From positions 558,001 through 622,000 of the forward strand of contig NZ_CABHMS010000001.1 of the NCBI RefSeq assembly GCF_902167635.1: a stretch of 64,000 bases of DNA, written 5' to 3'. Under the pieces are notes generated by a model that worked only from the letters and a program-made list of their open reading frames with translations, searched no databases and was not told where the DNA came from. A program made the position numbers and the translations under genes. Position 1 is the first letter of the stretch; every line of letters starts with the position of its first letter. Source of the DNA: Chitinophaga vietnamensis. GTDB lineage: Bacteria > Bacteroidota > Bacteroidia > Chitinophagales > Chitinophagaceae. Of this stretch, positions 1 to 64,000 are shown one piece after another.

Positions 1-15
1 GTCGCAGAATAGTGG

Positions 16-23
16 TATTTTTG
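16..23 (+). promoter_or_regulatory. -7 promoter box of the pterin synthase gene
   Basis: TATTTTTG matches the Bacteroidota -7 consensus TAnnTTTG and lies 19 bases before the ATG at 43. A -33 box would fall off the window edge and cannot be checked. Confidence 0.5.
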
Positions 24-42
24 CCGAAAATTTTTTGCAATA

Positions 43-456
43 ATGATTTATTTAACGCGAGTTGAGAACTTCAATGCAGCGCATAAGTTGTCCAACCCGA
101 ACTGGAGCAAAGAAAAGAACGAAGAGGTATTTGGAAAATGTGCCAATGATAACTGGCATGGTCATAATTACGAACTGCACGTTACCATCAAAGGTAATCC
201 CGATCCTGAAACGGGCTTTGTATTCAATGCCAAAACATTAGGTGTGATCATCAAAGATGTGATCATTGAAAAGATAGACCACCGCAACCTCAACCTGGAT
301 GTGGATTTCATGGCAGGCAAATTTACCTCTGCCGAAAATCTCGCCATCGCCATCTCGGATGAATTAACCAAACATCTCCCCGCAGACGTGCAATTACATT
401 GTATCAAGCTGTATGAAACACCGCGCATATACGTAGAGTATTACGGCGGTAAATAA
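43..456 (+). CDS. 6-pyruvoyl-tetrahydropterin synthase / QueD family protein
   Basis: A 137-residue T-fold enzyme acting on 7,8-dihydroneopterin triphosphate, the product of the folE enzyme encoded 58 bases downstream. Zinc ligands are His14 and the HGH pair of CANDNWHGHNYE; the catalytic Cys precedes this pair by five residues, and IDHRNLN and YETPR carry the other conserved positions. The Cys-X5-HGH spacing is that of tetrahydrobiopterin-type PTPS, whereas queuosine QueD usually has Cys-X3-HGH. The window also encodes queE and tgt, so a queuosine role is not excluded. The family call is firm; the pathway is open. Confidence 0.9.
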   Translation: MIYLTRVENFNAAHKLSNPNWSKEKNEEVFGKCANDNWHGHNYELHVTIKGNPDPETGFVFNAKTLGVIIKDVIIEKIDHRNLNLDVDFMAGKFTSAENLAIAISDELTKHLPADVQLHCIKLYETPRIYVEYYGGK

Positions 457-514
457 ACACCAGCGGCGGTGCAGCGCCCTGATAACCTGATTTAATTTAT
501 AAAATCATATTAGG

Positions 515-1102
515 ATGGCGTATAACAAGATTGAAAGTTATGACGAGAAGACCACGCAGGGTCTGATCGCGAATTACAAGGAATGCCTGGAATTGTTGGG
601 AGAAGACAGTGAGCGGGAAGGCTTGTTGAAAACCCCGGAGCGGATGGCAAAGGCCATGCAATTCCTCACGCAGGGCTACCAGCAGGATGCCAAAGCCATT
701 CTTCAAGGCGCTAAATTTACAGAGGCTTACAGCGAAATGGTGATCGTGAAAGATATAGAACTTTATTCTATGTGTGAGCACCATATGCTGCCATTCTTCG
801 GGAAAGCCCATGTGGCCTATATTCCCAACGGTTATATCACAGGCTTGAGCAAGATTGCACGTGTGGTGGATGTATTTGCCCGCCGCCTGCAGGTACAGGA
901 GCGTCTGACGCACCAGATCGTAGATGCCATCCAGGAAACATTGGAACCGGAAGGCGTAGCGGTAGTGATAGAAGCGCAGCACCTTTGCATGATGATGCGG
1001 GGCGTACAGAAACAGAACTCCATCACCACCACTTCCGCTTTCAGCGGGCAGTTCAGCGATGGCCGCACCCGTGCCGAGTTCCTCAAACTCATCAGCAAAT
1101 AA
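515..1102 (+). CDS. folE: GTP cyclohydrolase I
   Basis: Converts GTP to 7,8-dihydroneopterin triphosphate, the entry point to folate, biopterin and 7-deazapurine synthesis. The 195-residue length is typical of the family. The zinc-site motif CEHH is at residues 87-90, with the second cysteine at 158 in HLCMMMRG. The C-terminal [14 protein letters not shown] region is conserved. It follows the pterin synthase on the same strand, probably in one transcript, and is closed by a strong hairpin terminator at 1123-1160. Confidence 0.97.
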
Positions 1103-1122
1103 TTATAGTTTACACGCAGATC

Positions 1123-1160
1123 AGCCCTTGCAGTGCTTTCAGCGCTGCAAGGGCTTTTTT
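1123..1160 (+). terminator. Intrinsic terminator after folE
   Basis: A 15-bp stem (1123-1137 against 1141-1155, one G-T pair) with loop TTC, followed by a T run ending at 1160. The stem begins AGCCCTTG and ends CAAGGGCT, the same ends as the two hairpins after sprA. Confidence 0.85.
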
Positions 1161-1172
1161 CCAGCTAATTAG

Positions 1173-1180
1173 TATATTTG
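1173..1180 (+). promoter_or_regulatory. -7 promoter box of fabD
   Basis: TATATTTG fits TAnnTTTG, lies 43 bases before the chosen fabD start and directly follows the folE terminator, so fabD is probably its own unit. Confidence 0.45.
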
Positions 1181-1222
1181 AAATATTTTTTATTTGATAC
1201 CAACATTACAACTATAACCAAA

Positions 1223-2113
1223 ATGAAGCATGCTTACGTATTCCCCGGACAAGGATCCCAGTTCCCGGGTATGGGCAAAAACCTGTATGAGACCAATCCT
1301 GAAGCAAAGGCGCTGTTTGAGAAAGCCAACGAGATCTTAGGTTTCCGCATTTCTGATATCATGTTCACCGGTACGGATGAAGACCTGAAGCAGACGAAAG
1401 TAACGCAGCCGGCGGTGTTCCTGCATGCCGTGATCGCATTTCTCTGCACGGAGCACTCACAACCTGAAATGGTGGCGGGCCATTCCCTGGGCGAGTTTTC
1501 CGCGCTGGTGGCCAATGGCAGCCTGTCTTTCGAAGAGGCTTTGCGCCTGGTAGCTATCAGGGCGAATGCCATGCAGAAGGCCTGTGAGCTGCAACCCTCT
1601 ACCATGGCGGCTGTGCTGGCACTGGATGATGCGAAGGTAGAAGAGATCTGTGCCGCTGTTACCGCCGAAACCGGCGAGATCGTAGTGCCTGCGAACTATA
1701 ACTGTCCTGGCCAGCTGGTGATCTCCGGCACGGTTAAAGGTGTGGAAATCGCTTGCGAGCGCATGAAAGCCGCTGGCGCCAAAAGAGCCATGGTACTGCC
1801 TGTAGGCGGCGCCTTCCACTCTCCGCTGATGGCTCCTGCCAAAGAAGAGCTGAAAGCCGCTATCGAAAAAGCTACTTTCAATACTCCTAAATGCCCTGTA
1901 TACCAGAACGTAGCCGCTGCGGCGGTGACCGAGCCCGCGCAGATCAAACAAAACCTGATCGATCAACTTACCGGCGCTGTAAAATGGACACAGTCCGTAC
2001 AGGCCATGATCGCAGACGGTGGCCACGAGTTCACGGAAGTAGGCCCTGGTAAAGTATTACAGGGACTTGTACAAAAGATCAACAAAGAAACCGTAGTGAA
2101 CGGCATCAGCTAG
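1223..2113 (+). CDS. fabD: Malonyl-CoA:ACP transacylase
   Basis: Loads malonyl groups onto acyl carrier protein for fatty acid synthesis in the cytoplasm. The N-terminal YVFPGQGSQFPGMG motif, the nucleophile in GHSLGE (Ser88) and the partner His199 in GAFHSPLM are all present. The 296-residue length is normal. An upstream in-frame start at 1178 would add 15 residues not found in the family and overlaps the promoter box, so I start at the ATG of MKHAYVFPGQ. The stop codon lies at the edge of a long inverted repeat shared with the convergent acetyltransferase gene. Confidence 0.96.
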   Translation: MKHAYVFPGQGSQFPGMGKNLYETNPEAKALFEKANEILGFRISDIMFTGTDEDLKQTKVTQPAVFLHAVIAFLCTEHSQPEMVAGHSLGEFSALVANGSLSFEEALRLVAIRANAMQKACELQPSTMAAVLALDDAKVEEICAAVTAETGEIVVPANYNCPGQLVISGTVKGVEIACERMKAAGAKRAMVLPVGGAFHSPLMAPAKEELKAAIEKATFNTPKCPVYQNVAAAAVTEPAQIKQNLIDQLTGAVKWTQSVQAMIADGGHEFTEVGPGKVLQGLVQKINKETVVNGIS

Positions 2114-2230
2114 ATATTTGAGGATTTTTTGATTTACGAATTTTTTGATTTACGGATTTCTTGATTTATGGCGGACTTCAGATTTGCCATAAATCCAGAA
2201 ATCCGTAAATCAAAAAATTCTCAAATATTT
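2113..2230. repeat. Long inverted repeat between convergent genes (ATTTACGGATTT type)
   Basis: Left arm 2113-2172 and right arm 2186-2230 pair with few mismatches around a 13-base loop. The left arm carries an extra copy of a roughly 16-base unit (TTTTTTGATTTACG) that bulges out. The arms reach the fabD stop codon and include the stop of the convergent gene, so it probably acts as a bidirectional terminator. Related modules recur at 33496 and near 50600. Confidence 0.8.
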
Positions 2231-3072
2231 ATCGCCATTTCGTATTGCGTGAGGTATTGTGGCATGCCGGCTTGTTCGAGGAAGGCGCTGATCCCGGGGT
2301 GGCCGGCATCGATGTTGATGAGCGTGAAAGGCCCGCCCAGTAAGGATGCTGCCTGTTGCAGCAAGGCGCTGCCGATGCCCCGTCGGCGGAAAGCCGGGCT
2401 CACCGCGATATTGCGGATGCGGCGTGTGGGTTGATGTATACTGATATAACCAGCGGTTTGTCCATCAACGGTAGCGGTCCAGGTAGCGGTAGAAGGATGC
2501 TCTCGTTGAATAGTAGCAGGAATATTGGACCAGGTAGGTTGCATATCCATGAAAGTGGCCAGCAGCGCCCAGTTTGGCGTTTCCTGCAATTGAATAGCTA
2601 CCGCAGGCGCTGTTTTTTTCAACTGTATCTCTCCCTTATGACAGATGAGTTTGCGGGTTTTGGTAAAGCCGCTGTTCGTATAGGCCTTGATGGCAGGCAG
2701 GTTGGTACTGATCACTTCCAGGTAAATGGTGTGGATACCTTGCTGCTGATATAAGGGAATAAATTTGTCGTACATCTTTTGCACGAGGTGCTGCCCACGG
2801 AAGGCCGGAACTACGCCAGTGCCGCCGTTATACAGTACACGTGGTTGCTGATCATTGTCGATGCCATGCAGTACAAAAGCACAGAGCTCATCGCCATTGA
2901 AGGCGCCCATGGAAAATTCCCTTTTCAGGTTTTCGCCTTTCATCTTGTTTTCCAGCAGAGCGGGCGTTAATTGCAGGGGTACGATATAATCGCTGAATGC
3001 GGCATTGAAAGCCTGGGCAATGTTTTCCGTTGGTAAATTTTGAAGATCGCGGTAATCGTTCGTAAAAATCAT
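2221..3072 (-). CDS. GNAT family N-acetyltransferase, two tandem domains
   Basis: A 283-residue protein with two GNAT-like halves. The first carries PAFRGQHLVQKM around residues 90-105. The second carries the acetyl-CoA-binding motif NIAVSPAFRRRGIGSALL near residues 222-240. The ATG at 3072 (MIFTNDYRDL) is preferred over a TTG seven codons upstream. The substrate cannot be read from the sequence. It is convergent with fabD across the inverted repeat and has no obvious operon partner. Confidence 0.85.
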   Translation of the reverse strand: MIFTNDYRDLQNLPTENIAQAFNAAFSDYIVPLQLTPALLENKMKGENLKREFSMGAFNGDELCAFVLHGIDNDQQPRVLYNGGTGVVPAFRGQHLVQKMYDKFIPLYQQQGIHTIYLEVISTNLPAIKAYTNSGFTKTRKLICHKGEIQLKKTAPAVAIQLQETPNWALLATFMDMQPTWSNIPATIQREHPSTATWTATVDGQTAGYISIHQPTRRIRNIAVSPAFRRRGIGSALLQQAASLLGGPFTLINIDAGHPGISAFLEQAGMPQYLTQYEMAINI

Positions 3073-3144
3073 GGTAGAATGATATGTTACCAATATTACC
3101 GATGATAGTGGAATAATCGACGCTGATTTATATGAACGGAAAGA

Positions 3145-3612
3145 TCATTTTAGTTCGATGCTCACATTGATCCACTCAGGATCAAATTTCGTCTGGTATT
3201 TTTTGTAGAAGTTGATGGCCGGTTCATTCCATTCCAGCACCTGGAAGGTGATACCGGAGAAGTCCTTTTCCCTGGCTTCCGCGAAGAGCTGATCAAAGAG
3301 CAGTTTTCCTACTTTTTTCCCGCGCCATTTTTCGGTGACGATAATATCTTCGAGGTACATACGGCAACCTTTCCAGGTAGAGTAGCGTACATAGTACAAG
3401 GCAAAGCCGATGATCAATTCCTGCCCGTTTTCAGTGGTAGTGGCTACAAAGGCCTTCCATACCGGCTTCGGGCCGAAGCCGGCGGTTTCGAAATGTTCCA
3501 GCGTAACGGTCACTTCCTGTGGTGCGTTTTCATATTCTGCCAGCTCGCGGATGAGTTCCAGCAAGCGCGGGCAATCTTCTTTTCGTGCAACCCTTAACGT
3601 TATATCCTGCAT
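3145..3612 (-). CDS. GNAT acetyltransferase, diamine/thialysine acetyltransferase-like
   Basis: A 155-residue protein. Motif A (YLEDIIVTEKWRGKKVGKLL) and the C-terminal EWNEPAINFYKK closely resemble spermidine/spermine acetyltransferase and its thialysine-acetylating relatives, which acetylate primary amines of polyamines or lysine analogues using acetyl-CoA. I start at the ATG of MQDITLRVARKEDC; 32 extra in-frame residues upstream are not family-like and would crowd the divergent DinB gene. Substrate assignment is inference from motif similarity. Confidence 0.85.
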   Translation of the reverse strand: MQDITLRVARKEDCPRLLELIRELAEYENAPQEVTVTLEHFETAGFGPKPVWKAFVATTTENGQELIIGFALYYVRYSTWKGCRMYLEDIIVTEKWRGKKVGKLLFDQLFAEAREKDFSGITFQVLEWNEPAINFYKKYQTKFDPEWINVSIELK

Positions 3613-3734
3613 ATGTGAAGTAATATTAAAGTGTGTAGGGCAAGCCCCCGGTGCAAAATAATCAAACAAATTGATCAACAATATGTAATTTGGTTCAATG
3701 ATTGCCATGGGCGCGATAATAACCGGAATCTTAC

Positions 3735-4226
3735 ATGAAAGAGCTACTCCTTCAATACGTTACTTATAACCACTGGGCCAATCAACAACTGGCGCCCGTG
3801 TTGCTGAAGCTGGGCAACGAACAGCTGGATCGTGAGCTGGGCGGCGGTTTCGGCACGGTGCGGCAAACGGTTTATCATATCTGGTATGGAGAAAGCCTCT
3901 GGTACCAGCGTTTACAGCTGGCCGAGAAACCGGTAGACCCTACGGCAGGTTTTGACGACAACTTTGAAGCGGCGTGCGCAGCCTGGATACAGCAGTCTGT
4001 CAAACTGGAGGCCTGGGTACAACAGGCTACACCGGCACGGCTGGATCACACGATCGCATACACGCAACAGAAGAATGAGCATTACAAGCTGCCCGTACAG
4101 GCGGCATTGATGCAGGTTTGTAACAACGGCGCCTTTTACAGGGGGCAGCTCGTATATATGCTGAAACAACTGGGTGTAACGAAAGTCCCGTCTGTCGACT
4201 TCACGCGTTTCAAAACCAGAAAATAG
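3735..4226 (+). CDS. DinB-family protein lacking the usual metal histidines
   Basis: A 163-residue four-helix protein of the DinB/YfiT type: LLLQYVTYNHWANQQL at the N-terminus and VYHIWYGESLW around His48. Metal-binding members carry two more histidines in a C-terminal HxxxHRGQ motif. Here the aligned segment is NGAFYRGQ after Asn130, with Asn131 and Tyr135 in those places. Metal binding is therefore probably lost. Function unknown; members act as thiol-dependent transferases or stress proteins. Confidence 0.8.
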   Translation: MKELLLQYVTYNHWANQQLAPVLLKLGNEQLDRELGGGFGTVRQTVYHIWYGESLWYQRLQLAEKPVDPTAGFDDNFEAACAAWIQQSVKLEAWVQQATPARLDHTIAYTQQKNEHYKLPVQAALMQVCNNGAFYRGQLVYMLKQLGVTKVPSVDFTRFKTRK

Positions 4227-4283
4227 CGGGAGTTCGCCTGCATTATGTTATTTTTACTGACGTTTTTTTGTTAAAAGTCCTTT

Positions 4284-4979
4284 ATGAATCCGGCGTCTTT
4301 TTATTCCAAGGTCACCAAACACCTGGTGGCAGTAGATTGTATCATTTTTGGTTTTGATGAAGGCCGCCTCAAACTGTTGGTGATGAAGCGTAAAGTGGCG
4401 CCTATGGCGGGCGAATGGTCGCTGGTAGGAGGCTTCGTGCAGGCGGATGAAAGTACCGACGATGCGGCTGCGCGCGTGCTGAAACTCACTACCGGCCTGG
4501 AAAACATCTACATGGACCAGCTGCATTGCTATGGCGATGTGGCCCGCGATTCCGGCGCCCGCGTAATATCCGTGGCCTACTACGCCCTGATCCGCATCAA
4601 AGACCACGACCGCCCGCTGGCCCAGGAACATGGCGCCCACTGGCTGGAGCTGCATGAGATCCCCGCGCTCATTTTCGACCACAATAAAATGATCCAGGAC
4701 GCCCTGGTGAAACTGCGCGACAACGCCCAGTTCCATCCGATCGGCTTTGAACTGTTACCGGAAAAATTCACCCTCTCACAACTGAGATGCCTGTACGAAG
4801 AAATTTACGGGCGCACGCTTGATAAACGCAATTTTCGCAAAAAAATACTTTCACTGGATGTGATGGAAAAGCTGGAAGAGAAAGATAAAACCTCCTCCAA
4901 AAAGGGAGCGCACCTCTACCGCTTCGATTCGCTGAAATATGAACTGTTAAAGAAGAAGGGACTGGTTTTCGAGATTTAA
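4284..4979 (+). CDS. Nudix-domain transcriptional regulator (NrtR/AraR-like)
   Basis: A 231-residue protein with an N-terminal Nudix fold (about 10-145) and a C-terminal winged helix (about 150-230: FTLSQLRCLYEEIYG, KRNFRKKIL). The Nudix box begins well (GFVQADES, then Arg) but the catalytic REUxEE segment reads RVLKLTT, so the metal-binding glutamates are gone. This is the pattern of NrtR-type regulators, in which the domain senses a sugar or nucleotide ligand; Bacteroides AraR is a known example. No catabolic gene is adjacent, so the ligand and regulon are unknown. Its end overlaps the convergent small winged-helix gene by 4 bases. Confidence 0.85.
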   Translation: MNPASFYSKVTKHLVAVDCIIFGFDEGRLKLLVMKRKVAPMAGEWSLVGGFVQADESTDDAAARVLKLTTGLENIYMDQLHCYGDVARDSGARVISVAYYALIRIKDHDRPLAQEHGAHWLELHEIPALIFDHNKMIQDALVKLRDNAQFHPIGFELLPEKFTLSQLRCLYEEIYGRTLDKRNFRKKILSLDVMEKLEEKDKTSSKKGAHLYRFDSLKYELLKKKGLVFEI

Positions 4980-5182
4980 GATTTGATCTGCGAAATATCA
5001 ATTCCCATTTTAGTCAATCCTTTTTCGCCGGCAGGTGTGAGGTAATAGTGTTTGTTGCTGTCGGGATCTCTCGCTATCCACCCCTTTTCGATAAAGTTGT
5101 CGATGAGCAAGCTGCCTAATTTGCCGCCAATATGGCTATAGCAGAGTTTTACAGGCTTTACAGACGCTTTATCCGCTGACAT
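4976..5182 (-). CDS. Small winged-helix protein, ArsR-like C-terminal region
   Basis: A 68-residue protein. The segment CYSHIGGKLGSLLIDNF followed by YYLTPAGEKGLTKMGID resembles the C-terminal half of certain ArsR-family regulators (CYDHLAG...LTPAG...), but the recognition-helix half is absent, so this is either a stand-alone accessory domain or a shortened regulator. It starts at an ATG, is convergent with the Nudix regulator and divergent from the histidine kinase. Specific function unknown. Confidence 0.6.
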   Translation of the reverse strand: MSADKASVKPVKLCYSHIGGKLGSLLIDNFIEKGWIARDPDSNKHYYLTPAGEKGLTKMGIDISQIKS

Positions 5183-5284
5183 AACAATTTATTTACGGAA
5201 ATGTAAAACAAAAATGAACAAAAAGGAATCGTGTAGTTCGGTCAATTTTGATTATTTTATGGTGTCTTATCTTATGTTTTGCTG

Positions 5285-7228
5285 ATGCTACTGTTACCAT
5301 ATCTGCGGAGGACTGGCCTTGTGCTGATCTTTACCATGATAACTGTTGTACTGCGGGCGCAGATCAGCGACATACAACGTCTGAAAGCCGCGCTCCCGGC
5401 CGCGAGGGATAGTATGGAGTATACAGACATGCTGAACAGGTTGGCGGTACTTTACCAGGCATGCCAACTCGATAGCTGTGGCGTGTATGCCCACCAGGCG
5501 CTGGATATGGCTACCCGGCTGGAATACCGCCAGGGCAGAGGGGCTGCCCTCCGGGCCATGGCCAGTTATTATGCCTTCAAACCCAATCGTTATCTATCCT
5601 ACCTTTTCTATAATGATGCGCTCACCGAAAGCCGCCATGCCGGCGACTCTGCCAGCGTTGCGCTGGTGCTCATGAACATCGGGATATACTACAATTACGA
5701 ACGCCGGAAAGACCTCGCATGGGCCTATACCGACGAGGCGCTGGCCATCAGCCGTCAACTGCAAAATGATTCTTTACAGGCATTGATACTCGCCAATTAT
5801 TACAGCGTGCATGCCGATGATACCTCCACTTCTCTCAAAGCCGCTGCTGCCGAAGCACTCAGCGATGCCGCCGCTATGGCGCACCGTTATCACGATCATC
5901 GCGAAGAACTCTATATACGCCTGTTCCAGGCACATGAGCAACTGAAGCATGGCGACAATCAAGGCGCCGTAAAGGCGGTGCAAAGTGTGATAGATACCGC
6001 GTCTATTCTCGGTTTGCGCTACCTCGCACTGTATGGCTGTTTGCAGATGGCAGGATATAAAACCTATCTCCGGCAACCCGATACCATCCGGTATTACCGC
6101 CAGGGGATGCAGATCGCCATGGACGGCGGCTATACCGGTTTGATGCTGCCCACCGCAGTAAAACTGTACGAATACAGTACTAACATACACGACTATACGA
6201 AATCACAGGAATACCTCAATCTTATGCGTCATATCATGATGCAACAAGAGGAAGACAGGAAAAACGGCGGCATCAGCTACCTGGATTACGCCCGCCAGGA
6301 CCGCCTGCTGGACTCTTTACAGCTGCAACACCTTTACCAGGAAAAGCTGCTGGCGCGCAAGAGCACTGAAAGCCTTTACTGGCGCTATCTGCTGATATTC
6401 CTGACCGTATTGCTGCTACTCATTTTCTCTTTGCTGTTGCACCTGTTTTATGCCAACAAAGCATCGGCGGCTAACAGAAGGCAGCTGACCTATATGCAGC
6501 GCGAGATCAACCAACGCACGGCGCAATTGCAGGTGAATGATGATTTCAAGAACAAACTTATATCATTGATTGCGCATGATTTCCGCAGTCCCCTGAATAA
6601 TATAATCGGCATCACTTCATTTGTAGAGCAGGATGCATTAACGGTAGATGATGCCGCTTCGCTGATCATCCGGATAGAATCCACTGCCACGGCTACCTTG
6701 CAGGTATTTGAGGCGATCCTCCGCTGGATGCGCACACAGCTGAGCGGCTTTGTATACCGGCCGCAATGCCTGTCAATAAAGGAATTGGTGGCAGAGGCAG
6801 AAAAAACGGTAGCGCATATCCTCGCAGAGAAATCCTTGCGCGCGGTCATTAACATACCAGATGGTATGTTGGTGAAGGCAGATTATGAAATGCTGCAATT
6901 CATTCACCGTAATTTTTTGCACAACGCGGCCAAGTTTTCACCTGCAAATGGCGTGATAACGGTATCGGCTATACGAATAGAAGAAATGATCACGGTGTCC
7001 TTTACCGATGAAGGTACCGGCATGGATGCGGAAACTCTGGCGGGACTGTTCACCTGTCATCAGCCGGGTGGCAAATCCAGGACTGGCAAGGGTGCGGGCA
7101 TCGCGCTGATCATCTGTAAAGACTTTACCGAAAAGATGAACGGAAAGATATGGGCAGAGAACAATCCCGGCAAAGGCGCCACTTTTTACTACAGCCTGCC
7201 AGCGGGAGAAGAGGAGGATAGCGTATGA
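5285..7228 (+). CDS. Sensor histidine kinase with periplasmic TPR-like region
   Basis: A 647-residue membrane kinase. It has an N-terminal signal segment, an alpha-helical periplasmic region with TPR-like repeats to about residue 360, one transmembrane helix (about 365-390), a short coiled coil, an H-box with phosphorylatable His431 (AHDFRSPLNN), an intact N-box (NFLHNAAK), G1 (DEGTGM) and G2 (GKGAG). All catalytic elements are present. No response regulator lies nearby. The ATG at 5285 is chosen over a TTG two codons upstream. The stop overlaps the start of a degenerate paralogue (ATGA), so the two are translationally coupled. Confidence 0.9.
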   Translation: MLLLPYLRRTGLVLIFTMITVVLRAQISDIQRLKAALPAARDSMEYTDMLNRLAVLYQACQLDSCGVYAHQALDMATRLEYRQGRGAALRAMASYYAFKPNRYLSYLFYNDALTESRHAGDSASVALVLMNIGIYYNYERRKDLAWAYTDEALAISRQLQNDSLQALILANYYSVHADDTSTSLKAAAAEALSDAAAMAHRYHDHREELYIRLFQAHEQLKHGDNQGAVKAVQSVIDTASILGLRYLALYGCLQMAGYKTYLRQPDTIRYYRQGMQIAMDGGYTGLMLPTAVKLYEYSTNIHDYTKSQEYLNLMRHIMMQQEEDRKNGGISYLDYARQDRLLDSLQLQHLYQEKLLARKSTESLYWRYLLIFLTVLLLLIFSLLLHLFYANKASAANRRQLTYMQREINQRTAQLQVNDDFKNKLISLIAHDFRSPLNNIIGITSFVEQDALTVDDAASLIIRIESTATATLQVFEAILRWMRTQLSGFVYRPQCLSIKELVAEAEKTVAHILAEKSLRAVINIPDGMLVKADYEMLQFIHRNFLHNAAKFSPANGVITVSAIRIEEMITVSFTDEGTGMDAETLAGLFTCHQPGGKSRTGKGAGIALIICKDFTEKMNGKIWAENNPGKGATFYYSLPAGEEEDSV

Positions 7229-8364
7229 TAACTACGTATATTCGAGAACGTTATAAACTGGTTTTCCTGCTGCTGGTTTGCCTGGCAGCGATGCGGCCAT
7301 CGTATGCCAAGCAGACGCCCTCCAGGATTGATTCCTTGTCGGATCAATATGACTATTACCTGTCTATACGCGACGATGCCGCCGCAGCGGCCACTGCCCG
7401 CGAGATATGGCTGCTGGCGCGTGAACAGCGGCCGGGGGGCAACGACAGCATCAATTACATTACCTATTTTGTGAAGGCCCGCGAACGTGAAGCCCTGGCG
7501 ATGAAGAACCGGGTGCAGGAAGAGCAGATCATACAGCGCAACCTGGAAAAGCGCAATACGCAATTATTATTTACCGGCATGATCAGCATTGTGGCCTTGC
7601 TGCTGATATGGCTGATCGTGCGTTATTACCACTACCGCCGTTCGAAGCAACAGGAGCGGGAGCTGGCCATCGGCTATGCCGCCATTGCAGAGAAAAATGC
7701 CGCGCTGCGGGCCGCCGATGAGTTCAAGAATAAGCTGATCACCATCATTGCCAATGATTTCCGGGCGCCGCTGCATCACATCATAGAAGTGGCCGGCGTG
7801 TTGCAACACAGCACTATGGATAAGGAGGAGATGATCCAGGTGATGAAACATATTGCTGCATCTTCACAAAAAACGCTGGCGGTGTTCGATAATATCCTGC
7901 GCTGGATAAAATTGCAATTGTCGGGCTTCGTCTTCAAACCGGTGACCTGCCAGGTACAGGAACAGATGGCGCTCGCAACAGAGATGGTGAAAGAAGCTGC
8001 CAATGCCCGCGGGATGGCCATTGTAGACCGTATCCCTGCCAATGTAAAAGTAGCTGCCGACCCGGAGATGTTGCAATTTGTGAACCGTCATTTCCTGTTG
8101 ACGGCTATAAAATATGCGGTAACAGATGGCCTGATCATCATAGATGCCTGGCCGGAAGAAGAAGTGGTGCGCGTGAATATCGCTATCGATAGCGGCACTG
8201 AAGCCGCAGATATTGTGAATGGCCTCTTTGCCTGGCAGGAAGATACTTATGCCCTGGGAATGGCTATCAGCAAGGATTTCATTGAAAAGATGGAGGGAGA
8301 AGCGATCGCAGAGGAGAGTGGCGGCAGGTATCTTACCTTGACCTATTTGCTTAAAAGCCGATAA
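7225..8364 (+). CDS. Degenerate histidine kinase paralogue (probable pseudokinase)
   Basis: A 379-residue membrane protein clearly homologous to the upstream kinase (ILRWIKLQLSGFVFKP against ILRWMRTQLSGFVYRP). It has a signal peptide, a short periplasmic part, a transmembrane helix (114-135) and a kinase-like cytoplasmic region. The phosphoacceptor histidine is Asn177 (ANDFRAPLHH), the N-box reads HFLLTAIK with its asparagines lost, G1 is DSGTEAAD and the G2 glycines are missing. It should neither bind ATP normally nor autophosphorylate. The reading frame is intact, so it is not a decayed pseudogene; a regulatory partner of the upstream kinase is the likeliest role (inference). Confidence 0.85.
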   Translation: MITTYIRERYKLVFLLLVCLAAMRPSYAKQTPSRIDSLSDQYDYYLSIRDDAAAAATAREIWLLAREQRPGGNDSINYITYFVKAREREALAMKNRVQEEQIIQRNLEKRNTQLLFTGMISIVALLLIWLIVRYYHYRRSKQQERELAIGYAAIAEKNAALRAADEFKNKLITIIANDFRAPLHHIIEVAGVLQHSTMDKEEMIQVMKHIAASSQKTLAVFDNILRWIKLQLSGFVFKPVTCQVQEQMALATEMVKEAANARGMAIVDRIPANVKVAADPEMLQFVNRHFLLTAIKYAVTDGLIIIDAWPEEEVVRVNIAIDSGTEAADIVNGLFAWQEDTYALGMAISKDFIEKMEGEAIAEESGGRYLTLTYLLKSR

Positions 8365-8401
8365 TTTTTATCTCCCCTGCCAGCGGCAGGGGAGATAAAA
8401 A
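8365..8401. terminator. Bidirectional terminator, perfect 17-bp stem
   Basis: Perfect inverted repeat 8365-8381 / 8385-8401 with a 3-base loop (AGC). The stem has a GC core flanked by T and A runs, so it works in both directions between the convergent pseudokinase and fabH genes. Confidence 0.9.
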
Positions 8402-8404
8402 AAA

Positions 8405-9415
8405 TTACTTGCCTACTTTATCACCATCATAGGCCCATTTGATGTAGCTGGAGCCCCAGGTGAAACCGCCGCCGAAGGCGGCCATGATCAGGTTATCGCC
8501 TTTCTTCAATTGTTTTTCGTAGTCCCAGAGGCAGAGTGGAATAGTGCCTGCGGTGGTGTTGCCATAACGGTGGATGTTCATCATCACTTTTTCGTCGGGC
8601 AGTTCGATGTATTGGGAAGTGGCGGCAATGATACGTTTGTTGGCCTGGTGAGGCACGAGCCATGCGATGTCGCTGGCGTGGAGGTGATTGCGTTCCATCA
8701 CGGTTTTCGCGGCTTCGGCCATGTTGGCTACGGCGTATTTGAACACCATTTTACCTTCCTGGTACACAAAATGTTCGCGGTTGGTAACGGTTTCGATGGA
8801 GGCAGGTTTCACGGAACCTCCTGCTTTCATGTGGAGGTATTCGCGGCCATGGCCGTCGCTTTTGAGGATGCTGTCGATCAGGCCATATCCTTCTGTATTG
8901 GGTTCCAGCAGTACGCCGCCGGCGCCGTCGCCGAAGATGATGCAGGTGCTTCTGTCGGTATAGTCGATGATGGAGCTCATTTTATCTGCGCCGATCACCA
9001 TTACTTTCTGGTAGCGGCCACTTTCGATGAAGCGTGCACCGGTATCCAGTGCATAGAGGAAGCCGGAGCAGGCGGCGCTGATATCAAAGCCGAATGCATT
9101 ACGAGCGCCTATCTTGTCGGTAACAACGTTGGCAGTGGCCGGGAATGTCATGTCCGGCGTAACAGTGGCTACAATCAGCAGGTCGATGTCTTCCGGTGTG
9201 ATACCTCTCTTCTTGCAGATCTCAAGGGCAACCGGCACGCACAGATCGGAAGTACCTTTCCCTTCTCCCTTCAATATTCTTCTCTCAGAAATGCCCGTAC
9301 GGGTTAATATCCACTCGTCAGTCGTATCTACTAATTTCTCTAGTTCCTGGTTCGTGAGCACGTAGTCGGGAACATAGCCACCCACCGCTGTAATAGCGGC
9401 CGTTATTTTATTCAT
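8405..9415 (-). CDS. fabH: 3-oxoacyl-ACP synthase III
   Basis: Condenses an acyl-CoA primer with malonyl-ACP to start fatty acid synthesis. The 336-residue sequence carries the catalytic triad: Cys116 in ISAACSGFL, His256 in PHQANK and Asn286 in RYGNTTAG. The C-terminal GFTWGSSYIKW is also conserved. In this phylum the enzyme probably takes branched acyl-CoA primers, but that cannot be read here. It is divergent from ruvA and separated from it by about 190 bases holding ruvA's leader. Confidence 0.96.
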   Translation of the reverse strand: MNKITAAITAVGGYVPDYVLTNQELEKLVDTTDEWILTRTGISERRILKGEGKGTSDLCVPVALEICKKRGITPEDIDLLIVATVTPDMTFPATANVVTDKIGARNAFGFDISAACSGFLYALDTGARFIESGRYQKVMVIGADKMSSIIDYTDRSTCIIFGDGAGGVLLEPNTEGYGLIDSILKSDGHGREYLHMKAGGSVKPASIETVTNREHFVYQEGKMVFKYAVANMAEAAKTVMERNHLHASDIAWLVPHQANKRIIAATSQYIELPDEKVMMNIHRYGNTTAGTIPLCLWDYEKQLKKGDNLIMAAFGGGFTWGSSYIKWAYDGDKVGK

Positions 9416-9605
9416 ATGTAAGTAAATATGTGTTTAAATCGAGGCGTAAAAATACGATATAAACGAATATTTCCTAAAAAAGTCGAATATGAACCTGTTC
9501 AGGGGGTTGACAATCCGCTAAAAGTTAGCATCTTTGCCGGTATTACCGGAAATTCAATTTCATCAATTTCCGTAAGTTTGATTAAATTACCGAACCTTTT
9601 CCTGT

Positions 9606-10193
9606 ATGATCGCTTATTTGAATGGAAAACTGGCTTATAAGTCACCTGCGCTTGTTCACATCGATGTAAACGGGATAGGATACGAGGTCCAGATCAGCTT
9701 GAATACTTATTCCCGTATTCAGGATATGGATACCTGCAAGTTGTTAACTTTCCTGCACATCAAGGAAGATGCGCATACCCTGTACGGATTTTTTGAAGAA
9801 GCAGAGAGGAGCCTGTTCCTGCTGCTGATCAGTGTTTCCGGGATTGGTGCGGCCACGGCCCGGATGATGTTATCTTCTCTTCAACCGGAAGATATAGAAC
9901 GCGCTATTATGATGGAGAATGAAAAGATGCTGGAAAGTGTGAAAGGCATCGGCGCGAAAACAGCCAAACGTGTGATACTTGAGCTGAAAGACAAAATCAA
10001 GAAAGGAAAGGATACCGGCACACATTTATCGCTGCCTGTGAACAATACTATTCACGAAGATGCGTTAAATGCACTGGTGACTCTGGGGATAGCCCGGAAT
10101 ATGGCGGAATCGGCCATTGCCAGAGTTATGAAGAACGAACCACTATTGCAAAACTTGGAAGAGCTGATAAAGAAAGCCCTGAAGAGTTTATAA
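9606..10193 (+). CDS. ruvA: Holliday junction DNA helicase subunit RuvA
   Basis: A 195-residue protein that binds four-way junctions and loads RuvB. It has the N-terminal OB-fold (MIAYLNGKLAYKSP, IDVNGIGYEVQIS), two helix-hairpin-helix motifs (SVSGIGAATARMML and SVKGIGAKTAKRVI) and the C-terminal domain III that contacts RuvB. The leader contains TTGACA near 9505 and a near-consensus CATCTTTG box about 70-90 bases upstream. sprA starts 32 bases after the stop, so the two may be co-transcribed. Confidence 0.96.
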   Translation: MIAYLNGKLAYKSPALVHIDVNGIGYEVQISLNTYSRIQDMDTCKLLTFLHIKEDAHTLYGFFEEAERSLFLLLISVSGIGAATARMMLSSLQPEDIERAIMMENEKMLESVKGIGAKTAKRVILELKDKIKKGKDTGTHLSLPVNNTIHEDALNALVTLGIARNMAESAIARVMKNEPLLQNLEELIKKALKSL

Positions 10194-10225
10194 TTTATGT
10201 AGACCTCTATAAAAACCTATTTTTC

Positions 10226-13200
10226 TTGGCAAGAAAGACTTACTATGGTGCTTTTGCAGTAATAGGAATTGTATCTTTTATCATTGTTGACACTGCCGCC
10301 AGGGACCGTTCAGGAAGATTGAAATCGAGATTGTTGGAGAGAGCTGAGAGCTGGAAAGTGGATACCGTTATTCCCGGTAACACGACCCCGCCAGATTCGA
10401 GCAGAAAAGATACCTTGAAATATCCCTTGCAGGACAGACGAGGCCCCAGCATCACGGACCCATCGTCCAGGAATGCTATGGACCTGAAAGACCCCGCAAA
10501 TATCAACAAAACAGTAGAGTACGATCCCGTTACCAAACAATATACTGTTACCGAAAAAGTAGGTAACCAATATTACCGTAACCCAACGTATCTCAACTTC
10601 GATGAATTTTACAAACTCCAATCCAGCCAGAGTGAACAAAACTACTGGCAGAAAAGAGCCAGCGCCCTCGGTAACCTGAACCAGCGCGGTAATGGCCCCA
10701 GCCTCTATATGGGCAATAACCTCTTTGACCGCATCTTCGGCGGCAGCAAAGTGGATATCCGCCCGCAAGGTAGCCTGGACCTCACTTTCGGCTACCAGGG
10801 CCAGAATATCAAAAATCCCGTATTGGTGGAACAAGCCCGCAGAAACGGCGGCTTCAACTTCGATATGGGCATCAACATGAACGTTACCGGCAAGATCGGC
10901 GACAAACTTAAACTGATCACCAACTACAATACCCAGTCCACCTTTGATTTCGAAAACCAGATCAAACTGGAATATACCGGCTACAACGACGAGATCATTA
11001 AAAAGATTGAAGCGGGTAACGTGAGCTTCCCGCTGCGCAGCTCTCTCATCTCCGGTATACAATCGCTCTTCGGGGTGAAAACACAATTGCAGTTCGGCCG
11101 CCTCACCGTTACCAGCGTGCTTTCCAACCAGAAGTCGCAGAAGCAGAACCTGATGCTCAAAGGCGGTACCATGGTGCAGGATTATAATATCCGGGCAGAT
11201 GAATATGAAGACAACCGTCACTTCCTGCTGGCGCAATTCTTCCGTGATACCTTCAACTACGCCATGTCCAACCTGCCGATCATCCGTTCCTTATCCAATA
11301 TCAACAGGATTGAGGTATGGGTGACCAACAAAACCGGCGCCACCACGCAAACGCGTGACATCGTAGGTTTGATGGACCTTGGTGAAACAAACCCGTATAA
11401 CAAAACAGCGGTAAAGCCGCTCACCACTTCGCCCTTGCCCGACCGCGGCGCGAATGATCTCTTTCAAAACCTCATCAGGGACCCCGCCAGCCGCAACACC
11501 GGAACGGTCGTGAGCCGGCTCCTGGCATTGGGGCTGCAGCCCGTTTCGGAATTTGAAAAGACCTTCGCCCGCAAGCTCGACTCTACCGAATATACGGTGA
11601 ACAAACAGCTGGGATTCATCTCCCTGAATCAACAACTACAACCCGATGAAGTACTGGCAGTAGCCTATCAATATACGTACAATGGCCGCACCTACCAGGT
11701 TGGTGAATTTTCGCAGGATGTGCCGCCAGATCAGAACAACAGCGCCAACTCGCCCGTGCTGTTCCTGAAATTGCTGAAGGCTACATCCGCCAGGCCTACC
11801 TTGCCCATCTGGAAGCTGATGATGAAAAACATCTACAGCACCGGCGCTTTCGGCGTTACTAAAGAAGATTTTAAACTGGACGTATTCTATAAAGATCCCG
11901 GCGCTGAAGGCAGGCCACCCAGCGATAAACGCTACCTGCCCGACGCCAAAGGCGAATTCGCCGGCGCGCCCATCATCACGGTGCTTAACCTCGATCGTCT
12001 CAACAACCAGCTCGATCCACAACCGGATGGCGTGTTCGACTACGTGGAAGGCTATACGATCAATTCGCTCAATGGTAAAGTAATGTTCCCCATGCTGGAA
12101 CCCTTTGCCGGCGGCCTCAAGAAGGCCTTCGGCGGAGATGTTACGCTGGAAAAACAATATCTCTATAATGTACTGTACGACTCCATCAAAGTAGTGGCCC
12201 AACAGTTCCCGCAACTGAACCGCTATGTGATCCGCGGATCGTATAAGTCGGCCAACTCCTCCGAGATACTACTCGGCGCCGGTACCATCCCACCGGGATC
12301 GGTAACGGTAACCGCCGGCGGACAGATGCTCCGCGAAAACGTGGACTACGTCATCGATTACAACCTGGGCAGGCTCAAGATCATCAATGGCGGTATCCTT
12401 AACTCCGGCGTGCCTATCAATGTGCAGTTTGAAAACAATGCGCTCTTCGGACAACAGGTACGTAACTACTTCGGTACCCGCCTCGATTATCTGGTGAATG
12501 ATAAACTGAGCATCGGCGGTACCATCGTGCGCATGAGTGAAAGGCCCTACTATCAGAAAGTGAACTACGGTGAAGACCCCATCAAAAACACCATGGTAGG
12601 TCTCGACGTGAACTATAACTCGCAATGGAAAGGGCTGAACCGCTTCCTCGACAAGCTGCCCAATTACAAGCCTACTTCGCCTTCCAATATCCTTTTCACC
12701 GGTGAGGTGGCGCGCTTGTTCCCAGGTCACAGTAAACTGATCAATGAACCTGGCAGCCGTTCCGGTACTTCTTATATCGACGATTTTGAAGGCGTGAAAA
12801 GTGGTTATGATCTCAAGTTCCCTGCTACTTCATGGGCACTGGCCTCTACGCCGAAAGGCGCTACTGATGCCAGCGGGCGCGTGCTCTTCCCCGAAGCGGA
12901 ATTGAGCAACAACCTCGACTATGGTAAGAACAGGGCTAAACTGGCCTGGTATATCATTGAGCCTACCTTGCAGATACCCAAGTCGCCAGGCCTGCCTAAC
13001 GGTATCTCTGTAGATGATCAGTCGGACCCGCGCGTAAGGTTGGTATACCAGAAGGAAGTGTTCAAGAACAGGTCTACCGACTTCGGACAGAGCCAGCTCA
13101 GCACCCTTGACCTCGCGTATTATCCCACAGAGCGCGGCCCTTACAACTTTACCAGCAGCCCCATAGCGATGGACCGCAATGGCCGTCTGGCGCGCCCGCA

Positions 13201-16200
13201 GGGCAAATGGGGCGGTATCATGCGCGCCATTGACAACAGCGATTTCGAAACAGCCAATATCGAATACATCGAATTCTGGATACAGGATCCGTTTATCAAA
13301 CAGCCCACCAGCAGCGGCGGTTCGCTGTACTTCAACCTGGGTAATGTATCGGAAGATATCCTGAAAGACTCGAAGAAATTCTTCGAGAATGGTATGCCCG
13401 ATCCTACACAGGACCCGAACAAGATCGATTCGTCCAAATGGGGCCGCCAGCCTAAGTTCCAGCAGCAGATCACCCAGGCCTTCGATAATGATCCTAACAT
13501 CCGCGCCTACCAGGACGTAGGTTATGATGGTTTGAGATCCGCTGATGAACAATTCTTCTTCAAGTCTTATCTCGACTCCCTGCGCATGAACTTCGGTAAC
13601 GGCGCACCGGTTGTAACGCAGGCACAGATGGACCCCGCCAACGATGACTACCGCCACTACCGCAATGGCGATTATGATGCGCATGGCACCAAAATACTGG
13701 GTCGCTATAAAAGCTATAGCAACCCGGAAGGCAACTCGCCGGTATCTGATCCGAAATCAACTTACTCCACCGCCGCTACCAATATCCCCGAATCAGAAGA
13801 CCTGAACAGGGATAACACCATGAACGAAACGGAAGAATATTTCCAATACCGCGTAGACCTGAAACCCGGTATGCAGGTGGGTTCCAACTTCATCGTAGAT
13901 AAAATAGATGCCGCAGTAGACCTGCCTAACGGTCAGCATACCACTGAAACCTGGTACCAGTTCAAAGTACCGCTGAACCAGTTCAATGCGAAAGTGGGTA
14001 ACATCCCCGACTTCAAGTCGATACGTTTCATGCGTATGTTCCTCACCAACTTCAGCGACTCTGTGGTGCTGCGTTTCGCTAAACTGGAGCTGGTGCGTAA
14101 TCAATGGCGCCGTTACATGTACGAGCTGAAACCCGGTGATCCAGTGCCTTTGGACAACAGCACTACTTTCAATTCTTCTGCGGTGAACATCGAAGAGAAC
14201 TCTTCCCGCACGCCCATACCGTATGTGCTGCCTCCCGGCGTTGTGCGCCAGAACACCATCAGCACCAACAACACCACCTTGCAGCTGAATGAGCAATCGC
14301 TTTCGGTGCAGGTGTGTAACCTGAAAGATGGCGAGGTGCGCGCGCTGTACAAGACGCTCAACATGGACCTCCGTCAGTATAAGAAGATGCAGATGTATAT
14401 CCACGCAGAAGCAGTGGAAAATGCCAATGCACTGAAAGATGGACAGATACAGGCTGTGATCCGTGTGGGTAGCGACTTTGTAAGCAACTATTACGAATAC
14501 CGCATACCGCTGAAAGTGACCGATTGGAATGGTCCTAAAACTGCGCTTGACATCTGGCCGGAGCGTAACAATATGGAGTTGATCATGCAGCGATTCAGTC
14601 AGCTGAAACAGAAACGCAATATGTGCGATTCCTGTACGCCGCTGTTGCCCTATCCTGCTACGCCGCAAGCCGATGAATTTGGTAACTACATGACGGTAGT
14701 TGGTAACCCCAGCCTCGGTGATGCCCGTACCATGATGATCGGTATCCTGAACCCGAAAGATGATGGTTTGCCGCATTGCGCAGAAGTATGGCTCGATGAA
14801 TTAAGATTGACCGACTTCGATGAAAAAGGCGGCTACGCAGCCCTCGCCAGGATGGACATTCAGCTGTCCGACCTTGGAACGATATCCGTTTCGGGAAATA
14901 TGCACACCGCAGGATTTGGTAATATCGACCAACGAGTGAATGAACGTTTCCGCGATAACTTCCTGCAATACGATGCTGCCGCTAACCTCGATCTGGGCAA
15001 GCTCCTGCCCAGGCGTGCGGGCATGTCTATCCCTGTGTATGCCGGTTATTCGCAATCGGTCAGCAATCCGGAATATGATCCCTATGATCTCGATATCAAG
15101 TTGAAAGATAAATTGCTGCTGGCGCGGAACCGCACCGAGCGCGATTCCATACGGAAGAATGCGCAGGATTTTCAGTCCATCACCAGCCTTAACTTCACGA
15201 ATGTGCGTAAGCTGTCGATGAACAAGAAGAAGCATCATCTATGGGATATTGAGAACTTTGATATCAGTTATTCTTTCTCGCAGATATTGCGTCATAATCC
15301 GCTCATTCAAAACGACGTGCTCACGAAACACCGTGGGGGCCTGGGTTACAACTATGCCGGACAACCACATTTTATTGAGCCGTTCAAGAACCTGATCAAA
15401 ACAAAAACGCATTGGCTGGATCTCATCCGCGATTTCAACATCAACTATGTGCCGTCGATCATCAGTTTCAGAGCGGATATTTCCCGGCAGTTTGGCGCTA
15501 CCCGTGTGCGTAACGTGGGCGGCGATATGAAATACCAGTTGCCGGAAACATACAACAAGTACTTTACGTTCGACCGTTATTATACATTGAAATGGGATCT
15601 TACCCACAGCTTCAACCTGGAGTTCAACGCGGTGAACAATGCCCGTATCGATGAGCCGAATGGCCGCATCAACACCTCTGCGAAGAGAGATACGGTATGG
15701 GGCAATTTCTGGAAGGGAGGACGCAATACCAACTACATGCAGAATGTGAACTTCACGTACACCTTGCCTACGGCGAAGTTCCCGGCATTGAGCTGGACCA
15801 ACATCGCGGTGGCCTACCGTACGGAATACCGCTGGAATGGCGCCTCACTGCTGGCATTGTACCTGGGTAACGCCATCGAAAATACGCAGCAGAAAACGCT
15901 CACCGCAGAGTTTAAATTTACGGAGCTGTATAACAAGTCCAAGTTCCTGCGTGCGATCAATATGCGCAAACAGCAGAACAATAACAGCAACGCACAGAAT
16001 AATAAGAATGGCCAGCAGCAAGGCAAGAACCAGGCCCCGCAGCCTACTGCCGACGATATCTCCCCATGGGTGAAAGCTGTGCTCAAGCCGTTGATGATGA
16101 TCAAACGTATCGGCTTTAACTACAATGAAAATGCCGGCACACGTTTACCTGGTTATCTCGACAGTACCAAAATACTTGGTATGAACTGGGCTTCCATGGC

Positions 16201-17506
16201 GCCAGGCATCAAGTTCGTAATGGGTTACCAGCCAGATAGAAAATGGATGGATAATTTTGCGAAGAAAGGATTGATCACACCGGATACCTTGTTCAACATC
16301 CAGTTCCAGCAACAGTTCACCCAGCGTTGGGATGCACAGGCGCAGCTGGAGCCATTCAACGATCTGCGTATCGATCTGAGCATGACCAAGTCGTTTACCA
16401 AAACGCATACTGAACTGTTCAAGACAATTAGCGATACCACCGGGTTCCAGCACCTGAGCCCTTATGATGCCGGTGGCTTCGAGATCACGTATATCGCCAT
16501 CCAGACGATGTTTGGACAGATCACAACGAAAGATGGTATCTCTGAAACATTCCGGAGATTCGAAGCATATCGTAACGAGATATCGCAACGCCTCGGCGCC
16601 TCTAACCCGTACAACAAAGATCCGAGCGTACCTTACTATGATCCCAAAGATCCGACTTACCGTTACGGCTATACGAGATATGCGCAGGATGTGCTGATAC
16701 CGGCCTTCCTGGCGGCTTACACAGGTAAGAGCCCCGACAGGATCGGCCTGCTCAAACAAGGTAACGACAACGTAAGGAGTAACCCGTTCAGTAATTTCTT
16801 CCCGAAACCTAACTGGCGGGTAACGTATAATGGCCTTACCAAACTGGAGCCGTTCAAGAGCTTCCTCACGAACTTCACCATCACGCATGCCTATACCGGT
16901 ACGCTGAGCATGAACTCGTACAATACTTCCATGTACTTCGAAGATCCGCGGCTGGCGGGCTACCCGGCGTTCAGGGATACCGTGTCAGGTAACTACTATC
17001 CGTACTTCCTGGTGCCGAACCTCACGCTCACAGAGGCCTTTGCGCCACTCATCGGTATCGATGTTACGTTTACAAACAGCCTCAATGCCCGTTTCGAGTT
17101 CCGTAAGAGCAGGTCGCTCAGTCTCAGCCTGATCGACTACCAGCTCACCGAATTGCGCTCCAGCGAGATCATCATGGGCGCCGGCTACCGTGTACGCGGC
17201 CTCGCCCTGCCCTTCGCGGTGAACAAGAGCGGCGCCAGGAAATTGAACAACGACCTGAACTTCAGGCTGGACCTCAGTTTCAGGGATGATAAAACCGCTA
17301 ACAACCGCCTCGATGCCGATATCGTGATACCTACCAGCGGCCAGAAAGTGATCGGTATCGCGCCTTCTATCGATTATGTAGTGAATAATCGTTTGAACCT
17401 GCGCTTCTTCTACGACCGCAGACAAACCATCCCCGTGATCTCTACGGCTTACCCGATCACAACTACACGTGGTGGTATTACCTTCCGGTTTGTATTATCA
17501 CAATAA
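10226..17506 (+). CDS. sprA: Gliding motility / type IX secretion outer-membrane translocon SprA (Sov)
   Basis: A 2426-residue protein, close to the usual size of SprA, which forms the giant beta-barrel channel of the type IX secretion system in the outer membrane. An N-terminal signal sequence (YYGAFAVIGIVSFIIV) is followed by long beta-rich stretches with recurrent aromatic/glycine strand patterns. The final ITTTRGGITFRFVLSQ resembles a terminal barrel strand. A low-complexity Asn/Gln segment lies near residue 1915-1935. The start is a TTG; the next in-frame ATG would delete the signal peptide. It follows ruvA closely and is closed by a double hairpin. Confidence 0.95.
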   Translation: MARKTYYGAFAVIGIVSFIIVDTAARDRSGRLKSRLLERAESWKVDTVIPGNTTPPDSSRKDTLKYPLQDRRGPSITDPSSRNAMDLKDPANINKTVEYDPVTKQYTVTEKVGNQYYRNPTYLNFDEFYKLQSSQSEQNYWQKRASALGNLNQRGNGPSLYMGNNLFDRIFGGSKVDIRPQGSLDLTFGYQGQNIKNPVLVEQARRNGGFNFDMGINMNVTGKIGDKLKLITNYNTQSTFDFENQIKLEYTGYNDEIIKKIEAGNVSFPLRSSLISGIQSLFGVKTQLQFGRLTVTSVLSNQKSQKQNLMLKGGTMVQDYNIRADEYEDNRHFLLAQFFRDTFNYAMSNLPIIRSLSNINRIEVWVTNKTGATTQTRDIVGLMDLGETNPYNKTAVKPLTTSPLPDRGANDLFQNLIRDPASRNTGTVVSRLLALGLQPVSEFEKTFARKLDSTEYTVNKQLGFISLNQQLQPDEVLAVAYQYTYNGRTYQVGEFSQDVPPDQNNSANSPVLFLKLLKATSARPTLPIWKLMMKNIYSTGAFGVTKEDFKLDVFYKDPGAEGRPPSDKRYLPDAKGEFAGAPIITVLNLDRLNNQLDPQPDGVFDYVEGYTINSLNGKVMFPMLEPFAGGLKKAFGGDVTLEKQYLYNVLYDSIKVVAQQFPQLNRYVIRGSYKSANSSEILLGAGTIPPGSVTVTAGGQMLRENVDYVIDYNLGRLKIINGGILNSGVPINVQFENNALFGQQVRNYFGTRLDYLVNDKLSIGGTIVRMSERPYYQKVNYGEDPIKNTMVGLDVNYNSQWKGLNRFLDKLPNYKPTSPSNILFTGEVARLFPGHSKLINEPGSRSGTSYIDDFEGVKSGYDLKFPATSWALASTPKGATDASGRVLFPEAELSNNLDYGKNRAKLAWYIIEPTLQIPKSPGLPNGISVDDQSDPRVRLVYQKEVFKNRSTDFGQSQLSTLDLAYYPTERGPYNFTSSPIAMDRNGRLARPQGKWGGIMRAIDNSDFETANIEYIEFWIQDPFIKQPTSSGGSLYFNLGNVSEDILKDSKKFFENGMPDPTQDPNKIDSSKWGRQPKFQQQITQAFDNDPNIRAYQDVGYDGLRSADEQFFFKSYLDSLRMNFGNGAPVVTQAQMDPANDDYRHYRNGDYDAHGTKILGRYKSYSNPEGNSPVSDPKSTYSTAATNIPESEDLNRDNTMNETEEYFQYRVDLKPGMQVGSNFIVDKIDAAVDLPNGQHTTETWYQFKVPLNQFNAKVGNIPDFKSIRFMRMFLTNFSDSVVLRFAKLELVRNQWRRYMYELKPGDPVPLDNSTTFNSSAVNIEENSSRTPIPYVLPPGVVRQNTISTNNTTLQLNEQSLSVQVCNLKDGEVRALYKTLNMDLRQYKKMQMYIHAEAVENANALKDGQIQAVIRVGSDFVSNYYEYRIPLKVTDWNGPKTALDIWPERNNMELIMQRFSQLKQKRNMCDSCTPLLPYPATPQADEFGNYMTVVGNPSLGDARTMMIGILNPKDDGLPHCAEVWLDELRLTDFDEKGGYAALARMDIQLSDLGTISVSGNMHTAGFGNIDQRVNERFRDNFLQYDAAANLDLGKLLPRRAGMSIPVYAGYSQSVSNPEYDPYDLDIKLKDKLLLARNRTERDSIRKNAQDFQSITSLNFTNVRKLSMNKKKHHLWDIENFDISYSFSQILRHNPLIQNDVLTKHRGGLGYNYAGQPHFIEPFKNLIKTKTHWLDLIRDFNINYVPSIISFRADISRQFGATRVRNVGGDMKYQLPETYNKYFTFDRYYTLKWDLTHSFNLEFNAVNNARIDEPNGRINTSAKRDTVWGNFWKGGRNTNYMQNVNFTYTLPTAKFPALSWTNIAVAYRTEYRWNGASLLALYLGNAIENTQQKTLTAEFKFTELYNKSKFLRAINMRKQQNNNSNAQNNKNGQQQGKNQAPQPTADDISPWVKAVLKPLMMIKRIGFNYNENAGTRLPGYLDSTKILGMNWASMAPGIKFVMGYQPDRKWMDNFAKKGLITPDTLFNIQFQQQFTQRWDAQAQLEPFNDLRIDLSMTKSFTKTHTELFKTISDTTGFQHLSPYDAGGFEITYIAIQTMFGQITTKDGISETFRRFEAYRNEISQRLGASNPYNKDPSVPYYDPKDPTYRYGYTRYAQDVLIPAFLAAYTGKSPDRIGLLKQGNDNVRSNPFSNFFPKPNWRVTYNGLTKLEPFKSFLTNFTITHAYTGTLSMNSYNTSMYFEDPRLAGYPAFRDTVSGNYYPYFLVPNLTLTEAFAPLIGIDVTFTNSLNARFEFRKSRSLSLSLIDYQLTELRSSEIIMGAGYRVRGLALPFAVNKSGARKLNNDLNFRLDLSFRDDKTANNRLDADIVIPTSGQKVIGIAPSIDYVVNNRLNLRFFYDRRQTIPVISTAYPITTTRGGITFRFVLSQ

Positions 17507-17509
17507 ATA

Positions 17510-17655
17510 ATTAATAATTAAAAAGCCCTTGAAGCGCTCAAAGCGCTTCAAGGGCTTCTAGCCTTGTATGCTTCAAATGTTTTCAATAGTTTGCCTATTG
17601 CGGTTTCCGGCCCTTGAAGCGCTCAAAGCGCTTCAAGGGCTTTTTAATTATTAAT
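17510..17655. terminator. Double hairpin nested in a larger inverted repeat
   Basis: Two nearly identical hairpins occur here. 17524-17556 has a 15-bp perfect stem with loop CAA; 17610-17640 has a 14-bp perfect stem with the same loop. An AT flank before the first (ATTAATAATTAAAA) is the reverse complement of the flank after the second, so the left arm of one can also pair with the right arm of the other. It terminates sprA; the last T-rich part runs into the promoter of the next gene. Confidence 0.85.
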
Positions 17656-17668
17656 TTGTTTTTTCTCC

Positions 17669-17676
17669 TATCTTTG
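17669..17676 (+). promoter_or_regulatory. -7 promoter box of the cysteine-rich protein operon
   Basis: TATCTTTG fits TAnnTTTG and ends 7 bases before the ATG at 17684, implying a leader of only a few bases. It abuts the double terminator hairpin. Confidence 0.5.
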
Positions 17677-17683
17677 CGGCGAA

Positions 17684-18055
17684 ATGAAATACCTGCTCAT
17701 CATATGTATCTTCGTAGGGCTATTGCTGGAGAATTTCAGCAAAGGCCTGATCGTGATGCAGTATTGGGCCAACGAAACCTTCATTGCACAGAACCTTTGC
17801 GAAAACAGGGATAAACCACAGCTGCATTGTAATGGTAAATGTCACCTGAAGAAACAGCTCGACAGGGATTCCCGGCAAGACAAAGAAAGCAACAACGGCA
17901 AAGAACGTTTTGAAGTAATGTATGTAGATGTGTTGCAACAGTTCCATCTGCAACCCGCTACCAGCGAGATTTCCAAGACATCTTCCTATAGAGACCCCGC
18001 TATCAGCGCTCCTGTATTTGCCATTTTCCATCCCCCTCAGTGGCAGCTCAGTTAA
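17684..18055 (+). CDS. Small exported cysteine-rich protein, conserved in Bacteroidota
   Basis: A 123-residue protein with an N-terminal hydrophobic segment (YLLIICIFVGLLLENF) and a conserved core: LCENRDKPQLHCNGKCHLKK contains three cysteines and two histidines in 20 residues. The C-terminal part is charged and then poorly conserved. I recognise this as a recurrent small protein of the phylum, usually annotated hypothetical. It heads an apparent operon with a TonB-dependent receptor and a lipoprotein with a CQCC motif; metal or heme handling is suggested by context and residues only. Confidence 0.75.
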   Translation: MKYLLIICIFVGLLLENFSKGLIVMQYWANETFIAQNLCENRDKPQLHCNGKCHLKKQLDRDSRQDKESNNGKERFEVMYVDVLQQFHLQPATSEISKTSSYRDPAISAPVFAIFHPPQWQLS

Positions 18056-18126
18056 TCCATCCTTTCTATCTACCTAATTAACCAATCTGGTGGCGCACGC
18101 GCCTGGCCAGGCCATTATTGCATTTC

Positions 18127-20406
18127 ATGAAACAATGTTGTTTACTCATCATTGCATGCATGAGTATGTGCTATGCACATGCGCAAAGCATGCAAGGGCG
18201 TATTGCGGACGCACAAACCCGCGAAGCCTTGCCCGGGGCCAGCATCCGCCTGCTGCATTCCTCCCAGGGCAGCACAACCGATGCACAGGGAAAATTTTCG
18301 CTTGACAGCAACGGCGATTCCGTTCAGGTATCCTGTACCGGGTATCATACCCGTCAGCTGAAAGCCGCTGCCATCGCATCTTCCAGCGTGATTTACCTGG
18401 AACCGGCAGCTACCAGTTTGAACGAGATCATTGTATCGTCCTCGCGCGACAAACAGCGCCGTACCGATGCGCCGGTGGCGATCAGCACCATCTCAGCGCA
18501 AACATTACAGGAAACCAAAGCCACCACCCTCGATAAAGTGCTGAATAAAGTAAGCGGCGTGTACATGGTGGACCTTGGCAACGAACAACACACGATGGCT
18601 ATCCGTCAGCCAATAGGCTACAAGAGCCTGTTCCTTTACCTCGAAGACGGTATCCCGATCCGCACGGTGGGCGATTTCAATCATAATGCCTTGATCGAGG
18701 TGAATATGGCGGCACTGAAGAATATTGAAGTGATACGCGGGCCGGCTTCTTCGCTGTATGGCAGCGAGGCCGTAGGCGGTGCTATCAATTTCATCACGGC
18801 ATCGCCCACCCTGGTGCCTACTGCCAAAGTACAGGTAGAAGCCAGCAACTGGGGCTACAAACGTACCGACTTCAGCGCTGCCGGTACCAAAGGTAAAGTG
18901 GGCTTCGCTTTTGGCGGCTACTATGCCGATCAGTCCAACGGCTATATGGATCATAGCGATTTTCACAAACTGGCGCTCTCCCTTAAAATGGAATACCAGG
19001 TAAATGAGAAGAACAAATGGACCAATGCCGCTACCCTGGTGAACTATAAAACAGACCAGACCGGCGGCCTGGACAGCGCCCATTTCTTTGCGAAAGATTA
19101 CCGCAGTTTTCAAACCTTCACCTATCGCGAAGTGAAGGCGCTGCGCATCCGCAGCACTTTTGAACACGAGTGGAATACCAATAGCCATACGAATTTCACG
19201 GCTTTCTTCCGCAACAGTACCATCGGGCAAAATCCTTTCTATGCGATCAAATCCACTGCCGATCCATTAAAGGCAAATGGACAGATCAACAGCGATGCAT
19301 TCAATAGTTATGGTATGATCGTGCAACATAAACAGCAATTCCGTTGGTGGCAGGCCGCTCTCATCACCGGTGTGAGCGTGGATTACAGCCCGGCTACCTA
19401 CGTTGCCAATTATATCACCATTGATAAAAATACCGCTGGATATTATACCGGCTATCAACACACCGATTCCTTGCTCACAGATTATAAAGTAGGCTTGCTT
19501 AACACGGCCGCCTATACGCAGCTGGAACTGTCGCCATTGCCGCAAATGAAAGTGGTGGCGGCTTTGCGCTACGACCGTATGGATTATGATTTCGTGAATC
19601 ATCTTACGCCATCTGCTTACACTGGCGCGCCCAGTGAGCGGAATAACTTCAATGCGCTTACGCCCAAACTTGGCCTCACTTATAACCTGGCCAACAACCG
19701 TGGGCTGTATGCCAATTACAGCATGGGTTTTGCGCCGCCTAACATCTCTGACCTGTATCAGGGCGTGAAGGTGCCGGTATTGCGCTCGGCTACCTATCAT
19801 AACTATGAGATCGGCGGCTGGTTTGAGTTTGCGAAAGGAAAAGGATATGCAGATGTGAGCATCTACGAAATGAAAGGCAGCAACGAAATACTGAGCGTGC
19901 AAGTAGCTGATGGCTCCTACGAGAACCGCAATGCTGGCGCCACTACGCACAGAGGCATTGAATGGAATGTGAAGTATACGCCACTGAAAAGCATTTTTAT
20001 ACGCACCAGCGGTACGTATGCCGCTCATCACTTCGACGCCTATACGGAGAAAGGAAAAGTGTACAACAACAATGAAATGAACGGTGCGCCACGCTGGATC
20101 ACTAACAGCGAGATCACCTGGAAACCTGCATTGCTGCATGGTTTCAGGATAGGCGCTGAATGGCAGCACATCGGGAGTTATTATATGGATGCTGCCAATA
20201 CTGCGCAATACGGCGGTTATGATCTCTTCAATGCCCGTGTAGGCTATGCTTTTCACGGCTTCGATTGTTGGGTGAACTGCATGAACCTGGGCGATAAACT
20301 TTATGCCACCTTAGCGGAGAAATCTGCCTATGGTAAAACATACCGCGTAGGCCCGCGGCAGACCTTCAACTTCGGTGTGGCTTACACATTCACAGGTAAA
20401 AGATAA
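18127..20406 (+). CDS. TonB-dependent outer-membrane receptor
   Basis: A 759-residue receptor that imports a ligand across the outer membrane using TonB energy. It has a signal peptide (MKQCCLLIIACMSMCYAHAQ), a carboxypeptidase-regulatory-like domain (about 22-105), a plug domain (about 120-225: APVAISTISAQTL, IEVIRGPASSLYGSEAVGGA) and a beta-barrel ending in FNFGVAYTFTGKR. The ATG at 18127 is chosen over a TTG three codons upstream. No SusD-like partner is present, so it is more like siderophore, metal or cobalamin receptors than glycan importers. The next gene starts 3 bases after its stop. Confidence 0.93.
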   Translation: MKQCCLLIIACMSMCYAHAQSMQGRIADAQTREALPGASIRLLHSSQGSTTDAQGKFSLDSNGDSVQVSCTGYHTRQLKAAAIASSSVIYLEPAATSLNEIIVSSSRDKQRRTDAPVAISTISAQTLQETKATTLDKVLNKVSGVYMVDLGNEQHTMAIRQPIGYKSLFLYLEDGIPIRTVGDFNHNALIEVNMAALKNIEVIRGPASSLYGSEAVGGAINFITASPTLVPTAKVQVEASNWGYKRTDFSAAGTKGKVGFAFGGYYADQSNGYMDHSDFHKLALSLKMEYQVNEKNKWTNAATLVNYKTDQTGGLDSAHFFAKDYRSFQTFTYREVKALRIRSTFEHEWNTNSHTNFTAFFRNSTIGQNPFYAIKSTADPLKANGQINSDAFNSYGMIVQHKQQFRWWQAALITGVSVDYSPATYVANYITIDKNTAGYYTGYQHTDSLLTDYKVGLLNTAAYTQLELSPLPQMKVVAALRYDRMDYDFVNHLTPSAYTGAPSERNNFNALTPKLGLTYNLANNRGLYANYSMGFAPPNISDLYQGVKVPVLRSATYHNYEIGGWFEFAKGKGYADVSIYEMKGSNEILSVQVADGSYENRNAGATTHRGIEWNVKYTPLKSIFIRTSGTYAAHHFDAYTEKGKVYNNNEMNGAPRWITNSEITWKPALLHGFRIGAEWQHIGSYYMDAANTAQYGGYDLFNARVGYAFHGFDCWVNCMNLGDKLYATLAEKSAYGKTYRVGPRQTFNFGVAYTFTGKR

Positions 20407-20409
20407 TTT

Positions 20410-21606
20410 ATGAAGAAGATCATGACAGGAGTGATGGCCGTGATGTTGGTAGCCTGCGGAAAACGGCCATCAGAGAAGGTTTTATCACATACGGGCAAGG
20501 AGGCTTCCTGCCCGTATGTGACCCATGATATCAGAGGCAATACCGTGGTGAGCTGGGTGGAGCAGGATAGCGGCAGCGCCGGTATGATGTATTACGCAGT
20601 TACTAACGATAACGGATATACGTTTTCTTATCCGCAAAGCATTCCTGCTACTGCGGGCGTATTTCCGCATGCGGAAAACCTGCCCAAGTTATTGTTCAAA
20701 CCCGATGGTAGTATAATTGCTTTGTTTGGCGTGGAGCAGCATGATCCGCGTAACAAATATGCCGGCAAGGTGATGTACGCGCAATCGTTCGACAATGGTA
20801 AAACCTGGCAGGATGCCGTACCATTGGTAACAGATACTTCCGGCTATGATCAGCGTTATTTTGACATAGCCCTGCTGCCTAATGGCGAAGCGGCGGCCAT
20901 CTGGCTGGATAACCGCAAGCATACTAAGGCCGAAGGCTCTACGTTGTTCTTTGCCACCACCAAAGGCCGGCAAGGTTTCCGGGAAGCGAAGCCGGTGGCA
21001 GAAACGGTTTGCCAGTGTTGCCGTACCAAACTGTACGTGGCGCCGGATGGCGCTATCCATGTGGCTTACCGGGATATCATCAACGACTCTATCCGTGATA
21101 TGGTGCACCAGGTATCGGTTGATAATGGCGCTACGTTTTCCGCTCCCGTGCGCATCAGTGCCGATAACTGGGTGGTCAATGGTTGCCCGCATACCGGTCC
21201 TACATTGGCTGCCAGCGGCAAAGGGCTGCACTTTGCCTGGTTCACCATGGGCGGCGGACAAGGCGTTTTCTACTGCCGCTCCGAAGATAACGGTAATACC
21301 TATACGCAGAAAGAATCACTGAGCAAAATACCGATGGCCAAGCATCCGCAGCTAACGCCCTGTCACGACAGCGATATCCTCATCGCCTGGGATGAGCCGG
21401 TAAAGTATCACAACGATTTTAAAAGCAGGATCAGCTATGTGTGCAAATCAGCAAATGGTGAAACATTGAAGAGTGGTCAGCTTACGGAAGACAGTACCTA
21501 CGCGGTTTTCCCGGTAGTGGGAATGTTAAGGAATCAGGCGGCGATCATAGTATATAAGAGAGAGAGAAAGGGGAGAGGTGAAGTAGCCTACCAGCTTTTA
21601 CCCTGA
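20410..21606 (+). CDS. BNR-repeat (sialidase-fold) lipoprotein
   Basis: A 398-residue protein with a lipoprotein signal (MKKIMTGVMAVMLVACGK, lipidated Cys about 16) and BNR/Asp-box-like repeats of a six-bladed propeller: VTNDNGYTF, SFDNGKTWQ, SVDNGATF and SEDNGNTY. It has an unusual CQCCRT cluster in the middle. Automatic annotation would call it exo-alpha-sialidase, but the Arg triad of true sialidases is not evident. It is tightly coupled to the TonB receptor, so a cell-surface accessory for the same ligand is likely (inference). Confidence 0.8.
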   Translation: MKKIMTGVMAVMLVACGKRPSEKVLSHTGKEASCPYVTHDIRGNTVVSWVEQDSGSAGMMYYAVTNDNGYTFSYPQSIPATAGVFPHAENLPKLLFKPDGSIIALFGVEQHDPRNKYAGKVMYAQSFDNGKTWQDAVPLVTDTSGYDQRYFDIALLPNGEAAAIWLDNRKHTKAEGSTLFFATTKGRQGFREAKPVAETVCQCCRTKLYVAPDGAIHVAYRDIINDSIRDMVHQVSVDNGATFSAPVRISADNWVVNGCPHTGPTLAASGKGLHFAWFTMGGGQGVFYCRSEDNGNTYTQKESLSKIPMAKHPQLTPCHDSDILIAWDEPVKYHNDFKSRISYVCKSANGETLKSGQLTEDSTYAVFPVVGMLRNQAAIIVYKRERKGRGEVAYQLLP

Positions 21607-21611
21607 TACCT

Positions 21612-21694
21612 GAATTTCTGATTTTTGAATTTTCGTATTTGAACATCATCTTTACAAACCAGCCAAATACGAAAATTCAAAAATCAAGAAATTC
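21612..21694. repeat. Inverted repeat acting as bidirectional terminator
   Basis: Arms 21612-21641 and 21664-21694 are complementary over 30 bases apart from a single inserted base; the loop is 22 bases. AT-rich motif GAATTTTCGTATTTG. It lies between the BNR lipoprotein gene and the convergent 59-codon gene. Confidence 0.8.
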
Positions 21695-21705
21695 ACAAAT
21701 TCTTC

Positions 21706-21885
21706 TCAGCTGTAACCGAAAGCATAGCCTTTCTGGCCTGCCCAGTCGGTCCGAGATACCCAGCGACCGTAATTGCCTCTGCGCGAGCTGCCAAAATAAA
21801 GGCGCCACTGTTCCTTCCACCTGGGATAGTACAGGCGCAGCAAATACATTGTTAGTAATGTAAGCATAGGGATATGGTTTTTCAT
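21706..21885 (-). CDS. Small basic aromatic protein, 59 residues, unknown function
   Basis: An open frame from an ATG at 21885 to a TGA at 21706. It has a hydrophobic start (MLTLLTMYLLRLYYP) followed by an Arg/Trp/Tyr/Gly-rich tail (WRLYFGSSRRGNYGRW, ending GYAFGYS). It occupies a gap otherwise without genes, is preceded by a candidate -7 box (TATATTTG at 21967-21960) and ends just before the inverted repeat placed as for a convergent gene pair. I do not recognise the family. A plus-strand frame across the same bases looks less protein-like. Confidence 0.5.
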   Translation of the reverse strand: MKNHIPMLTLLTMYLLRLYYPRWKEQWRLYFGSSRRGNYGRWVSRTDWAGQKGYAFGYS

Positions 21886-21959
21886 GTTAAGGATAGTCGT
21901 GCATTGGCATGTATCATATCTTTCAAGGCATAGGGACCCACAAAAAATATAATATATCT

Positions 21960-21967
21960 CAAATATA
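21960..21967 (-). promoter_or_regulatory. Candidate -7 box upstream of the 59-codon gene
   Basis: Read on the minus strand this is TATATTTG, matching TAnnTTTG, about 75 bases before the ATG. The surroundings are AT-rich, so chance occurrence is possible. Confidence 0.3.
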
Positions 21968-22003
21968 TATTTTTACACTAAATCGTTATATCACATCAAC
22001 GTG

Positions 22004-22759
22004 TTAATTTTTATCAATATAGTAGGCATTGGCTTGCTGTAGGGGCGTAAGCACGAGATCATTGATGCATACATGCGCGGGGAGGGTGGTTACATAATAC
22101 ACCACATCTGCCACATCCTGGGCGCTCAAAGGAATGAAACCTTTATACACATCTTTCGCCTTCTGTTCATCTCCCTTAAATCTTACCAGCGAAAATTCTG
22201 TTTCCGCAGCGCCGGGATGTATGGCCGTTACCTTGATGCGGTAAGGCAACAGGTCGATGCGCATCCCCTGGGAAATGGCGTCTACAGCGGCTTTGCTGGC
22301 GCAGTACACCGCACCTTTTGCATATACATGTTTGGCAGCGGTAGAACCGATGTTGATAATATGGCCGGTGGTACGGGCGCGCATCCAGGGTATCACGATA
22401 CGGGACACATAAAGGAGGCCTTTCACATTGGTATCGATCATCGCATTCCAGTCGTCCAGGCTGCCTTCATCAATAGTGCTGAGACCCGCCGCCAGTCCGG
22501 CATTGTTCACCAGCACATCTATCTGCCGCCATTCTGCGGGGATATTGCCCAACGCAGTTGCTACAGCCTGCTCGTCTCTTACATCAAAATCCAGTGCCAG
22601 CACATTGGTGCCATATTCCTGTGTGAGCTGTGTTTGTAATGCTTCCAGTCTTTCCTTGCGGCGGCCGGTAATGATCACATCATAACCTTTTGCGGCAAAT
22701 GTAGTGGCGCAGGCCTGGCCAAACCCGGCTGTAGCGCCAGTGATAAGAACGATTCCCAT
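22004..22759 (-). CDS. Short-chain dehydrogenase, YdfG-like
   Basis: A 251-residue classical SDR. It has the NAD(P)-binding motif TGATAGFG (residues 7-14), NNAG at 85-88, and catalytic Ser139, Tyr152 and Lys156 (YCASK). TGRRKERLEAL after the second strand suggests NADPH preference. It resembles YdfG-type 3-hydroxy-acid (serine/malonic semialdehyde-related) dehydrogenases; the exact substrate is not determinable. The ATG at 22759 is preferred to a TTG seven codons upstream. Confidence 0.88.
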   Translation of the reverse strand: MGIVLITGATAGFGQACATTFAAKGYDVIITGRRKERLEALQTQLTQEYGTNVLALDFDVRDEQAVATALGNIPAEWRQIDVLVNNAGLAAGLSTIDEGSLDDWNAMIDTNVKGLLYVSRIVIPWMRARTTGHIINIGSTAAKHVYAKGAVYCASKAAVDAISQGMRIDLLPYRIKVTAIHPGAAETEFSLVRFKGDEQKAKDVYKGFIPLSAQDVADVVYYVTTLPAHVCINDLVLTPLQQANAYYIDKN

Positions 22760-22792
22760 GAGCGGTAAAATTTCCTGCAATTTACTAAACGA

Positions 22793-24718
22793 TCAGCGGA
22801 TCAAGGTAACGGTGCCTTTTTTCATGATCTCCCTGCCATTGAAATCCGTGCCCTGCAATATCCAGATATAAGTATCCGCCGGAGCAGGCACTCCTTTGTA
22901 AGTGCCGTCCCATCCGGTTTTGAAGTCGACCGAAGAAAACATCTCCTGTCCCCATCGGTTGAATACCCGGAAAAATTTATACTGCTTGATACCCACGGGA
23001 ATAAAACGGAAACGATCGTTGAGGCCGTCGCCATTAGGACTAAAAGCATTGGGCACATAGATATCAGGGCCAGTGTAATACTTGATCTTCACCGTGGCAT
23101 AACCGAAACAGCCTTCTGCATTGGACACACGCAGCGTGTATTCCCTGTCCTGGCTGGATTCCAGCACGGGTTGCGCAATGCTCGCATCGCTGAGCCCATA
23201 GGCGGGCGACCAGGAGTAATAATCGCCGCCGCTGCCCTGCATGGTGAAAGGCTCGCCCCGCGTAAGGATCGTGTCGTTGCCTGCAAAGGGCTTTACCTCA
23301 TATACCTTGAGGTTTTGCGTCACTGTTTGCTGGCATTGTTTATCTGTATAAACTGTCAATGAAATCGTATAGGCGTCACCTTTAGGATAGGTGTAGTCAA
23401 ACTGCCGGCTTGCCGGCGCTGTAACGCTGCTATCAAGGCCCAGGTCCCAGCGCCGGCCGGTGATATGTCCGTACTGGTAGGAAGAGGTATCGCTGAAATG
23501 GATAGGCGTATTCTTGCAAAAGCCCGAAGTAGTAAAGCCCACTTTCAACCCGGGGTAGTTGGAAACCAGGCCTGTAGCGCTATCGCGGCAGGCCAGTGTA
23601 GGATTGATCACCAGCTTCACCCGGTAAACGCCGGTATCAGGATATTGATGGAAGATGACCGCCTGGTTGGTAGTAACGGTATCGGTGCCATCGCCGAAAG
23701 ACCAGTGGTAGGTAGAAGTATAGCCTGCCACGCTGAAATTGGGGATCGCTACGCTCAGCTCCGGCGATGCTGTACAATTGTTGAGCACAGACGGAAATTT
23801 CGCAGTGATCGCGGTGGAACAATTAAATACGGTGAGCAATATATCCTTGCTATGCACGCCCAGCAAGGTTCCTGTGGTGCGGTCGTATTCATTCACGCAT
23901 ACGGTGACCACATATTTGCCGGGCCTGTCGGGCGTACAGGTGATCATGCCCTTGTTGGAGATCGTGATGCGCGGTTGCCCGCCCATCGGGTTGCTGCCGG
24001 AATAAGGCGATACATAATTCACGGTGGAAGTATAAGGCGGCGGCGTATTGGAATTGCCTTCGCTGGATACGGTGCCGTCGGTGAGGGCATTGCAGAGATG
24101 ATAAGTGAGGCTGTCGCCATCCTGGTCATAAGCGGCATAGTCTATCTGGAAAGGCAGCTGGTTGCAGATCACAATCGCGGTGTCTTTGTTGAAATATGCG
24201 CTGTTATTGCCAGGCCGGGATTCCGTGCCGGGAATAGTTGTATAGTAAGTAGAGCCTTCGTGTTCTGAATTATAAATGTTGGTAAGTTTTTCGCCGCGGC
24301 AGCAACGTTGGGAAGCCACATAATAGCCGCCACTGATGGGAGGCAGTTCTATCGTGGCCTGGTAGAACGCTACTTCGAGATGTTGCGCTTGCGGCGCCAG
24401 ACAAGGGTTTCGCAGGGTATCGATCAGTGGTTTTACTTTTTTGATGTAGAGATAAACGGAGGAGAGTACGCGCCTGCCGTTCGACGTATATACGTTAGCG
24501 GTAGAAGGGTTTTCGAAATGGTCGATACAGCCCTGACGGTCGCCGCAGGTGAAATCTGCGTCGCGGTATAGTTTGAGGGTGATGAGATAGCGGTAGCGTT
24601 GATTATCTGCACTCATGCCTATCGTTGTGTAGTAGATTTCACCTCCAATAATATGATACCCGGCTGCGTGGAGATAACAACAACAGTAGCTGATCACCAG
24701 TAAAAAGACTCTCTTCAT
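22793..24718 (-). CDS. Secreted PKD-domain protein with type-B gliding/T9SS C-terminal domain
   Basis: A 641-residue exported protein. Signal peptide; an N-terminal module of about 280 residues beginning YHIIGGEIYYTTIG; PKD repeats (WSFGDGTDTV, RRWDLGLDSS) from about 310 to 470; an Ig-like segment; and a C-terminal type-B sorting domain (YVPNAFSPNGDGLNDRF, FNRWGQEMF, GWDGTYKG, KKGTVTLIR) that directs export by the type IX system. It is a tandem paralogue of the next gene upstream on the same strand. Probably surface-exposed or released; ligand unknown. Confidence 0.9.
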   Translation of the reverse strand: MKRVFLLVISYCCCYLHAAGYHIIGGEIYYTTIGMSADNQRYRYLITLKLYRDADFTCGDRQGCIDHFENPSTANVYTSNGRRVLSSVYLYIKKVKPLIDTLRNPCLAPQAQHLEVAFYQATIELPPISGGYYVASQRCCRGEKLTNIYNSEHEGSTYYTTIPGTESRPGNNSAYFNKDTAIVICNQLPFQIDYAAYDQDGDSLTYHLCNALTDGTVSSEGNSNTPPPYTSTVNYVSPYSGSNPMGGQPRITISNKGMITCTPDRPGKYVVTVCVNEYDRTTGTLLGVHSKDILLTVFNCSTAITAKFPSVLNNCTASPELSVAIPNFSVAGYTSTYHWSFGDGTDTVTTNQAVIFHQYPDTGVYRVKLVINPTLACRDSATGLVSNYPGLKVGFTTSGFCKNTPIHFSDTSSYQYGHITGRRWDLGLDSSVTAPASRQFDYTYPKGDAYTISLTVYTDKQCQQTVTQNLKVYEVKPFAGNDTILTRGEPFTMQGSGGDYYSWSPAYGLSDASIAQPVLESSQDREYTLRVSNAEGCFGYATVKIKYYTGPDIYVPNAFSPNGDGLNDRFRFIPVGIKQYKFFRVFNRWGQEMFSSVDFKTGWDGTYKGVPAPADTYIWILQGTDFNGREIMKKGTVTLIR

Positions 24719-24782
24719 GGGGGACTGCTCTGCTATCTGAATTTAACAAAAAAAGAGCAGTTCCGGTTCACGGATTTGTCAC

Positions 24783-27407
24783 TTATCTCACCAATGTAAC
24801 AGTACCTTTTCGTTGCACGGTGTTGTTGTTGATATCTTTTCCCTGCACTACCCACACGTAGGTGCCGATATTTGCCGGCTGGCCATTTACGGTGCCATCC
24901 CAGCCTTTGAGGTATTCGGTAGAAGAGTACATGAGTTTTCCCCATCGGTCGTATACCCGGAAGAAATCCATGTGTACAATGCCCACGGGCAGCGGGCGGA
25001 AGATATCATTTTTACCATCGCCATTGGGAGAGAATGCATTAGGTATGTAAATGTCCGGGCCGATGATAAACCGGACGAAGATGCTGGCGGTACCGGAGCA
25101 TCCTTCCTGCGTATAGGCGGTAACGGTATAGGTGAAATCGCGGTTGATGGTGGTAACAGGATTGAATATATCAGGGTTATTCAATCCGTCAACGGGCGTC
25201 CAGGCGTAGCGTACGCCCCCGGTGGCATTGAGCTGGAAGGGCTTGTTGAGCATCACGATGGTATCGTTGCCGGCGAAGGCGCGTACTGGCGGCACTACAT
25301 CCACTTTGGCGGCAGCGCTTACCGCTTTCGGGCATCCAAGTGTATCCGTTACCGTTACCGTAAAGGTGGTGGTATCTTTGGGGTGCGCCCAACTTACCGC
25401 CTGGGTAGGGTTATCCACATAATAGGCGGGCGTCCAGCTGTAGAAGGCGCCGCCCTGGGCCCGCAGCAACACTTTGGAGCCGGAGCAGATGGTGGTATCC
25501 GGCAGGGCAGCCGCTTTGGGCGGGTCTACCACTTTGAGGCGCACGGTATCATCGGTGAAGCATTTACCCAGCGATACAGTGATCGAATAGTTTTGCCGCG
25601 GCGCTGCCGGCGTAACGGTGGTAACGGGATCATTGCTGATGATAGTATTGGTATTCAGGTCTTTCCAACGGAAACTGTATTGCCCGTCGGCCACTTCCCA
25701 TAGTTTCACCGGATCGCCGGTGCACACGATGCTGTCGGGCATGGTGGTCATCAGCAAAGTATCTTTCACATCTACAAAAACAGTCTTGCTGTTAGTACAT
25801 TGGTCACGATCGGTGAACGTAACGGTGTACGTAGTATCTTTCCTTGGAAAGGCAATAGGGTTGGGGGTATTGGGGTTGATGATATTATAGTTGCCGGGCG
25901 TCCAGGCATAGTTGCCGGGCAGGTCGCTGGTGGCCCAGAGGTGCAATGAATCCTTGGCGCATAGCAAAGTGTCTGCAGTGGCGGTGAAGGGTGGTTTATC
26001 GTAGATCGTTAAGGTGGCGGTATCAAAACGCTCGCAGCCCTGGTTGGAGCGGGCATACAGCACTACGCTGTAGGTGCCCGGACCGGGGTACTGGAAATCA
26101 GGATTGCGGAGATTGGAGGTGTCGCCGGCGTTGCCGGTGCCGAAGTTCCATTTGTAGTATTCGATCTGGCCTACATCCACGCGGGAGCGGTCTGTAAAAT
26201 GAGTTACTTTTTGCGAGCAGAGGCCTACTTCGGAGAAGTCGGGCAGGAAGCGGGGATACACATAAACTGTGGCGGTGGCGCTGTCGCCGCAGTTACTGTC
26301 TTTGTCCACATACAGTTTCACGGTGTATTTGCCATTGCGTGCATAGGTATGCGGCAGCGTAGCGGGATCAGTGGTGGAGAAGGTGGTGCCATCGCCAAAG
26401 TCCCAGAAATAGGGCTTCCCGCGGGTACTGTTATTCACGAAGTTGATCGTATAGCCGTCGCAATCCGCGTACTTCTCGGGCATGGAGGCTGTCACCTGTT
26501 TCACGCAGGTGGTCACGTTCACATGGAAATCTTTTCGCAGGGTGCCGATCTGTTTGCCGTTCCTGAATTCGTGTACACATACCGTTACCACATACTTTCC
26601 GGCGCCGGGAGCAATACCGGATATGATCCCTGTTTTCGGATCGATGGTAACGGTGCTGCCCAGCGGCTGCTGACCTGAAAAGGGGCTGATATAGCTCACG
26701 AAATCATATGGCGGACTAACAGCGGGCAGTGGAATGCCGCTCTGGTCCGTAGTGGAGCCGCCTTTGTAGGCATCGCAAAATTCATAGCTGAGTGAATCCG
26801 AATCGGGATCGGTAGCAGAAAAATCGTAGGTGAATTTTTTATCAGCGCAAACGAGGGTGGCTTCTTCTTTATTGAATATCGGGCTGGAATTGCCCAATAT
26901 GCCGTTTGACCTGCCGGGCAATTCGGTGAAATAAGTGGCGCCGGTACCGAGGTTATTGGGCTGGCCGGGAATGGGTTCCGCTACAATGTTGCTCATGCTG
27001 TTATCACGGCAGCAGCTCTGGAAAGCTACGATGTAGCCGGCGTCGTTGATAGGTACGGTGATATTGGTTTCAAACAATCCTACCTGGAAACACACTTTCG
27101 GCGGGTTTACGATACAGGGATCGAATTGTGTGAGGTTTTTGATTTGAAAGTCGGAGCGGGTTACGGTGAAGCTGCCCACGGACTGGTTATTGGATTTGTC
27201 GAATGCCACCAACACCACGGTGGAGGGCATTTCCGCGATCTGTGGTCCGGATTCGCAGATGCGGTACAGCTTCATGGACACTTTGTACGTATAGCTGTTA
27301 CCGTTATTAGAAACAAATTTGTAGTATACCTGTCCGCCTATAATGTGTTTGGCCTGCACCACGGCAGTGCACATCATACATATGAGGATGAACAGGAGTT
27401 TTTTCAC
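24783..27407 (-). CDS. Secreted PKD/Ig-domain protein with type-B gliding/T9SS C-terminal domain
   Basis: An 874-residue paralogue of the neighbouring gene. It has a signal peptide, the same N-terminal module (KHIIGGQVYYK), two PKD domains (WDFGDGTTF and WNFGTGNAGD), about four Ig-like repeats each with the pattern YAWTP or YSWTP, and a type-B domain (YIPNAFSPNGDGKNDIF, YDRWGKLMYSS, GWDGTVNG, RKGTVTLVR). It differs from its neighbour mainly by extra Ig-like repeats. No PorP/SprF gene is adjacent to either copy, unlike the type-B gene at 59334. Confidence 0.9.
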   Translation of the reverse strand: MKKLLFILICMMCTAVVQAKHIIGGQVYYKFVSNNGNSYTYKVSMKLYRICESGPQIAEMPSTVVLVAFDKSNNQSVGSFTVTRSDFQIKNLTQFDPCIVNPPKVCFQVGLFETNITVPINDAGYIVAFQSCCRDNSMSNIVAEPIPGQPNNLGTGATYFTELPGRSNGILGNSSPIFNKEEATLVCADKKFTYDFSATDPDSDSLSYEFCDAYKGGSTTDQSGIPLPAVSPPYDFVSYISPFSGQQPLGSTVTIDPKTGIISGIAPGAGKYVVTVCVHEFRNGKQIGTLRKDFHVNVTTCVKQVTASMPEKYADCDGYTINFVNNSTRGKPYFWDFGDGTTFSTTDPATLPHTYARNGKYTVKLYVDKDSNCGDSATATVYVYPRFLPDFSEVGLCSQKVTHFTDRSRVDVGQIEYYKWNFGTGNAGDTSNLRNPDFQYPGPGTYSVVLYARSNQGCERFDTATLTIYDKPPFTATADTLLCAKDSLHLWATSDLPGNYAWTPGNYNIINPNTPNPIAFPRKDTTYTVTFTDRDQCTNSKTVFVDVKDTLLMTTMPDSIVCTGDPVKLWEVADGQYSFRWKDLNTNTIISNDPVTTVTPAAPRQNYSITVSLGKCFTDDTVRLKVVDPPKAAALPDTTICSGSKVLLRAQGGAFYSWTPAYYVDNPTQAVSWAHPKDTTTFTVTVTDTLGCPKAVSAAAKVDVVPPVRAFAGNDTIVMLNKPFQLNATGGVRYAWTPVDGLNNPDIFNPVTTINRDFTYTVTAYTQEGCSGTASIFVRFIIGPDIYIPNAFSPNGDGKNDIFRPLPVGIVHMDFFRVYDRWGKLMYSSTEYLKGWDGTVNGQPANIGTYVWVVQGKDINNNTVQRKGTVTLVR

Positions 27408-27428
27408 AACTGGTATTTATTGATCTGA

Positions 27429-28220
27429 TTAAAGTTGACAGAACCTGATAAATTGGTCCAGGATGACATTGCTTTCTTCAAATACTTCCCACATCCCCAT
27501 ATGCCCTACTTCGTCGAAGATATGGATGCTGCTGGAACGTGGCAGTGTTACCTGCGGCAGGATATTATCCAGCGGCACAGCGTTATCATCTTTTCCAATA
27601 ACAAACAGCACGGGTACCGGTAAATTCTTTAACAGCGCGGTGCGGTCGGGTCTTTGCATCATGGCTTCATAATAAGCGATGAGCGTGTCCTGCGGTGTGG
27701 AAAAACTTTGTTGTACATAAGCATCCACGCGGTCCGGCTGACGCGTTTTAAATGCAGGGCTGAACATATTGGGCAGGGTTTGCCGCAGGAATGTTTCGCC
27801 ACCGTATTGCTGCATCATTCTGATGGATTTGAGCCGGGCTTCTTTTTTCTCTTCACTGTCCGCTTTGGCGGTGGAATGGAAGAGGCCCAGTCCTTTCACA
27901 ACAGCCGGGTATTTTTCCAACAAGGCCAATGCTACATATCCACCCATGGAGTGGCCGATGATCACAGCTTCTTTTATCTCTTCGGCTAACAGTATCGAAT
28001 ATACGAAATCTGCCATACTTTCCACCGTCAGGGGGTGAGAGAGCGGTGTTTTTCCTGCGCCGGGAAGATCAGGGATGATCAGGCGCCAGGCCGCTTTCAG
28101 GTACGCCTGTTGTATCTCCCACACATGGCTGTTTTCGCCGAAACCGTGCAAGAGCACGGCTACAGGGCCATTGCCTTCATCCAGGTAAGCGGTGTTTCCG
28201 TTATTGATAGTTTTCCACAT
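27429..28220 (-). CDS. Alpha/beta-fold hydrolase
   Basis: A 263-residue cytoplasmic hydrolase without a signal peptide. Oxyanion motif LLHGFGEN (24-31), nucleophile Ser91 in GHSMGG, acid Asp211/212 in GKDDNAVP and His240 in VGHMGMWE. Broadly like esterases and C-C hydrolases of the MhpC/BioH type, but substrate unknown. Its first 20 bases overlap the end of lnt, which suggests translational coupling. Confidence 0.88.
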   Translation of the reverse strand: MWKTINNGNTAYLDEGNGPVAVLLHGFGENSHVWEIQQAYLKAAWRLIIPDLPGAGKTPLSHPLTVESMADFVYSILLAEEIKEAVIIGHSMGGYVALALLEKYPAVVKGLGLFHSTAKADSEEKKEARLKSIRMMQQYGGETFLRQTLPNMFSPAFKTRQPDRVDAYVQQSFSTPQDTLIAYYEAMMQRPDRTALLKNLPVPVLFVIGKDDNAVPLDNILPQVTLPRSSSIHIFDEVGHMGMWEVFEESNVILDQFIRFCQL

Positions 28221-29811
28221 GTTTTAACCCGGGTATAAATCGTGATAAAATAGCATGTACTAACAACAAGATACAAAATATTACAGCTCCTTTGGAGAGA
28301 AGGTCCCCATATTTTACATAGAACGTAAGATCATACCGTGGTGTTACATTTGCTTTGATAACAGCTTCCTGCCAATAAGGTTGCGGTTGCGAAATATTGC
28401 CGGCAGGATCGATCACCGCAGAGATGCCGGTATTGGCGCTGCGGGCCACCCAGCGCCGCGTTTCGATGGCGCGCAAACGTGCATATACAAGATGTTGCCG
28501 ATGCCCTTCCGTATTTCCCCACCAGCCATCGTTGGTAATGATTACCAGGAAGTTGGCGCCAAGGTTTACATGCGCTGCTACATAATTGCTGAATACAGAC
28601 TCATAGCAGATTGTAGGAAACACATTCACCGTATCCCGCGGATTGCTAAGCAGGTCTGCCTCTGGCATGCGGCCATAGCTGCCCGTGATGCCGCCAAAGT
28701 CCAGCGCGAGGTTTTGCAGAAAAGAAAAATAACGCACATAAGGCACCAGCTCTGCACCAGGCACCAATTCATATTTATGATAGATCTGCACCCATGAAGA
28801 AGTATCGATCTGCACCGCCGCATTGAATGGCTCCCAGCGGGCGCCATCTTCCATACGGCGCGCCATGGCCGGCGCTTCATCATCGCGGTAGCGCTTGAGC
28901 GTTACTGCGCCGCTGATCAATTTTGCTTTCGGATATTTTTTCAGCAGCTGTCTGATGGCCAGCACCTCCGGCTGATAGTTCAGCTGCTGTTCCCATGCGC
29001 CGCTGGGGAACAAGGCTGTTTCCGGCCAGATGATGTAACGGGTATTGCTATCCGCCTGCTGTTCGGTGAGACGTATAAATTTTTCCAGCTGCTGCATCAC
29101 ATTGCCGCCTGCAAATTTCTCATCATAGGGATCGATATTGGGTTGTACGATCACCACTTCCCTTTTCTTTGCCGGATCATCTGGCGAAGGATGGATGATC
29201 TGAGAGAAGATCAGCGGGAAGAGTATGACCACAGCGGGTTTCCAGGCTTCCTGCCGGATGAGTTGCGTGATGGAAAGATCGTATAGGCGTAACCGTTTCC
29301 ATGCGATATATACGAAGATATTGGCCAGTAATACCCAGAGGGTACCGCCGCTGGTGCCGGTAAATTCATACCATTGTATCCATCCCGGTCGCATCGCGAA
29401 AGCGTTGCCCAGTATGAGCCAGGGCCAGCTCAGTTCCCAAGTCTGGTGAATAAATTCAAAGGTGAGCCAATAGGCGATGAGTGCAAAATAAGCGGCATTT
29501 TCCGTGAGCCGTTTGCGGCTGTTCTTGTACATCAGCCAGGGAATGCTCATCAGGAAAGCGTTGAAGCAATTGGCAAATACGCCGCTGGCAGGCAAGGTAG
29601 TATTGCCTACCCACCAGGTGGTGGCCACATTCCAGGTGAGGAAAGCCAGGTAGATACAAACGAAGAACTTTCCGCGGTGATGTACCTTCTCCGCGATATA
29701 CAACAGCGGCGTAAGCGCGATGAATATCAGCGGCGTACAGGGAAGCGTGGGCCATGCCAGCCACAGCAGGCAGCCGCTCAGCAATGCAGCAATAATAAAG
29801 CGAAGCTTCAT
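28201..29811 (-). CDS. lnt: Apolipoprotein N-acyltransferase
   Basis: Adds the third acyl chain to lipoproteins in the inner membrane. The 536 residues begin with several transmembrane helices (about 1-200). A nitrilase-type domain follows, with the catalytic triad Glu264 (WPETALF), Lys346 (YHKYELVPGAE) and Cys402 (TICYES). The length is slightly above the E. coli protein. The downstream hydrolase gene overlaps its last codons. Confidence 0.94.
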   Translation of the reverse strand: MKLRFIIAALLSGCLLWLAWPTLPCTPLIFIALTPLLYIAEKVHHRGKFFVCIYLAFLTWNVATTWWVGNTTLPASGVFANCFNAFLMSIPWLMYKNSRKRLTENAAYFALIAYWLTFEFIHQTWELSWPWLILGNAFAMRPGWIQWYEFTGTSGGTLWVLLANIFVYIAWKRLRLYDLSITQLIRQEAWKPAVVILFPLIFSQIIHPSPDDPAKKREVVIVQPNIDPYDEKFAGGNVMQQLEKFIRLTEQQADSNTRYIIWPETALFPSGAWEQQLNYQPEVLAIRQLLKKYPKAKLISGAVTLKRYRDDEAPAMARRMEDGARWEPFNAAVQIDTSSWVQIYHKYELVPGAELVPYVRYFSFLQNLALDFGGITGSYGRMPEADLLSNPRDTVNVFPTICYESVFSNYVAAHVNLGANFLVIITNDGWWGNTEGHRQHLVYARLRAIETRRWVARSANTGISAVIDPAGNISQPQPYWQEAVIKANVTPRYDLTFYVKYGDLLSKGAVIFCILLLVHAILSRFIPGLKHVENYQ

Positions 29812-29870
29812 CAGGTAATGACAAATTTTACAATAGCAACGAAGATAAGCGGGGATAGCCGGAAAACAAA

Positions 29871-29896
29871 AACGCCCGGCTGCATAACCGGGCGTT
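29871..29896 (-). terminator. Terminator after guaB
   Basis: A 9-bp GC-rich stem (29871-29879 / 29888-29896, AACGCCCGG) with an 8-base loop. On the minus strand it is followed by a T-rich stretch (TTTTTGTTTT), fitting an intrinsic terminator for guaB. Confidence 0.8.
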
Positions 29897-29919
29897 CTGT
29901 GTTATCTGTGTGATAATTA

Positions 29920-31392
29920 TTATCTGCTGTAGTTCGGCGCTTCCTTGGTGATCACCACATCATGCGGGTGGTTTTCTTTCACGGTGGCAGCGGTGATCTT
30001 CACGAACTGCGCGGCCTGCAAGGCTTTCATATCTTTCGCGCCTACGAGGCCCATACCGGCACGGAGGCCGCCAACGAACTGTTGTACGATCTCCGACAGC
30101 ATGCCCTTGTAAGGTACGCGGCCTACGATACCTTCCGGTACCAGTTTCTTGATATCATCTTCATCCTGGAAGTAGCGGTCTTTACTACCTTCCTGCATCG
30201 CTTCGATGGAACCCATGCCACGATAGGATTTGAACTTGCGTCCTTCGTAGATGATGGTTTCGCCGGGGCTTTCTTCCACACCTGCAAAGATGGAACCTGC
30301 CATGATGGTAGAAGCGCCTGCTGCGAGGGCTTTCACCATATCGCCGGTGTAGCGGATACCGCCATCAGCGATCACCGGGATACCGGATTTTTTCAGTGCT
30401 TCAGCTGCATCCATTACGGCAGACAGCTGCGGGAAGCCTGCACCGGTTACGATACGGGTAGTACAGATAGAACCTGGGCCTACGCCTACTTTTACGGCAT
30501 CGGCGCCAGCTTCGGCGAGTGCCAGCGCGCCATCGGCAGTGGCTACGTTACCTGCGATCACCTGCAGTTTCGGAAATGTTTTCTTTAATTTCTTCAGGTT
30601 GTTGAGCACTGCAATAGAGTGGCCATGGGAGCTGTCCAGACAAACTACATCCACCCCTACATTGATCAGCGCCTGTGCGCGGTCGAGCAGGTCGGGAGTG
30701 ATACCCAGTGCTGCGCCTACGAGCAAACGACCAAATTCATCTTTCACTGCGTTAGGATAGCTGGTGAGCTGCAGGATGTCGCGGTAGGTGATGAGCCCTA
30801 CCAGTTTACCCTGTTTATTAACAACCGGTAATTTTTCAATCTTGTATTGTTGGAGGATCTTTTCTGCCTTTTTCAGGTCAGTGCCTTCTGGAGCGGTGAT
30901 CAGCTTGTCGCTGGTCATCACTTCGCTAACGAGGCGTTTTTTATTTTTCTCGAAGCGCAGGTCTCGGTTGGTGAGGATGCCCACCAGCTTGCTGGCTTCA
31001 TCTACGATAGGAATACCGCCGATACCATTGTCCTTCATCAGCTTTAGCGCCTGGCCGATAGTAGCGTCTGCATGCAGGGTAACGGGATCCATGATCAGGC
31101 CACTCTCACTGCGTTTCACGCGGCGCACCATTTCCGCCTGACGCTCGATGCTCATGTTCTTGTGGAGAATACCTATACCACCCTCTCTCGCGAGTGCAAT
31201 AGCCAGATTAGCTTCTGTAACAGTATCCATCGCAGCAGATACCATCGGTAAGTTGAGCCGTATGTTTTTAGTAAGTTGAGAAGAAATATTTACTTCTTTT
31301 GGCAGCACTTCAGAGTAAGCCGGAACCAGGAGCACATCGTCAAATGTAAGTCCGTCAGGCACAAATTTGGGTTTAGATTTTCCCGCAGGCAT
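29920..31392 (-). CDS. guaB: Inosine-5'-monophosphate dehydrogenase
   Basis: Oxidises IMP to XMP, the committed step of guanine nucleotide synthesis. The 490-residue TIM barrel is interrupted by two CBS domains (about 98-155 and 160-215). The catalytic Cys310 lies in GPGSICTTR, followed by the flap region and [10 protein letters not shown] near the C-terminus. Expression is probably from the TACATTTG box at 31436-31429. It is the only complete guanine-pathway gene in the window. Confidence 0.97.
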
Positions 31393-31428
31393 GATGCAAC
31401 TATTTGTCAGTTAAAAAATAATTGCACG

Positions 31429-31436
31429 CAAATGTA
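31429..31436 (-). promoter_or_regulatory. -7 promoter box of guaB
   Basis: Minus-strand TACATTTG matches TAnnTTTG, 36 bases before the ATG. A weak TTTA sits at -33 spacing. Confidence 0.5.
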
Positions 31437-31485
31437 CACCTAATTCTGTAATAAATAAAATTTCAACATCGCGCATAACTTTTCA

Positions 31486-32592
31486 TTAACGATCGGCCAG
31501 TACATACATGCCTCCGGGAAGGCTTTTGAGCAGGCTTTGCATTTCGAGGTTAAACACGGCTGTTGCAATCTGGCTGCCGGAAAGACGGCTCTGCACATAC
31601 AGCTCTTCCAGATGCAGTCGGGGCTTTTGTTCGAATAGTGTCATAATTTGCCGCTCCTCTTCCGACAACTGTACAAACAGCTCTCTTTGAACGGTGGGCG
31701 CGGGTTTGGGCTTATCGGCCCAGCCCATGGCGCTTAGTATGTCCGCTGCATCCGTGACCAGCATGGCCTTATTGTTTTTTATGAGATGATGACAACCAGC
31801 TGCATGCCAGTCGTGCACGCGCCCGGGAAAGCAGAACACGTCACGGTGATAGCCATTGGCCAGATCGGCAGTGATGAGCGAGCCGCCGCGGATACCGCTT
31901 TCCACCACAATAGTGGCGTCACAAAGGCCCGCCACAATGCGGTTGCGCTTGGGGAAATTCTGCCGGTCGGGCGCCGTGTTGCTGGGGAAATCCGTCAGCA
32001 AGCCGCCATGTTCCAACATCTGTGTGGCCGTATGCCGGTGCGCATAAGGATATATCCGGTCCAGCCCATGCGCCAATACCCCGATGGTAGCGGCTTGCAA
32101 GGACACCGCCGTTCTATGCGCCACGATATCGATGCCGTAGGCCAGGCCACTGACCACCGTTACATCTGCCGCCACCAGCGCCGTCACCAGCTGCTCGCAC
32201 AACATCCGCCCATAGGCCGATGGCTGCCGCGTGCCTACGATATTCACGATGCGCGGCACATTCAAAGACGCAAAGCCTTTGTAGTACAGCATCGGCGGAC
32301 TGTCATAACATTGCCGCAAACGCGCCGGATAATCTTCATCGGTATAAAATAATGGCCTGATCTTGTATCTCTCTATAAAATCCATCTCTCTCTCCACTGA
32401 ACCGAAATCACGGAAACGCTTGATAGCAGCGGCACGCACAGTACCTACTGTTTCTATTCTTTCTAATTCGCGCTGACTGGCATGGAATATCGCGGCGGCA
32501 CTGTTGTAGTGTTCCAACAGTTTTTTAATGGTCACATCACCGATCTGGGGAATCAGGGTCAATGCCAGCTGGTACTTTAATTCCGGAGGCAT
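31486..32592 (-). CDS. dprA: DNA processing protein DprA
   Basis: A 368-residue protein that binds incoming single-stranded DNA and loads RecA during natural transformation. It has an N-terminal helix-hairpin-helix/SAM-like region (LALTLIPQIGDVTIKKLL), the Rossmann-like core (VGTRQPSAYGR, VVSGLAYGIDIVAHR, NRIVAGL, GGSLITADLA) and a C-terminal winged helix (about 300-365). The ATG at 32592 is chosen over a TTG three codons upstream. No other competence gene is nearby. Confidence 0.95.
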   Translation of the reverse strand: MPPELKYQLALTLIPQIGDVTIKKLLEHYNSAAAIFHASQRELERIETVGTVRAAAIKRFRDFGSVEREMDFIERYKIRPLFYTDEDYPARLRQCYDSPPMLYYKGFASLNVPRIVNIVGTRQPSAYGRMLCEQLVTALVAADVTVVSGLAYGIDIVAHRTAVSLQAATIGVLAHGLDRIYPYAHRHTATQMLEHGGLLTDFPSNTAPDRQNFPKRNRIVAGLCDATIVVESGIRGGSLITADLANGYHRDVFCFPGRVHDWHAAGCHHLIKNNKAMLVTDAADILSAMGWADKPKPAPTVQRELFVQLSEEERQIMTLFEQKPRLHLEELYVQSRLSGSQIATAVFNLEMQSLLKSLPGGMYVLADR

Positions 32593-32657
32593 AACAAACA
32601 ATTTTAGTTCATCAAATTACAATTTATCTGCTTCAATTTTTTGTTGCGCGAGTGAAT

Positions 32658-32665
32658 TATTTTTG
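32658..32665 (+). promoter_or_regulatory. -7 promoter box of the acid phosphatase gene
   Basis: TATTTTTG matches TAnnTTTG and ends about 20 bases before the ATG at 32685. Confidence 0.45.
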
Positions 32666-32684
32666 CACTTTAAACGGACATATC

Positions 32685-33488
32685 ATGATGAGAAAGATTT
32701 TAGCAGGAGCAATCGTGTTAGGCATGTTTGCCTGCAAATCCACACAGCCCGTAGCTTCCACCCCTGCGGCCACTACGCTGGCGCCGCAGGGCGCTGCCTG
32801 GGCCGCATTGTGGCAGCAACAGTCGGGCGAATACAAGGCATTGTGCCTGCAAGCCTATCAGCTGGCAGCATGGCGGCTGGATCAATACCTTACTCAGCAT
32901 AGCGACAAGCCGCTGGCAGTAGTGACCGACATCGATGAAACAGTGCTGGATAATAGCCCCTATTCTGTGCATCAGGCGTTGAGCGGGAAAACCTACGACG
33001 ATAAAAGCTGGATGGAATGGACCGCGAAAGCCGCGTGCGACACGGTTCCCGGCGCTCCTGCCTTTTTCAAATATGCGGCCTCTAAAGGCGTAAAAGTATT
33101 CTACATCACCAATAGGGCCGAAAGCGAGAGAGTCGTTACGCTGAAGAACCTGCAACAATACCACTTCCCCTATGCCGACGATCAACACCTCTTCCTGAAA
33201 ACCACTACCTCCGGCAAGGAAGCTCGCCGGCAGCAGGTGGCCAAAGATTACGATATCATCCTGCTCTTCGGTGATAACCTCAGCGATTTCTCGGCGATAT
33301 TCGACAAAAAACCTGTTGACGAACGCAATGCCAATGTCCTGAATACCGCATCCAGCTTCGGTAGCCGCTTTATCGTGCTGCCCAACCCCATGTATGGCGA
33401 TTGGGAAGGCGCACTCTATAACTTTCAATATAAATTATCACCACAACAGAAAGATTCCATCATGAAAAGCCGGTTGAGGAATTTTTGA
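32685..33488 (+). CDS. HAD-superfamily class C acid phosphatase / 5'-nucleotidase lipoprotein e(P4)-like
   Basis: A 267-residue exported phosphatase. A lipoprotein-type signal (MRKILAGAIVLGMFAC, Cys17) anchors it; the HAD motif DIDETVLDN carries the nucleophile and acid aspartates, NRAES and the lysine-bearing loop follow, and GDNLSDF provides the last metal-binding aspartates. This arrangement matches the e(P4) outer-membrane phosphomonoesterases, which release nucleosides from nucleotides. The start at tandem ATGs (32685/32688) is favoured because the longer frame (GTG at 32652) runs through the promoter box. Confidence 0.9.
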   Translation: MMRKILAGAIVLGMFACKSTQPVASTPAATTLAPQGAAWAALWQQQSGEYKALCLQAYQLAAWRLDQYLTQHSDKPLAVVTDIDETVLDNSPYSVHQALSGKTYDDKSWMEWTAKAACDTVPGAPAFFKYAASKGVKVFYITNRAESERVVTLKNLQQYHFPYADDQHLFLKTTTSGKEARRQQVAKDYDIILLFGDNLSDFSAIFDKKPVDERNANVLNTASSFGSRFIVLPNPMYGDWEGALYNFQYKLSPQQKDSIMKSRLRNF

Positions 33489-33495
33489 ATTTCTT

Positions 33496-33559
33496 GATTT
33501 ACGGATTTCTTGATTTGTGACGTACCTCCATTCCCCACAAATCCATAAATCCGTAAATC
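33496..33559. repeat. Inverted repeat between convergent genes (ATTTACGGATTT type)
   Basis: 24-base arms 33496-33519 and 33536-33559 differ at about two positions. GATTTACGGATTT is shared with the repeat at 2113-2230. It is flanked by further partial copies of the module and fills the gap between the phosphatase and PorE-like genes. Confidence 0.75.
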
Positions 33560-33577
33560 AACGAAATCCGTAAATCC

Positions 33578-35467
33578 CTAAAGGCTGAGTATTTTAAATA
33601 CCGTTCTTCTGTTGATGGCCCTGCCTTCTTCTGTATTGTTAGGAGCAATAGGTTGCGACTCTCCAAAGCCTTTGCTGCTAAGGCGTGTGGGCGCAATGCC
33701 TTTATCGGTCAGGTACTTCACCACTGCCTTGGCGCGGTTATCAGAGAGGATGAGGTTATCTTTATCTGACCCCACATCATCTGTATGGCCATCTATCTCT
33801 ATCCGGATGGTCGGATTATCTTCCAGTAATTTTACCAGCTTGTCCAGTTCTACTACCGACGCAGGTTTCAGGCTATATTGTTTGGTGTCGAAAAAGATAT
33901 TATGCAGCACAATGCTGGCATTGGCCGCCAATGGTTGCAAGGGAATATTCTTTTCGAAAGGCACGCCCGGGTTATGATCTTTTAAAGAGAAATTATCGGA
34001 ATAGAAGAGATATCCTTTCTTGTTGACATGGAATGCATAGTCTTTGCCTACGGGCAATGGCGCGAGGAAATCGCCGTTTTCATTGGTAGGCACTGTGGCG
34101 ATGCGGTATCCGCCTTGCAGGTCAATCACCTCCACAGTAGCGGCGAGGCGGTTGTGGGTGGTGGTATCATACACAAAGCCTTTCACGTAAAGTGTTTGCA
34201 GTGGCCGCGCTTCGGGATACAGCTCAAAGCTGTAGATGTCGAGGCCGCCGCGGCTATCGGAGCGATCGGAAGCGAAGTAAGCGGTTTTGCCATCGGCTGC
34301 CACTACGAGTGATGCATCTTCATCGATCGTATTGATAGGATAACCGAGATTAACGGCAGGACCCCAGCTGCCATCAGGCTGGCGGCGAGAGTAATAGATA
34401 TCCAGTCCGCCATAGCCGGGATGCCCGTTGGAAGCGAAATATAGCGTTTGTCCGTCAGGATGTATGAAGGGCGTGGTTTCTCTACCGGAGGTATTGATAT
34501 TGGGGCCGAGCTTCTGCGGCGTGCCCCACTGGCCATTGGGCTGGCGCTGGCTCATAAATATATCGGCGCCAGCTTCGGGCGTTTCGCGTGCGAAGTACAG
34601 GGTTTGTTTATCGGCAGATAAAGAAGGTTGTGATTCCCAGTCGCGGGTGTTGATCGGTGCGCCGATATTTTTCGGTGTGCTCCAGCCATTGGCGGTTTTC
34701 AGCGAATAGTAGATATCGCAACTGCCTTTACCTTCAGGAAATTCACAACCGGTGTATACAAGCATGGTACCATCCTGGGAGATGTTCTGCGCGCCTTCAT
34801 TAAAAGCGGTATTCACTGGCTCACCCATATCCATAGCGGGTTTCCAGCCGGTGCTATCACGTTGTGTGATATAAAAATCTTCATTGCGGCCATTTACGCG
34901 GCGTGTGAAAATGAGCGTTTTACCATCGATGGTGAGAGAAGGAAAATATTCGGGATCTTTTGTATTCACGTGATCACCGAGGTTTTCCGGATGAAAGGGC
35001 ACCGACTTATTCGGATTGTTGACGGCAAACTCATAATTGGCTTTAAGCTTGCTGGCATTGGCGCTGGGCGTTTTGGCCGTTTGCAGATATTGATTGATTA
35101 ACTGTAAAGCTCCTGTGAAATTCCCGCTGCCTGCCAATGCTTTGGAATAGGGCACCATCACGGGTCGCAGGCCGCTGCTATCCAGTTGTTTGAGCTTTTC
35201 AAATGCCTGCGTGGCTTCCGTATATTTTTTCAGTTCCACATAACAAAGTCCCATCTGGCCATAGGCATCTGAAAAGTTGGGCGCAATTTTTATTGCTTCC
35301 TTTAATCGTTCGATCGCCTGTGTGGTATTGTAATTGCGTACAGCCGTTACTGCTTCATCAAAAGCGGCTCTGGCCTTTTTAGGCGCCGTTTCATAGGTAA
35401 CGCTCTGGGCCTGCATTTGCAGCCACAGGCACAAACAGCCTGATAACAGGAGAAGGGTTTTTTTCAT
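33578..35467 (-). CDS. PorE-like OmpA-family protein (TPR, PD40 propeller, CRD, OmpA domain)
   Basis: A 629-residue envelope protein. It has a signal peptide, TPR repeats (about 25-120), five or so PD40/WD40-like blades (about 165-415: SLTIDGKTLIFTRR, SADKQTLYFARE, HPDGQTLYFASNG, AADGKTAYFASD), a carboxypeptidase-regulatory-like domain (about 425-500) and a C-terminal OmpA domain (about 515-625: EIDGHTDDVG, NLILSDNRAKAV, GFGESQP). This exact domain order is that of PorE, the peptidoglycan-linked type IX secretion component. Close paralogues exist in the phylum, so PorE identity itself is not proven. Confidence 0.85.
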   Translation of the reverse strand: MKKTLLLLSGCLCLWLQMQAQSVTYETAPKKARAAFDEAVTAVRNYNTTQAIERLKEAIKIAPNFSDAYGQMGLCYVELKKYTEATQAFEKLKQLDSSGLRPVMVPYSKALAGSGNFTGALQLINQYLQTAKTPSANASKLKANYEFAVNNPNKSVPFHPENLGDHVNTKDPEYFPSLTIDGKTLIFTRRVNGRNEDFYITQRDSTGWKPAMDMGEPVNTAFNEGAQNISQDGTMLVYTGCEFPEGKGSCDIYYSLKTANGWSTPKNIGAPINTRDWESQPSLSADKQTLYFARETPEAGADIFMSQRQPNGQWGTPQKLGPNINTSGRETTPFIHPDGQTLYFASNGHPGYGGLDIYYSRRQPDGSWGPAVNLGYPINTIDEDASLVVAADGKTAYFASDRSDSRGGLDIYSFELYPEARPLQTLYVKGFVYDTTTHNRLAATVEVIDLQGGYRIATVPTNENGDFLAPLPVGKDYAFHVNKKGYLFYSDNFSLKDHNPGVPFEKNIPLQPLAANASIVLHNIFFDTKQYSLKPASVVELDKLVKLLEDNPTIRIEIDGHTDDVGSDKDNLILSDNRAKAVVKYLTDKGIAPTRLSSKGFGESQPIAPNNTEEGRAINRRTVFKILSL

Positions 35468-35480
35468 AGTGTGTAAATTA

Positions 35481-35670
35481 CGAAGATTGTCTTACTCAGG
35501 ATTATGCTGATTGAAAGGATTACCAGGATTTTCTATTAAAGGATTAATAAAGATTAAAAAGGATTCGCGAAGATCAAATCGATATGATCTTCGCGAATCC
35601 TTTAAAAATCCTGAGAAAAAAATCCTGGTAATCCTTTCAATCAGTATAATCCTGAGTAAGACAACCTTCG
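35481..35670. repeat. 190-bp nested inverted repeat (AGGATTACCAGGATT type)
   Basis: The outermost 20 bases (35481-35500 and 35651-35670) pair with one mismatch, the segments carrying CTGATTGAAAGGATTACC and its complement pair next, and the centre is an uninterrupted hairpin AAAGGATTCGCGAAGATCA / TGATCTTCGCGAATCCTTT around about 8 bases. The middle of the left arm holds unpaired extra AGGATTAATAAAGATT units. It fills the space between the queE stop codon and the start of the PorE-like gene. Confidence 0.85.
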
Positions 35671-36297
35671 CTATGGTACATGTATATACTTGTGTATCTG
35701 CAACGACAGTTCCCATTGGGGATTGTCTTTGATGTAGTCGATGATGAGCGGGGTCATTTCGGCGCTGCGTTCCCATTCGGGTTGGAGGTAGAGTTTGCAG
35801 TGCTTGCCGGCGAGGGCGGCGTATTTTTCGGCCCAGGCGAAATCGGATTTGTTGAAGATGACTACTTTGAGTTCATGTGCGGCCTTGCATATTTCGGGCA
35901 GGGGCGCTTTGAACTTTTTGGGAGAGAGCGTGATCCAGTCCCAGCTGCCGCTGAGCGGAGAGGAGCCGGATGTTTCCATATGGGTATGGAATCCTTGTTT
36001 GTGCAAGGCTTTGGTGAGGGCGTCGAGGTTGTGCAGCAGCGGTTCTCCGCCGGTGATCACCGCGATGCGGCCCGGGTGTTGTGCTGCCTCCTGCACGATA
36101 TCATTGATGGGCAGCTGTGGGTGTTTGCTGGCATCCCAGCTATCTTTCACATCACACCAATGGCAGCCTACATCGCAACCGCCAAGACGGATGAAGTAAG
36201 CAGCCCTGCCCTGATGGTAGCCTTCTCCCTGTATGGTGTAGAATTGCTCCATCACCGGCAGGGTACCGATGTTGATATTTGTTGTAATTACAGACAT
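35671..36297 (-). CDS. queE: 7-carboxy-7-deazaguanine synthase
   Basis: A 208-residue radical-SAM enzyme that rearranges 6-carboxy-tetrahydropterin to 7-carboxy-7-deazaguanine in queuosine synthesis. The 4Fe-4S cysteines are C41, C45 and C48 (GCDVGCHWC); the SAM-binding GGEPLL lies near 82, and the start QFYTIQGEGYHQGRAAYFIR is diagnostic. Its product pathway ends at tgt, encoded about 15 kb away. Its terminator region is the long inverted repeat. Confidence 0.95.
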   Translation of the reverse strand: MSVITTNINIGTLPVMEQFYTIQGEGYHQGRAAYFIRLGGCDVGCHWCDVKDSWDASKHPQLPINDIVQEAAQHPGRIAVITGGEPLLHNLDALTKALHKQGFHTHMETSGSSPLSGSWDWITLSPKKFKAPLPEICKAAHELKVVIFNKSDFAWAEKYAALAGKHCKLYLQPEWERSAEMTPLIIDYIKDNPQWELSLQIHKYIHVP

Positions 36298-36336
36298 GTT
36301 CTATTTCACAAAGGTCCGGTTTTTCCCGGACTTACA

Positions 36337-37224
36337 TTAGTTCATACTACCTTTCTGACCGATAGCGGCGTGGTAGGTGTTCTTCAGCAAAGCCGCGATG
36401 GTCATAGGTCCTACGCCACCAGGTACCGGGGAGATGAAGCTGCATTTCGGTGCTACTTCATCGAACTTCACGTCGCCAACGAGTCTGAAGCCGCTCTTTT
36501 TGGAGGCATCTTCAATACGGTTCACGCCTACATCCACGATTACGGCGCCTTCTTTCACCATGTCCGCTGTCACGAAATTCGGTTTGCCGATGGCGGCAAT
36601 GATGATATCGGCCTGACGGCAGATCTCCGCGAGGTTGGCGGTGCGGGAGTGAGTGAGGGTAACGGTGCAGTTGCCAGGGTAGGTGTTGCGGCTCAGCAGG
36701 ATGCTCACCGGTGTGCCTACGATATGGCTGCGACCTATTACCACGGCGTGTTTGCCCTGGGTAGGGATGTTATAATGTTCCAGCATCAGCATGATACCGT
36801 ATGGCGTGGCAGGGATGAAGGCGGGCAGGCCGCTTACCATCTTACCTACGTTCATCGGGTGGAAACCATCTACGTCTTTACTTGGATCGATGGTGTTGAT
36901 CACCAGTTCCTCGTTGATATGTTTGGGTAAAGGCAGTTGCACCAGGATGCCGTCGATATCCGCATTTTCATTGAGCAGTGTGATCTGATCAAGAAGATGT
37001 TTTTCGGAGATCTGTGCGTCGAAACGGAGGAGGGTAGAGTTATACCCGCATTCGGCGCAGGTTTTAACTTTGGAAGCCACGTAGGTTTCGCTGGCAGGAT
37101 CATTACCAACCAGGATTGCTGCCAGGTGAGGTACTTTTTTACCGGCGGCCTTTAATTCAGCCACCTGCGTGGCTAATTGGGCTCTGATAGCCCCAGAAAC
37201 TAGTTTACCGTCTAAAATTTGCAT
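36337..37224 (-). CDS. folD: Bifunctional methylene-THF dehydrogenase / cyclohydrolase
   Basis: Interconverts 5,10-methylene- and 10-formyl-tetrahydrofolate. 295 residues. Signatures are [16 protein letters not shown] (with the catalytic Lys), [13 protein letters not shown] and, in the NADP domain, [13 protein letters not shown] and [10 protein letters not shown]. The ATG of [11 protein letters not shown] is chosen; the frame runs 49 codons further upstream but that stretch is not family-like. The promoter box ends 4 bases before this ATG, which predicts a leaderless mRNA. Confidence 0.96.
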
Positions 37225-37227
37225 GTG

Positions 37228-37260
37228 CAAAGGTAAGCAAAATAGCTTTGCGCATCCAAA
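37228..37260 (-). promoter_or_regulatory. folD promoter with both -7 and -33 boxes
   Basis: Minus-strand TACCTTTG (37235-37228) preceded at 21 bases by TTTG (37260-37257): a full match to the Bacteroidota consensus. The predicted start point coincides with the folD ATG. Confidence 0.7.
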
Positions 37261-37327
37261 GATTTCAGGGCGGGTATTTTGAGACGGGAGGGAAGAAGGA
37301 GCGGGAACCTTGTCTGGTTCTGCAAAA

Positions 37328-37350
37328 CAGGCTCCCCGGAAGGGAACCTG
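37328..37350 (-). terminator. Terminator after pckA
   Basis: A 9-bp stem (37328-37336 / 37342-37350, one G-T pair) with a 5-base loop, followed on the minus strand by TTTT. It lies 126 bases beyond the pckA stop. The remaining gap up to folD shows no gene. Confidence 0.55.
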
Positions 37351-37475
37351 TGTTGCGTGGCACGAAGCCAATATCGAACCGTAAATGTGTGGAAATTACA
37401 AGGCAAACAAAGACCAGTGGGTGAAGGTGCGCGCGGCGACTTCTCAATTGCTGGTGATCACTTTTACAAGATATA

Positions 37476-39077
37476 CTAAATTTTCGGAGCAGCCGCCAAA
37501 ATTTCTGCGTCGGCAGCTGATACATATTTCTCGAAGTTTTTGATGAACTGTGCCGCAAGGTCCCTGGCTTTCGCATCGTATGCGGCTTTGTCGGCCCAGG
37601 TGTTGCGTGGGTCAAGGATTTCCGCAGGAACGCCCGGGCAGCTTTCCGGTACGGTGAAACCGAACACCGGCGCAATGCGGTAGGGCACATGATCCAGCTG
37701 GCCATGCAGCGCGGCGGCGATCATGGCGCGGGTATAGGATAACTTGATACGGTTACCCACACCATAGGCGCCACCAGTCCAGCCGGTGTTGATCAGCCAA
37801 ACGTTCACGCGGTGCGCGCGCATCTTTTCACCTAGCATCTGTGCATATTTTGCAGGATGCAGCGGCAGGAAAGGTGCGCCGAAACATGCGCTGAAGGTGG
37901 ATTTCGGCTCGGTAACACCTGCTTCGGTGCCCGCTACTTTAGCGGTATACCCCGAAATAAACTGGTACATGGCCTGTCCGGGAGAGAGCCTGGAAACAGG
38001 CGGCAGTACGCCGTAAGCATCGCAGGTGAGGAAGAAGATATTCTTCGGAATGGCGCCTACAGAAGGTTCCAGCGCATTGTCGATGTACGTAAGCGGATAA
38101 GAGACGCGGGTATTTTCCGTGATGCTCTTGTCAGCATAGTTGACAGTATTGGTGCCGGGGAAGAAGGTGATGTTTTCCAGCAGTGCGCCTTCGCGTACTG
38201 CGCGGAATATCTGTGGTTCTTTTTCTTCGCTGAGGTCGATACATTTTGCATAGCAGCCGCCTTCGAAGTTGAAGACGCCGGTGGAGGTCCAGCCGTGTTC
38301 ATCGTCGCCGATGAGCTTGCGTGCAGGATCTGCGCTCAGCGTGGTTTTGCCGGTGCCGCTCAGGCCAAAGAACACCGCGGTATCGCCGTCGTCGCCCTGG
38401 TTGGCGGAGCAGTGCATGCTCAATACATGTTTATTATGAGGGAGAACAAAGTTCAGGATGGTGAAGATGCCTTTCTTGATTTCGCCGGTGTAGGCGGTAC
38501 CGCCGATGATGATGATCTTTTTGGAGAAGTTCACTACGGCGAAGTTATGCTGGCGGGTGCCGTCTACCGCAGGATCGGCAAGGAAGCCGGGCGCCTGTAT
38601 CACGGTCCAGTCTGTATGCATGTATTCCAGTTCATCCTCGCTAGGGCGGAGGAACATGTTATAAGCAAACAGGTTTGACCAGGGCAGTTCGGTGATCACT
38701 TTGATGCCTATACGAAAATCGGTATCGGCGCAGGCGAAGCAATCGCGCACCCACACGTCTTTCCCGGTAAAGTAAGCAGTGATCTTTTTGTATAAGCGGT
38801 CAAAGTTTTCTGAAGAGAAGGGAATGTTGAAATCATTCCAGTTGACGGTGTCGGCAGTGATCGCGTCTTTAACGATAAATTTGTCTTTGGGAGAACGGCC
38901 GGTGAATTCGCCTGTGTTTACCGCCAGTGCGCCGGTGTCTGACAATACGCCCTGGTTTCTTTCTACAGTTTGTTGAACCAGTCTTTCCGGTGAAAGCTGA
39001 TAGTAAACATTTGACGCGTTCTCTATGCCTAATTCCCGTAAGTCAGCAACAGGATTCCTTACGCTACTCATTTGCAT
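37476..39077 (-). CDS. pckA: Phosphoenolpyruvate carboxykinase (ATP)
   Basis: Interconverts oxaloacetate and phosphoenolpyruvate, the first step of gluconeogenesis. 533 residues. It carries GEFTGRSPKDKF near the N-terminus, the P-loop GLSGTGKTTLSAD (about 238-250), IGDDEHGW with the metal aspartates, and the conserved C-terminal GWTGGAYGVG, where MQ precedes MSS: ATGs at 39077 and 39071 are both possible, and I list the longer. A palindrome sits just upstream of its promoter box. Confidence 0.96.
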   Translation of the reverse strand: MQMSSVRNPVADLRELGIENASNVYYQLSPERLVQQTVERNQGVLSDTGALAVNTGEFTGRSPKDKFIVKDAITADTVNWNDFNIPFSSENFDRLYKKITAYFTGKDVWVRDCFACADTDFRIGIKVITELPWSNLFAYNMFLRPSEDELEYMHTDWTVIQAPGFLADPAVDGTRQHNFAVVNFSKKIIIIGGTAYTGEIKKGIFTILNFVLPHNKHVLSMHCSANQGDDGDTAVFFGLSGTGKTTLSADPARKLIGDDEHGWTSTGVFNFEGGCYAKCIDLSEEKEPQIFRAVREGALLENITFFPGTNTVNYADKSITENTRVSYPLTYIDNALEPSVGAIPKNIFFLTCDAYGVLPPVSRLSPGQAMYQFISGYTAKVAGTEAGVTEPKSTFSACFGAPFLPLHPAKYAQMLGEKMRAHRVNVWLINTGWTGGAYGVGNRIKLSYTRAMIAAALHGQLDHVPYRIAPVFGFTVPESCPGVPAEILDPRNTWADKAAYDAKARDLAAQFIKNFEKYVSAADAEILAAAPKI

Positions 39078-39105
39078 AAAAAGCAAGATTGTTTTGGTGT
39101 AAAAG

Positions 39106-39113
39106 CAAAACTA
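39106..39113 (-). promoter_or_regulatory. -7 promoter box of pckA
   Basis: Minus-strand TAGTTTTG matches TAnnTTTG, about 28 bases before the ATG. Confidence 0.5.
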
Positions 39114-39130
39114 GGGATTTTTTGATATCG

Positions 39131-39166
39131 TCTAATTTTATCGGTGTTACACCGCCAAAATTTAGA
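39131..39166. promoter_or_regulatory. Palindromic candidate operator upstream of pckA
   Basis: Imperfect palindrome with a perfect core CGGTGT-T-ACACCG and AT-rich flanks (TCTAATTTTAT... against ...CCAAAATTTAGA). It covers about -30 to -65 relative to the predicted pckA start, overlapping the -33 position, where a regulator could act. No T run follows, so a terminator is unlikely. Confidence 0.5.
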
Positions 39167-39370
39167 CAATATCTGTTTGTTGTGCAGCAATTATTGCGAT
39201 ATCTTCAATGACTATCGATTTCCTTATACGATTTTCAAACACAAAATGTGTGAATATAACATTAAGTAATGGGAAGTGAATATTAGTACGATTTTGCAGC
39301 ACAACCCCGCAGATATTAACCAATTTGCCATTCCGGAGGGGTAGCAGCCCTGTGGTATTAAAATTTTCCA

Positions 39371-39378
39371 TAGGTTTG
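39371..39378 (+). promoter_or_regulatory. -7 promoter box of the Xaa-Pro aminopeptidase gene
   Basis: TAGGTTTG matches TAnnTTTG, 27 bases before the ATG at 39406. Confidence 0.5.
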
Positions 39379-39405
39379 AACCCTCATTTGAAATTTAGAA
39401 GAGAT

Positions 39406-40695
39406 ATGAAGAATCTGCCTCTGGACCCGCAGCTGTTCATCAAGAACCGCGAGCGTTTTGTGGCCAAAATGCAGCCGCAGTCAATAGCCATTATCAATTC
39501 AAACGATGAACTGCCCACCAATGGCGACGCATTGTACAAGTTCAAACAGAACTCGGACCTGTACTGGCTTACAGGCATCGACCAGGAAGATACCATGGTG
39601 ATCCTGTATCCGGACAATCCCGATCCAAAATACCGGGAAGTACTGGTACTGGTACGTCCTAACGAACTGAAAGAAAAATGGGATGGCCACCGCCTCCGCA
39701 AAGATGAAGCCTATGCCGTTTCCGGTATGGCTACCGTTGTATGGCTCGATGCCCTCGATGCGCTGCTCCAGCAATGGATCAACGAAGCCACCAACATCTA
39801 TCTCAACAGTAACGAGAACAACCGCAAAGCCAACCTGGTACCGGTACGCGACTACCGTTATGCACAGGAGCTGAAGCTGCGTTACCCGCTGCACAACTAC
39901 CTCCGCGCCGCCACCATCTTCAAAGAACTGCGCGCCGTGAAAACACCGGAGGAAATAAAAGTAATGCAGACGGCGATGGACATTACTGAAAAAGCTTTCC
40001 GCCGCCTGCTCAAATTCATCAAACCAGGCGTCTGGGAACATGAAATACACGCAGAGATTTTGCACGAGTTCCTGCGCAACCGCTCTGGCGGCGAGGCTTA
40101 TGGCTCTATCATCGCTTCCGGCGACCGCGCGCGTACGCTGCACTACGTATCCAATAACCAGGAATGTAAAGATGGAGAACTGATATTGATGGACTTCGGC
40201 GCGGAATACGGCGGCTACAATGCTGACCTTACCCGTACCGTACCTGTTAACGGCAAGTTCAGCGCCCGCCAGCGCCAGGTATATGATGCCTGCCTGCACC
40301 TGCATAACTATGCCAAATCCATCCTGCGCCCGGGTATCAACATCGCCAAATATCACGATATGGTGGGCGATGAAGCCAGCAAGGAATTTGTGAAGCTCGG
40401 CCTCATCACCGAAGCGGACATCAAAAATGAAGATCCGGAAAACCGCGCCTACCGCAAATACCTGTATCATGGCATCTCCCACCATCTTGGTGTGGATGTA
40501 CATGATCTCGGTCCTTCTTTCCACCGCCCCATCCCTGAAGGCGCTGTAATGACCATCGAACCGGGCATCTACATTGAAGAAGAACACTTGGGTGTGCGTA
40601 TCGAAAACAACATCTGGCTCACTGCCGCCGGCAATGTAGACCTGATGAAGAACATCCCTGTCACCGCGGATGAGATAGAAGCGCTCATGAAATAA
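39406..40695 (+). CDS. pepP: Xaa-Pro aminopeptidase
   Basis: A 429-residue cytoplasmic metallopeptidase that removes N-terminal residues preceding proline. It has an aminopeptidase-P N-terminal domain (about 1-170) and a pita-bread C-terminal domain with metal ligands in MDFGAEYGGYNADLTRT (two Asp), HHLGVDVHD (His), TIEPGIYIE (Glu) and GVRIENN (Glu). The ATG of MKNLPLDPQLF is chosen; 27 in-frame codons upstream lie across the promoter box. Its stop codon is inside the left end of a perfect 90-bp palindrome. Confidence 0.94.
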   Translation: MKNLPLDPQLFIKNRERFVAKMQPQSIAIINSNDELPTNGDALYKFKQNSDLYWLTGIDQEDTMVILYPDNPDPKYREVLVLVRPNELKEKWDGHRLRKDEAYAVSGMATVVWLDALDALLQQWINEATNIYLNSNENNRKANLVPVRDYRYAQELKLRYPLHNYLRAATIFKELRAVKTPEEIKVMQTAMDITEKAFRRLLKFIKPGVWEHEIHAEILHEFLRNRSGGEAYGSIIASGDRARTLHYVSNNQECKDGELILMDFGAEYGGYNADLTRTVPVNGKFSARQRQVYDACLHLHNYAKSILRPGINIAKYHDMVGDEASKEFVKLGLITEADIKNEDPENRAYRKYLYHGISHHLGVDVHDLGPSFHRPIPEGAVMTIEPGIYIEEEHLGVRIENNIWLTAAGNVDLMKNIPVTADEIEALMK

Positions 40696-40780
40696 TTACG
40701 AATTACGAATTAAGAATTACGGCCCGCGTAGCAGATCTGCTACGCGGGCCGTAATTCTTAATTCGTAATTCGTAATTATT
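40691..40780. repeat. Perfect 90-bp palindrome
   Basis: 45 bases (40691-40735) followed immediately by their exact reverse complement (40736-40780), with no loop and no mismatch; the centre is AGATCT. The outer part is built of AATTACGAATTAAGAATTACGG units, the inner part is GC-rich. It includes the stop codon of the upstream gene and ends 38 bases before the pssA start. Confidence 0.95.
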
Positions 40781-40818
40781 TTCAACTATTTTGCGTTCTT
40801 AGATCACAAATAAAACGG

Positions 40819-41589
40819 ATGCGACAAATTCCCAACATTCTTACCCTATGTAATCTCTTTTGCGGCGCGCTGGCGATTATCTGTGTGCTGCATGCACCTG
40901 AATACCGCGCTGACTTTAACGGTACCGATTATACGATCATCAGCCCGGAGCCGGTATATTGGGCCTCTGCGCTGGTAGTGCTGGCAGCCATTTTTGATTT
41001 CTTCGATGGCCTGGCAGCGCGCCTGCTTCGCGTGCAATCGCCTATGGGCAAGGAACTCGACTCGCTTGCCGATGTAGTCACCTTCGGCGTAGTACCCGGC
41101 ATGATCCTCTACCGCCTGCTGCGCAGCGCTTATTTCCAGCAGCCCGATGTGTTTGACGTATCTGTAGTGAACCTCGCGCCGGCCTTGCTGGTGCCCTGTT
41201 TCGCCGCTTACCGCCTCGCCAAGTTCAATATCGATGCCCGGCAATCGGAAAATTTCATCGGGGTGCCCACACCGGCCGTAGGCTTGCTGGTAGCTTCTTT
41301 CCCGCTGATCATGCTCTACAATCCCTACCACCTGGCTAAATATTTACAGAATATCTGGGTGCTCTATGGCATCATCGCCGCGCTCTGTTACCTGATGGTG
41401 GCTGAAATACCGATGCTCAGCCTGAAAGTGAAGGAAAAATCGCTCAAGGCCAACTGGACAAGACTATTGCTGGTAGTGCTTACGCTGGCAGCGATCCCGT
41501 TCCTGAACTACGCCACCGTGCCTTTTATCTTCCTCTGTTATGTGTTGTTGTCTTTGTTCTTCCCGCCAAAAATCACGGTAAATGTGTAA
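40819..41589 (+). CDS. pssA: CDP-diacylglycerol-serine O-phosphatidyltransferase
   Basis: A 256-residue integral membrane enzyme making phosphatidylserine, the precursor of phosphatidylethanolamine. The CDP-alcohol phosphotransferase signature DG-x2-AR-x8-G-x3-D-x3-D is complete (DGLAARLL...GKELDSLAD). N-terminal MRQIPNILTLCNLFCGALA and about six to eight transmembrane helices fit the family. Confidence 0.95.
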   Translation: MRQIPNILTLCNLFCGALAIICVLHAPEYRADFNGTDYTIISPEPVYWASALVVLAAIFDFFDGLAARLLRVQSPMGKELDSLADVVTFGVVPGMILYRLLRSAYFQQPDVFDVSVVNLAPALLVPCFAAYRLAKFNIDARQSENFIGVPTPAVGLLVASFPLIMLYNPYHLAKYLQNIWVLYGIIAALCYLMVAEIPMLSLKVKEKSLKANWTRLLLVVLTLAAIPFLNYATVPFIFLCYVLLSLFFPPKITVNV

Positions 41590-41619
41590 GTCATCCTTCG
41601 TAATTCGTAATTTTTAATG

Positions 41620-41627
41620 TAGGTTTG
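41620..41627 (+). promoter_or_regulatory. -7 promoter box of purS
   Basis: TAGGTTTG matches TAnnTTTG, 19 bases before the ATG; TTCG lies at 19-base spacing upstream as a weak -33 element. Confidence 0.45.
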
Positions 41628-41646
41628 CGGCAAAATTTTTAGCACA

Positions 41647-41892
41647 ATGACTTTTACTGCACATATCAATGTGATGCCACTGAAGGAATTACTGGACCCG
41701 CAAGGCAAGGCGGTGATGAGTGGTCTCAAGAACCTTGGCATGGGCCAGGTACATGATGTACGCATCGGCAAACACATTACCCTCCAGATCGAAGCGGCCA
41801 GCAAGGAAGAAGCGCAGCAGATCGCTGAAAATGCCTGCCAGAAGCTGTTAGCTAACCAGGTAATGGAATTTTTTGAAGTACACATACAATAA
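41647..41892 (+). CDS. purS: Phosphoribosylformylglycinamidine synthase subunit PurS
   Basis: An 81-residue small subunit that bridges PurL and PurQ in the fourth step of purine synthesis. Characteristic are INVMPLKELLDPQGKAV, the LGMGQVHDVRIGKHI strand and AENACQKLLANQVMEFFEV at the end. It stands alone here; no purL or purQ is in the window. Separate PurS implies a small-form PurL elsewhere in the genome. Followed by a terminator. Confidence 0.93.
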   Translation: MTFTAHINVMPLKELLDPQGKAVMSGLKNLGMGQVHDVRIGKHITLQIEAASKEEAQQIAENACQKLLANQVMEFFEVHIQ

Positions 41893-41904
41893 TACAGCTA
41901 AAAG

Positions 41905-41934
41905 TACAGGAGCATGCCCAGGCAAGCTCCTGTA
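41905..41934 (+). terminator. Terminator after purS
   Basis: A 9-bp stem TACAGGAGC / GCTCCTGTA with a 12-base loop, followed by ATTTTTCT. Confidence 0.75.
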
Positions 41935-41946
41935 ATTTTTCTCTGA

Positions 41947-42615
41947 ATGAAATTATACATTGTTCCATCTCCGATCGGCAACCTCGCCGATATCACCTAC
42001 AGGGCTGTGAAAGTACTGGAGGACGCGGAACTGATACTGGCGGAAGATACCCGTACTTCCAGCGTGCTGCTGAAGCACTACCAGATCAACAAACCCATTA
42101 CGCCCTATCATCAGCATAATGAACATAAGGTAGTGCAGCACCTGCTGCAACAATTACAAGGCGGCAAGGTAATGGCCCTGCTCACCGATGCCGGCACGCC
42201 CGGTGTTTCTGATCCCGGCTTCCTGCTTGTTCGCGAATGCATCCGTGCCGGCGTACCGGTAGAATGCCTGCCCGGCGCCACCGCCTTTGTTCCGGCGCTG
42301 GTCAATAGCGGCATCCCTATGAACAGGTTCGTATTTGAAGGGTTCCTGCCCCTCAAAAAAGGCCGCCATACCCTGTTTACACAACTGGCCACCGAAGAAC
42401 GCGCCATCGTTTTCTATGAATCCCCGATGCGCCTCGTGAAAACATTAGAAGATCTCATCCAGTATTTCGGCCCCGACCGCCCCTGCTGCGTTAGCCGCGA
42501 ACTCACCAAAATGTTTGAAGAAAATAAACGTGGTACCTTACAGGAGGTGCACGACTACTTCAAAGAAAAGGGCGTGAAAGGCGAAATAGTAGTGGTAGTA
42601 CAGGGCGCCGCCTGA
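41947..42615 (+). CDS. rsmI: 16S rRNA (cytidine-1402-2'-O)-methyltransferase
   Basis: A 222-residue SAM-dependent methyltransferase of the tetrapyrrole-methylase fold that modifies C1402 at the ribosomal P site. It begins with YIVPSPIGNLADITYRA, continues with AEDTRTSSVLLKHY and has DAGTPGVSDPGFLLV, the classical RsmI signature. It is shorter than the E. coli protein (about 286 residues), lacking the extra C-terminal domain. Confidence 0.94.
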   Translation: MKLYIVPSPIGNLADITYRAVKVLEDAELILAEDTRTSSVLLKHYQINKPITPYHQHNEHKVVQHLLQQLQGGKVMALLTDAGTPGVSDPGFLLVRECIRAGVPVECLPGATAFVPALVNSGIPMNRFVFEGFLPLKKGRHTLFTQLATEERAIVFYESPMRLVKTLEDLIQYFGPDRPCCVSRELTKMFEENKRGTLQEVHDYFKEKGVKGEIVVVVQGAA

Positions 42616-42695
42616 TCACAAAAAAATTTTCTTTCCTCCTGACATAGGGTTGTCAACCCGGGGTTGTTGTTTTGTATCATCAATCATTGCTTACT

Positions 42696-43757
42696 ATGGA
42701 CATCGGACAATTACGGCTACACGCGCAAGGGCTCATTCATCCAGCTTTCAAACGTCCGCAGGACGTGGTTACTTACATGGGCGCCCTGCAGGCGCAGGAC
42801 TTCTACGGCAGTAAACATGCCGTGGGCATACGTGTGCCCGGCCTTACCGAACAGGCAGTAGATGAAGCCGTGAATAAGGGAGAGATCATCCGCACCTGGG
42901 CTTTCCGCGGTACCCTGCACCTGGTAACGCCAATGGATATACGCTGGCTTGTGGACCTGCTCAAAACCCGTAGCGCACAGCTTTTCAAGGGTTTGGCCAG
43001 AACGTATGATATTGATGAAAGTCTGCATAAAAAATGCCTGAAGATTATCACCAAAGCCATGCAGGGTAATCAGCACCTCACACGCAAGGAGATCACCGAA
43101 CTGCTGGATCAGAAAGGTATACACCTCAGCGAACACCGCGTACAATACACTTTATTACGCGCTTCCCTGGAAGGCGAGATATGCCACGGCCCTATGTGTG
43201 GTAAACAGTTCTCCTATGCTCTGCTGGACGAATGGTGTGCCGCAGCGCCGGTATTACACCGTGAGGAGGCGTTAGCGCAACTGGCACTCCGGTATTTTAC
43301 CAGCCGCGGGCCTGCTACGGTGGCCGATTTCAGCGGGTGGAGCGGCCTCACCCTCACCGAAGCCCGGAAAGCAGTGGAAGCAGTGAAACATCAGCTGGTA
43401 GCCTTTCAGGATTATTGGATGTCGCCCGAAACAGCTGCACAGCAAGGCAGCTCGCATACCCTGTTGCTGCCGCCATTTGATGAATTTATCCTCGGTTATA
43501 AAGACCGCAGCGCCGTACTGGAACCCGCCCGCAACCGCGATGTATTTACCGTCAACGGCATCTTCAAAGCAGTGATGGTGCAGCAAGGGAAAGTGCTCGG
43601 CACCTGGAAGCGGACACTCGGCAAAAACAATGTATCCATAGCGCTCAGCCCTTTCAAAGCCTTGAAGAAAAGCCAGCATAGCGCCTTTGAAGCCGCCGCT
43701 CAGGCATATGCCGCCTACCTGCAAACCGCTCTCAAAAGCATCACCGTAGAACAATAA
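42696..43757 (+). CDS. Winged-helix DNA-binding protein of the AlkZ/YcaQ DNA glycosylase family
   Basis: A 353-residue protein made of tandem winged-helix domains and a beta-barrel (HTH_42 family, PF06224). The motif ALQAQDFYGSKHAVGIR carries Q-A-Q, matching the Q-phi-Q catalytic motif of AlkZ, which unhooks interstrand crosslinks, rather than the Q-phi-D of E. coli YcaQ. RTWAFRGTLHLV and PPFDEFILGYKDR are further family landmarks. The ATG at 42696 is chosen over a TTG eight codons upstream. Activity is inferred from the motif. Confidence 0.85.
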   Translation: MDIGQLRLHAQGLIHPAFKRPQDVVTYMGALQAQDFYGSKHAVGIRVPGLTEQAVDEAVNKGEIIRTWAFRGTLHLVTPMDIRWLVDLLKTRSAQLFKGLARTYDIDESLHKKCLKIITKAMQGNQHLTRKEITELLDQKGIHLSEHRVQYTLLRASLEGEICHGPMCGKQFSYALLDEWCAAAPVLHREEALAQLALRYFTSRGPATVADFSGWSGLTLTEARKAVEAVKHQLVAFQDYWMSPETAAQQGSSHTLLLPPFDEFILGYKDRSAVLEPARNRDVFTVNGIFKAVMVQQGKVLGTWKRTLGKNNVSIALSPFKALKKSQHSAFEAAAQAYAAYLQTALKSITVEQ

Positions 43758-43815
43758 GCTGCTGCATACTCCGCTGTAATTATTATTTTAGCTGTCTGAA
43801 TCAAATTTTTACGGA

Positions 43816-45705
43816 ATGAAGCAACCGGTATTAGGAAGTTGCCTGGCCTTGACGATGCTGGCCGGCAGCTGGTTACAACTACATGCACAATCAGACCGCT
43901 GGCAGCAGCGCGTAAAGTATTCGATGGACGTGAAGGTGGACGCACCTGCCAATAAATTCACTGGTACCCAACACCTCGAATATTACAATAACTCACCGGA
44001 CACACTCAAAAAAGTATTCTATCATCTCTACTGGAACGCGTTTCAGCCGAACAGCATGATGGACGTACGCAGCCGCGAACTCGGGAAAGTGGTACTGAGC
44101 AAAGATGCAAAAGGGAATCCGCGGGTAGACTGGGACAACCGCGTGCGCGACCGCATCTCCAAACTGAAGCCTGATGAAATAGGCTACCAGAAAATACTTT
44201 CGCTGAAACGTGATGGCAAACCGCAATCATTCAACGTAATCGAAACCATCCTGGAAGTGCCGCTGGACAAGCCCATCCTGCCGCATGCCAAAACTGTATT
44301 CGACCTGGAATTTGAAGCGCAGGTACCAGTACAGATACGCCGTAGCGGCCGCCACAATGCAGAAGGAGTGGACTTCTCCATGGCGCAGTGGTATCCAAAG
44401 ATGTGCGAATATGATTACGAAGGCTGGCATGCTACGCCTTATATCGCACGTGAATTTTATGGCGTATGGGGAGATTATGATGTGAAGATCACCATGGATA
44501 AAAAATATACGATCGCTGCCAGCGGCTATTTGCAGAACCCTGATCAGATCGGCCATGGTTATGAAAAGCCCGGTACCAAAGTACCTGTGCCCAGTGGCGA
44601 TAACCTTACCTGGCATTTTATTGCACCCAATGTGCACGATTTCGTGTGGGCCGCTGATCCTGAATACAAACACATCACACAACAAGTGGATGGCTTCACT
44701 GCGCATTTCTTCTACATCGAAAATGATCTCACCCGCGTAAGCTGGCCAATGCTCGCCAAGCGCATACCTACCGCCTACGCCTATATCAAAAAACATTACG
44801 GCGCCTATCCTTACAAACAATATTCTTTCATTCAAGGTGGCGATGGCGGCATGGAATACCCGATGGCCACACTCATCCTCGGCAATGGAAAACCTGATGG
44901 CCTCTATGGCGTAGCCATGCATGAATGGATGCACAGCTGGTACCAGGGCATGCTCGGCACCAATGAAAGCCTGTATCCCTGGATGGACGAAGGTTTCACC
45001 ACCTTCGCGGAAGACAATGTACTCGCCAACACCCTCGATTCTCTGAAAGGCGGCTTCGCGCATGAAGGTACCTATGGCGGATATTTTGCTCTGGCCAGAA
45101 GCCCTTTTGAAGAACCGGCCACTACGCACGCCGATCACTACAATACCAACTATGGTTATAGCAACAATGCCTATCGCAAAGGCGCTGTATTCCTGGAGCA
45201 GATGGGTTACGTCATTGGTGCTGAAAACCGCGACAGCGGCCTGTTACGCTACTATCGCGAATGGCGCTTCAAACATCCTAACGCCAATGATTTTGTGCGC
45301 GTGATGGAAAAAGAAAGCAATATCGAACTGGATTGGTATAAAGAATATTTCATCAGCACCACCAAGCATATCGATTACGGCATCGACAGCGTGTACGACA
45401 AAGGCAATAAAACCATTGTACGCCTGCGCCGCATCGGCCAGATGCCCATGCCTATTGATTTTGTTGTAACAGACAAAAACGGCCAGCAAACGATGTATTA
45501 CATCCCGCTATCGATCATGTATGGTCAGAAACCGAATGAATACCCTGCCATGAAGCGTGTTGTATTGCCTTACTGGTACTGGACGCATCCTACTTACGAA
45601 GTGGAAGTGAACACACCTTTATCAGATATCAAAGTGCTGGAAATTGATCCCAGTCAGCGTTTGGCGGATATAGACCGCAGCAATAACAAAGCGGTTTCAC
45701 AATAA
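43816..45705 (+). CDS. Secreted M1-family metallopeptidase
   Basis: A 629-residue exported zinc aminopeptidase-like protein. Signal peptide (MKQPVLGSCLALTMLAGSW, cleavage near LHAQ), N-terminal beta-sandwich, then the catalytic domain with HEWMH (His369, Glu370, His373) and the third ligand Glu392 in DEGFTTFAE. The GxMEN exopeptidase motif of M1 enzymes is GGMEY here (about residue 349), a variant seen in related Bacteroidota peptidases. It has no T9SS C-terminal domain, so it is probably periplasmic. Confidence 0.92.
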   Translation: MKQPVLGSCLALTMLAGSWLQLHAQSDRWQQRVKYSMDVKVDAPANKFTGTQHLEYYNNSPDTLKKVFYHLYWNAFQPNSMMDVRSRELGKVVLSKDAKGNPRVDWDNRVRDRISKLKPDEIGYQKILSLKRDGKPQSFNVIETILEVPLDKPILPHAKTVFDLEFEAQVPVQIRRSGRHNAEGVDFSMAQWYPKMCEYDYEGWHATPYIAREFYGVWGDYDVKITMDKKYTIAASGYLQNPDQIGHGYEKPGTKVPVPSGDNLTWHFIAPNVHDFVWAADPEYKHITQQVDGFTAHFFYIENDLTRVSWPMLAKRIPTAYAYIKKHYGAYPYKQYSFIQGGDGGMEYPMATLILGNGKPDGLYGVAMHEWMHSWYQGMLGTNESLYPWMDEGFTTFAEDNVLANTLDSLKGGFAHEGTYGGYFALARSPFEEPATTHADHYNTNYGYSNNAYRKGAVFLEQMGYVIGAENRDSGLLRYYREWRFKHPNANDFVRVMEKESNIELDWYKEYFISTTKHIDYGIDSVYDKGNKTIVRLRRIGQMPMPIDFVVTDKNGQQTMYYIPLSIMYGQKPNEYPAMKRVVLPYWYWTHPTYEVEVNTPLSDIKVLEIDPSQRLADIDRSNNKAVSQ

Positions 45706-45732
45706 AAAGACGAATTACGAACCTTATTGTTG

Positions 45733-45820
45733 TATAAATCTTTCGCCCCTACGGGGCGGTATATTGGTAGCAGGCATTGCATCTACCAACATATCGCCCC
45801 GTAGGGGCGAAAGATTTATA
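45733..45820. repeat. Inverted repeat with CGCCCCTACGGGGCG core
   Basis: 38-base arms 45733-45770 and 45783-45820 pair with two mismatches around a 12-base loop. Each arm itself contains the small palindrome CGCCCCTACGGGGCG, so alternative foldings exist. It lies between the convergent M1 peptidase and DinB genes. Confidence 0.85.
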
Positions 45821-45839
45821 TAACACCGCTAGTGTGAAA

Positions 45840-46406
45840 TTAAAAAATCAGCTGTTGCAGCTGGTTTTCCCAGGTATGTGCATGCAATTCCTGATCACGT
45901 AATTTTTCGAGGTGATGCTGATTGTGATAGGCGGTGAAGTACAGCATTTCACGGACGGTAAGCTTGCCCATCAATGGATGCGGCAGGCGATAGCGGTCCA
46001 GGTCTTTCTCAGACCAGTGGCGTACTTTGGCGGCGAGCTTCACTTTTTGCGCCAGGAAACTTTGTACCAATGCAGGCCGCTGCGCGCCGTACACAACGCC
46101 CGGCAGGTAAGCCTTGGTAGACTTGGCGCCCCGCGCAAGAATAGTTTCATACTGCGCTACCAATGTGTCATACGTGCGGGAGGCGCCGTTATGCCATCCG
46201 AAATAACGCAACATTATTTTTGGAAAGCCGAGCGCGCTGCTCACCGGCCTCACTGATTTGGTGAGGTGATCCAATTGCTGGCCTGCCGACCATTTGCCAT
46301 AAGGTGAAGCAGTGAAGCGATGATCAGGTAAGGTATTTACAAACCCGATGTAGTCGTCGAATGTTTTATTGAGTAGAGATATGATCTCATGCTTGTGCAG
46401 GTACAT
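45840..46406 (-). CDS. DinB-family protein (metal-binding type)
   Basis: A 188-residue four-helix protein with the three expected histidines: one in GQQLDHLTKS (about 47) and two in FTAYHNQHHLEKL near residue 160-164. Unlike the DinB-like protein at 3735 it keeps the metal site. Members include bacillithiol-type transferases and damage-induced proteins of unknown role. Convergent with the M1 peptidase. Confidence 0.85.
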   Translation of the reverse strand: MYLHKHEIISLLNKTFDDYIGFVNTLPDHRFTASPYGKWSAGQQLDHLTKSVRPVSSALGFPKIMLRYFGWHNGASRTYDTLVAQYETILARGAKSTKAYLPGVVYGAQRPALVQSFLAQKVKLAAKVRHWSEKDLDRYRLPHPLMGKLTVREMLYFTAYHNQHHLEKLRDQELHAHTWENQLQQLIF

Positions 46407-46484
46407 AGGAATATGATTTAGCGGTTTCCGTAAAAAGATACTCCCTCAAGTTACGCCAGTTTGCTGAACCGGCCAAGGGGAGGC

Positions 46485-46694
46485 TTATTCCAATACTTCG
46501 CAGTAAAATCCCCGGGTCTTTACAAAGTCAATGATAGTTTCTTCTGCTACTTCCAGGTCGGCGATGCGGAGTACTTTGTCGCAGTCGTCGAGATCAACAT
46601 GGCAGGGACCAACAGGAAAGTGAGATGCGATCTCACGGATAACATGTTCCCTTTCCTGCTGGCTGCCGATATTGGTTTTGAAAATACCTATCAT
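46485..46694 (-). CDS. Small conserved hypothetical protein (third gene of ECF operon)
   Basis: A 69-residue protein, predicted beta-alpha-beta-beta-alpha-beta by its alternation, resembling ferredoxin-like small domains such as HMA, but without a CxxC metal motif (Cys occur singly in GPCHVDLDDCDKVLRI). It starts 11 bases after the membrane protein gene. Function unknown; a regulatory or sensor partner in the sigma-factor operon is possible. Confidence 0.65.
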   Translation of the reverse strand: MIGIFKTNIGSQQEREHVIREIASHFPVGPCHVDLDDCDKVLRIADLEVAEETIIDFVKTRGFYCEVLE

Positions 46695-46705
46695 AAATCG
46701 CGGTT

Positions 46706-47134
46706 TTATTTTTCTGAAGGCCCGGCTTCCTTTTCGCCCGGGCGGTCGTCTTCCTCGTTAAAGAAATCATAGCGCCGGCGGCGGTCGTAACGCGAGCCCC
46801 AGCATTCGCGGAGGCGTTCTTTGATCTGTTCGCGTTGTTCCGGCGTCATATCGGCCATGCGTTCGCGCAGCCTTTCTTTCCATTCACGACGCCGGCGCCA
46901 TCCGCCCCATCCGCCATGGTGGCCATGCCAGCCAAAGAGCAGTTTACCTAATATCAGCAGGCCGAGGGCTTGCCAGTAGGTGATCACCGGGCCGTGAAAA
47001 AGTTCCGGTATCAGCCAGTTCCAGAGCGACATGGTCACAAAGATCACAGCTGCAAAGAACAGCAGCCCCATGATGACCAGTCCGATTTTTTTTGCGGGGT
47101 TCATGCCGCCTCCCCTCCTGAATTCTCTTCTCAT
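46706..47134 (-). CDS. Small membrane protein of ECF sigma operon with Spy-like tail
   Basis: A 142-residue protein with two hydrophobic segments (about 17-40 and 50-67), a Gly/His/Trp-rich linker (GWHGHHGGWGGW) and a charged C-terminal helix containing MADMTPEQREQIKERL, which resembles the LTxxQ repeats of Spy/CpxP-type stress proteins. It follows the sigma factor gene after 5 bases. A role in sensing or restraining the sigma factor is plausible by position but unproven. An internal ATG at 47104 is an alternative start. Confidence 0.7.
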   Translation of the reverse strand: MRREFRRGGGMNPAKKIGLVIMGLLFFAAVIFVTMSLWNWLIPELFHGPVITYWQALGLLILGKLLFGWHGHHGGWGGWRRRREWKERLRERMADMTPEQREQIKERLRECWGSRYDRRRRYDFFNEEDDRPGEKEAGPSEK

Positions 47135-47139
47135 ATTGT

Positions 47140-47739
47140 TTAATGATTTGATCCGTTATCTAAAAATTCCTCGTACAGATCTGCCAGTCTTTCCCGCAGA
47201 TATAACACAGCATAGCGTTTCCGCGATAGCAGCGTATTTACGCTGACGCCTGTTTCTTCACTCATCTGTTTAAATGATTTTCCTTCCAGTTCATGCTGTA
47301 AGAAAACCTGTTTTTGTTCTTGCGGCAGTTCGTCGATCGCCTCCATAATGGCGTCTGATGCGAATTTGCGCATCATGGGCGTATCGGCTTCCATGGTAGT
47401 ATCTGCCAGCAGTTCGGGCAGGAACAGTACTTCTTCTCCCTCCACTTCCCGTACAAATTCTGTAAAAGGTGTCTCTTTCTTTTTGCGGAACCAGTCGGTG
47501 ATCCTGTTACGGGTAACGGCGAAAAGCCAGCCTGTAATGGAATCTATCTGGGTGCCCAGCCGCAGGTATTCTGTAAACTGGTACAGTACATCCTGCAGGA
47601 TATCCTCCGCGTCCGATGAATTGCTCACGCGTTGCCGGATAAAGTGGAGCAAGCGTTTGCGCTCCTGCTTTACCGTAGCCTGTATCCGCTCGTTTTGCTC
47701 CTGGGCCATCAGTGTATTTGTAAGGACCAACTGTTTCAT
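47140..47739 (-). CDS. ECF-family RNA polymerase sigma factor
   Basis: A 199-residue sigma-70 family protein. Region 2 is seen in SSDAEDILQDVLYQF and GWLFAVTRNRITDWFRKK; region 4 in IDELPQEQKQVFLQHELEG and GVSVNTLLSRKRYAVLYLR. Between them is an acidic linker of about 40 residues. No classical FecR-type anti-sigma follows; instead two small proteins do. It is divergent from the cation efflux gene with a 90-base shared promoter region. Confidence 0.92.
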   Translation of the reverse strand: MKQLVLTNTLMAQEQNERIQATVKQERKRLLHFIRQRVSNSSDAEDILQDVLYQFTEYLRLGTQIDSITGWLFAVTRNRITDWFRKKKETPFTEFVREVEGEEVLFLPELLADTTMEADTPMMRKFASDAIMEAIDELPQEQKQVFLQHELEGKSFKQMSEETGVSVNTLLSRKRYAVLYLRERLADLYEEFLDNGSNH

Positions 47740-47829
47740 CGTAATAAGGATGACGAAGCAGGAGGATGGATATTTTAATTATGCAGAAAAAAAATTCGTC
47801 GTTAAATTAGGAAGATAGAAAACATACTC

Positions 47830-48708
47830 ATGCACGATCATGCGCACAGCCATACGCCTGCATTACAGGGAGATACCGTGAACCGGGCCTTTATCTGGGG
47901 GATTGCCCTGAACCTTGCTTTTGTGGCCGCCGAATTTGTGGCGGGTTTCATGACCCATTCACTGGCCCTGTTATCGGATGCCGGCCACAATCTCAGTGAT
48001 GTGGCCAGTCTGGCGCTGTCGTTGCTGGCCTTCCGGCTGGCCCGTGTGAAACCTGGCCCACGTTATACCTATGGCTACCGCAAAAGTACCATTCTTATTT
48101 CCCTTCTCAATGCCATGCTGCTGATGATCGTGGTGGGCGGCATCGGCTACGAGGCTGTGCGCCGCTTTACAGCGCCGCATCCTGTGCAGGGAGGCATCAT
48201 CGCGCTGGTAGCCGGCGTCGGTATTTTGATAAACGGTATTTCGGCCTGGTTGTTCTTCAAAGACAAAGAAAAAGACCTCAATGTGAAAGGCGCCTACCTG
48301 CACCTGCTCGCAGATGCCCTGGTATCGCTGGGTACCGTAGTGGCGGGTATCGTGATCGTATATACGAAATGGTACTGGGTAGATCCGCTGATCAGCCTCG
48401 GGGTAATGGTGATCATCGTATATGGCACCTGGGACCTGCTGCGCGACAGCCTCCGGCTATCGTTGGATGGCGTGCCGCCGGGCATCAGCGTAGATGCCGT
48501 GAAAGCGGCCGCTATGGCCATTCCTGGCGTAAAAGATATCTATCATATCCACATCTGGGCCATGAGCACCACTGAAAATGCGCTCACCGCGCAGGTTATA
48601 GTAGATGCAGCACTCGATGCACCCGCTGTGGACGAGCTCAAGCACGAACTGCGTCATGAGCTGGAACACCTGGGCATCCGGCATGTAACACTGGAAACCA
48701 GCTGTTAG
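47830..48708 (+). CDS. Cation diffusion facilitator family transporter (Zn-type)
   Basis: A 292-residue inner-membrane efflux pump exchanging zinc or similar divalent metals for protons. It has a His-rich N-terminus (HDHAHSH), six transmembrane helices, the metal site HxxxD in TM2 (His53, Asp57) and HxxxD in TM5 (His158, Asp162), and a cytoplasmic C-terminal domain (HIHIWAMSTTENALTAQV). This resembles CzcD/ZitB. Its end overlaps the convergent rsmG gene by 4 bases. Confidence 0.93.
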   Translation: MHDHAHSHTPALQGDTVNRAFIWGIALNLAFVAAEFVAGFMTHSLALLSDAGHNLSDVASLALSLLAFRLARVKPGPRYTYGYRKSTILISLLNAMLLMIVVGGIGYEAVRRFTAPHPVQGGIIALVAGVGILINGISAWLFFKDKEKDLNVKGAYLHLLADALVSLGTVVAGIVIVYTKWYWVDPLISLGVMVIIVYGTWDLLRDSLRLSLDGVPPGISVDAVKAAAMAIPGVKDIYHIHIWAMSTTENALTAQVIVDAALDAPAVDELKHELRHELEHLGIRHVTLETSC

Positions 48709-49334
48709 CTTTTGGCCATCACAATAAATTTCTCTTTGAAACTTTCTTCGGGGAAGATGTCGTAAATGTCGATCAGACGGGGCTTTACGCCGCTCTCGGA
48801 TATTTCCTGCGCCAGGTCGCCGCCTTTTAAACAGATCAATCCTTTTTCAAATTGTTTGCCCGGCGTCTGTGATTTTTTCAGTACCGGTTTGCTCCAGCGC
48901 CAGAGATCTTTCAGGGGCGCTACCGCGCGTGATACCACGATATCGAACTTGCGGTTCTTGATATCTTCCACGCGGCTATGGGCCGTGGTCACGTTTTTCA
49001 GGCCGAGGGCTTCGGCTACGCCTTCCACTACTTTTATCTTTTTACCGATAGAATCTACCAGGTGAAACTTTACTTCAGGGAAAAAAATGGCCAGCGGAAC
49101 ACCGGGAAACCCGCCGCCAGTGCCCAGGTCGAGTATCTGGGTGCCTGGCGCGAAATCCGCTATGGCAGCGATGCTCAGCGAATGCAGCACATGTTTTTCG
49201 TACAGCGCGTCAATATCCTTGCGGGAAATAACGTTGATCTTTTCATTCCACTCTGTGTACAAGCCTTTCAGGGCTTCGAAATGCGACAGCTGCTCCGGTG
49301 TGAAATCGCTGAAATATTTTAAAATGATCTCCAT
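48705..49334 (-). CDS. rsmG: 16S rRNA (guanine-527-N7)-methyltransferase
   Basis: A 209-residue SAM-dependent enzyme methylating G527 of 16S rRNA. NVISRKDIDALYEKHVLHSL and the SAM-binding ILDLGTGGGFPGVPLAI motif are diagnostic; VVSRAVAPL follows. The family is linked to streptomycin sensitivity. Single gene, with the glycosyltransferase gene immediately upstream on the same strand. Confidence 0.95.
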   Translation of the reverse strand: MEIILKYFSDFTPEQLSHFEALKGLYTEWNEKINVISRKDIDALYEKHVLHSLSIAAIADFAPGTQILDLGTGGGFPGVPLAIFFPEVKFHLVDSIGKKIKVVEGVAEALGLKNVTTAHSRVEDIKNRKFDIVVSRAVAPLKDLWRWSKPVLKKSQTPGKQFEKGLICLKGGDLAQEISESGVKPRLIDIYDIFPEESFKEKFIVMAKS

Positions 49335-49367
49335 GCGGCAAAAATAGTGAATAGTCGATAAAAGCGG

Positions 49368-50504
49368 CTACCACCGGTTTTTGGAGCGGAAGAATAATGC
49401 CGGCGCCAGCGTGAGATAATACAGGAACATGAGGATATCCATCAGCCAGCTGAACTTGAACAGGTCGCTCTCATCGAGCTTGCGCATGGCGGCATAGGTG
49501 ATCACAGACTGTATCAGCACTTTAGCGCCGAAGATGCCCAGCACATACCAGAGGATAGGAGGGGGGAAGAATAAAGCGAAGATGAATGCAGGGTAGAAAA
49601 GAAAATGCGTTAAGGAGAACAGCCCCAGCACAAATTTGTGGCCGAAGCGGTAATGCTTGCCGGTAGACATGTGGCGCGTTTTCTGGCGGAACCAGCTGCT
49701 CCAGCTGCCTTTGGGCTCGGAGTAGGTGAATGCATTTTTGTTGATCACCACGCCTACATTTTTTCGTGTAGCCGCTGTGTTTACGAACAGGTCATCATCG
49801 CCGCTGGCAATATGCTGATGGCTCGTGAAGCCTTTATGACGGAAGAACAATTCCTTTTTATACGCCAGGTTGCGGCCCACGCCCATGTAAGGCATGCCGC
49901 TCATGGCAAAGCTCAGGTGTTGGAGGGCGCTGAAAAAGGTTTCGTAGCGGATCACTTTATTGAGGAAGCCCGGCTTCTTGAAATAAGCGCCGTAGCCCAG
50001 TACGATCTCTTTATTTTCGGTGAAGCCCTGGCTCATGAGGGAGAGCCAGTAGGTGCTGCCAGGCTTGCAATCGGCATCGGTGAGCAATACATAATCATAT
50101 TGTGCGCCCTTCAGGCCGATAGACAAAGGATATTTTTTCCCGGGAATGAACTTGGCTGGCTGCTTGATTTCGATGTGACGATAATGCGGATAACCCGGCT
50201 CGATGGAACGCAGGTAATACCGCGTATCATCTTCCGAATTATCATTTACAACTATCACTTCGTATTCCGGTGTAAGATGATTATGATACCGTTGCTGCAA
50301 CACGCCGGGAAGGTTGCGTTGCAGATTCAGTTCCTCGTCCTTGGCACAGATGATCACTGAAAAAAGCCCTTGCGGCGCATGATCCAGGTCGAACTTACGA
50401 CGATAGAAAGCTACCCGGGAAAAGATAAACAGGAAATATATGATCTGAATCCCCGCTACGGCAGCAAAAAAGTATAAGGCAATTTCACCCAGGTGGTCAA
50501 GCAT
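49368..50504 (-). CDS. Membrane glycosyltransferase, family 2
   Basis: A 378-residue GT-A enzyme with one N-terminal transmembrane helix (about 8-30), a catalytic domain (SVIICAKDEELNLQRNL, VVNDNSEDDT, LLTDADCKPG as the DxD site, ASGDDDLFV, and RQKTRHMSTG for the QxxRW-like element) and C-terminal membrane helices (about 290-375). Probably polymerises or transfers a sugar at the inner membrane; donor and acceptor unknown. Divergent from tgt. Confidence 0.9.
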   Translation of the reverse strand: MLDHLGEIALYFFAAVAGIQIIYFLFIFSRVAFYRRKFDLDHAPQGLFSVIICAKDEELNLQRNLPGVLQQRYHNHLTPEYEVIVVNDNSEDDTRYYLRSIEPGYPHYRHIEIKQPAKFIPGKKYPLSIGLKGAQYDYVLLTDADCKPGSTYWLSLMSQGFTENKEIVLGYGAYFKKPGFLNKVIRYETFFSALQHLSFAMSGMPYMGVGRNLAYKKELFFRHKGFTSHQHIASGDDDLFVNTAATRKNVGVVINKNAFTYSEPKGSWSSWFRQKTRHMSTGKHYRFGHKFVLGLFSLTHFLFYPAFIFALFFPPPILWYVLGIFGAKVLIQSVITYAAMRKLDESDLFKFSWLMDILMFLYYLTLAPALFFRSKNRW

Positions 50505-50550
50505 AATGCCAGCAAAAATATAATATTTTTGTTATCTATAAAAAATTTAA

Positions 50551-50650
50551 GCATTTATGAATTTGTAAATTCTAAATGCTCAAACAACAAAACATCTATA
50601 CAATCCCAAAATCCGTAAATCCCTAAATTCATAAATACCCGGTATCTTTG
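50551..50650 (+). promoter_or_regulatory. tgt upstream region: AT-rich hairpin, repeat modules and -7 box
   Basis: 50551-50579 forms a hairpin (GCATTTATGAATTT against AAATTCTAAATGC). It is followed by copies of AATCCGTAAATCCC, the module of the repeats at 2113 and 33496. A -7 box TATCTTTG lies at 50643-50650, 20 bases before the tgt start. Here the module sits between divergent rather than convergent genes. Confidence 0.5.
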
Positions 50651-50669
50651 CGGGCTGAAATGAACGCTT

Positions 50670-51800
50670 GTGAATTTTGAACTGATAACTACAGATAACG
50701 GCAGCAATGCCAGGGCAGGCAAGATCAGCACTGCTCACGGAGATATTGAAACCCCGATCTTTATGCCGGTGGGCACAGTAGGCAGCGTGAAAGCCGTTAC
50801 ACAGGAGCAGCTGCGCGAAGCCGTGCAGGCGCAGATCATCCTGGGCAATACCTATCACCTGTACCTGCGGCCCGGACTGGAAGTATTGTCCAAAGCCGGC
50901 GGGCTGCATCAGTTCAATGGCTGGGACAGGCCCATTCTTACCGACAGTGGCGGCTACCAGGTGTTTTCACTGGCGGCCAACCGCAAGATCAAGGAAGAAG
51001 GTGTAGTATTCCAGTCGCACATCGATGGCTCCCGCCATCTCTTCACTCCTGAAAATGTGATGGATATTCAACGCACCATCGGCGCCGACATCATTATGGC
51101 TTTCGATGAATGCCCGCCCTATCCTTCTGAATACCGCTATGCCCGCAAGTCGATGGACCTGACGCACCGCTGGCTCGATCGCTGCATCCAGCGCCTGAAA
51201 GATACCCAACCGGCCTACGGTCACGAACAAACGCTGTTTCCCATCGTACAAGGCAGTACCTACAAAGACCTGCGGGCAGCCTCTGCGGAATTTATTGCAT
51301 CGCGCAACTGCGCCGGCAACGCCATCGGCGGATTGAGCGTAGGAGAACCCGAACCCGATATGTATGAAATGTGCGGACTCGTATGCGATATCCTTCCGAA
51401 AGATAAGCCCCGCTACCTCATGGGCGTAGGCACTCCCTGGAACATCATCGAAAACATCGCCCTCGGCGTGGATATGTTCGATTGTGTAATGCCCACCCGC
51501 AATGGCCGCAACGGCATGCTCTTCACCTGGAACGGCGTGATCAACATCCGCAATAAAAAATGGGCGACCGATTTCACTCCCATTGATGAACGCAGCGAAT
51601 GCTTTGCCACCAGGGATTACACCAAAGCCTACCTGCGCCACCTTTTTGTGGCCGGTGAAATATTGGGCATGACATTAGCCAGTATCCACAACCTGGCCTT
51701 CTACCTGGAACTGGTGAAGGAAGCGCGCAAACAAATACTGGCAGGTACCTTTGCAAGCTGGAAGCCCGGTATCATACAACAATTGAAAACACGCCTGTAG
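50670..51800 (+). CDS. tgt: Queuine/preQ1 tRNA-guanine transglycosylase
   Basis: A 376-residue enzyme inserting preQ1 at tRNA position 34. The catalytic Asp92 (LTDSGGYQVFS) and nucleophile Asp271 (VDMFDCVMPTRNGRNG) are intact. The zinc site is not: the stretch matching CxCxxC reads SECFAT (Ser309, Cys311, Thr314), leaving one Cys, with His340 kept. The start is a GTG (GTG AAT TTT GAA), as no in-frame ATG precedes it. The promoter box is at 50643. Confidence 0.94.
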   Translation: MNFELITTDNGSNARAGKISTAHGDIETPIFMPVGTVGSVKAVTQEQLREAVQAQIILGNTYHLYLRPGLEVLSKAGGLHQFNGWDRPILTDSGGYQVFSLAANRKIKEEGVVFQSHIDGSRHLFTPENVMDIQRTIGADIIMAFDECPPYPSEYRYARKSMDLTHRWLDRCIQRLKDTQPAYGHEQTLFPIVQGSTYKDLRAASAEFIASRNCAGNAIGGLSVGEPEPDMYEMCGLVCDILPKDKPRYLMGVGTPWNIIENIALGVDMFDCVMPTRNGRNGMLFTWNGVINIRNKKWATDFTPIDERSECFATRDYTKAYLRHLFVAGEILGMTLASIHNLAFYLELVKEARKQILAGTFASWKPGIIQQLKTRL

Positions 51801-51826
51801 TCAGCACAAATAAACCAATAAACTAA

Positions 51827-51834
51827 TATCTTTG
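51827..51834 (+). promoter_or_regulatory. -7 promoter box of the LptF/LptG-like gene
   Basis: TATCTTTG matches TAnnTTTG and ends 5 bases before the ATG at 51840, implying a leaderless or nearly leaderless transcript. Confidence 0.55.
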
Positions 51835-51839
51835 GGTTC

Positions 51840-52919
51840 ATGACTAAAATAGACTGGTATATTTTACGCAAGCTGATAGGCACTTTCATCTACTCGTTGA
51901 TGATCTTCCTGCTCATCTCTGTGGTGATTGATATCACGGAGAAGGTGGACGATTTCATGAAGAATCACTTGTCGCTGCGTGAGATCGTAGTAGATTACTA
52001 CTTCGGCTTTATCCCGCATATCCTGGCTTTACTCTTCCCGCTGTTCATATTTCTTTCTGTTATATTTTTTACGTCCAAGATGGCGTACCGTTCGGAGATC
52101 ATCGCCATCCTCGCTGCCGGCGTGAGTTTCCGCCGTTTCCTGCGTCCGTACTGGTATGGCGCGCTGCTCTTCGGCGCGGTGCTGTGGCTGGCCAACTATT
52201 GGGTGGTGCCTAATGCGAACCGTATCCGCACTTCATTTGAAAACAAATACCTGCACAGCCATGATGCGCAAACATCGCAGTTCGACCGTACCACGCGCAT
52301 CGACAGTTTCACGTATGTGACCTTTGGCACTTACGATCCGAATTATATGAGCGGCAGCGGCTTTGTGCTGGAACGTGTGCAGGGCCAGCAACTGAAGATG
52401 AAGCTGAAGGCCGATCGTGTAACCTGGGATTCTGTGGCGAAGGTATGGCGGCTGGATTATGTGTCTGTCCGCCGCATGGATAGTTTGAAAGAATCCTGGA
52501 GCAGCCGTCAGGACTCGATGTTGAAGATACCGTTGGTTCCCAAAGACCTAGTAGAAGAAAAGAACCTGCAGGAGGCAATGACCACGCCGGATTTGCGCCG
52601 CTATATCAAGCGCGAAGCTATCCGCGGGGCCGAAGGCCTTAATACCTATTGGGTGGAATATTATCGCCGTACCGCTGCTGCTGCGGCAGTAGTGGTGCTA
52701 ACGCTGATTGGCGGCATCATTGCGGCCAAGAAGGTGAGAGGCGGCAGTGGCTTGCACCTGGCTCTGGGCATTGTGATCAGCGCGAGCTATATCATTGCGC
52801 TGCAATTTGCTACCGTATTTTCTGTAAAGGCCGACCTGAATCCCTTGCTGGCCGTGTGGATACCGAACTTTATTTTTGGCGGACTGGCATTTTGGTTATA
52901 CCGGCGTGCGCCGAAATGA
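51840..52919 (+). CDS. LptF/LptG-family permease
   Basis: A 359-residue inner-membrane protein of the YjgP/YjgQ family, part of the ABC exporter that extracts lipopolysaccharide. N-terminal LRKLIGTFIYSLMIFLLISVVIDITEKV, helices around residues 55-75 and 95-120, a periplasmic domain (about 125-275) and three C-terminal helices. Which of LptF or LptG it corresponds to cannot be decided. Its TGA stop is the first codon of a 64-bp hairpin arm. Confidence 0.9.
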   Translation: MTKIDWYILRKLIGTFIYSLMIFLLISVVIDITEKVDDFMKNHLSLREIVVDYYFGFIPHILALLFPLFIFLSVIFFTSKMAYRSEIIAILAAGVSFRRFLRPYWYGALLFGAVLWLANYWVVPNANRIRTSFENKYLHSHDAQTSQFDRTTRIDSFTYVTFGTYDPNYMSGSGFVLERVQGQQLKMKLKADRVTWDSVAKVWRLDYVSVRRMDSLKESWSSRQDSMLKIPLVPKDLVEEKNLQEAMTTPDLRRYIKREAIRGAEGLNTYWVEYYRRTAAAAAVVVLTLIGGIIAAKKVRGGSGLHLALGIVISASYIIALQFATVFSVKADLNPLLAVWIPNFIFGGLAFWLYRRAPK

Positions 52920-53050
52920 TTTGATAAAAATATCGATAATTACGAATTGCGAATTAAGAATTACGGCTTTATGGGGAGATTATGTGATCTCCCCATAAAG
53001 CCGTAATTCTTAATTCGCAATTCGTAATTATCGATATTTTTATCAAATCA
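52917..53050. repeat. 64-bp-arm inverted repeat spanning stop codon to stop codon
   Basis: Arms 52917-52980 and 52987-53050 are exact reverse complements over 64 bases with a 6-base loop (TATGTG). The left arm begins with the TGA stop of the permease gene; the right arm ends with the complement of the TGA stop of the oxidoreductase gene. Its AATTACGAATTGCGAATTAAGA core matches the 90-bp palindrome at 40691. Confidence 0.95.
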
Positions 53051-54412
53051 CAACGTAAATACTTTCCCTCCAACCATCACTTCCTGCGTTTGCTCATCAA
53101 ACGTGGCTTTCATGCCGGTGCGGTAGGCCGCATTTCCCATGATCAATGCGATAGAATGCGAATAGGCTGCTTCAATGGGTGCGTTGGGCTGCTTACGGTC
53201 ACGCACACACGACATCCAGTTGCGAACGTGTGCGTTCGTCAGCGCATCACCGCCGGTATTGGCGCTGGTGTTGGCTGCGGCGGCGTTGCTGAGCGTGATG
53301 CTCGGCAGCAGGTTGGCGTGCATGCCCATTTCTTTGGCTTCTCCTTCTGTAAGGCCGCCAGTGGGGCTGATCGTGTTGGTAGACATATCGATCGTACCGC
53401 CATTAGAGTAATATACTTCTTTGGTGCCGCCGGCCGAGTTATGAAAACGGCTGCTGTACATCACCTGGAAACCGCTGCTGGGGTCATTTTCCGGGCCATA
53501 GTCGAAAACGGCGGTGAGGGTATCGGCGTTTTTGCGACCATCTTTCCACATATAGATGCCACCGTTGGCTACCGCGCTGCGCGGGTGTTTCAGGCCGCTG
53601 AACCAGTGTACGGTATCGATCTGGTGCGTCATCCACTGACCAAAAATGCCGGAGGAGTAAGGCCAGAAAAGACGGAACTCCAGGTATTTACGTGGATCCC
53701 AGGTATCCTGCGGACGCCCTGCCAGAAAGCGTTTCCAGTCGGTGTCAGATTCGCGGATGCTCTTTACAAGGTCCGGTCGGCGCCAGCGTCCCGGCTGGTT
53801 TACGTTCCAGGTCATTTCCACCATGGTGATAGGGCCGAACTTGCCCTGCTGGATAAAATCGGCGGCGGCATGATAGCTCGGGCCGCTGCGGCGCTGCGTA
53901 CCTACCTGCATGATGCGGCCGGATTGCTTCACTGCTTTGAGCGCATTCCTGGCTTCTTCCATTGTTTCTGCGAAAGGCTTTTCGCTGTATACATCGCAAT
54001 TGTGTTTCACTGCCTCGATGGTATGGTAGGCATGCTGAAAATCGGCCGAGGCAATGAATACGGCATCGAGATGTTTGATCTTGTATAACTCATCGTTATT
54101 CACGCAGGCCTGTACATCGTGTCCTGTCTTCTGTTGCAGGAATGCTTTTCCTTCTTCTCTTCTGCGGTTCCAGATATCGGATACCGCTATCAGGTCGAAA
54201 TTGAGTTCCTTGTTATTGTTGAAAAAAGCCGGCATCAGCGCCTGGCGGGCGCGGTCGGAGAAGCCCACGAGGCCTACGTTTACGCGGTCGTTAGCGCCCA
54301 TGATGCGTGCATAGCTGCTGGCCGGCATGCCCATCGCGCTCAGGGTGATGCCTGCTCCTGCCAGCAGAGATTGTTGCAGGAATTCCCGCCTTGTTTTTTT
54401 TGATTCAGACAT
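53048..54412 (-). CDS. Exported Gfo/Idh/MocA-family oxidoreductase
   Basis: A 454-residue NAD(P)-dependent sugar dehydrogenase-like enzyme with a Tat-type signal (KKTRREFLQQSLLAGAG), so it is exported folded with cofactor. Rossmann motif VGLVGFSDRARQAL, the EKPFAETMEEA motif and the C-terminal domain with HQIDTVHWFSG fit the family. It is followed by a secreted sugar isomerase/epimerase-like gene in the same orientation upstream-downstream order, so the pair probably acts on a sugar in the periplasm (inference). Confidence 0.9.
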   Translation of the reverse strand: MSESKKTRREFLQQSLLAGAGITLSAMGMPASSYARIMGANDRVNVGLVGFSDRARQALMPAFFNNNKELNFDLIAVSDIWNRRREEGKAFLQQKTGHDVQACVNNDELYKIKHLDAVFIASADFQHAYHTIEAVKHNCDVYSEKPFAETMEEARNALKAVKQSGRIMQVGTQRRSGPSYHAAADFIQQGKFGPITMVEMTWNVNQPGRWRRPDLVKSIRESDTDWKRFLAGRPQDTWDPRKYLEFRLFWPYSSGIFGQWMTHQIDTVHWFSGLKHPRSAVANGGIYMWKDGRKNADTLTAVFDYGPENDPSSGFQVMYSSRFHNSAGGTKEVYYSNGGTIDMSTNTISPTGGLTEGEAKEMGMHANLLPSITLSNAAAANTSANTGGDALTNAHVRNWMSCVRDRKQPNAPIEAAYSHSIALIMGNAAYRTGMKATFDEQTQEVMVGGKVFTL

Positions 54413-54442
54413 ATGGTAAGGAGTTTTGCTGTTTTAAACAGA

Positions 54443-55303
54443 TTAGTTTTTCCATGCTTCTTTTAGCTGGCCTTGCAGGTAGTCGAGCGCTGGCCGGTAA
54501 TCGCTGGCCGGGTTATCCCAACGGCATTCCATCATGATGTGGCCGGTAAAACCGATACGATGCAGGGCTGCAAAATAGGGCCTGAAATCATCGCCTGCTG
54601 TGCCGGGTGCGGTGCGTTTATCTCTTTCTGCAATGTGGCAATGCACGAGGATACCTTTTGCTTTCTCAATGCTGGCGGGCGATTCGCGCTCTTTCAGCAT
54701 ATGGTAGATATCAGCTGTTAATTTGAAATTAGGATGATCAATAGCCTGCACGATGTTAATGGCTTCGTCGAGCGTGTTGATAAAATTCGTTTCTGTGCTG
54801 TTCAGGTTTTCCATGGCGATGACGATGTTATACCTGGCGGCAATTTGGGCCATCTTGCGGCATAGCGTGATGAACTGGAGGGTGGCTTGTTTTTTATCGG
54901 CGCCTTCCGGCAGGCGGCGGGCGTCGCCGCTGCCGAGCACGATCAGTTGTATACCGGCGGCTTTGGCCTTTTGCATTACGGAGTCTACATATCCCAGTAC
55001 GGTGGTTTCGTTTACGCCGGCGCCGGCAATTTTGATATGCCCGGGGATGAAGCCATTGCAGCTAACTACTTTACACTTTGCCAGGCGCAATGCTTTTACT
55101 TCTTCGGCAAAATCGTTTTCGTTCATGGAGGGCGCCAATATTTTCCTGGCCGATTCTTCGAGGAAGGCAAATCCTTTGGCCGCGGCGAGACTGTCGTTCG
55201 AAAATGAGGTGCAGATGCCGATAGCGGGCAATGGTGTTTGTGCTTTCGATTGCAAAAGCGGGTGAAAAAGGCATGTAATTAATAATAACAACCTGATTTT
55301 CAT
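54443..55303 (-). CDS. Secreted sugar phosphate isomerase/epimerase-like TIM-barrel protein
   Basis: A 286-residue protein of the xylose-isomerase-like TIM-barrel family, with an N-terminal signal peptide (MKIRLLLLITCLFHPLL, cleavage near SKAQ). Metal ligands are probably the Glu in IVIAMENLN, Asp and His in LTADIYHML, His in VHCHIAE and Glu in IMMECRW. It is the first gene of the pair with the Gfo/Idh/MocA enzyme, 30 bases apart. The signal peptide argues against an intracellular sugar-phosphate role. Confidence 0.88.
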   Translation of the reverse strand: MKIRLLLLITCLFHPLLQSKAQTPLPAIGICTSFSNDSLAAAKGFAFLEESARKILAPSMNENDFAEEVKALRLAKCKVVSCNGFIPGHIKIAGAGVNETTVLGYVDSVMQKAKAAGIQLIVLGSGDARRLPEGADKKQATLQFITLCRKMAQIAARYNIVIAMENLNSTETNFINTLDEAINIVQAIDHPNFKLTADIYHMLKERESPASIEKAKGILVHCHIAERDKRTAPGTAGDDFRPYFAALHRIGFTGHIMMECRWDNPASDYRPALDYLQGQLKEAWKN

Positions 55304-55661
55304 AACATTGGAATTGTTTATAGCAACGCGGAACTGTTTTAAGATAGTACCTCGTTTCAGAAAAACAAAATTTCAGGGAAGAATGGTACTATTGCGCTTC
55401 TCTTCTTTCAATATTTTCAATCCATTCTGAAAAATTTTTCAATTCTTTAACATTAGATATAGTGATGTTATTTGTTATTTTTATCTGTATGATTTTTATC
55501 TATTTATATAGATTTTTTGCAGATAAAAAAACATCCCGGAAGGTCTTCTTTCCGCTGTTAATTTGCCATTAAATAACACGAAATGGTGGTAACTTCGTTA
55601 ACAAATCATTACTTTTGACAATTGACGATTTTGTTATCATTATATAAACACTAGCAGTAAA
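55304..55661. other. 358-base gap: gltA leader and promoter, otherwise no gene
   Basis: AT-rich intergenic DNA between divergent genes. It holds the gltA promoter box TACTTTTG at 55610-55617. A minus-strand open stretch of about 37 codons ending ERREAQ-stop (near 55394) has no start codon and is not called. No RNA gene was recognised. Confidence 0.6.
55610..55617 (+). promoter_or_regulatory. -7 promoter box of gltA
   Basis: TACTTTTG matches TAnnTTTG and predicts a leader of about 40 bases. Confidence 0.5.
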
Positions 55662-56987
55662 ATGGGGTACATAAAAGAAAAATTCAAGGTTAAGGCGGAT
55701 GAATTAAACGCTGAAGTGAAAGACCTGTTGAAGAATCACGGCAACACGAAAATTGACGATGTGACGATTGCCCAGGTGTACCAGGGCATGCGCGGTATTA
55801 CAGGGCTGGTTACTGAAACTTCCCTGCTGGATGCCAATGAGGGTATCCGTTTCCGCGGTTATTCCATTCCGGAGCTGAGAGAGGCATTACCCAAAGCGCC
55901 AGGTGGTGCAGAACCGCTGCCAGAAGGGCTTTTCTACCTGATGCTGATTGGCGAGCTGCCCACTGAAGCAGATGTACAATATCTTTCCAGCATGTGGGGC
56001 CGCCGTTCACATGTACCCAACCACGTGTTCGACGCCATCGAAGCGTTGCCGATCAATACCCACCCCATGACCATGTTTACCGTAGGTATCATGGCACTGC
56101 AAACTGAATCTTCCTTTGCCAAAGCATATGCTGATGGCATGAATAAAAAAGATTACTGGAGCAATACCTATGAGGATACCATGAACCTCATTGCACGCCT
56201 GCCCCGTATCGCTGCATACATCTATCGCCGCAAATACAAGGGTGGCGATCATATCCAGCCCAACGGCATGCTCGATTGGGCCGGTAACTTCGCACATATG
56301 CTCGGCTATTCCGATGAAGGTTTCAAAGAGCTGATGCGACTCTACATGGTGATCCACGCCGACCACGAAGGTGGTAACGTGAGCGCACACACGACACACC
56401 TGGTAGGTTCTGCCCTCAGCGATGCCTATCTGTCTTTCGCCGCTGGTATGAACGGTCTCGCAGGCCCGCTGCACGGCCTCGCCAACCAGGAAGTGATCAA
56501 ATGGATACTCAACATGCGTGAAGAACTGGGTGGTGGCATGCCTACCAAAGACCAGATCGCTGCATATGTACGCAAAACATTGGCAGATGGCAAAGTAGTA
56601 CCAGGCTACGGCCACGCCGTACTGCGTAAAACAGATCCCCGCTTCTCCGCACAAATGGAATTTGCGAAGAAACACCTGCCCAATGATGAACTGGTCAGGA
56701 TCGTATGGATGGTGTATGATACCGTTCCACCCATCTTACAGGAACTCGGTAAAGTGAAAAACCCATGGCCTAACGTTGACGCACATTCCGGCGCTTTGTT
56801 AGTACACTACGGCCTCGTGGAATATGAATTCTACACCGTGCTGTTTGGTGTATCCCGCGCATTGGGCGTACTCGCTTCCCTCTGCTGGGACAGAGCGCTC
56901 GGCCTTTCCCTGGAAAGACCTAAATCCGTGACCACTGAATGGATGAAGATGTTCGTGGAAGGTAAAGTGGAAGTGTCCGCTGAATAG
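55662..56987 (+). CDS. gltA: Citrate synthase, mitochondrial-like type
   Basis: Condenses oxaloacetate with acetyl-CoA at the head of the TCA cycle. 441 residues. Catalytic His271 ([10 protein letters not shown]), His318 ([13 protein letters not shown]) and Asp373 ([10 protein letters not shown]) are present. [18 protein letters not shown] and [20 protein letters not shown] are nearly those of eukaryotic mitochondrial citrate synthase and unlike the hexameric E. coli type. A terminator follows at 57013. Confidence 0.96.
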
Positions 56988-57012
56988 TAGTGTTATAATT
57001 GTTTTTTATATT

Positions 57013-57050
57013 AAAAGGCAGATGGTGAATTTTTACCATTTGCCTTTTTT
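57013..57050 (+). terminator. Terminator after gltA
   Basis: Stem AAAAGGCAGATGGT paired with ACCATTTGCCTTTT (one mismatch), 8-base loop, then a T run. Confidence 0.85.
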
Positions 57051-57057
57051 ATTTTTG
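57050..57057 (+). promoter_or_regulatory. -7 promoter box of recG
   Basis: TATTTTTG matches TAnnTTTG and overlaps the tail of the gltA terminator. A start point near 57061 is expected, only some 15-40 bases before the earliest RecG-like codons. Confidence 0.4.
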
Positions 57058-57097
57058 TGATTCGAAAAAAAATAAGGCTATCTCCACTTTCACTGCC

Positions 57098-59191
57098 ATA
57101 TTATCCAATCCGATAGAATACCTGAAGGGCGTAGGTCCGCAGCGGGGAGAACTCCTGCGCAAAGAGATCGGTGTACACACCTTCGGCGATCTGCTGCAAT
57201 ATTTTCCTTTCCGTTATGTAGACAGATCACGGATCGACAAGATATCTTCCTTAAGCGGATATGAAGATTTTGTACAGATACGCGGGAAGATCATCCGCAT
57301 GGAAGTAGTGGGAGAGAACCGCGGCAAGCGCCTGGTAGCCACTTTCAAAGATGAAAGCGGCGTGATCGATCTCGTATGGTTCCAGGGATGGCAGTGGATG
57401 CAGAAATCCTTACGCGAAAATGTGGCCTACCTCGTATTTGGCCGCATATCCGTATTCAACGGTATCGCGCAGCTGGCGCACCCGGAGATGGACCTCCTCA
57501 CAGAAGATATTGCCACAGGCAAGCCATTCCTCGAACCGGTATATTATACTACCGAAAAACTGAAAGCGCGCGGACTAACGGCAAAGGCTATAGGAAAACT
57601 GACCAAGAACCTGCTGGAACAGCTGTCGCCCGCAGAGATACGCGAAAATATCCCGCTGGATGTTTTGCAGCAATACCGCCTCATGCCGCGCTCGCTCGCC
57701 TTTTTCAAGATACATTTGCCCGGCAACGAAGAGGAGGCCAGGCTGGCGCAGCGCCGCCTCAAATTTGAAGAACTGTTCATTGCACAGATCCGGATATGCC
57801 GCCTGAAAATCAGGCGCCACAAGCTTTCCCACGGATATGTATTTGGCGCGGTGGGCGAACATTTCAATAATTTTTACAATCATCATCTGCCCTTTTCTCT
57901 TACCGGCGCGCAAAAGCGCGTGCTGAAAGAAATCCGCCAGGACACGATGAACGGCAAGCAGATGAACCGCCTCCTGCAAGGAGACGTAGGCAGCGGCAAA
58001 ACCATGGTAGCCTTGCTTTCCGCACTGCTGGCCATCGACAACGGTTTCCAGGCGGTATTGATGGCGCCCACGGAAATATTATCACAACAACATTTCAAAG
58101 GCATCTCCGAATTGCTGTCCGATATGGACGTGCAGGTGGCATTGCTCACCGGCAGCGTAAAAGGCAAGGCGCGCAAACAGATCCTCGCCGGCGCAGCCGA
58201 CGGCAGCATTCACCTGCTCGTAGGCACCCACGCCTTACTCGAAAAAGAAGTGACCTTTAAAAACCTGGGCCTCGCCATCGTGGATGAGCAGCACCGCTTC
58301 GGGGTAGCACAACGGGCACGCCTATGGGAAAAAAATGATATCCCGCCCCATATCCTCGTGATGACGGCCACCCCGATCCCGCGTACGCTGGCCATGACTA
58401 TCTATGGCGACCTCGACGTATCCGTGATCGATGAAATGCCGCCGGGCCGCAAACCCATTACCACCGTGCATCGCACGGAGTTTCAGCGCCCGCAGGTGAT
58501 GGACTTTATCAAAGAAGAGATCAAAAAAGGCCGGCAGGCCTATATCGTATACCCGCTTATCGAAGACTCGGAAAAGCTCGACTATGAAAACCTGATGAAA
58601 GGATATGAAGAAGTGAAAGCCTTTTTCCCCGAGCCGCAATATTACATCAGCATGGTGCACGGCCGCCAGCCTGCAGAGCAGCGCGAAACCAACATGCAAC
58701 GCTTTGTGAGCGGCGATACCAATATCATGGTGGCCACCACCGTGATTGAAGTAGGCGTGAACGTACCCAATGCTTCCGTGATGGTGATAGAAAGCACCGA
58801 ACGTTTCGGGCTGTCGCAGCTGCATCAGCTCCGGGGCCGTGTAGGCCGCGGCGCAGAGCAATCATTCTGCATCCTCATGACCGGCAATAAACTGAGCCAG
58901 GATTCCAAAGAACGCATCAACGTAATGGTACAAACCAACAACGGTTTTATCATCTCTGAAAAAGATATGGAACTCCGTGGCCCGGGAGATATTGAAGGCA
59001 CCCGTCAAAGCGGGGTGCTCGACTTCAAACTGGCGGATATCCTCCAGGACAAACCCATCCTGGATGCGGCCCGTAACAGCGCTGAAAAGATATTGCAGGA
59101 AGATACAGACCTCCTCCTTCCCCAGCATCAGGGCCTGAAAGATTTTCTGGCTTCCCAGCGAAGTAAATCTGTATGGAGCAAAATTTCCTGA
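57098..59191 (+). CDS. recG: ATP-dependent DNA helicase RecG (start codon unresolved)
   Basis: Remodels stalled forks and branched DNA. The wedge domain (NPIEYLKGVGPQR, FPFRYVDRSR, VDLVWFQGWQW) and helicase motifs (QGDVGSGKT, DEQHRFGV for DEAH-box II, TATPIPRT, QLRGRVGRG) are intact. The frame reads clear RecG protein from about 57098, yet no ATG, GTG or TTG occurs in frame between the upstream stop (57026) and the ATG at 57299; starting there would delete about 67 conserved residues. Candidates are ATA 57098, ATC 57080, or GTG 57057 joined by a +1 base in the A8 run at 57065-57072. Start given here is a placeholder. Confidence 0.85.
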   Translation: MLSNPIEYLKGVGPQRGELLRKEIGVHTFGDLLQYFPFRYVDRSRIDKISSLSGYEDFVQIRGKIIRMEVVGENRGKRLVATFKDESGVIDLVWFQGWQWMQKSLRENVAYLVFGRISVFNGIAQLAHPEMDLLTEDIATGKPFLEPVYYTTEKLKARGLTAKAIGKLTKNLLEQLSPAEIRENIPLDVLQQYRLMPRSLAFFKIHLPGNEEEARLAQRRLKFEELFIAQIRICRLKIRRHKLSHGYVFGAVGEHFNNFYNHHLPFSLTGAQKRVLKEIRQDTMNGKQMNRLLQGDVGSGKTMVALLSALLAIDNGFQAVLMAPTEILSQQHFKGISELLSDMDVQVALLTGSVKGKARKQILAGAADGSIHLLVGTHALLEKEVTFKNLGLAIVDEQHRFGVAQRARLWEKNDIPPHILVMTATPIPRTLAMTIYGDLDVSVIDEMPPGRKPITTVHRTEFQRPQVMDFIKEEIKKGRQAYIVYPLIEDSEKLDYENLMKGYEEVKAFFPEPQYYISMVHGRQPAEQRETNMQRFVSGDTNIMVATTVIEVGVNVPNASVMVIESTERFGLSQLHQLRGRVGRGAEQSFCILMTGNKLSQDSKERINVMVQTNNGFIISEKDMELRGPGDIEGTRQSGVLDFKLADILQDKPILDAARNSAEKILQEDTDLLLPQHQGLKDFLASQRSKSVWSKIS

Positions 59192-59333
59192 CCGCTTTTA
59201 ACGTTTATTAATTGTTCAGGTCAAAGATTTAGTATAAACGCTTGCCAGTCTTCAACAACCGTAACAATTTAACTGGCTTCTACGTTTAATTAAATAGTAT
59301 ATTAGTTTTTTCAGAAAAATAAATTTTATCCCG

Positions 59334-62300
59334 TTGAAATTTACCCTCCCGATCGGCTTTATTGGTATCATGATCCTCACCTTGTTTTCAGGACAGTATG
59401 CCCGTGCACAAAAGGCGACGGCCAATTATACCCCGCTCACATTCAGTGAGAATAAAGGACAGTGGCACCAGGACGTGTTGTTCAAAACAGAACTGGATAA
59501 TGCCACCGTTTTTCTGAAGAAAACAGGATTTACATTTTATCTTTTCAGCCCGGAAGACAGATTCCGGCTCGATGAATATATACACGGCCACTCTCACCGC
59601 GCCAACGACAGCTTGTATATCAACAACAAAAAATATATTCCGAAGGAAGATGATACCGATCCATACCAGCCGCCAGTGCGGCCTCCCAAGCCTCCGGATG
59701 TGCGCGGCCATGCCTATAACGTCAACTTCCTGAACACCAGCCCTGATGTGGAAGTGGCGCCAGAAAAGCAGCAGGGAGCTTACTATAACTACCTGATCGG
59801 CAATGATAAAAGCAAGTGGGCATCCGGCGTCAGGAACTTCCAGGGCATTAACTACAAATCACTCTATCCCGGTATCGATGCACACATCTACTCCGAAGCG
59901 TCTCAATTGAAATATGATCTCATCGTACATCCCGGCGCAGATCCCGACAAGATACAGATGGAGTATGAAGGCGTTACAGGACTGGAACTGAAGAAAGGAC
60001 AACTCTATATTCATACGTCGGTGGGAGATGTAGTGGAACAGTTACCTACTGCTTATCAATACATTAATGATCAGCGTATACCCGTTAAGGTTAGTTTCAG
60101 GCTGAATGGCATGAAACTGAGTTTCAAGGTATCGGGCGACTACAATCCGAACTATCCGCTGGTGATCGATCCGGTGTATGTATTTTCTACCGTATCCGGC
60201 TCCCGGTCTGATAACTGGGGCTTTACCGCCACTTATGATGCCGATGGTTATTTCTATGGCGGCGGTATTGTTTTTGGCAATGATTATCCCGTTACGCCGG
60301 GCGCCAAACAAACTTCTTTCGGCGGCGGTACTTTTGATATCGGTATTCAGAAATTTTCTCCCGACGGTACTACGCTCGTTTACTGCACCTTCATTGGAGG
60401 CAGCGGGCTGGAGCAGCCGCACAGTCTCTTTGTAGATCCGCAGGGTGAGCTGGTGATATCCGGCAGAACTACTTCTGCCAACTACCCGGCCGATAAAGTG
60501 ATCGGTACCAAACGTGGCGGATGGGATATTGTAGTCACCAAGCTGAATGCCAACGGTACCGGCTTGATCGGCTCACTCATCGTCGCAGGTTCCAGCGACG
60601 ATGGGGTGAACATCCGCGATAACCGCGAAGCCGGCGCCTCCGTGCTGCTCCGTAACTATGGCGATGATGCCCGCAGCGAAGTGGTGATCGATAACGCCGG
60701 CTATATCTATGTGGCCAGCTGTACCCGCTCCAGCGACTTCCCCACCATCGGCAACGTGTTCCAGCCTACCTTTGGCGGCGTACAGGATGGCGTGGTGCTG
60801 AAGATCAACCCCATGTGTAAAGATGTGGTATGGTCCAGCTTTATCGGCGGCTCCGCAGAAGATGCGGCCTATGTGATCGCACTGAATGGGCTTAATACTT
60901 TGTATGTTGCCGGCGGCACCGCCAGCTCCAATTTCCCCATGAAAGGCAACCCGGTGTATGGTACCTATCGCGGTGGCTCCTGCGATGGCTTCATTGCACA
61001 CATCGCTAACGACGGCTCCCAGATATTGCAAAGCACTTTCCTCGGCTCCGACGATGGCGCCGCAGACCAGATATACGGCATACAGCTCGACTCAAAAGGA
61101 TTCGTGTATGTGATGGGCACCACCGAAGGTACATGGCCCGTCAAACAAGCGCCCAATACCACCACCTTCTTTAATCAGAATTCACAACAGTTCATCACTA
61201 AACTACAACCTGATCTCTCCGCACTCGTATATTCTACTACATTCGGTAAATCCCGTTCTTTGTCAACACTGCCGGCCATTTCACCTGTGGCCTTCCTGGT
61301 AGACCGTTGTGAGAACGTGTATGTATCCGGCTGGGGCGGCGGTATCAACTCTGCCTTGCATTATCCCAACTCGGGAACAGGCGGGCTTACCACCACGCCT
61401 GATGCCTTGCAGGCTACTACCGACGCGATGGACTTTTATTTTTTTGTGTTGAAGAGAGATGCTACCAATATCTTGTTCGGCAGCTTCTTTGGCGGCGCTG
61501 GTTTGTACGAACATGTGGATGGCGGCACCAGCCGCTTCGATCGCAATGGTATCATCTACCAGGGCATCTGTGCCTGGTGTAATGTAAACCCCAACGGCTT
61601 TAAGCCGCGTTATCCTACTACGCCCGGCGCCTATTCCAGCACGCCGCCACCCGGTTGTAACTTCGGCGCGCTCAAGATCGCCTTCAATCTCGATGGCGTA
61701 AAAGCTGGCGTAAAAACGCTGGACCGCAAAAAGAATTATTGCGTACCTGAAACGATCACTTTTGTTGATACCACCCAAACCAATGGCACCAATTTCAAAT
61801 GGGATTTCGGTGATGGCTCGCCAACAGTAGAAGGCCCCAAGCTCGATACCGTGTCGCACCAATATACCCAGGTAGGTACTTACAAAGTGATGCTGGTGAA
61901 ATTTGATGCCAACAGCTGCAATGGCTCCGATACCGCTTATGCATTTGTGAAACTTGGCACCAACAAAGCCACGCTTGATTTCTCCGGTCAGCGCCAGCCG
62001 CCTTGCGAAGCACTGGCGTATAAGTTCTTCAACAATTCGCAACCTGTTGCACAATTCGGTGACAGCTCCTTCGTGTTTGACCTCGGCGATGGTACGCCGC
62101 CCGCATACGTAGGCCCCTCGAAGTTCCCCTATGCGCATGCTTATGGCGCGCCAGGCATCTATAATGTGAAGCTCACCCTTGTAGATACTAATTTCTGTAA
62201 TGCACCGCAAACAGAAACGATCCCGCTGCGTGTAGCCAAAGACGTGAAAGCACAGTTTGTGATGCCCGATACCGTTTGCGTGGGCACGCAGGTGAAGATC

Positions 62301-63002
62301 AATAACACCACCCTTGGCGGTGAGAGCTTCACCTGGACTTTCGGCGATGATCATTCCACCTCTACCGATCCTTATCCTGTGCATACTTTCAATACGCCCG
62401 GATTGTATGACATTACACTGGAAGTGGTAGATAACAATACTTGTAATAAAACGGACAAGCTGACCAAACAGGTGCTGGTGGCGCCTATGCCGGCGCCAGA
62501 CTTCAGTTTCGTGCCTACCAAACCGGTGGAAAATACGCCGGTTACCTTCACCAACCTGTCGGTATCAGCTACCAGCTATCTCTGGAACTTCGGCGATGGG
62601 GATACCTCTTCGAAGGTGAACCCGGTGCACCAGTATAATAAAACCGGTACCTATACCGTGTGTCTCAGCGCTACTAACCCTGAAGGCTGTACGAAACCGA
62701 TCTGTAAGGATGTGAGTGCGATCGTGGTGCCGCTGTATGATGTGCCGAGTGCATTTTCTCCGAACAACGATGGTATGAATGATGTTTTCTACGTGAAGGC
62801 ATTCGGTGTAACCAAATTCAACCTGAAGATATTCAACCGCTGGGGGCAGCTGATATTTGAAAGCTCTGACCCGCGGATAGGCTGGGATGGCCGCTATAAA
62901 GGTGTAGTGCAGCCGATGGATGCTTACGCATACGTGGTGAATATAGAATTTACAGATGGAACGAAAGCCAACAGATCAGGAAGTGTAACCTTGTTAAGAT
63001 GA
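59334..63002 (+). CDS. Large secreted protein with SBBP/PKD repeats and type-B T9SS C-terminal domain
   Basis: A 1222-residue exported protein. A signal peptide (GFIGIMILTLFSGQYARAQ) is followed by an N-terminal module (FSENKGQWHQDVLFKTELDN, about 35-280), SBBP-type propeller repeats (about 285-760: GGSGLEQPHSLFVDPQG, IGGSAEDAAYVIAL), PKD domains (about 800-1130: WDFGDGSPTV, WTFGDDHS, WNFGDGDTSS) and the type-B domain (VPSAFSPNNDGMNDVF, FNRWGQLIF, SGSVTLLR). The start is a TTG; the next ATG would truncate the signal. A PorP/SprF gene begins 6 bases after the stop, so it is the likely cognate cargo. Confidence 0.92.
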   Translation: MKFTLPIGFIGIMILTLFSGQYARAQKATANYTPLTFSENKGQWHQDVLFKTELDNATVFLKKTGFTFYLFSPEDRFRLDEYIHGHSHRANDSLYINNKKYIPKEDDTDPYQPPVRPPKPPDVRGHAYNVNFLNTSPDVEVAPEKQQGAYYNYLIGNDKSKWASGVRNFQGINYKSLYPGIDAHIYSEASQLKYDLIVHPGADPDKIQMEYEGVTGLELKKGQLYIHTSVGDVVEQLPTAYQYINDQRIPVKVSFRLNGMKLSFKVSGDYNPNYPLVIDPVYVFSTVSGSRSDNWGFTATYDADGYFYGGGIVFGNDYPVTPGAKQTSFGGGTFDIGIQKFSPDGTTLVYCTFIGGSGLEQPHSLFVDPQGELVISGRTTSANYPADKVIGTKRGGWDIVVTKLNANGTGLIGSLIVAGSSDDGVNIRDNREAGASVLLRNYGDDARSEVVIDNAGYIYVASCTRSSDFPTIGNVFQPTFGGVQDGVVLKINPMCKDVVWSSFIGGSAEDAAYVIALNGLNTLYVAGGTASSNFPMKGNPVYGTYRGGSCDGFIAHIANDGSQILQSTFLGSDDGAADQIYGIQLDSKGFVYVMGTTEGTWPVKQAPNTTTFFNQNSQQFITKLQPDLSALVYSTTFGKSRSLSTLPAISPVAFLVDRCENVYVSGWGGGINSALHYPNSGTGGLTTTPDALQATTDAMDFYFFVLKRDATNILFGSFFGGAGLYEHVDGGTSRFDRNGIIYQGICAWCNVNPNGFKPRYPTTPGAYSSTPPPGCNFGALKIAFNLDGVKAGVKTLDRKKNYCVPETITFVDTTQTNGTNFKWDFGDGSPTVEGPKLDTVSHQYTQVGTYKVMLVKFDANSCNGSDTAYAFVKLGTNKATLDFSGQRQPPCEALAYKFFNNSQPVAQFGDSSFVFDLGDGTPPAYVGPSKFPYAHAYGAPGIYNVKLTLVDTNFCNAPQTETIPLRVAKDVKAQFVMPDTVCVGTQVKINNTTLGGESFTWTFGDDHSTSTDPYPVHTFNTPGLYDITLEVVDNNTCNKTDKLTKQVLVAPMPAPDFSFVPTKPVENTPVTFTNLSVSATSYLWNFGDGDTSSKVNPVHQYNKTGTYTVCLSATNPEGCTKPICKDVSAIVVPLYDVPSAFSPNNDGMNDVFYVKAFGVTKFNLKIFNRWGQLIFESSDPRIGWDGRYKGVVQPMDAYAYVVNIEFTDGTKANRSGSVTLLR

Positions 63003-63008
63003 TGAGCC

Positions 63009-64000
63009 ATGAAGCAGATAGTTAAACTAACGGCCGGATTGATAGTATTGTTAACCGCTGCCATGAACGGCGCAGCGCAGGACCTGCATTTTTCGCAGTT
63101 CTTTAATTCGCCGTTGACCACCAACCCCGCTAATACCGGTTTTATTCCCGATGGCAATTACAGGCTGGGCATCAATTTCCGCGATCAGTGGGCTTCTGTG
63201 CCGGTGCCTTACCGCACCATGTCGGCCTTCGGGGATGCACAGCTGTTCCGCGATAAGCTCACCTATGGCTGGGTAGGTATCGGCGCCGTGGTGCTGCGCG
63301 ATGTGGCCGGCAGCGGCAACCTCAGCTCCACCAAAGGATACGCTTCCATCGCTTACCATCAACTGCTGGGGCAGAGCAGTTTGTTGTCGCTGGGCTTCAA
63401 CGCCGGTTCTGCCAACAAACGGGTAGATATCACCAAGCTCACTTTCGGGGATCAGTGGAATGGAAAATTCTTTGATGCTGCCGTGCCCACTGCCGAACCT
63501 TTTGCACAAACCAGTATCAACTATTTCGATCTGCAGGTAGGGATGAACTATGCTTACTTTCCTACAGACAATATCTATATCAATGCCGGTGCATCCGTGC
63601 AGCACGTGAACACGCCCCGCGAAACATTCTATGCAGGCGATAACAAGGTGCCGAGGCGTTTTATCGGCTTCCTGAATGCCAGTCTGAAGATGAGCGATAA
63701 GGTGATCATTAACCCGGCCGCCTATTATACCAAGCAAGCCAATACCAGTGAGTTCATGGTGGGCCTGAACGCTGCCTACAATCTCTCCGGCGATGGCCAG
63801 AAGCAAGGATTTGGCGGTATTTACTATCGCGGCGCCGATGCCGCTGTTTTCCTCGTAGGTTACCAGATCAGCAATGTGAAGATGATGTTCAGTTACGATG
63901 TCACCACCTCTTCCCTGGCATCGGCCAACAGCCGCCGTGGCGCTTATGAAATAGGCATTATTTACACTGGCCTGTATCGCAACCGCGCCTTCGGCAGCGC
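63009..64000 (+). CDS. PorP/SprF-family type IX secretion membrane protein (3' end cut by window)
   Basis: An open frame from the ATG at 63009 to the window edge, 330 codons without stop. It has a signal peptide (MKQIVKLTAGLIVLLTAAMN, cleavage near GAAQ) followed by the family hallmark DLHFSQFFNSPLTTNPANTG, then beta-barrel-like strands (NYRLGINFRDQWASVPVPYR). Members are outer-membrane proteins that help secrete or attach type-B T9SS cargo such as SprB. Position directly after a type-B cargo gene fits this. Confidence 0.92.
   Translation, partial: MKQIVKLTAGLIVLLTAAMNGAAQDLHFSQFFNSPLTTNPANTGFIPDGNYRLGINFRDQWASVPVPYRTMSAFGDAQLFRDKLTYGWVGIGAVVLRDVAGSGNLSSTKGYASIAYHQLLGQSSLLSLGFNAGSANKRVDITKLTFGDQWNGKFFDAAVPTAEPFAQTSINYFDLQVGMNYAYFPTDNIYINAGASVQHVNTPRETFYAGDNKVPRRFIGFLNASLKMSDKVIINPAAYYTKQANTSEFMVGLNAAYNLSGDGQKQGFGGIYYRGADAAVFLVGYQISNVKMMFSYDVTTSSLASANSRRGAYEIGIIYTGLYRNRAFGS

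Follow-up and report, generated by a model that had tools for sequence, protein, structure and literature searches.

The window, the whole 64,000 nt stretch of Chitinophaga vietnamensis DNA analysed here, contains an LptF/LptG-type permease gene and a facing GFO/IDH/MocA-type oxidoreductase gene. The entire interval between the two, both TGA stop codons included, is a single palindrome. The features are listed below, with positions counted from the first letter of the window.

51840–52919, + strand: LptF/LptG-type permease gene (Pfam LptF_LptG, E 1.6e-65), stop codon TGA at 52917–52919
52917–52980, + strand: left arm of the hairpin, 64 nt, its first codon being the TGA of the LptF/LptG gene
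52917–52937, + strand: outer 21 nt of the left arm (stop codon and flank), with an exact mirror at 53030–53050
52938–52966, + strand: left copy of the 29-mer dispersed heptad repeat unit AATTACGAATTGCGAATTAAGAATTACGG
52967–53000, no strand assigned: core and loop (CTTTATGGGGAGAT ... ATCTCCCCATAAAG), almost common to repeat copy L002 and within a terminator-like match on both strands
52981–52986, no strand assigned: loop (TATGTG), 6 nt
52987–53050, − strand: right arm, 64 nt, its last 3 nt being the complement of the oxidoreductase TGA
53001–53029, − strand: inverted right copy of the 29-mer AATTACGAATTGCGAATTAAGAATTACGG
53030–53050, − strand: outer 21 nt of the right arm, mirror of 52917–52937
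53048–54412, − strand: GFO/IDH/MocA-type oxidoreductase gene (GFO_IDH_MocA, E 2.8e-16), stop codon TGA at 53048–53050
40690–40781, no strand assigned: second member of the heptad family in the window, a perfect 92 bp palindrome without a loop that overlaps the end of its left gene by 6 nt

The hairpin (52917–53050, 134 bp in all) has 64 bp arms that pair at 64 of 64 positions around the 6 nt loop, and its ends read TGATTT...AAATCA. The first-pass annotation had described perfect arms running from stop codon to stop codon, and this description is exact. No hairpin with arms of at least 18 bp and a loop of at most 60 nt arose in three replicates of a 464 kb sample of this genome randomised at the dinucleotide level. 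RNA folding of a 251 nt stretch at the hairpin gave −126.2 kcal/mol (z = −17.3 against shuffled sequences). The hairpin is therefore far beyond chance. The annotation had also judged symmetry extending into both stop codons to be unlikely by chance, which holds for the hairpin itself, whereas the exact ends at the stops are less special because long hairpins of this genome usually end about 6 nt or less from stop codons.

The 29-mer is part of a dispersed family. BLAST against the genome produced at least 108 matches (40 of 66 candidates scored), and the pattern AATTACGAATTRMGAATT has 94 matches, overlapping ones counted, against none for the reversed control. The copies have an arm AATTACG(A/G)ATTACGAATTAAGAATTACGG, followed by a core, of which there are a few types, and by the mirrored arm; they measure 48–180 bp as scored, and the repeats of this genome are built of periodic units of 7–9 nt. 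The 35 copies with a paired 29-mer were analysed, after removal of L027, L031, L035 and L038 (one-armed or without a hairpin) and of L011 (the same place as L012). The exact 23-mer GRATTACGAATTAAGAATTACGG occurs in one of 294 genomes of the taxonomic family, five congeners among them, and that one is the present genome. Within the genus, 20 of 60 genomes, this one included, contain a shorter heptad pattern, with a maximum of 258 matches in G331. A named collection, from which records of this genome may be absent, has the 29-mer in two contigs whose labels assign them to metagenome-assembled genomes of Saprospiraceae and Sphingobacteriaceae.

The relation between hairpins and gene ends was surveyed in 20 spaced stretches of this genome (400 kb) together with the window, and in 400 kb from each of the congeners G322, G336 and G301. 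Genes were called with a simple hexamer-based gene finder, without annotation, and hairpins with arms of at least 18 bp were listed. Arms of at least 30 bp are present in 14 hairpins of the own-genome sample, 13 of G322, two of G336 and none of G301; 16 of these 29 long hairpins are free of mismatches. The distance from a facing gene 3′ end to the end of a long arm is at most 6 nt in 35 of 49 cases (median 1 nt), compared with six of 43 for arms of 18–22 bp (Fisher p 2e-8) and four of 22 for arms of 23–29 bp. With the window excluded, the proportions for the long and the 18–22 bp arms are 31/43 and 6/42. None of nine gene 5′ ends lies within 6 nt of a long arm. The annotation had proposed a survey of whether arm ends are random relative to stop codons, and in the four-genome samples they are not.

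The long hairpins separate convergent genes in 20 cases, tandem genes in nine and divergent genes in none. In the tandem arrangement, after one hairpin overlapping a called gene had been dropped, all eight remaining cases are no more than 6 nt from the upstream stop (random expectation 1.07). Both stops of a convergent pair lie within 6 nt in five of ten cases in this genome, four of eight in G322 and neither of two in G336. Over both sides of the 20 convergent junctions the summed gaps have a median of 1.5 nt. The arm ends fall between −19 and +22 nt from the stop in 45 of 49 cases; for nine 3′ ends the distance exceeds 12 nt, with values of 64, 107, 138 and 437 nt among them. Of the 20 long hairpins between convergent genes in the four genomes sampled, the focal one alone is placed exactly at −3 on both sides, a single instance from a distribution that centres on stops. 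The annotation had raised an element that targets stop codons; strict targeting is unsupported, given this scatter and the identity of the stops, which are the same on both sides in eight of 13 pairs against 5.7 expected from stop usage. That difference is not significant, and a shared stop codon was also rejected as a signature of copying.

Several kinds of repeat make up the long hairpins: heptads (AATTACG), octads (GATTTACG/GATTTTTT) and units of the kinds ACCAGGATT, TATTTTGA and AGCAAAGC. The octad pattern GATTTACGGATTT alone has 355 matches in this genome and none for its reversed control. Long hairpins that end at stops probably serve neighbouring genes as common end signals, and slips in copying when the DNA is replicated would maintain their symmetry. 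The median length of a junction with and without a long palindrome is 138.5 versus 42.5 bp in the own-genome sample and 121 versus 47 bp in G322. Further hairpins in the window, at 2138–2220, 21619–21686, 33494–33561 and 45728–45825, are of other repeat types (GATTTACGGATTT octads and the CGCCCCTACGGGGCG type), and those beginning at 2138, 21619 and 45728 sit between convergent genes.

One alternative is a mobile palindromic element of the MITE or REP kind, with precise insertion at stop codons or terminators and with stop codons of its own. The near-identical dispersed heptad and octad copies, the position of heptad-family copies at stops, the strong difference in repeat content between species and the greater length of palindromic junctions all favour insertion. 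However, stop abutment is common to several repeat types, so that no single element explains it. Simple insertion would moreover leave the old intergenic DNA alongside, yet the summed gaps are close to nil, and no flanking duplication was noticed by eye in the 12 nt flanks of the copies. The outer 21 bp of the focal hairpin were found at no other copy among the 40 of 66 candidates scored. A search of the genome for Y1_Tnp identified one gene, which exceeds the cut-off of the IS200 model and falls below that of the RAYT model, and its 3.3 kb locus contains none of the six repeat motifs listed. An origin by insertion is considered unlikely.

REP sequences, which form GTAG- and CGTC-tagged families, are the nearest known class in that they too are dispersed, multi-copy, intergenic, palindromic and species-specific. 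They are reported to measure 20–40 bp (PMC3733652), whereas the present repeats have arms of up to 64–70 bp and reach 134 bp at the focal site. REP ends bear GTAG or CGTC; the ends here are untagged (TGATTT...AAATCA at the focal site, AATTACG in the heptad family), and GTAG occurs inside one core type, at its centre (GGTAGATCTACC) and not at the ends. REPs are associated with RAYT genes, but no RAYT gene was found in this genome; with the one Y1 gene found being of IS200 type and the repeats absent from its locus, a RAYT link is unsupported. Arms that end at stops and units with a period of 7–9 nt are further differences. The repeats are thus dispersed extragenic palindromes that differ from REPs in end tag, size and RAYT link. 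The Y1 gene itself (L124, G000:C4 222211–222555, G000 being the present genome) adjoins CGCCCCGCTGGGGCG hairpins, not heptad or octad repeats.

Comparison of the two arms within each copy provides evidence on how the symmetry arose. The arms of the 35 paired 29-mers mismatch at 15 of 1015 positions, and 21 cells carry a variant that is identical on both arms: A to G at position 8 in ten copies, position 12 in four and position 15 in two, together with single-copy variants at positions 6, 14 and 16 and two kinds at position 21. Some mirrored variants, such as that at position 8, may have been inherited as subfamilies, and the mirrored singletons are stronger evidence than position 8 that the arms change together. 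Over all pairs of copies, mirroring is common but incomplete (575 of 1070 site differences mirrored, 495 not). Near-perfect arms with mirrored changes are what quasipalindrome correction produces; mirrored variants could also be attained through selection for pairing.

At the focal site the symmetry runs 21 bp beyond the repeat (TGATTTGATAAAAATATCGAT); elsewhere among the 35 copies it extends by 10 bp at most, and in 11 of them not at all. In the BLAST search no other place among the 40 of 66 candidates scored matches the outermost six bases at either end of the focal hairpin, the E-value limit being out of reach for a short flank by itself. Matches entering the outer 21 bp have a lower whole-match identity than the nearest copy. 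This flank was found only at the focal site and its mirror is errorless; of all single observations it speaks most strongly for a symmetry that arose at the locus itself. It points to inverted copying in situ by template switching, bounded by the coding sequences. The inverted duplication or gene conversion put forward by the annotation can be retained for these outer 21 bp, which are mirrored together with the stop and without another copy found, but not for the inner two thirds of the arm, which is dispersed repeat. A duplicated gene end as the whole origin was rejected, since 29 bp of each arm belong to that repeat. The focal flank TTTGATAA resembles the gene end at copy L002.

The stop codons of the flanking genes were compared with those of 29 relatives. 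The LptF/LptG gene ends in TGA in 22 of the 28 relatives parsed (one left out), whereas the oxidoreductase gene ends in TAA in 19, TGA in five and TAG in one of the 25 parsed (four left out). The last residues of both proteins resemble those in relatives. The oxidoreductase TGA may be a copy of the permease TGA, and the stop usage fits a permease-side flank copied onto the oxidoreductase side, although for the stop codon alone chance would give the same result in about one case in five (5/25). The junction occurs in none of the 53 other genomes of the genus with strong matches to both genes, which lie on one contig in 21 genomes, at least 491 kb apart, and on separate contigs in the rest. The genomes sampled therefore offer no direct empty site for the focal junction. 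As the two genes are not neighbours in any of the 53, the symmetry is probably no older than the junction itself.

Two conserved convergent gene pairs, at copies L017 and L022, could be followed through 21 and 23 genomes, respectively, with both gene ends resolved and the present genome included. At the first junction nine of 30 loci were incomplete and were left out, and at the second seven of 30 were left out for more than 700 bp between the genes or odd orientation; a third junction, matched mainly on its left gene, was not used. Hairpins were scored here with mismatches and long loops allowed (up to 122 nt at locus L190) and so differ from those of the survey. The best stem measures 12–26 bp in 32 of the 44 loci, mostly with spacers. 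Stems of at least 30 bp, some of them imperfect with long loops, occur at seven loci of the L017 junction and five of the L022 junction. At least one stop lies within 6 nt in all 12 long-stem loci and in three of the 32 with shorter stems, the present genome being counted. By eye the long stems are of several sequence types, which suggests that the same junctions were converted repeatedly and independently and that the gene-end hairpin at one junction can apparently be replaced more than once by different repeat types.

Long-stem junctions have a median length of 143 bp and the others 85 bp (12 versus 32 loci). In the present genome the L017 junction is 81 bp (ordinary range 69–277 bp, median 95 bp) and the L022 junction is 134 bp, in the upper part of the ordinary range (37–437 bp, median 80 bp). 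Because palindromic junctions are longer, their growth includes added sequence and mirroring alone is insufficient, which moves weight slightly from symmetrisation in place toward insertion. No clean empty site was seen at either of the two conserved junctions.

The preference for gene 3′ ends could also reflect plain selection for very strong bidirectional terminators or 3′-exonuclease barriers close to the stop, working through ordinary point mutations. The arrangement of the 29 long hairpins between convergent or tandem but never divergent genes agrees with such selection, as do reports that describe inverted repeats following stop codons as a recognised feature of terminators (PMC6060812, PMC13155455). 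The stems, however, reach 70 bp and so exceed the ordinary terminators of the genus, as represented by the 32 shorter stems at the conserved junctions, and the mirrored singletons and mirrored locus-specific flank would be hard to reach through single mutations. Plain selection of this kind is considered quite unlikely.

Intrinsic (Rho-independent) bidirectional terminators share with the focal hairpin its position between convergent genes and a core readable on both strands, but the stem here is several times longer, there is almost no spacer between stop and stem, and the T-run is weak or misplaced. A terminator consensus gave five overlapping matches to one stem at the focal core, on both strands (0.8 expected); they are weak, with the tail TCTTAATTCG. 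Octad types have T-runs in the 5′ arm and not after the 3′ arm, unlike the classical terminator. The focal hairpin would, judged from its sequence, act as a bidirectional 3′-end structure for both genes. An Rfam search with it gave 15 matches, mostly to microRNA hairpin models and all below the gathering score. A translational effect is possible by analogy with REPs, since E. coli REPs at most 15 nt from the stop are reported, with reference to earlier work, to stall the terminating ribosome (PMC12306157). A brake of this kind, lowering the expression of both genes, would suit an arm that begins at the stop; as it is an effect and not an origin of symmetry, it is very unlikely to be the explanation sought.

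The reading tentatively preferred, with confidence a little short of even, is that the focal hairpin is a common 3′-end structure of two convergent genes, derived from a dispersed palindromic repeat that was later made perfectly symmetric in place. A repeat copy with heptad arms and core would have come to sit between the genes. Replication stalling at its hairpin would allow the nascent strand to fold back and to copy one arm and its flank onto the opposite side, as in template switching at quasipalindromes. Successive rounds would mirror the non-coding DNA, including the locus-specific flank and a stop codon, and would halt where more copying altered either protein; changes that reach into a coding end would tend not to persist, which leaves the stop codons as the outer limit. 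The transcribed hairpin would terminate or protect both mRNAs. Template switching could in this way explain the symmetric arms, the mirrored variants, the mirrored flank and the abutment at stops without a targeting enzyme, but by itself it leaves the dispersal of the repeat unexplained.

Template switching at quasipalindromes is described as a well-established way in which inverted repeats become more perfect (PMC7202029), and a role in making and maintaining RNA stems has been proposed for it (PMC8794818). Quasipalindrome correction yields perfect inverted repeats and mirrored substitutions, as seen here, but is described for reporter hotspots and RNA genes, whereas its targets in this genome would be entire intergenic regions between convergent genes, at many loci. 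Coding palindromes in nematomorph mitochondria are likewise reported as many long perfect inverted repeats in one lineage, but lie inside animal mitochondrial coding genes and not between convergent genes (PMC6649704). The parts, namely REP-like dispersed palindromes, bidirectional terminators and quasipalindrome correction, are already known; among the papers listed, titles and opening lines of abstracts gave no report of stop-to-stop palindromes in this group.

Persistence of such palindromes might be favoured by the apparent lack of SbcD, a subunit of the SbcCD hairpin nuclease. A search with the SbcD model gave no match in this genome (99.98% complete), while 13 of 14 control genomes matched, a Bacteroides among them, eight over the cut-off. 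Cutting of a 460 bp palindrome by SbcCD is reported to kill E. coli, with palindromes of 20–36 bp as the size limit in vitro (PMC4245961). A broader proposal is that in genomes of the genus that lack SbcCD, template switching continually converts entire intergenic regions between convergent genes into perfect palindromes, which grow to both stops and which it seeds with lineage-specific 7–9 nt periodic repeats, with coding sequence as the sole brake on their growth; this extension is regarded as rather doubtful. Long perfect palindromes as a common separator of convergent genes are natural material on palindrome formation, symmetry and the limits set by coding sequence, and the link between palindromes and a missing hairpin nuclease is approachable by comparing species within one genus.

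Fold-back products can form during library preparation, which raises the question of a chimera from assembly or amplification. The same architecture is nevertheless present at many loci, also in the single-contig congener G322, and both flanking genes end as in relatives, which makes an artefact extremely improbable.

Several minor observations concern the architecture of the repeats. In the listed pairs of this genome, AATTACG or GATTTACG units read from the outside inward on both sides. A one-strand tandem run of AATTACG heptads at G332:C3 541428–541537, with a mirrored arm absent among the matches listed, is a possible expansion intermediate. The window also contains a composite hairpin with CCCTTGAAGCGC modules (17509–17656), and the same or a similar sequence lies within the innermost part of copies L020, L022 and L034, which are thus nested palindromes. 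Copies L036 and L037 (G000:C7 100844 and 23903) are reverse complements of each other in the flanks shown and in the lengths of neighbouring ORFs, suggesting inverted duplication of a larger region.
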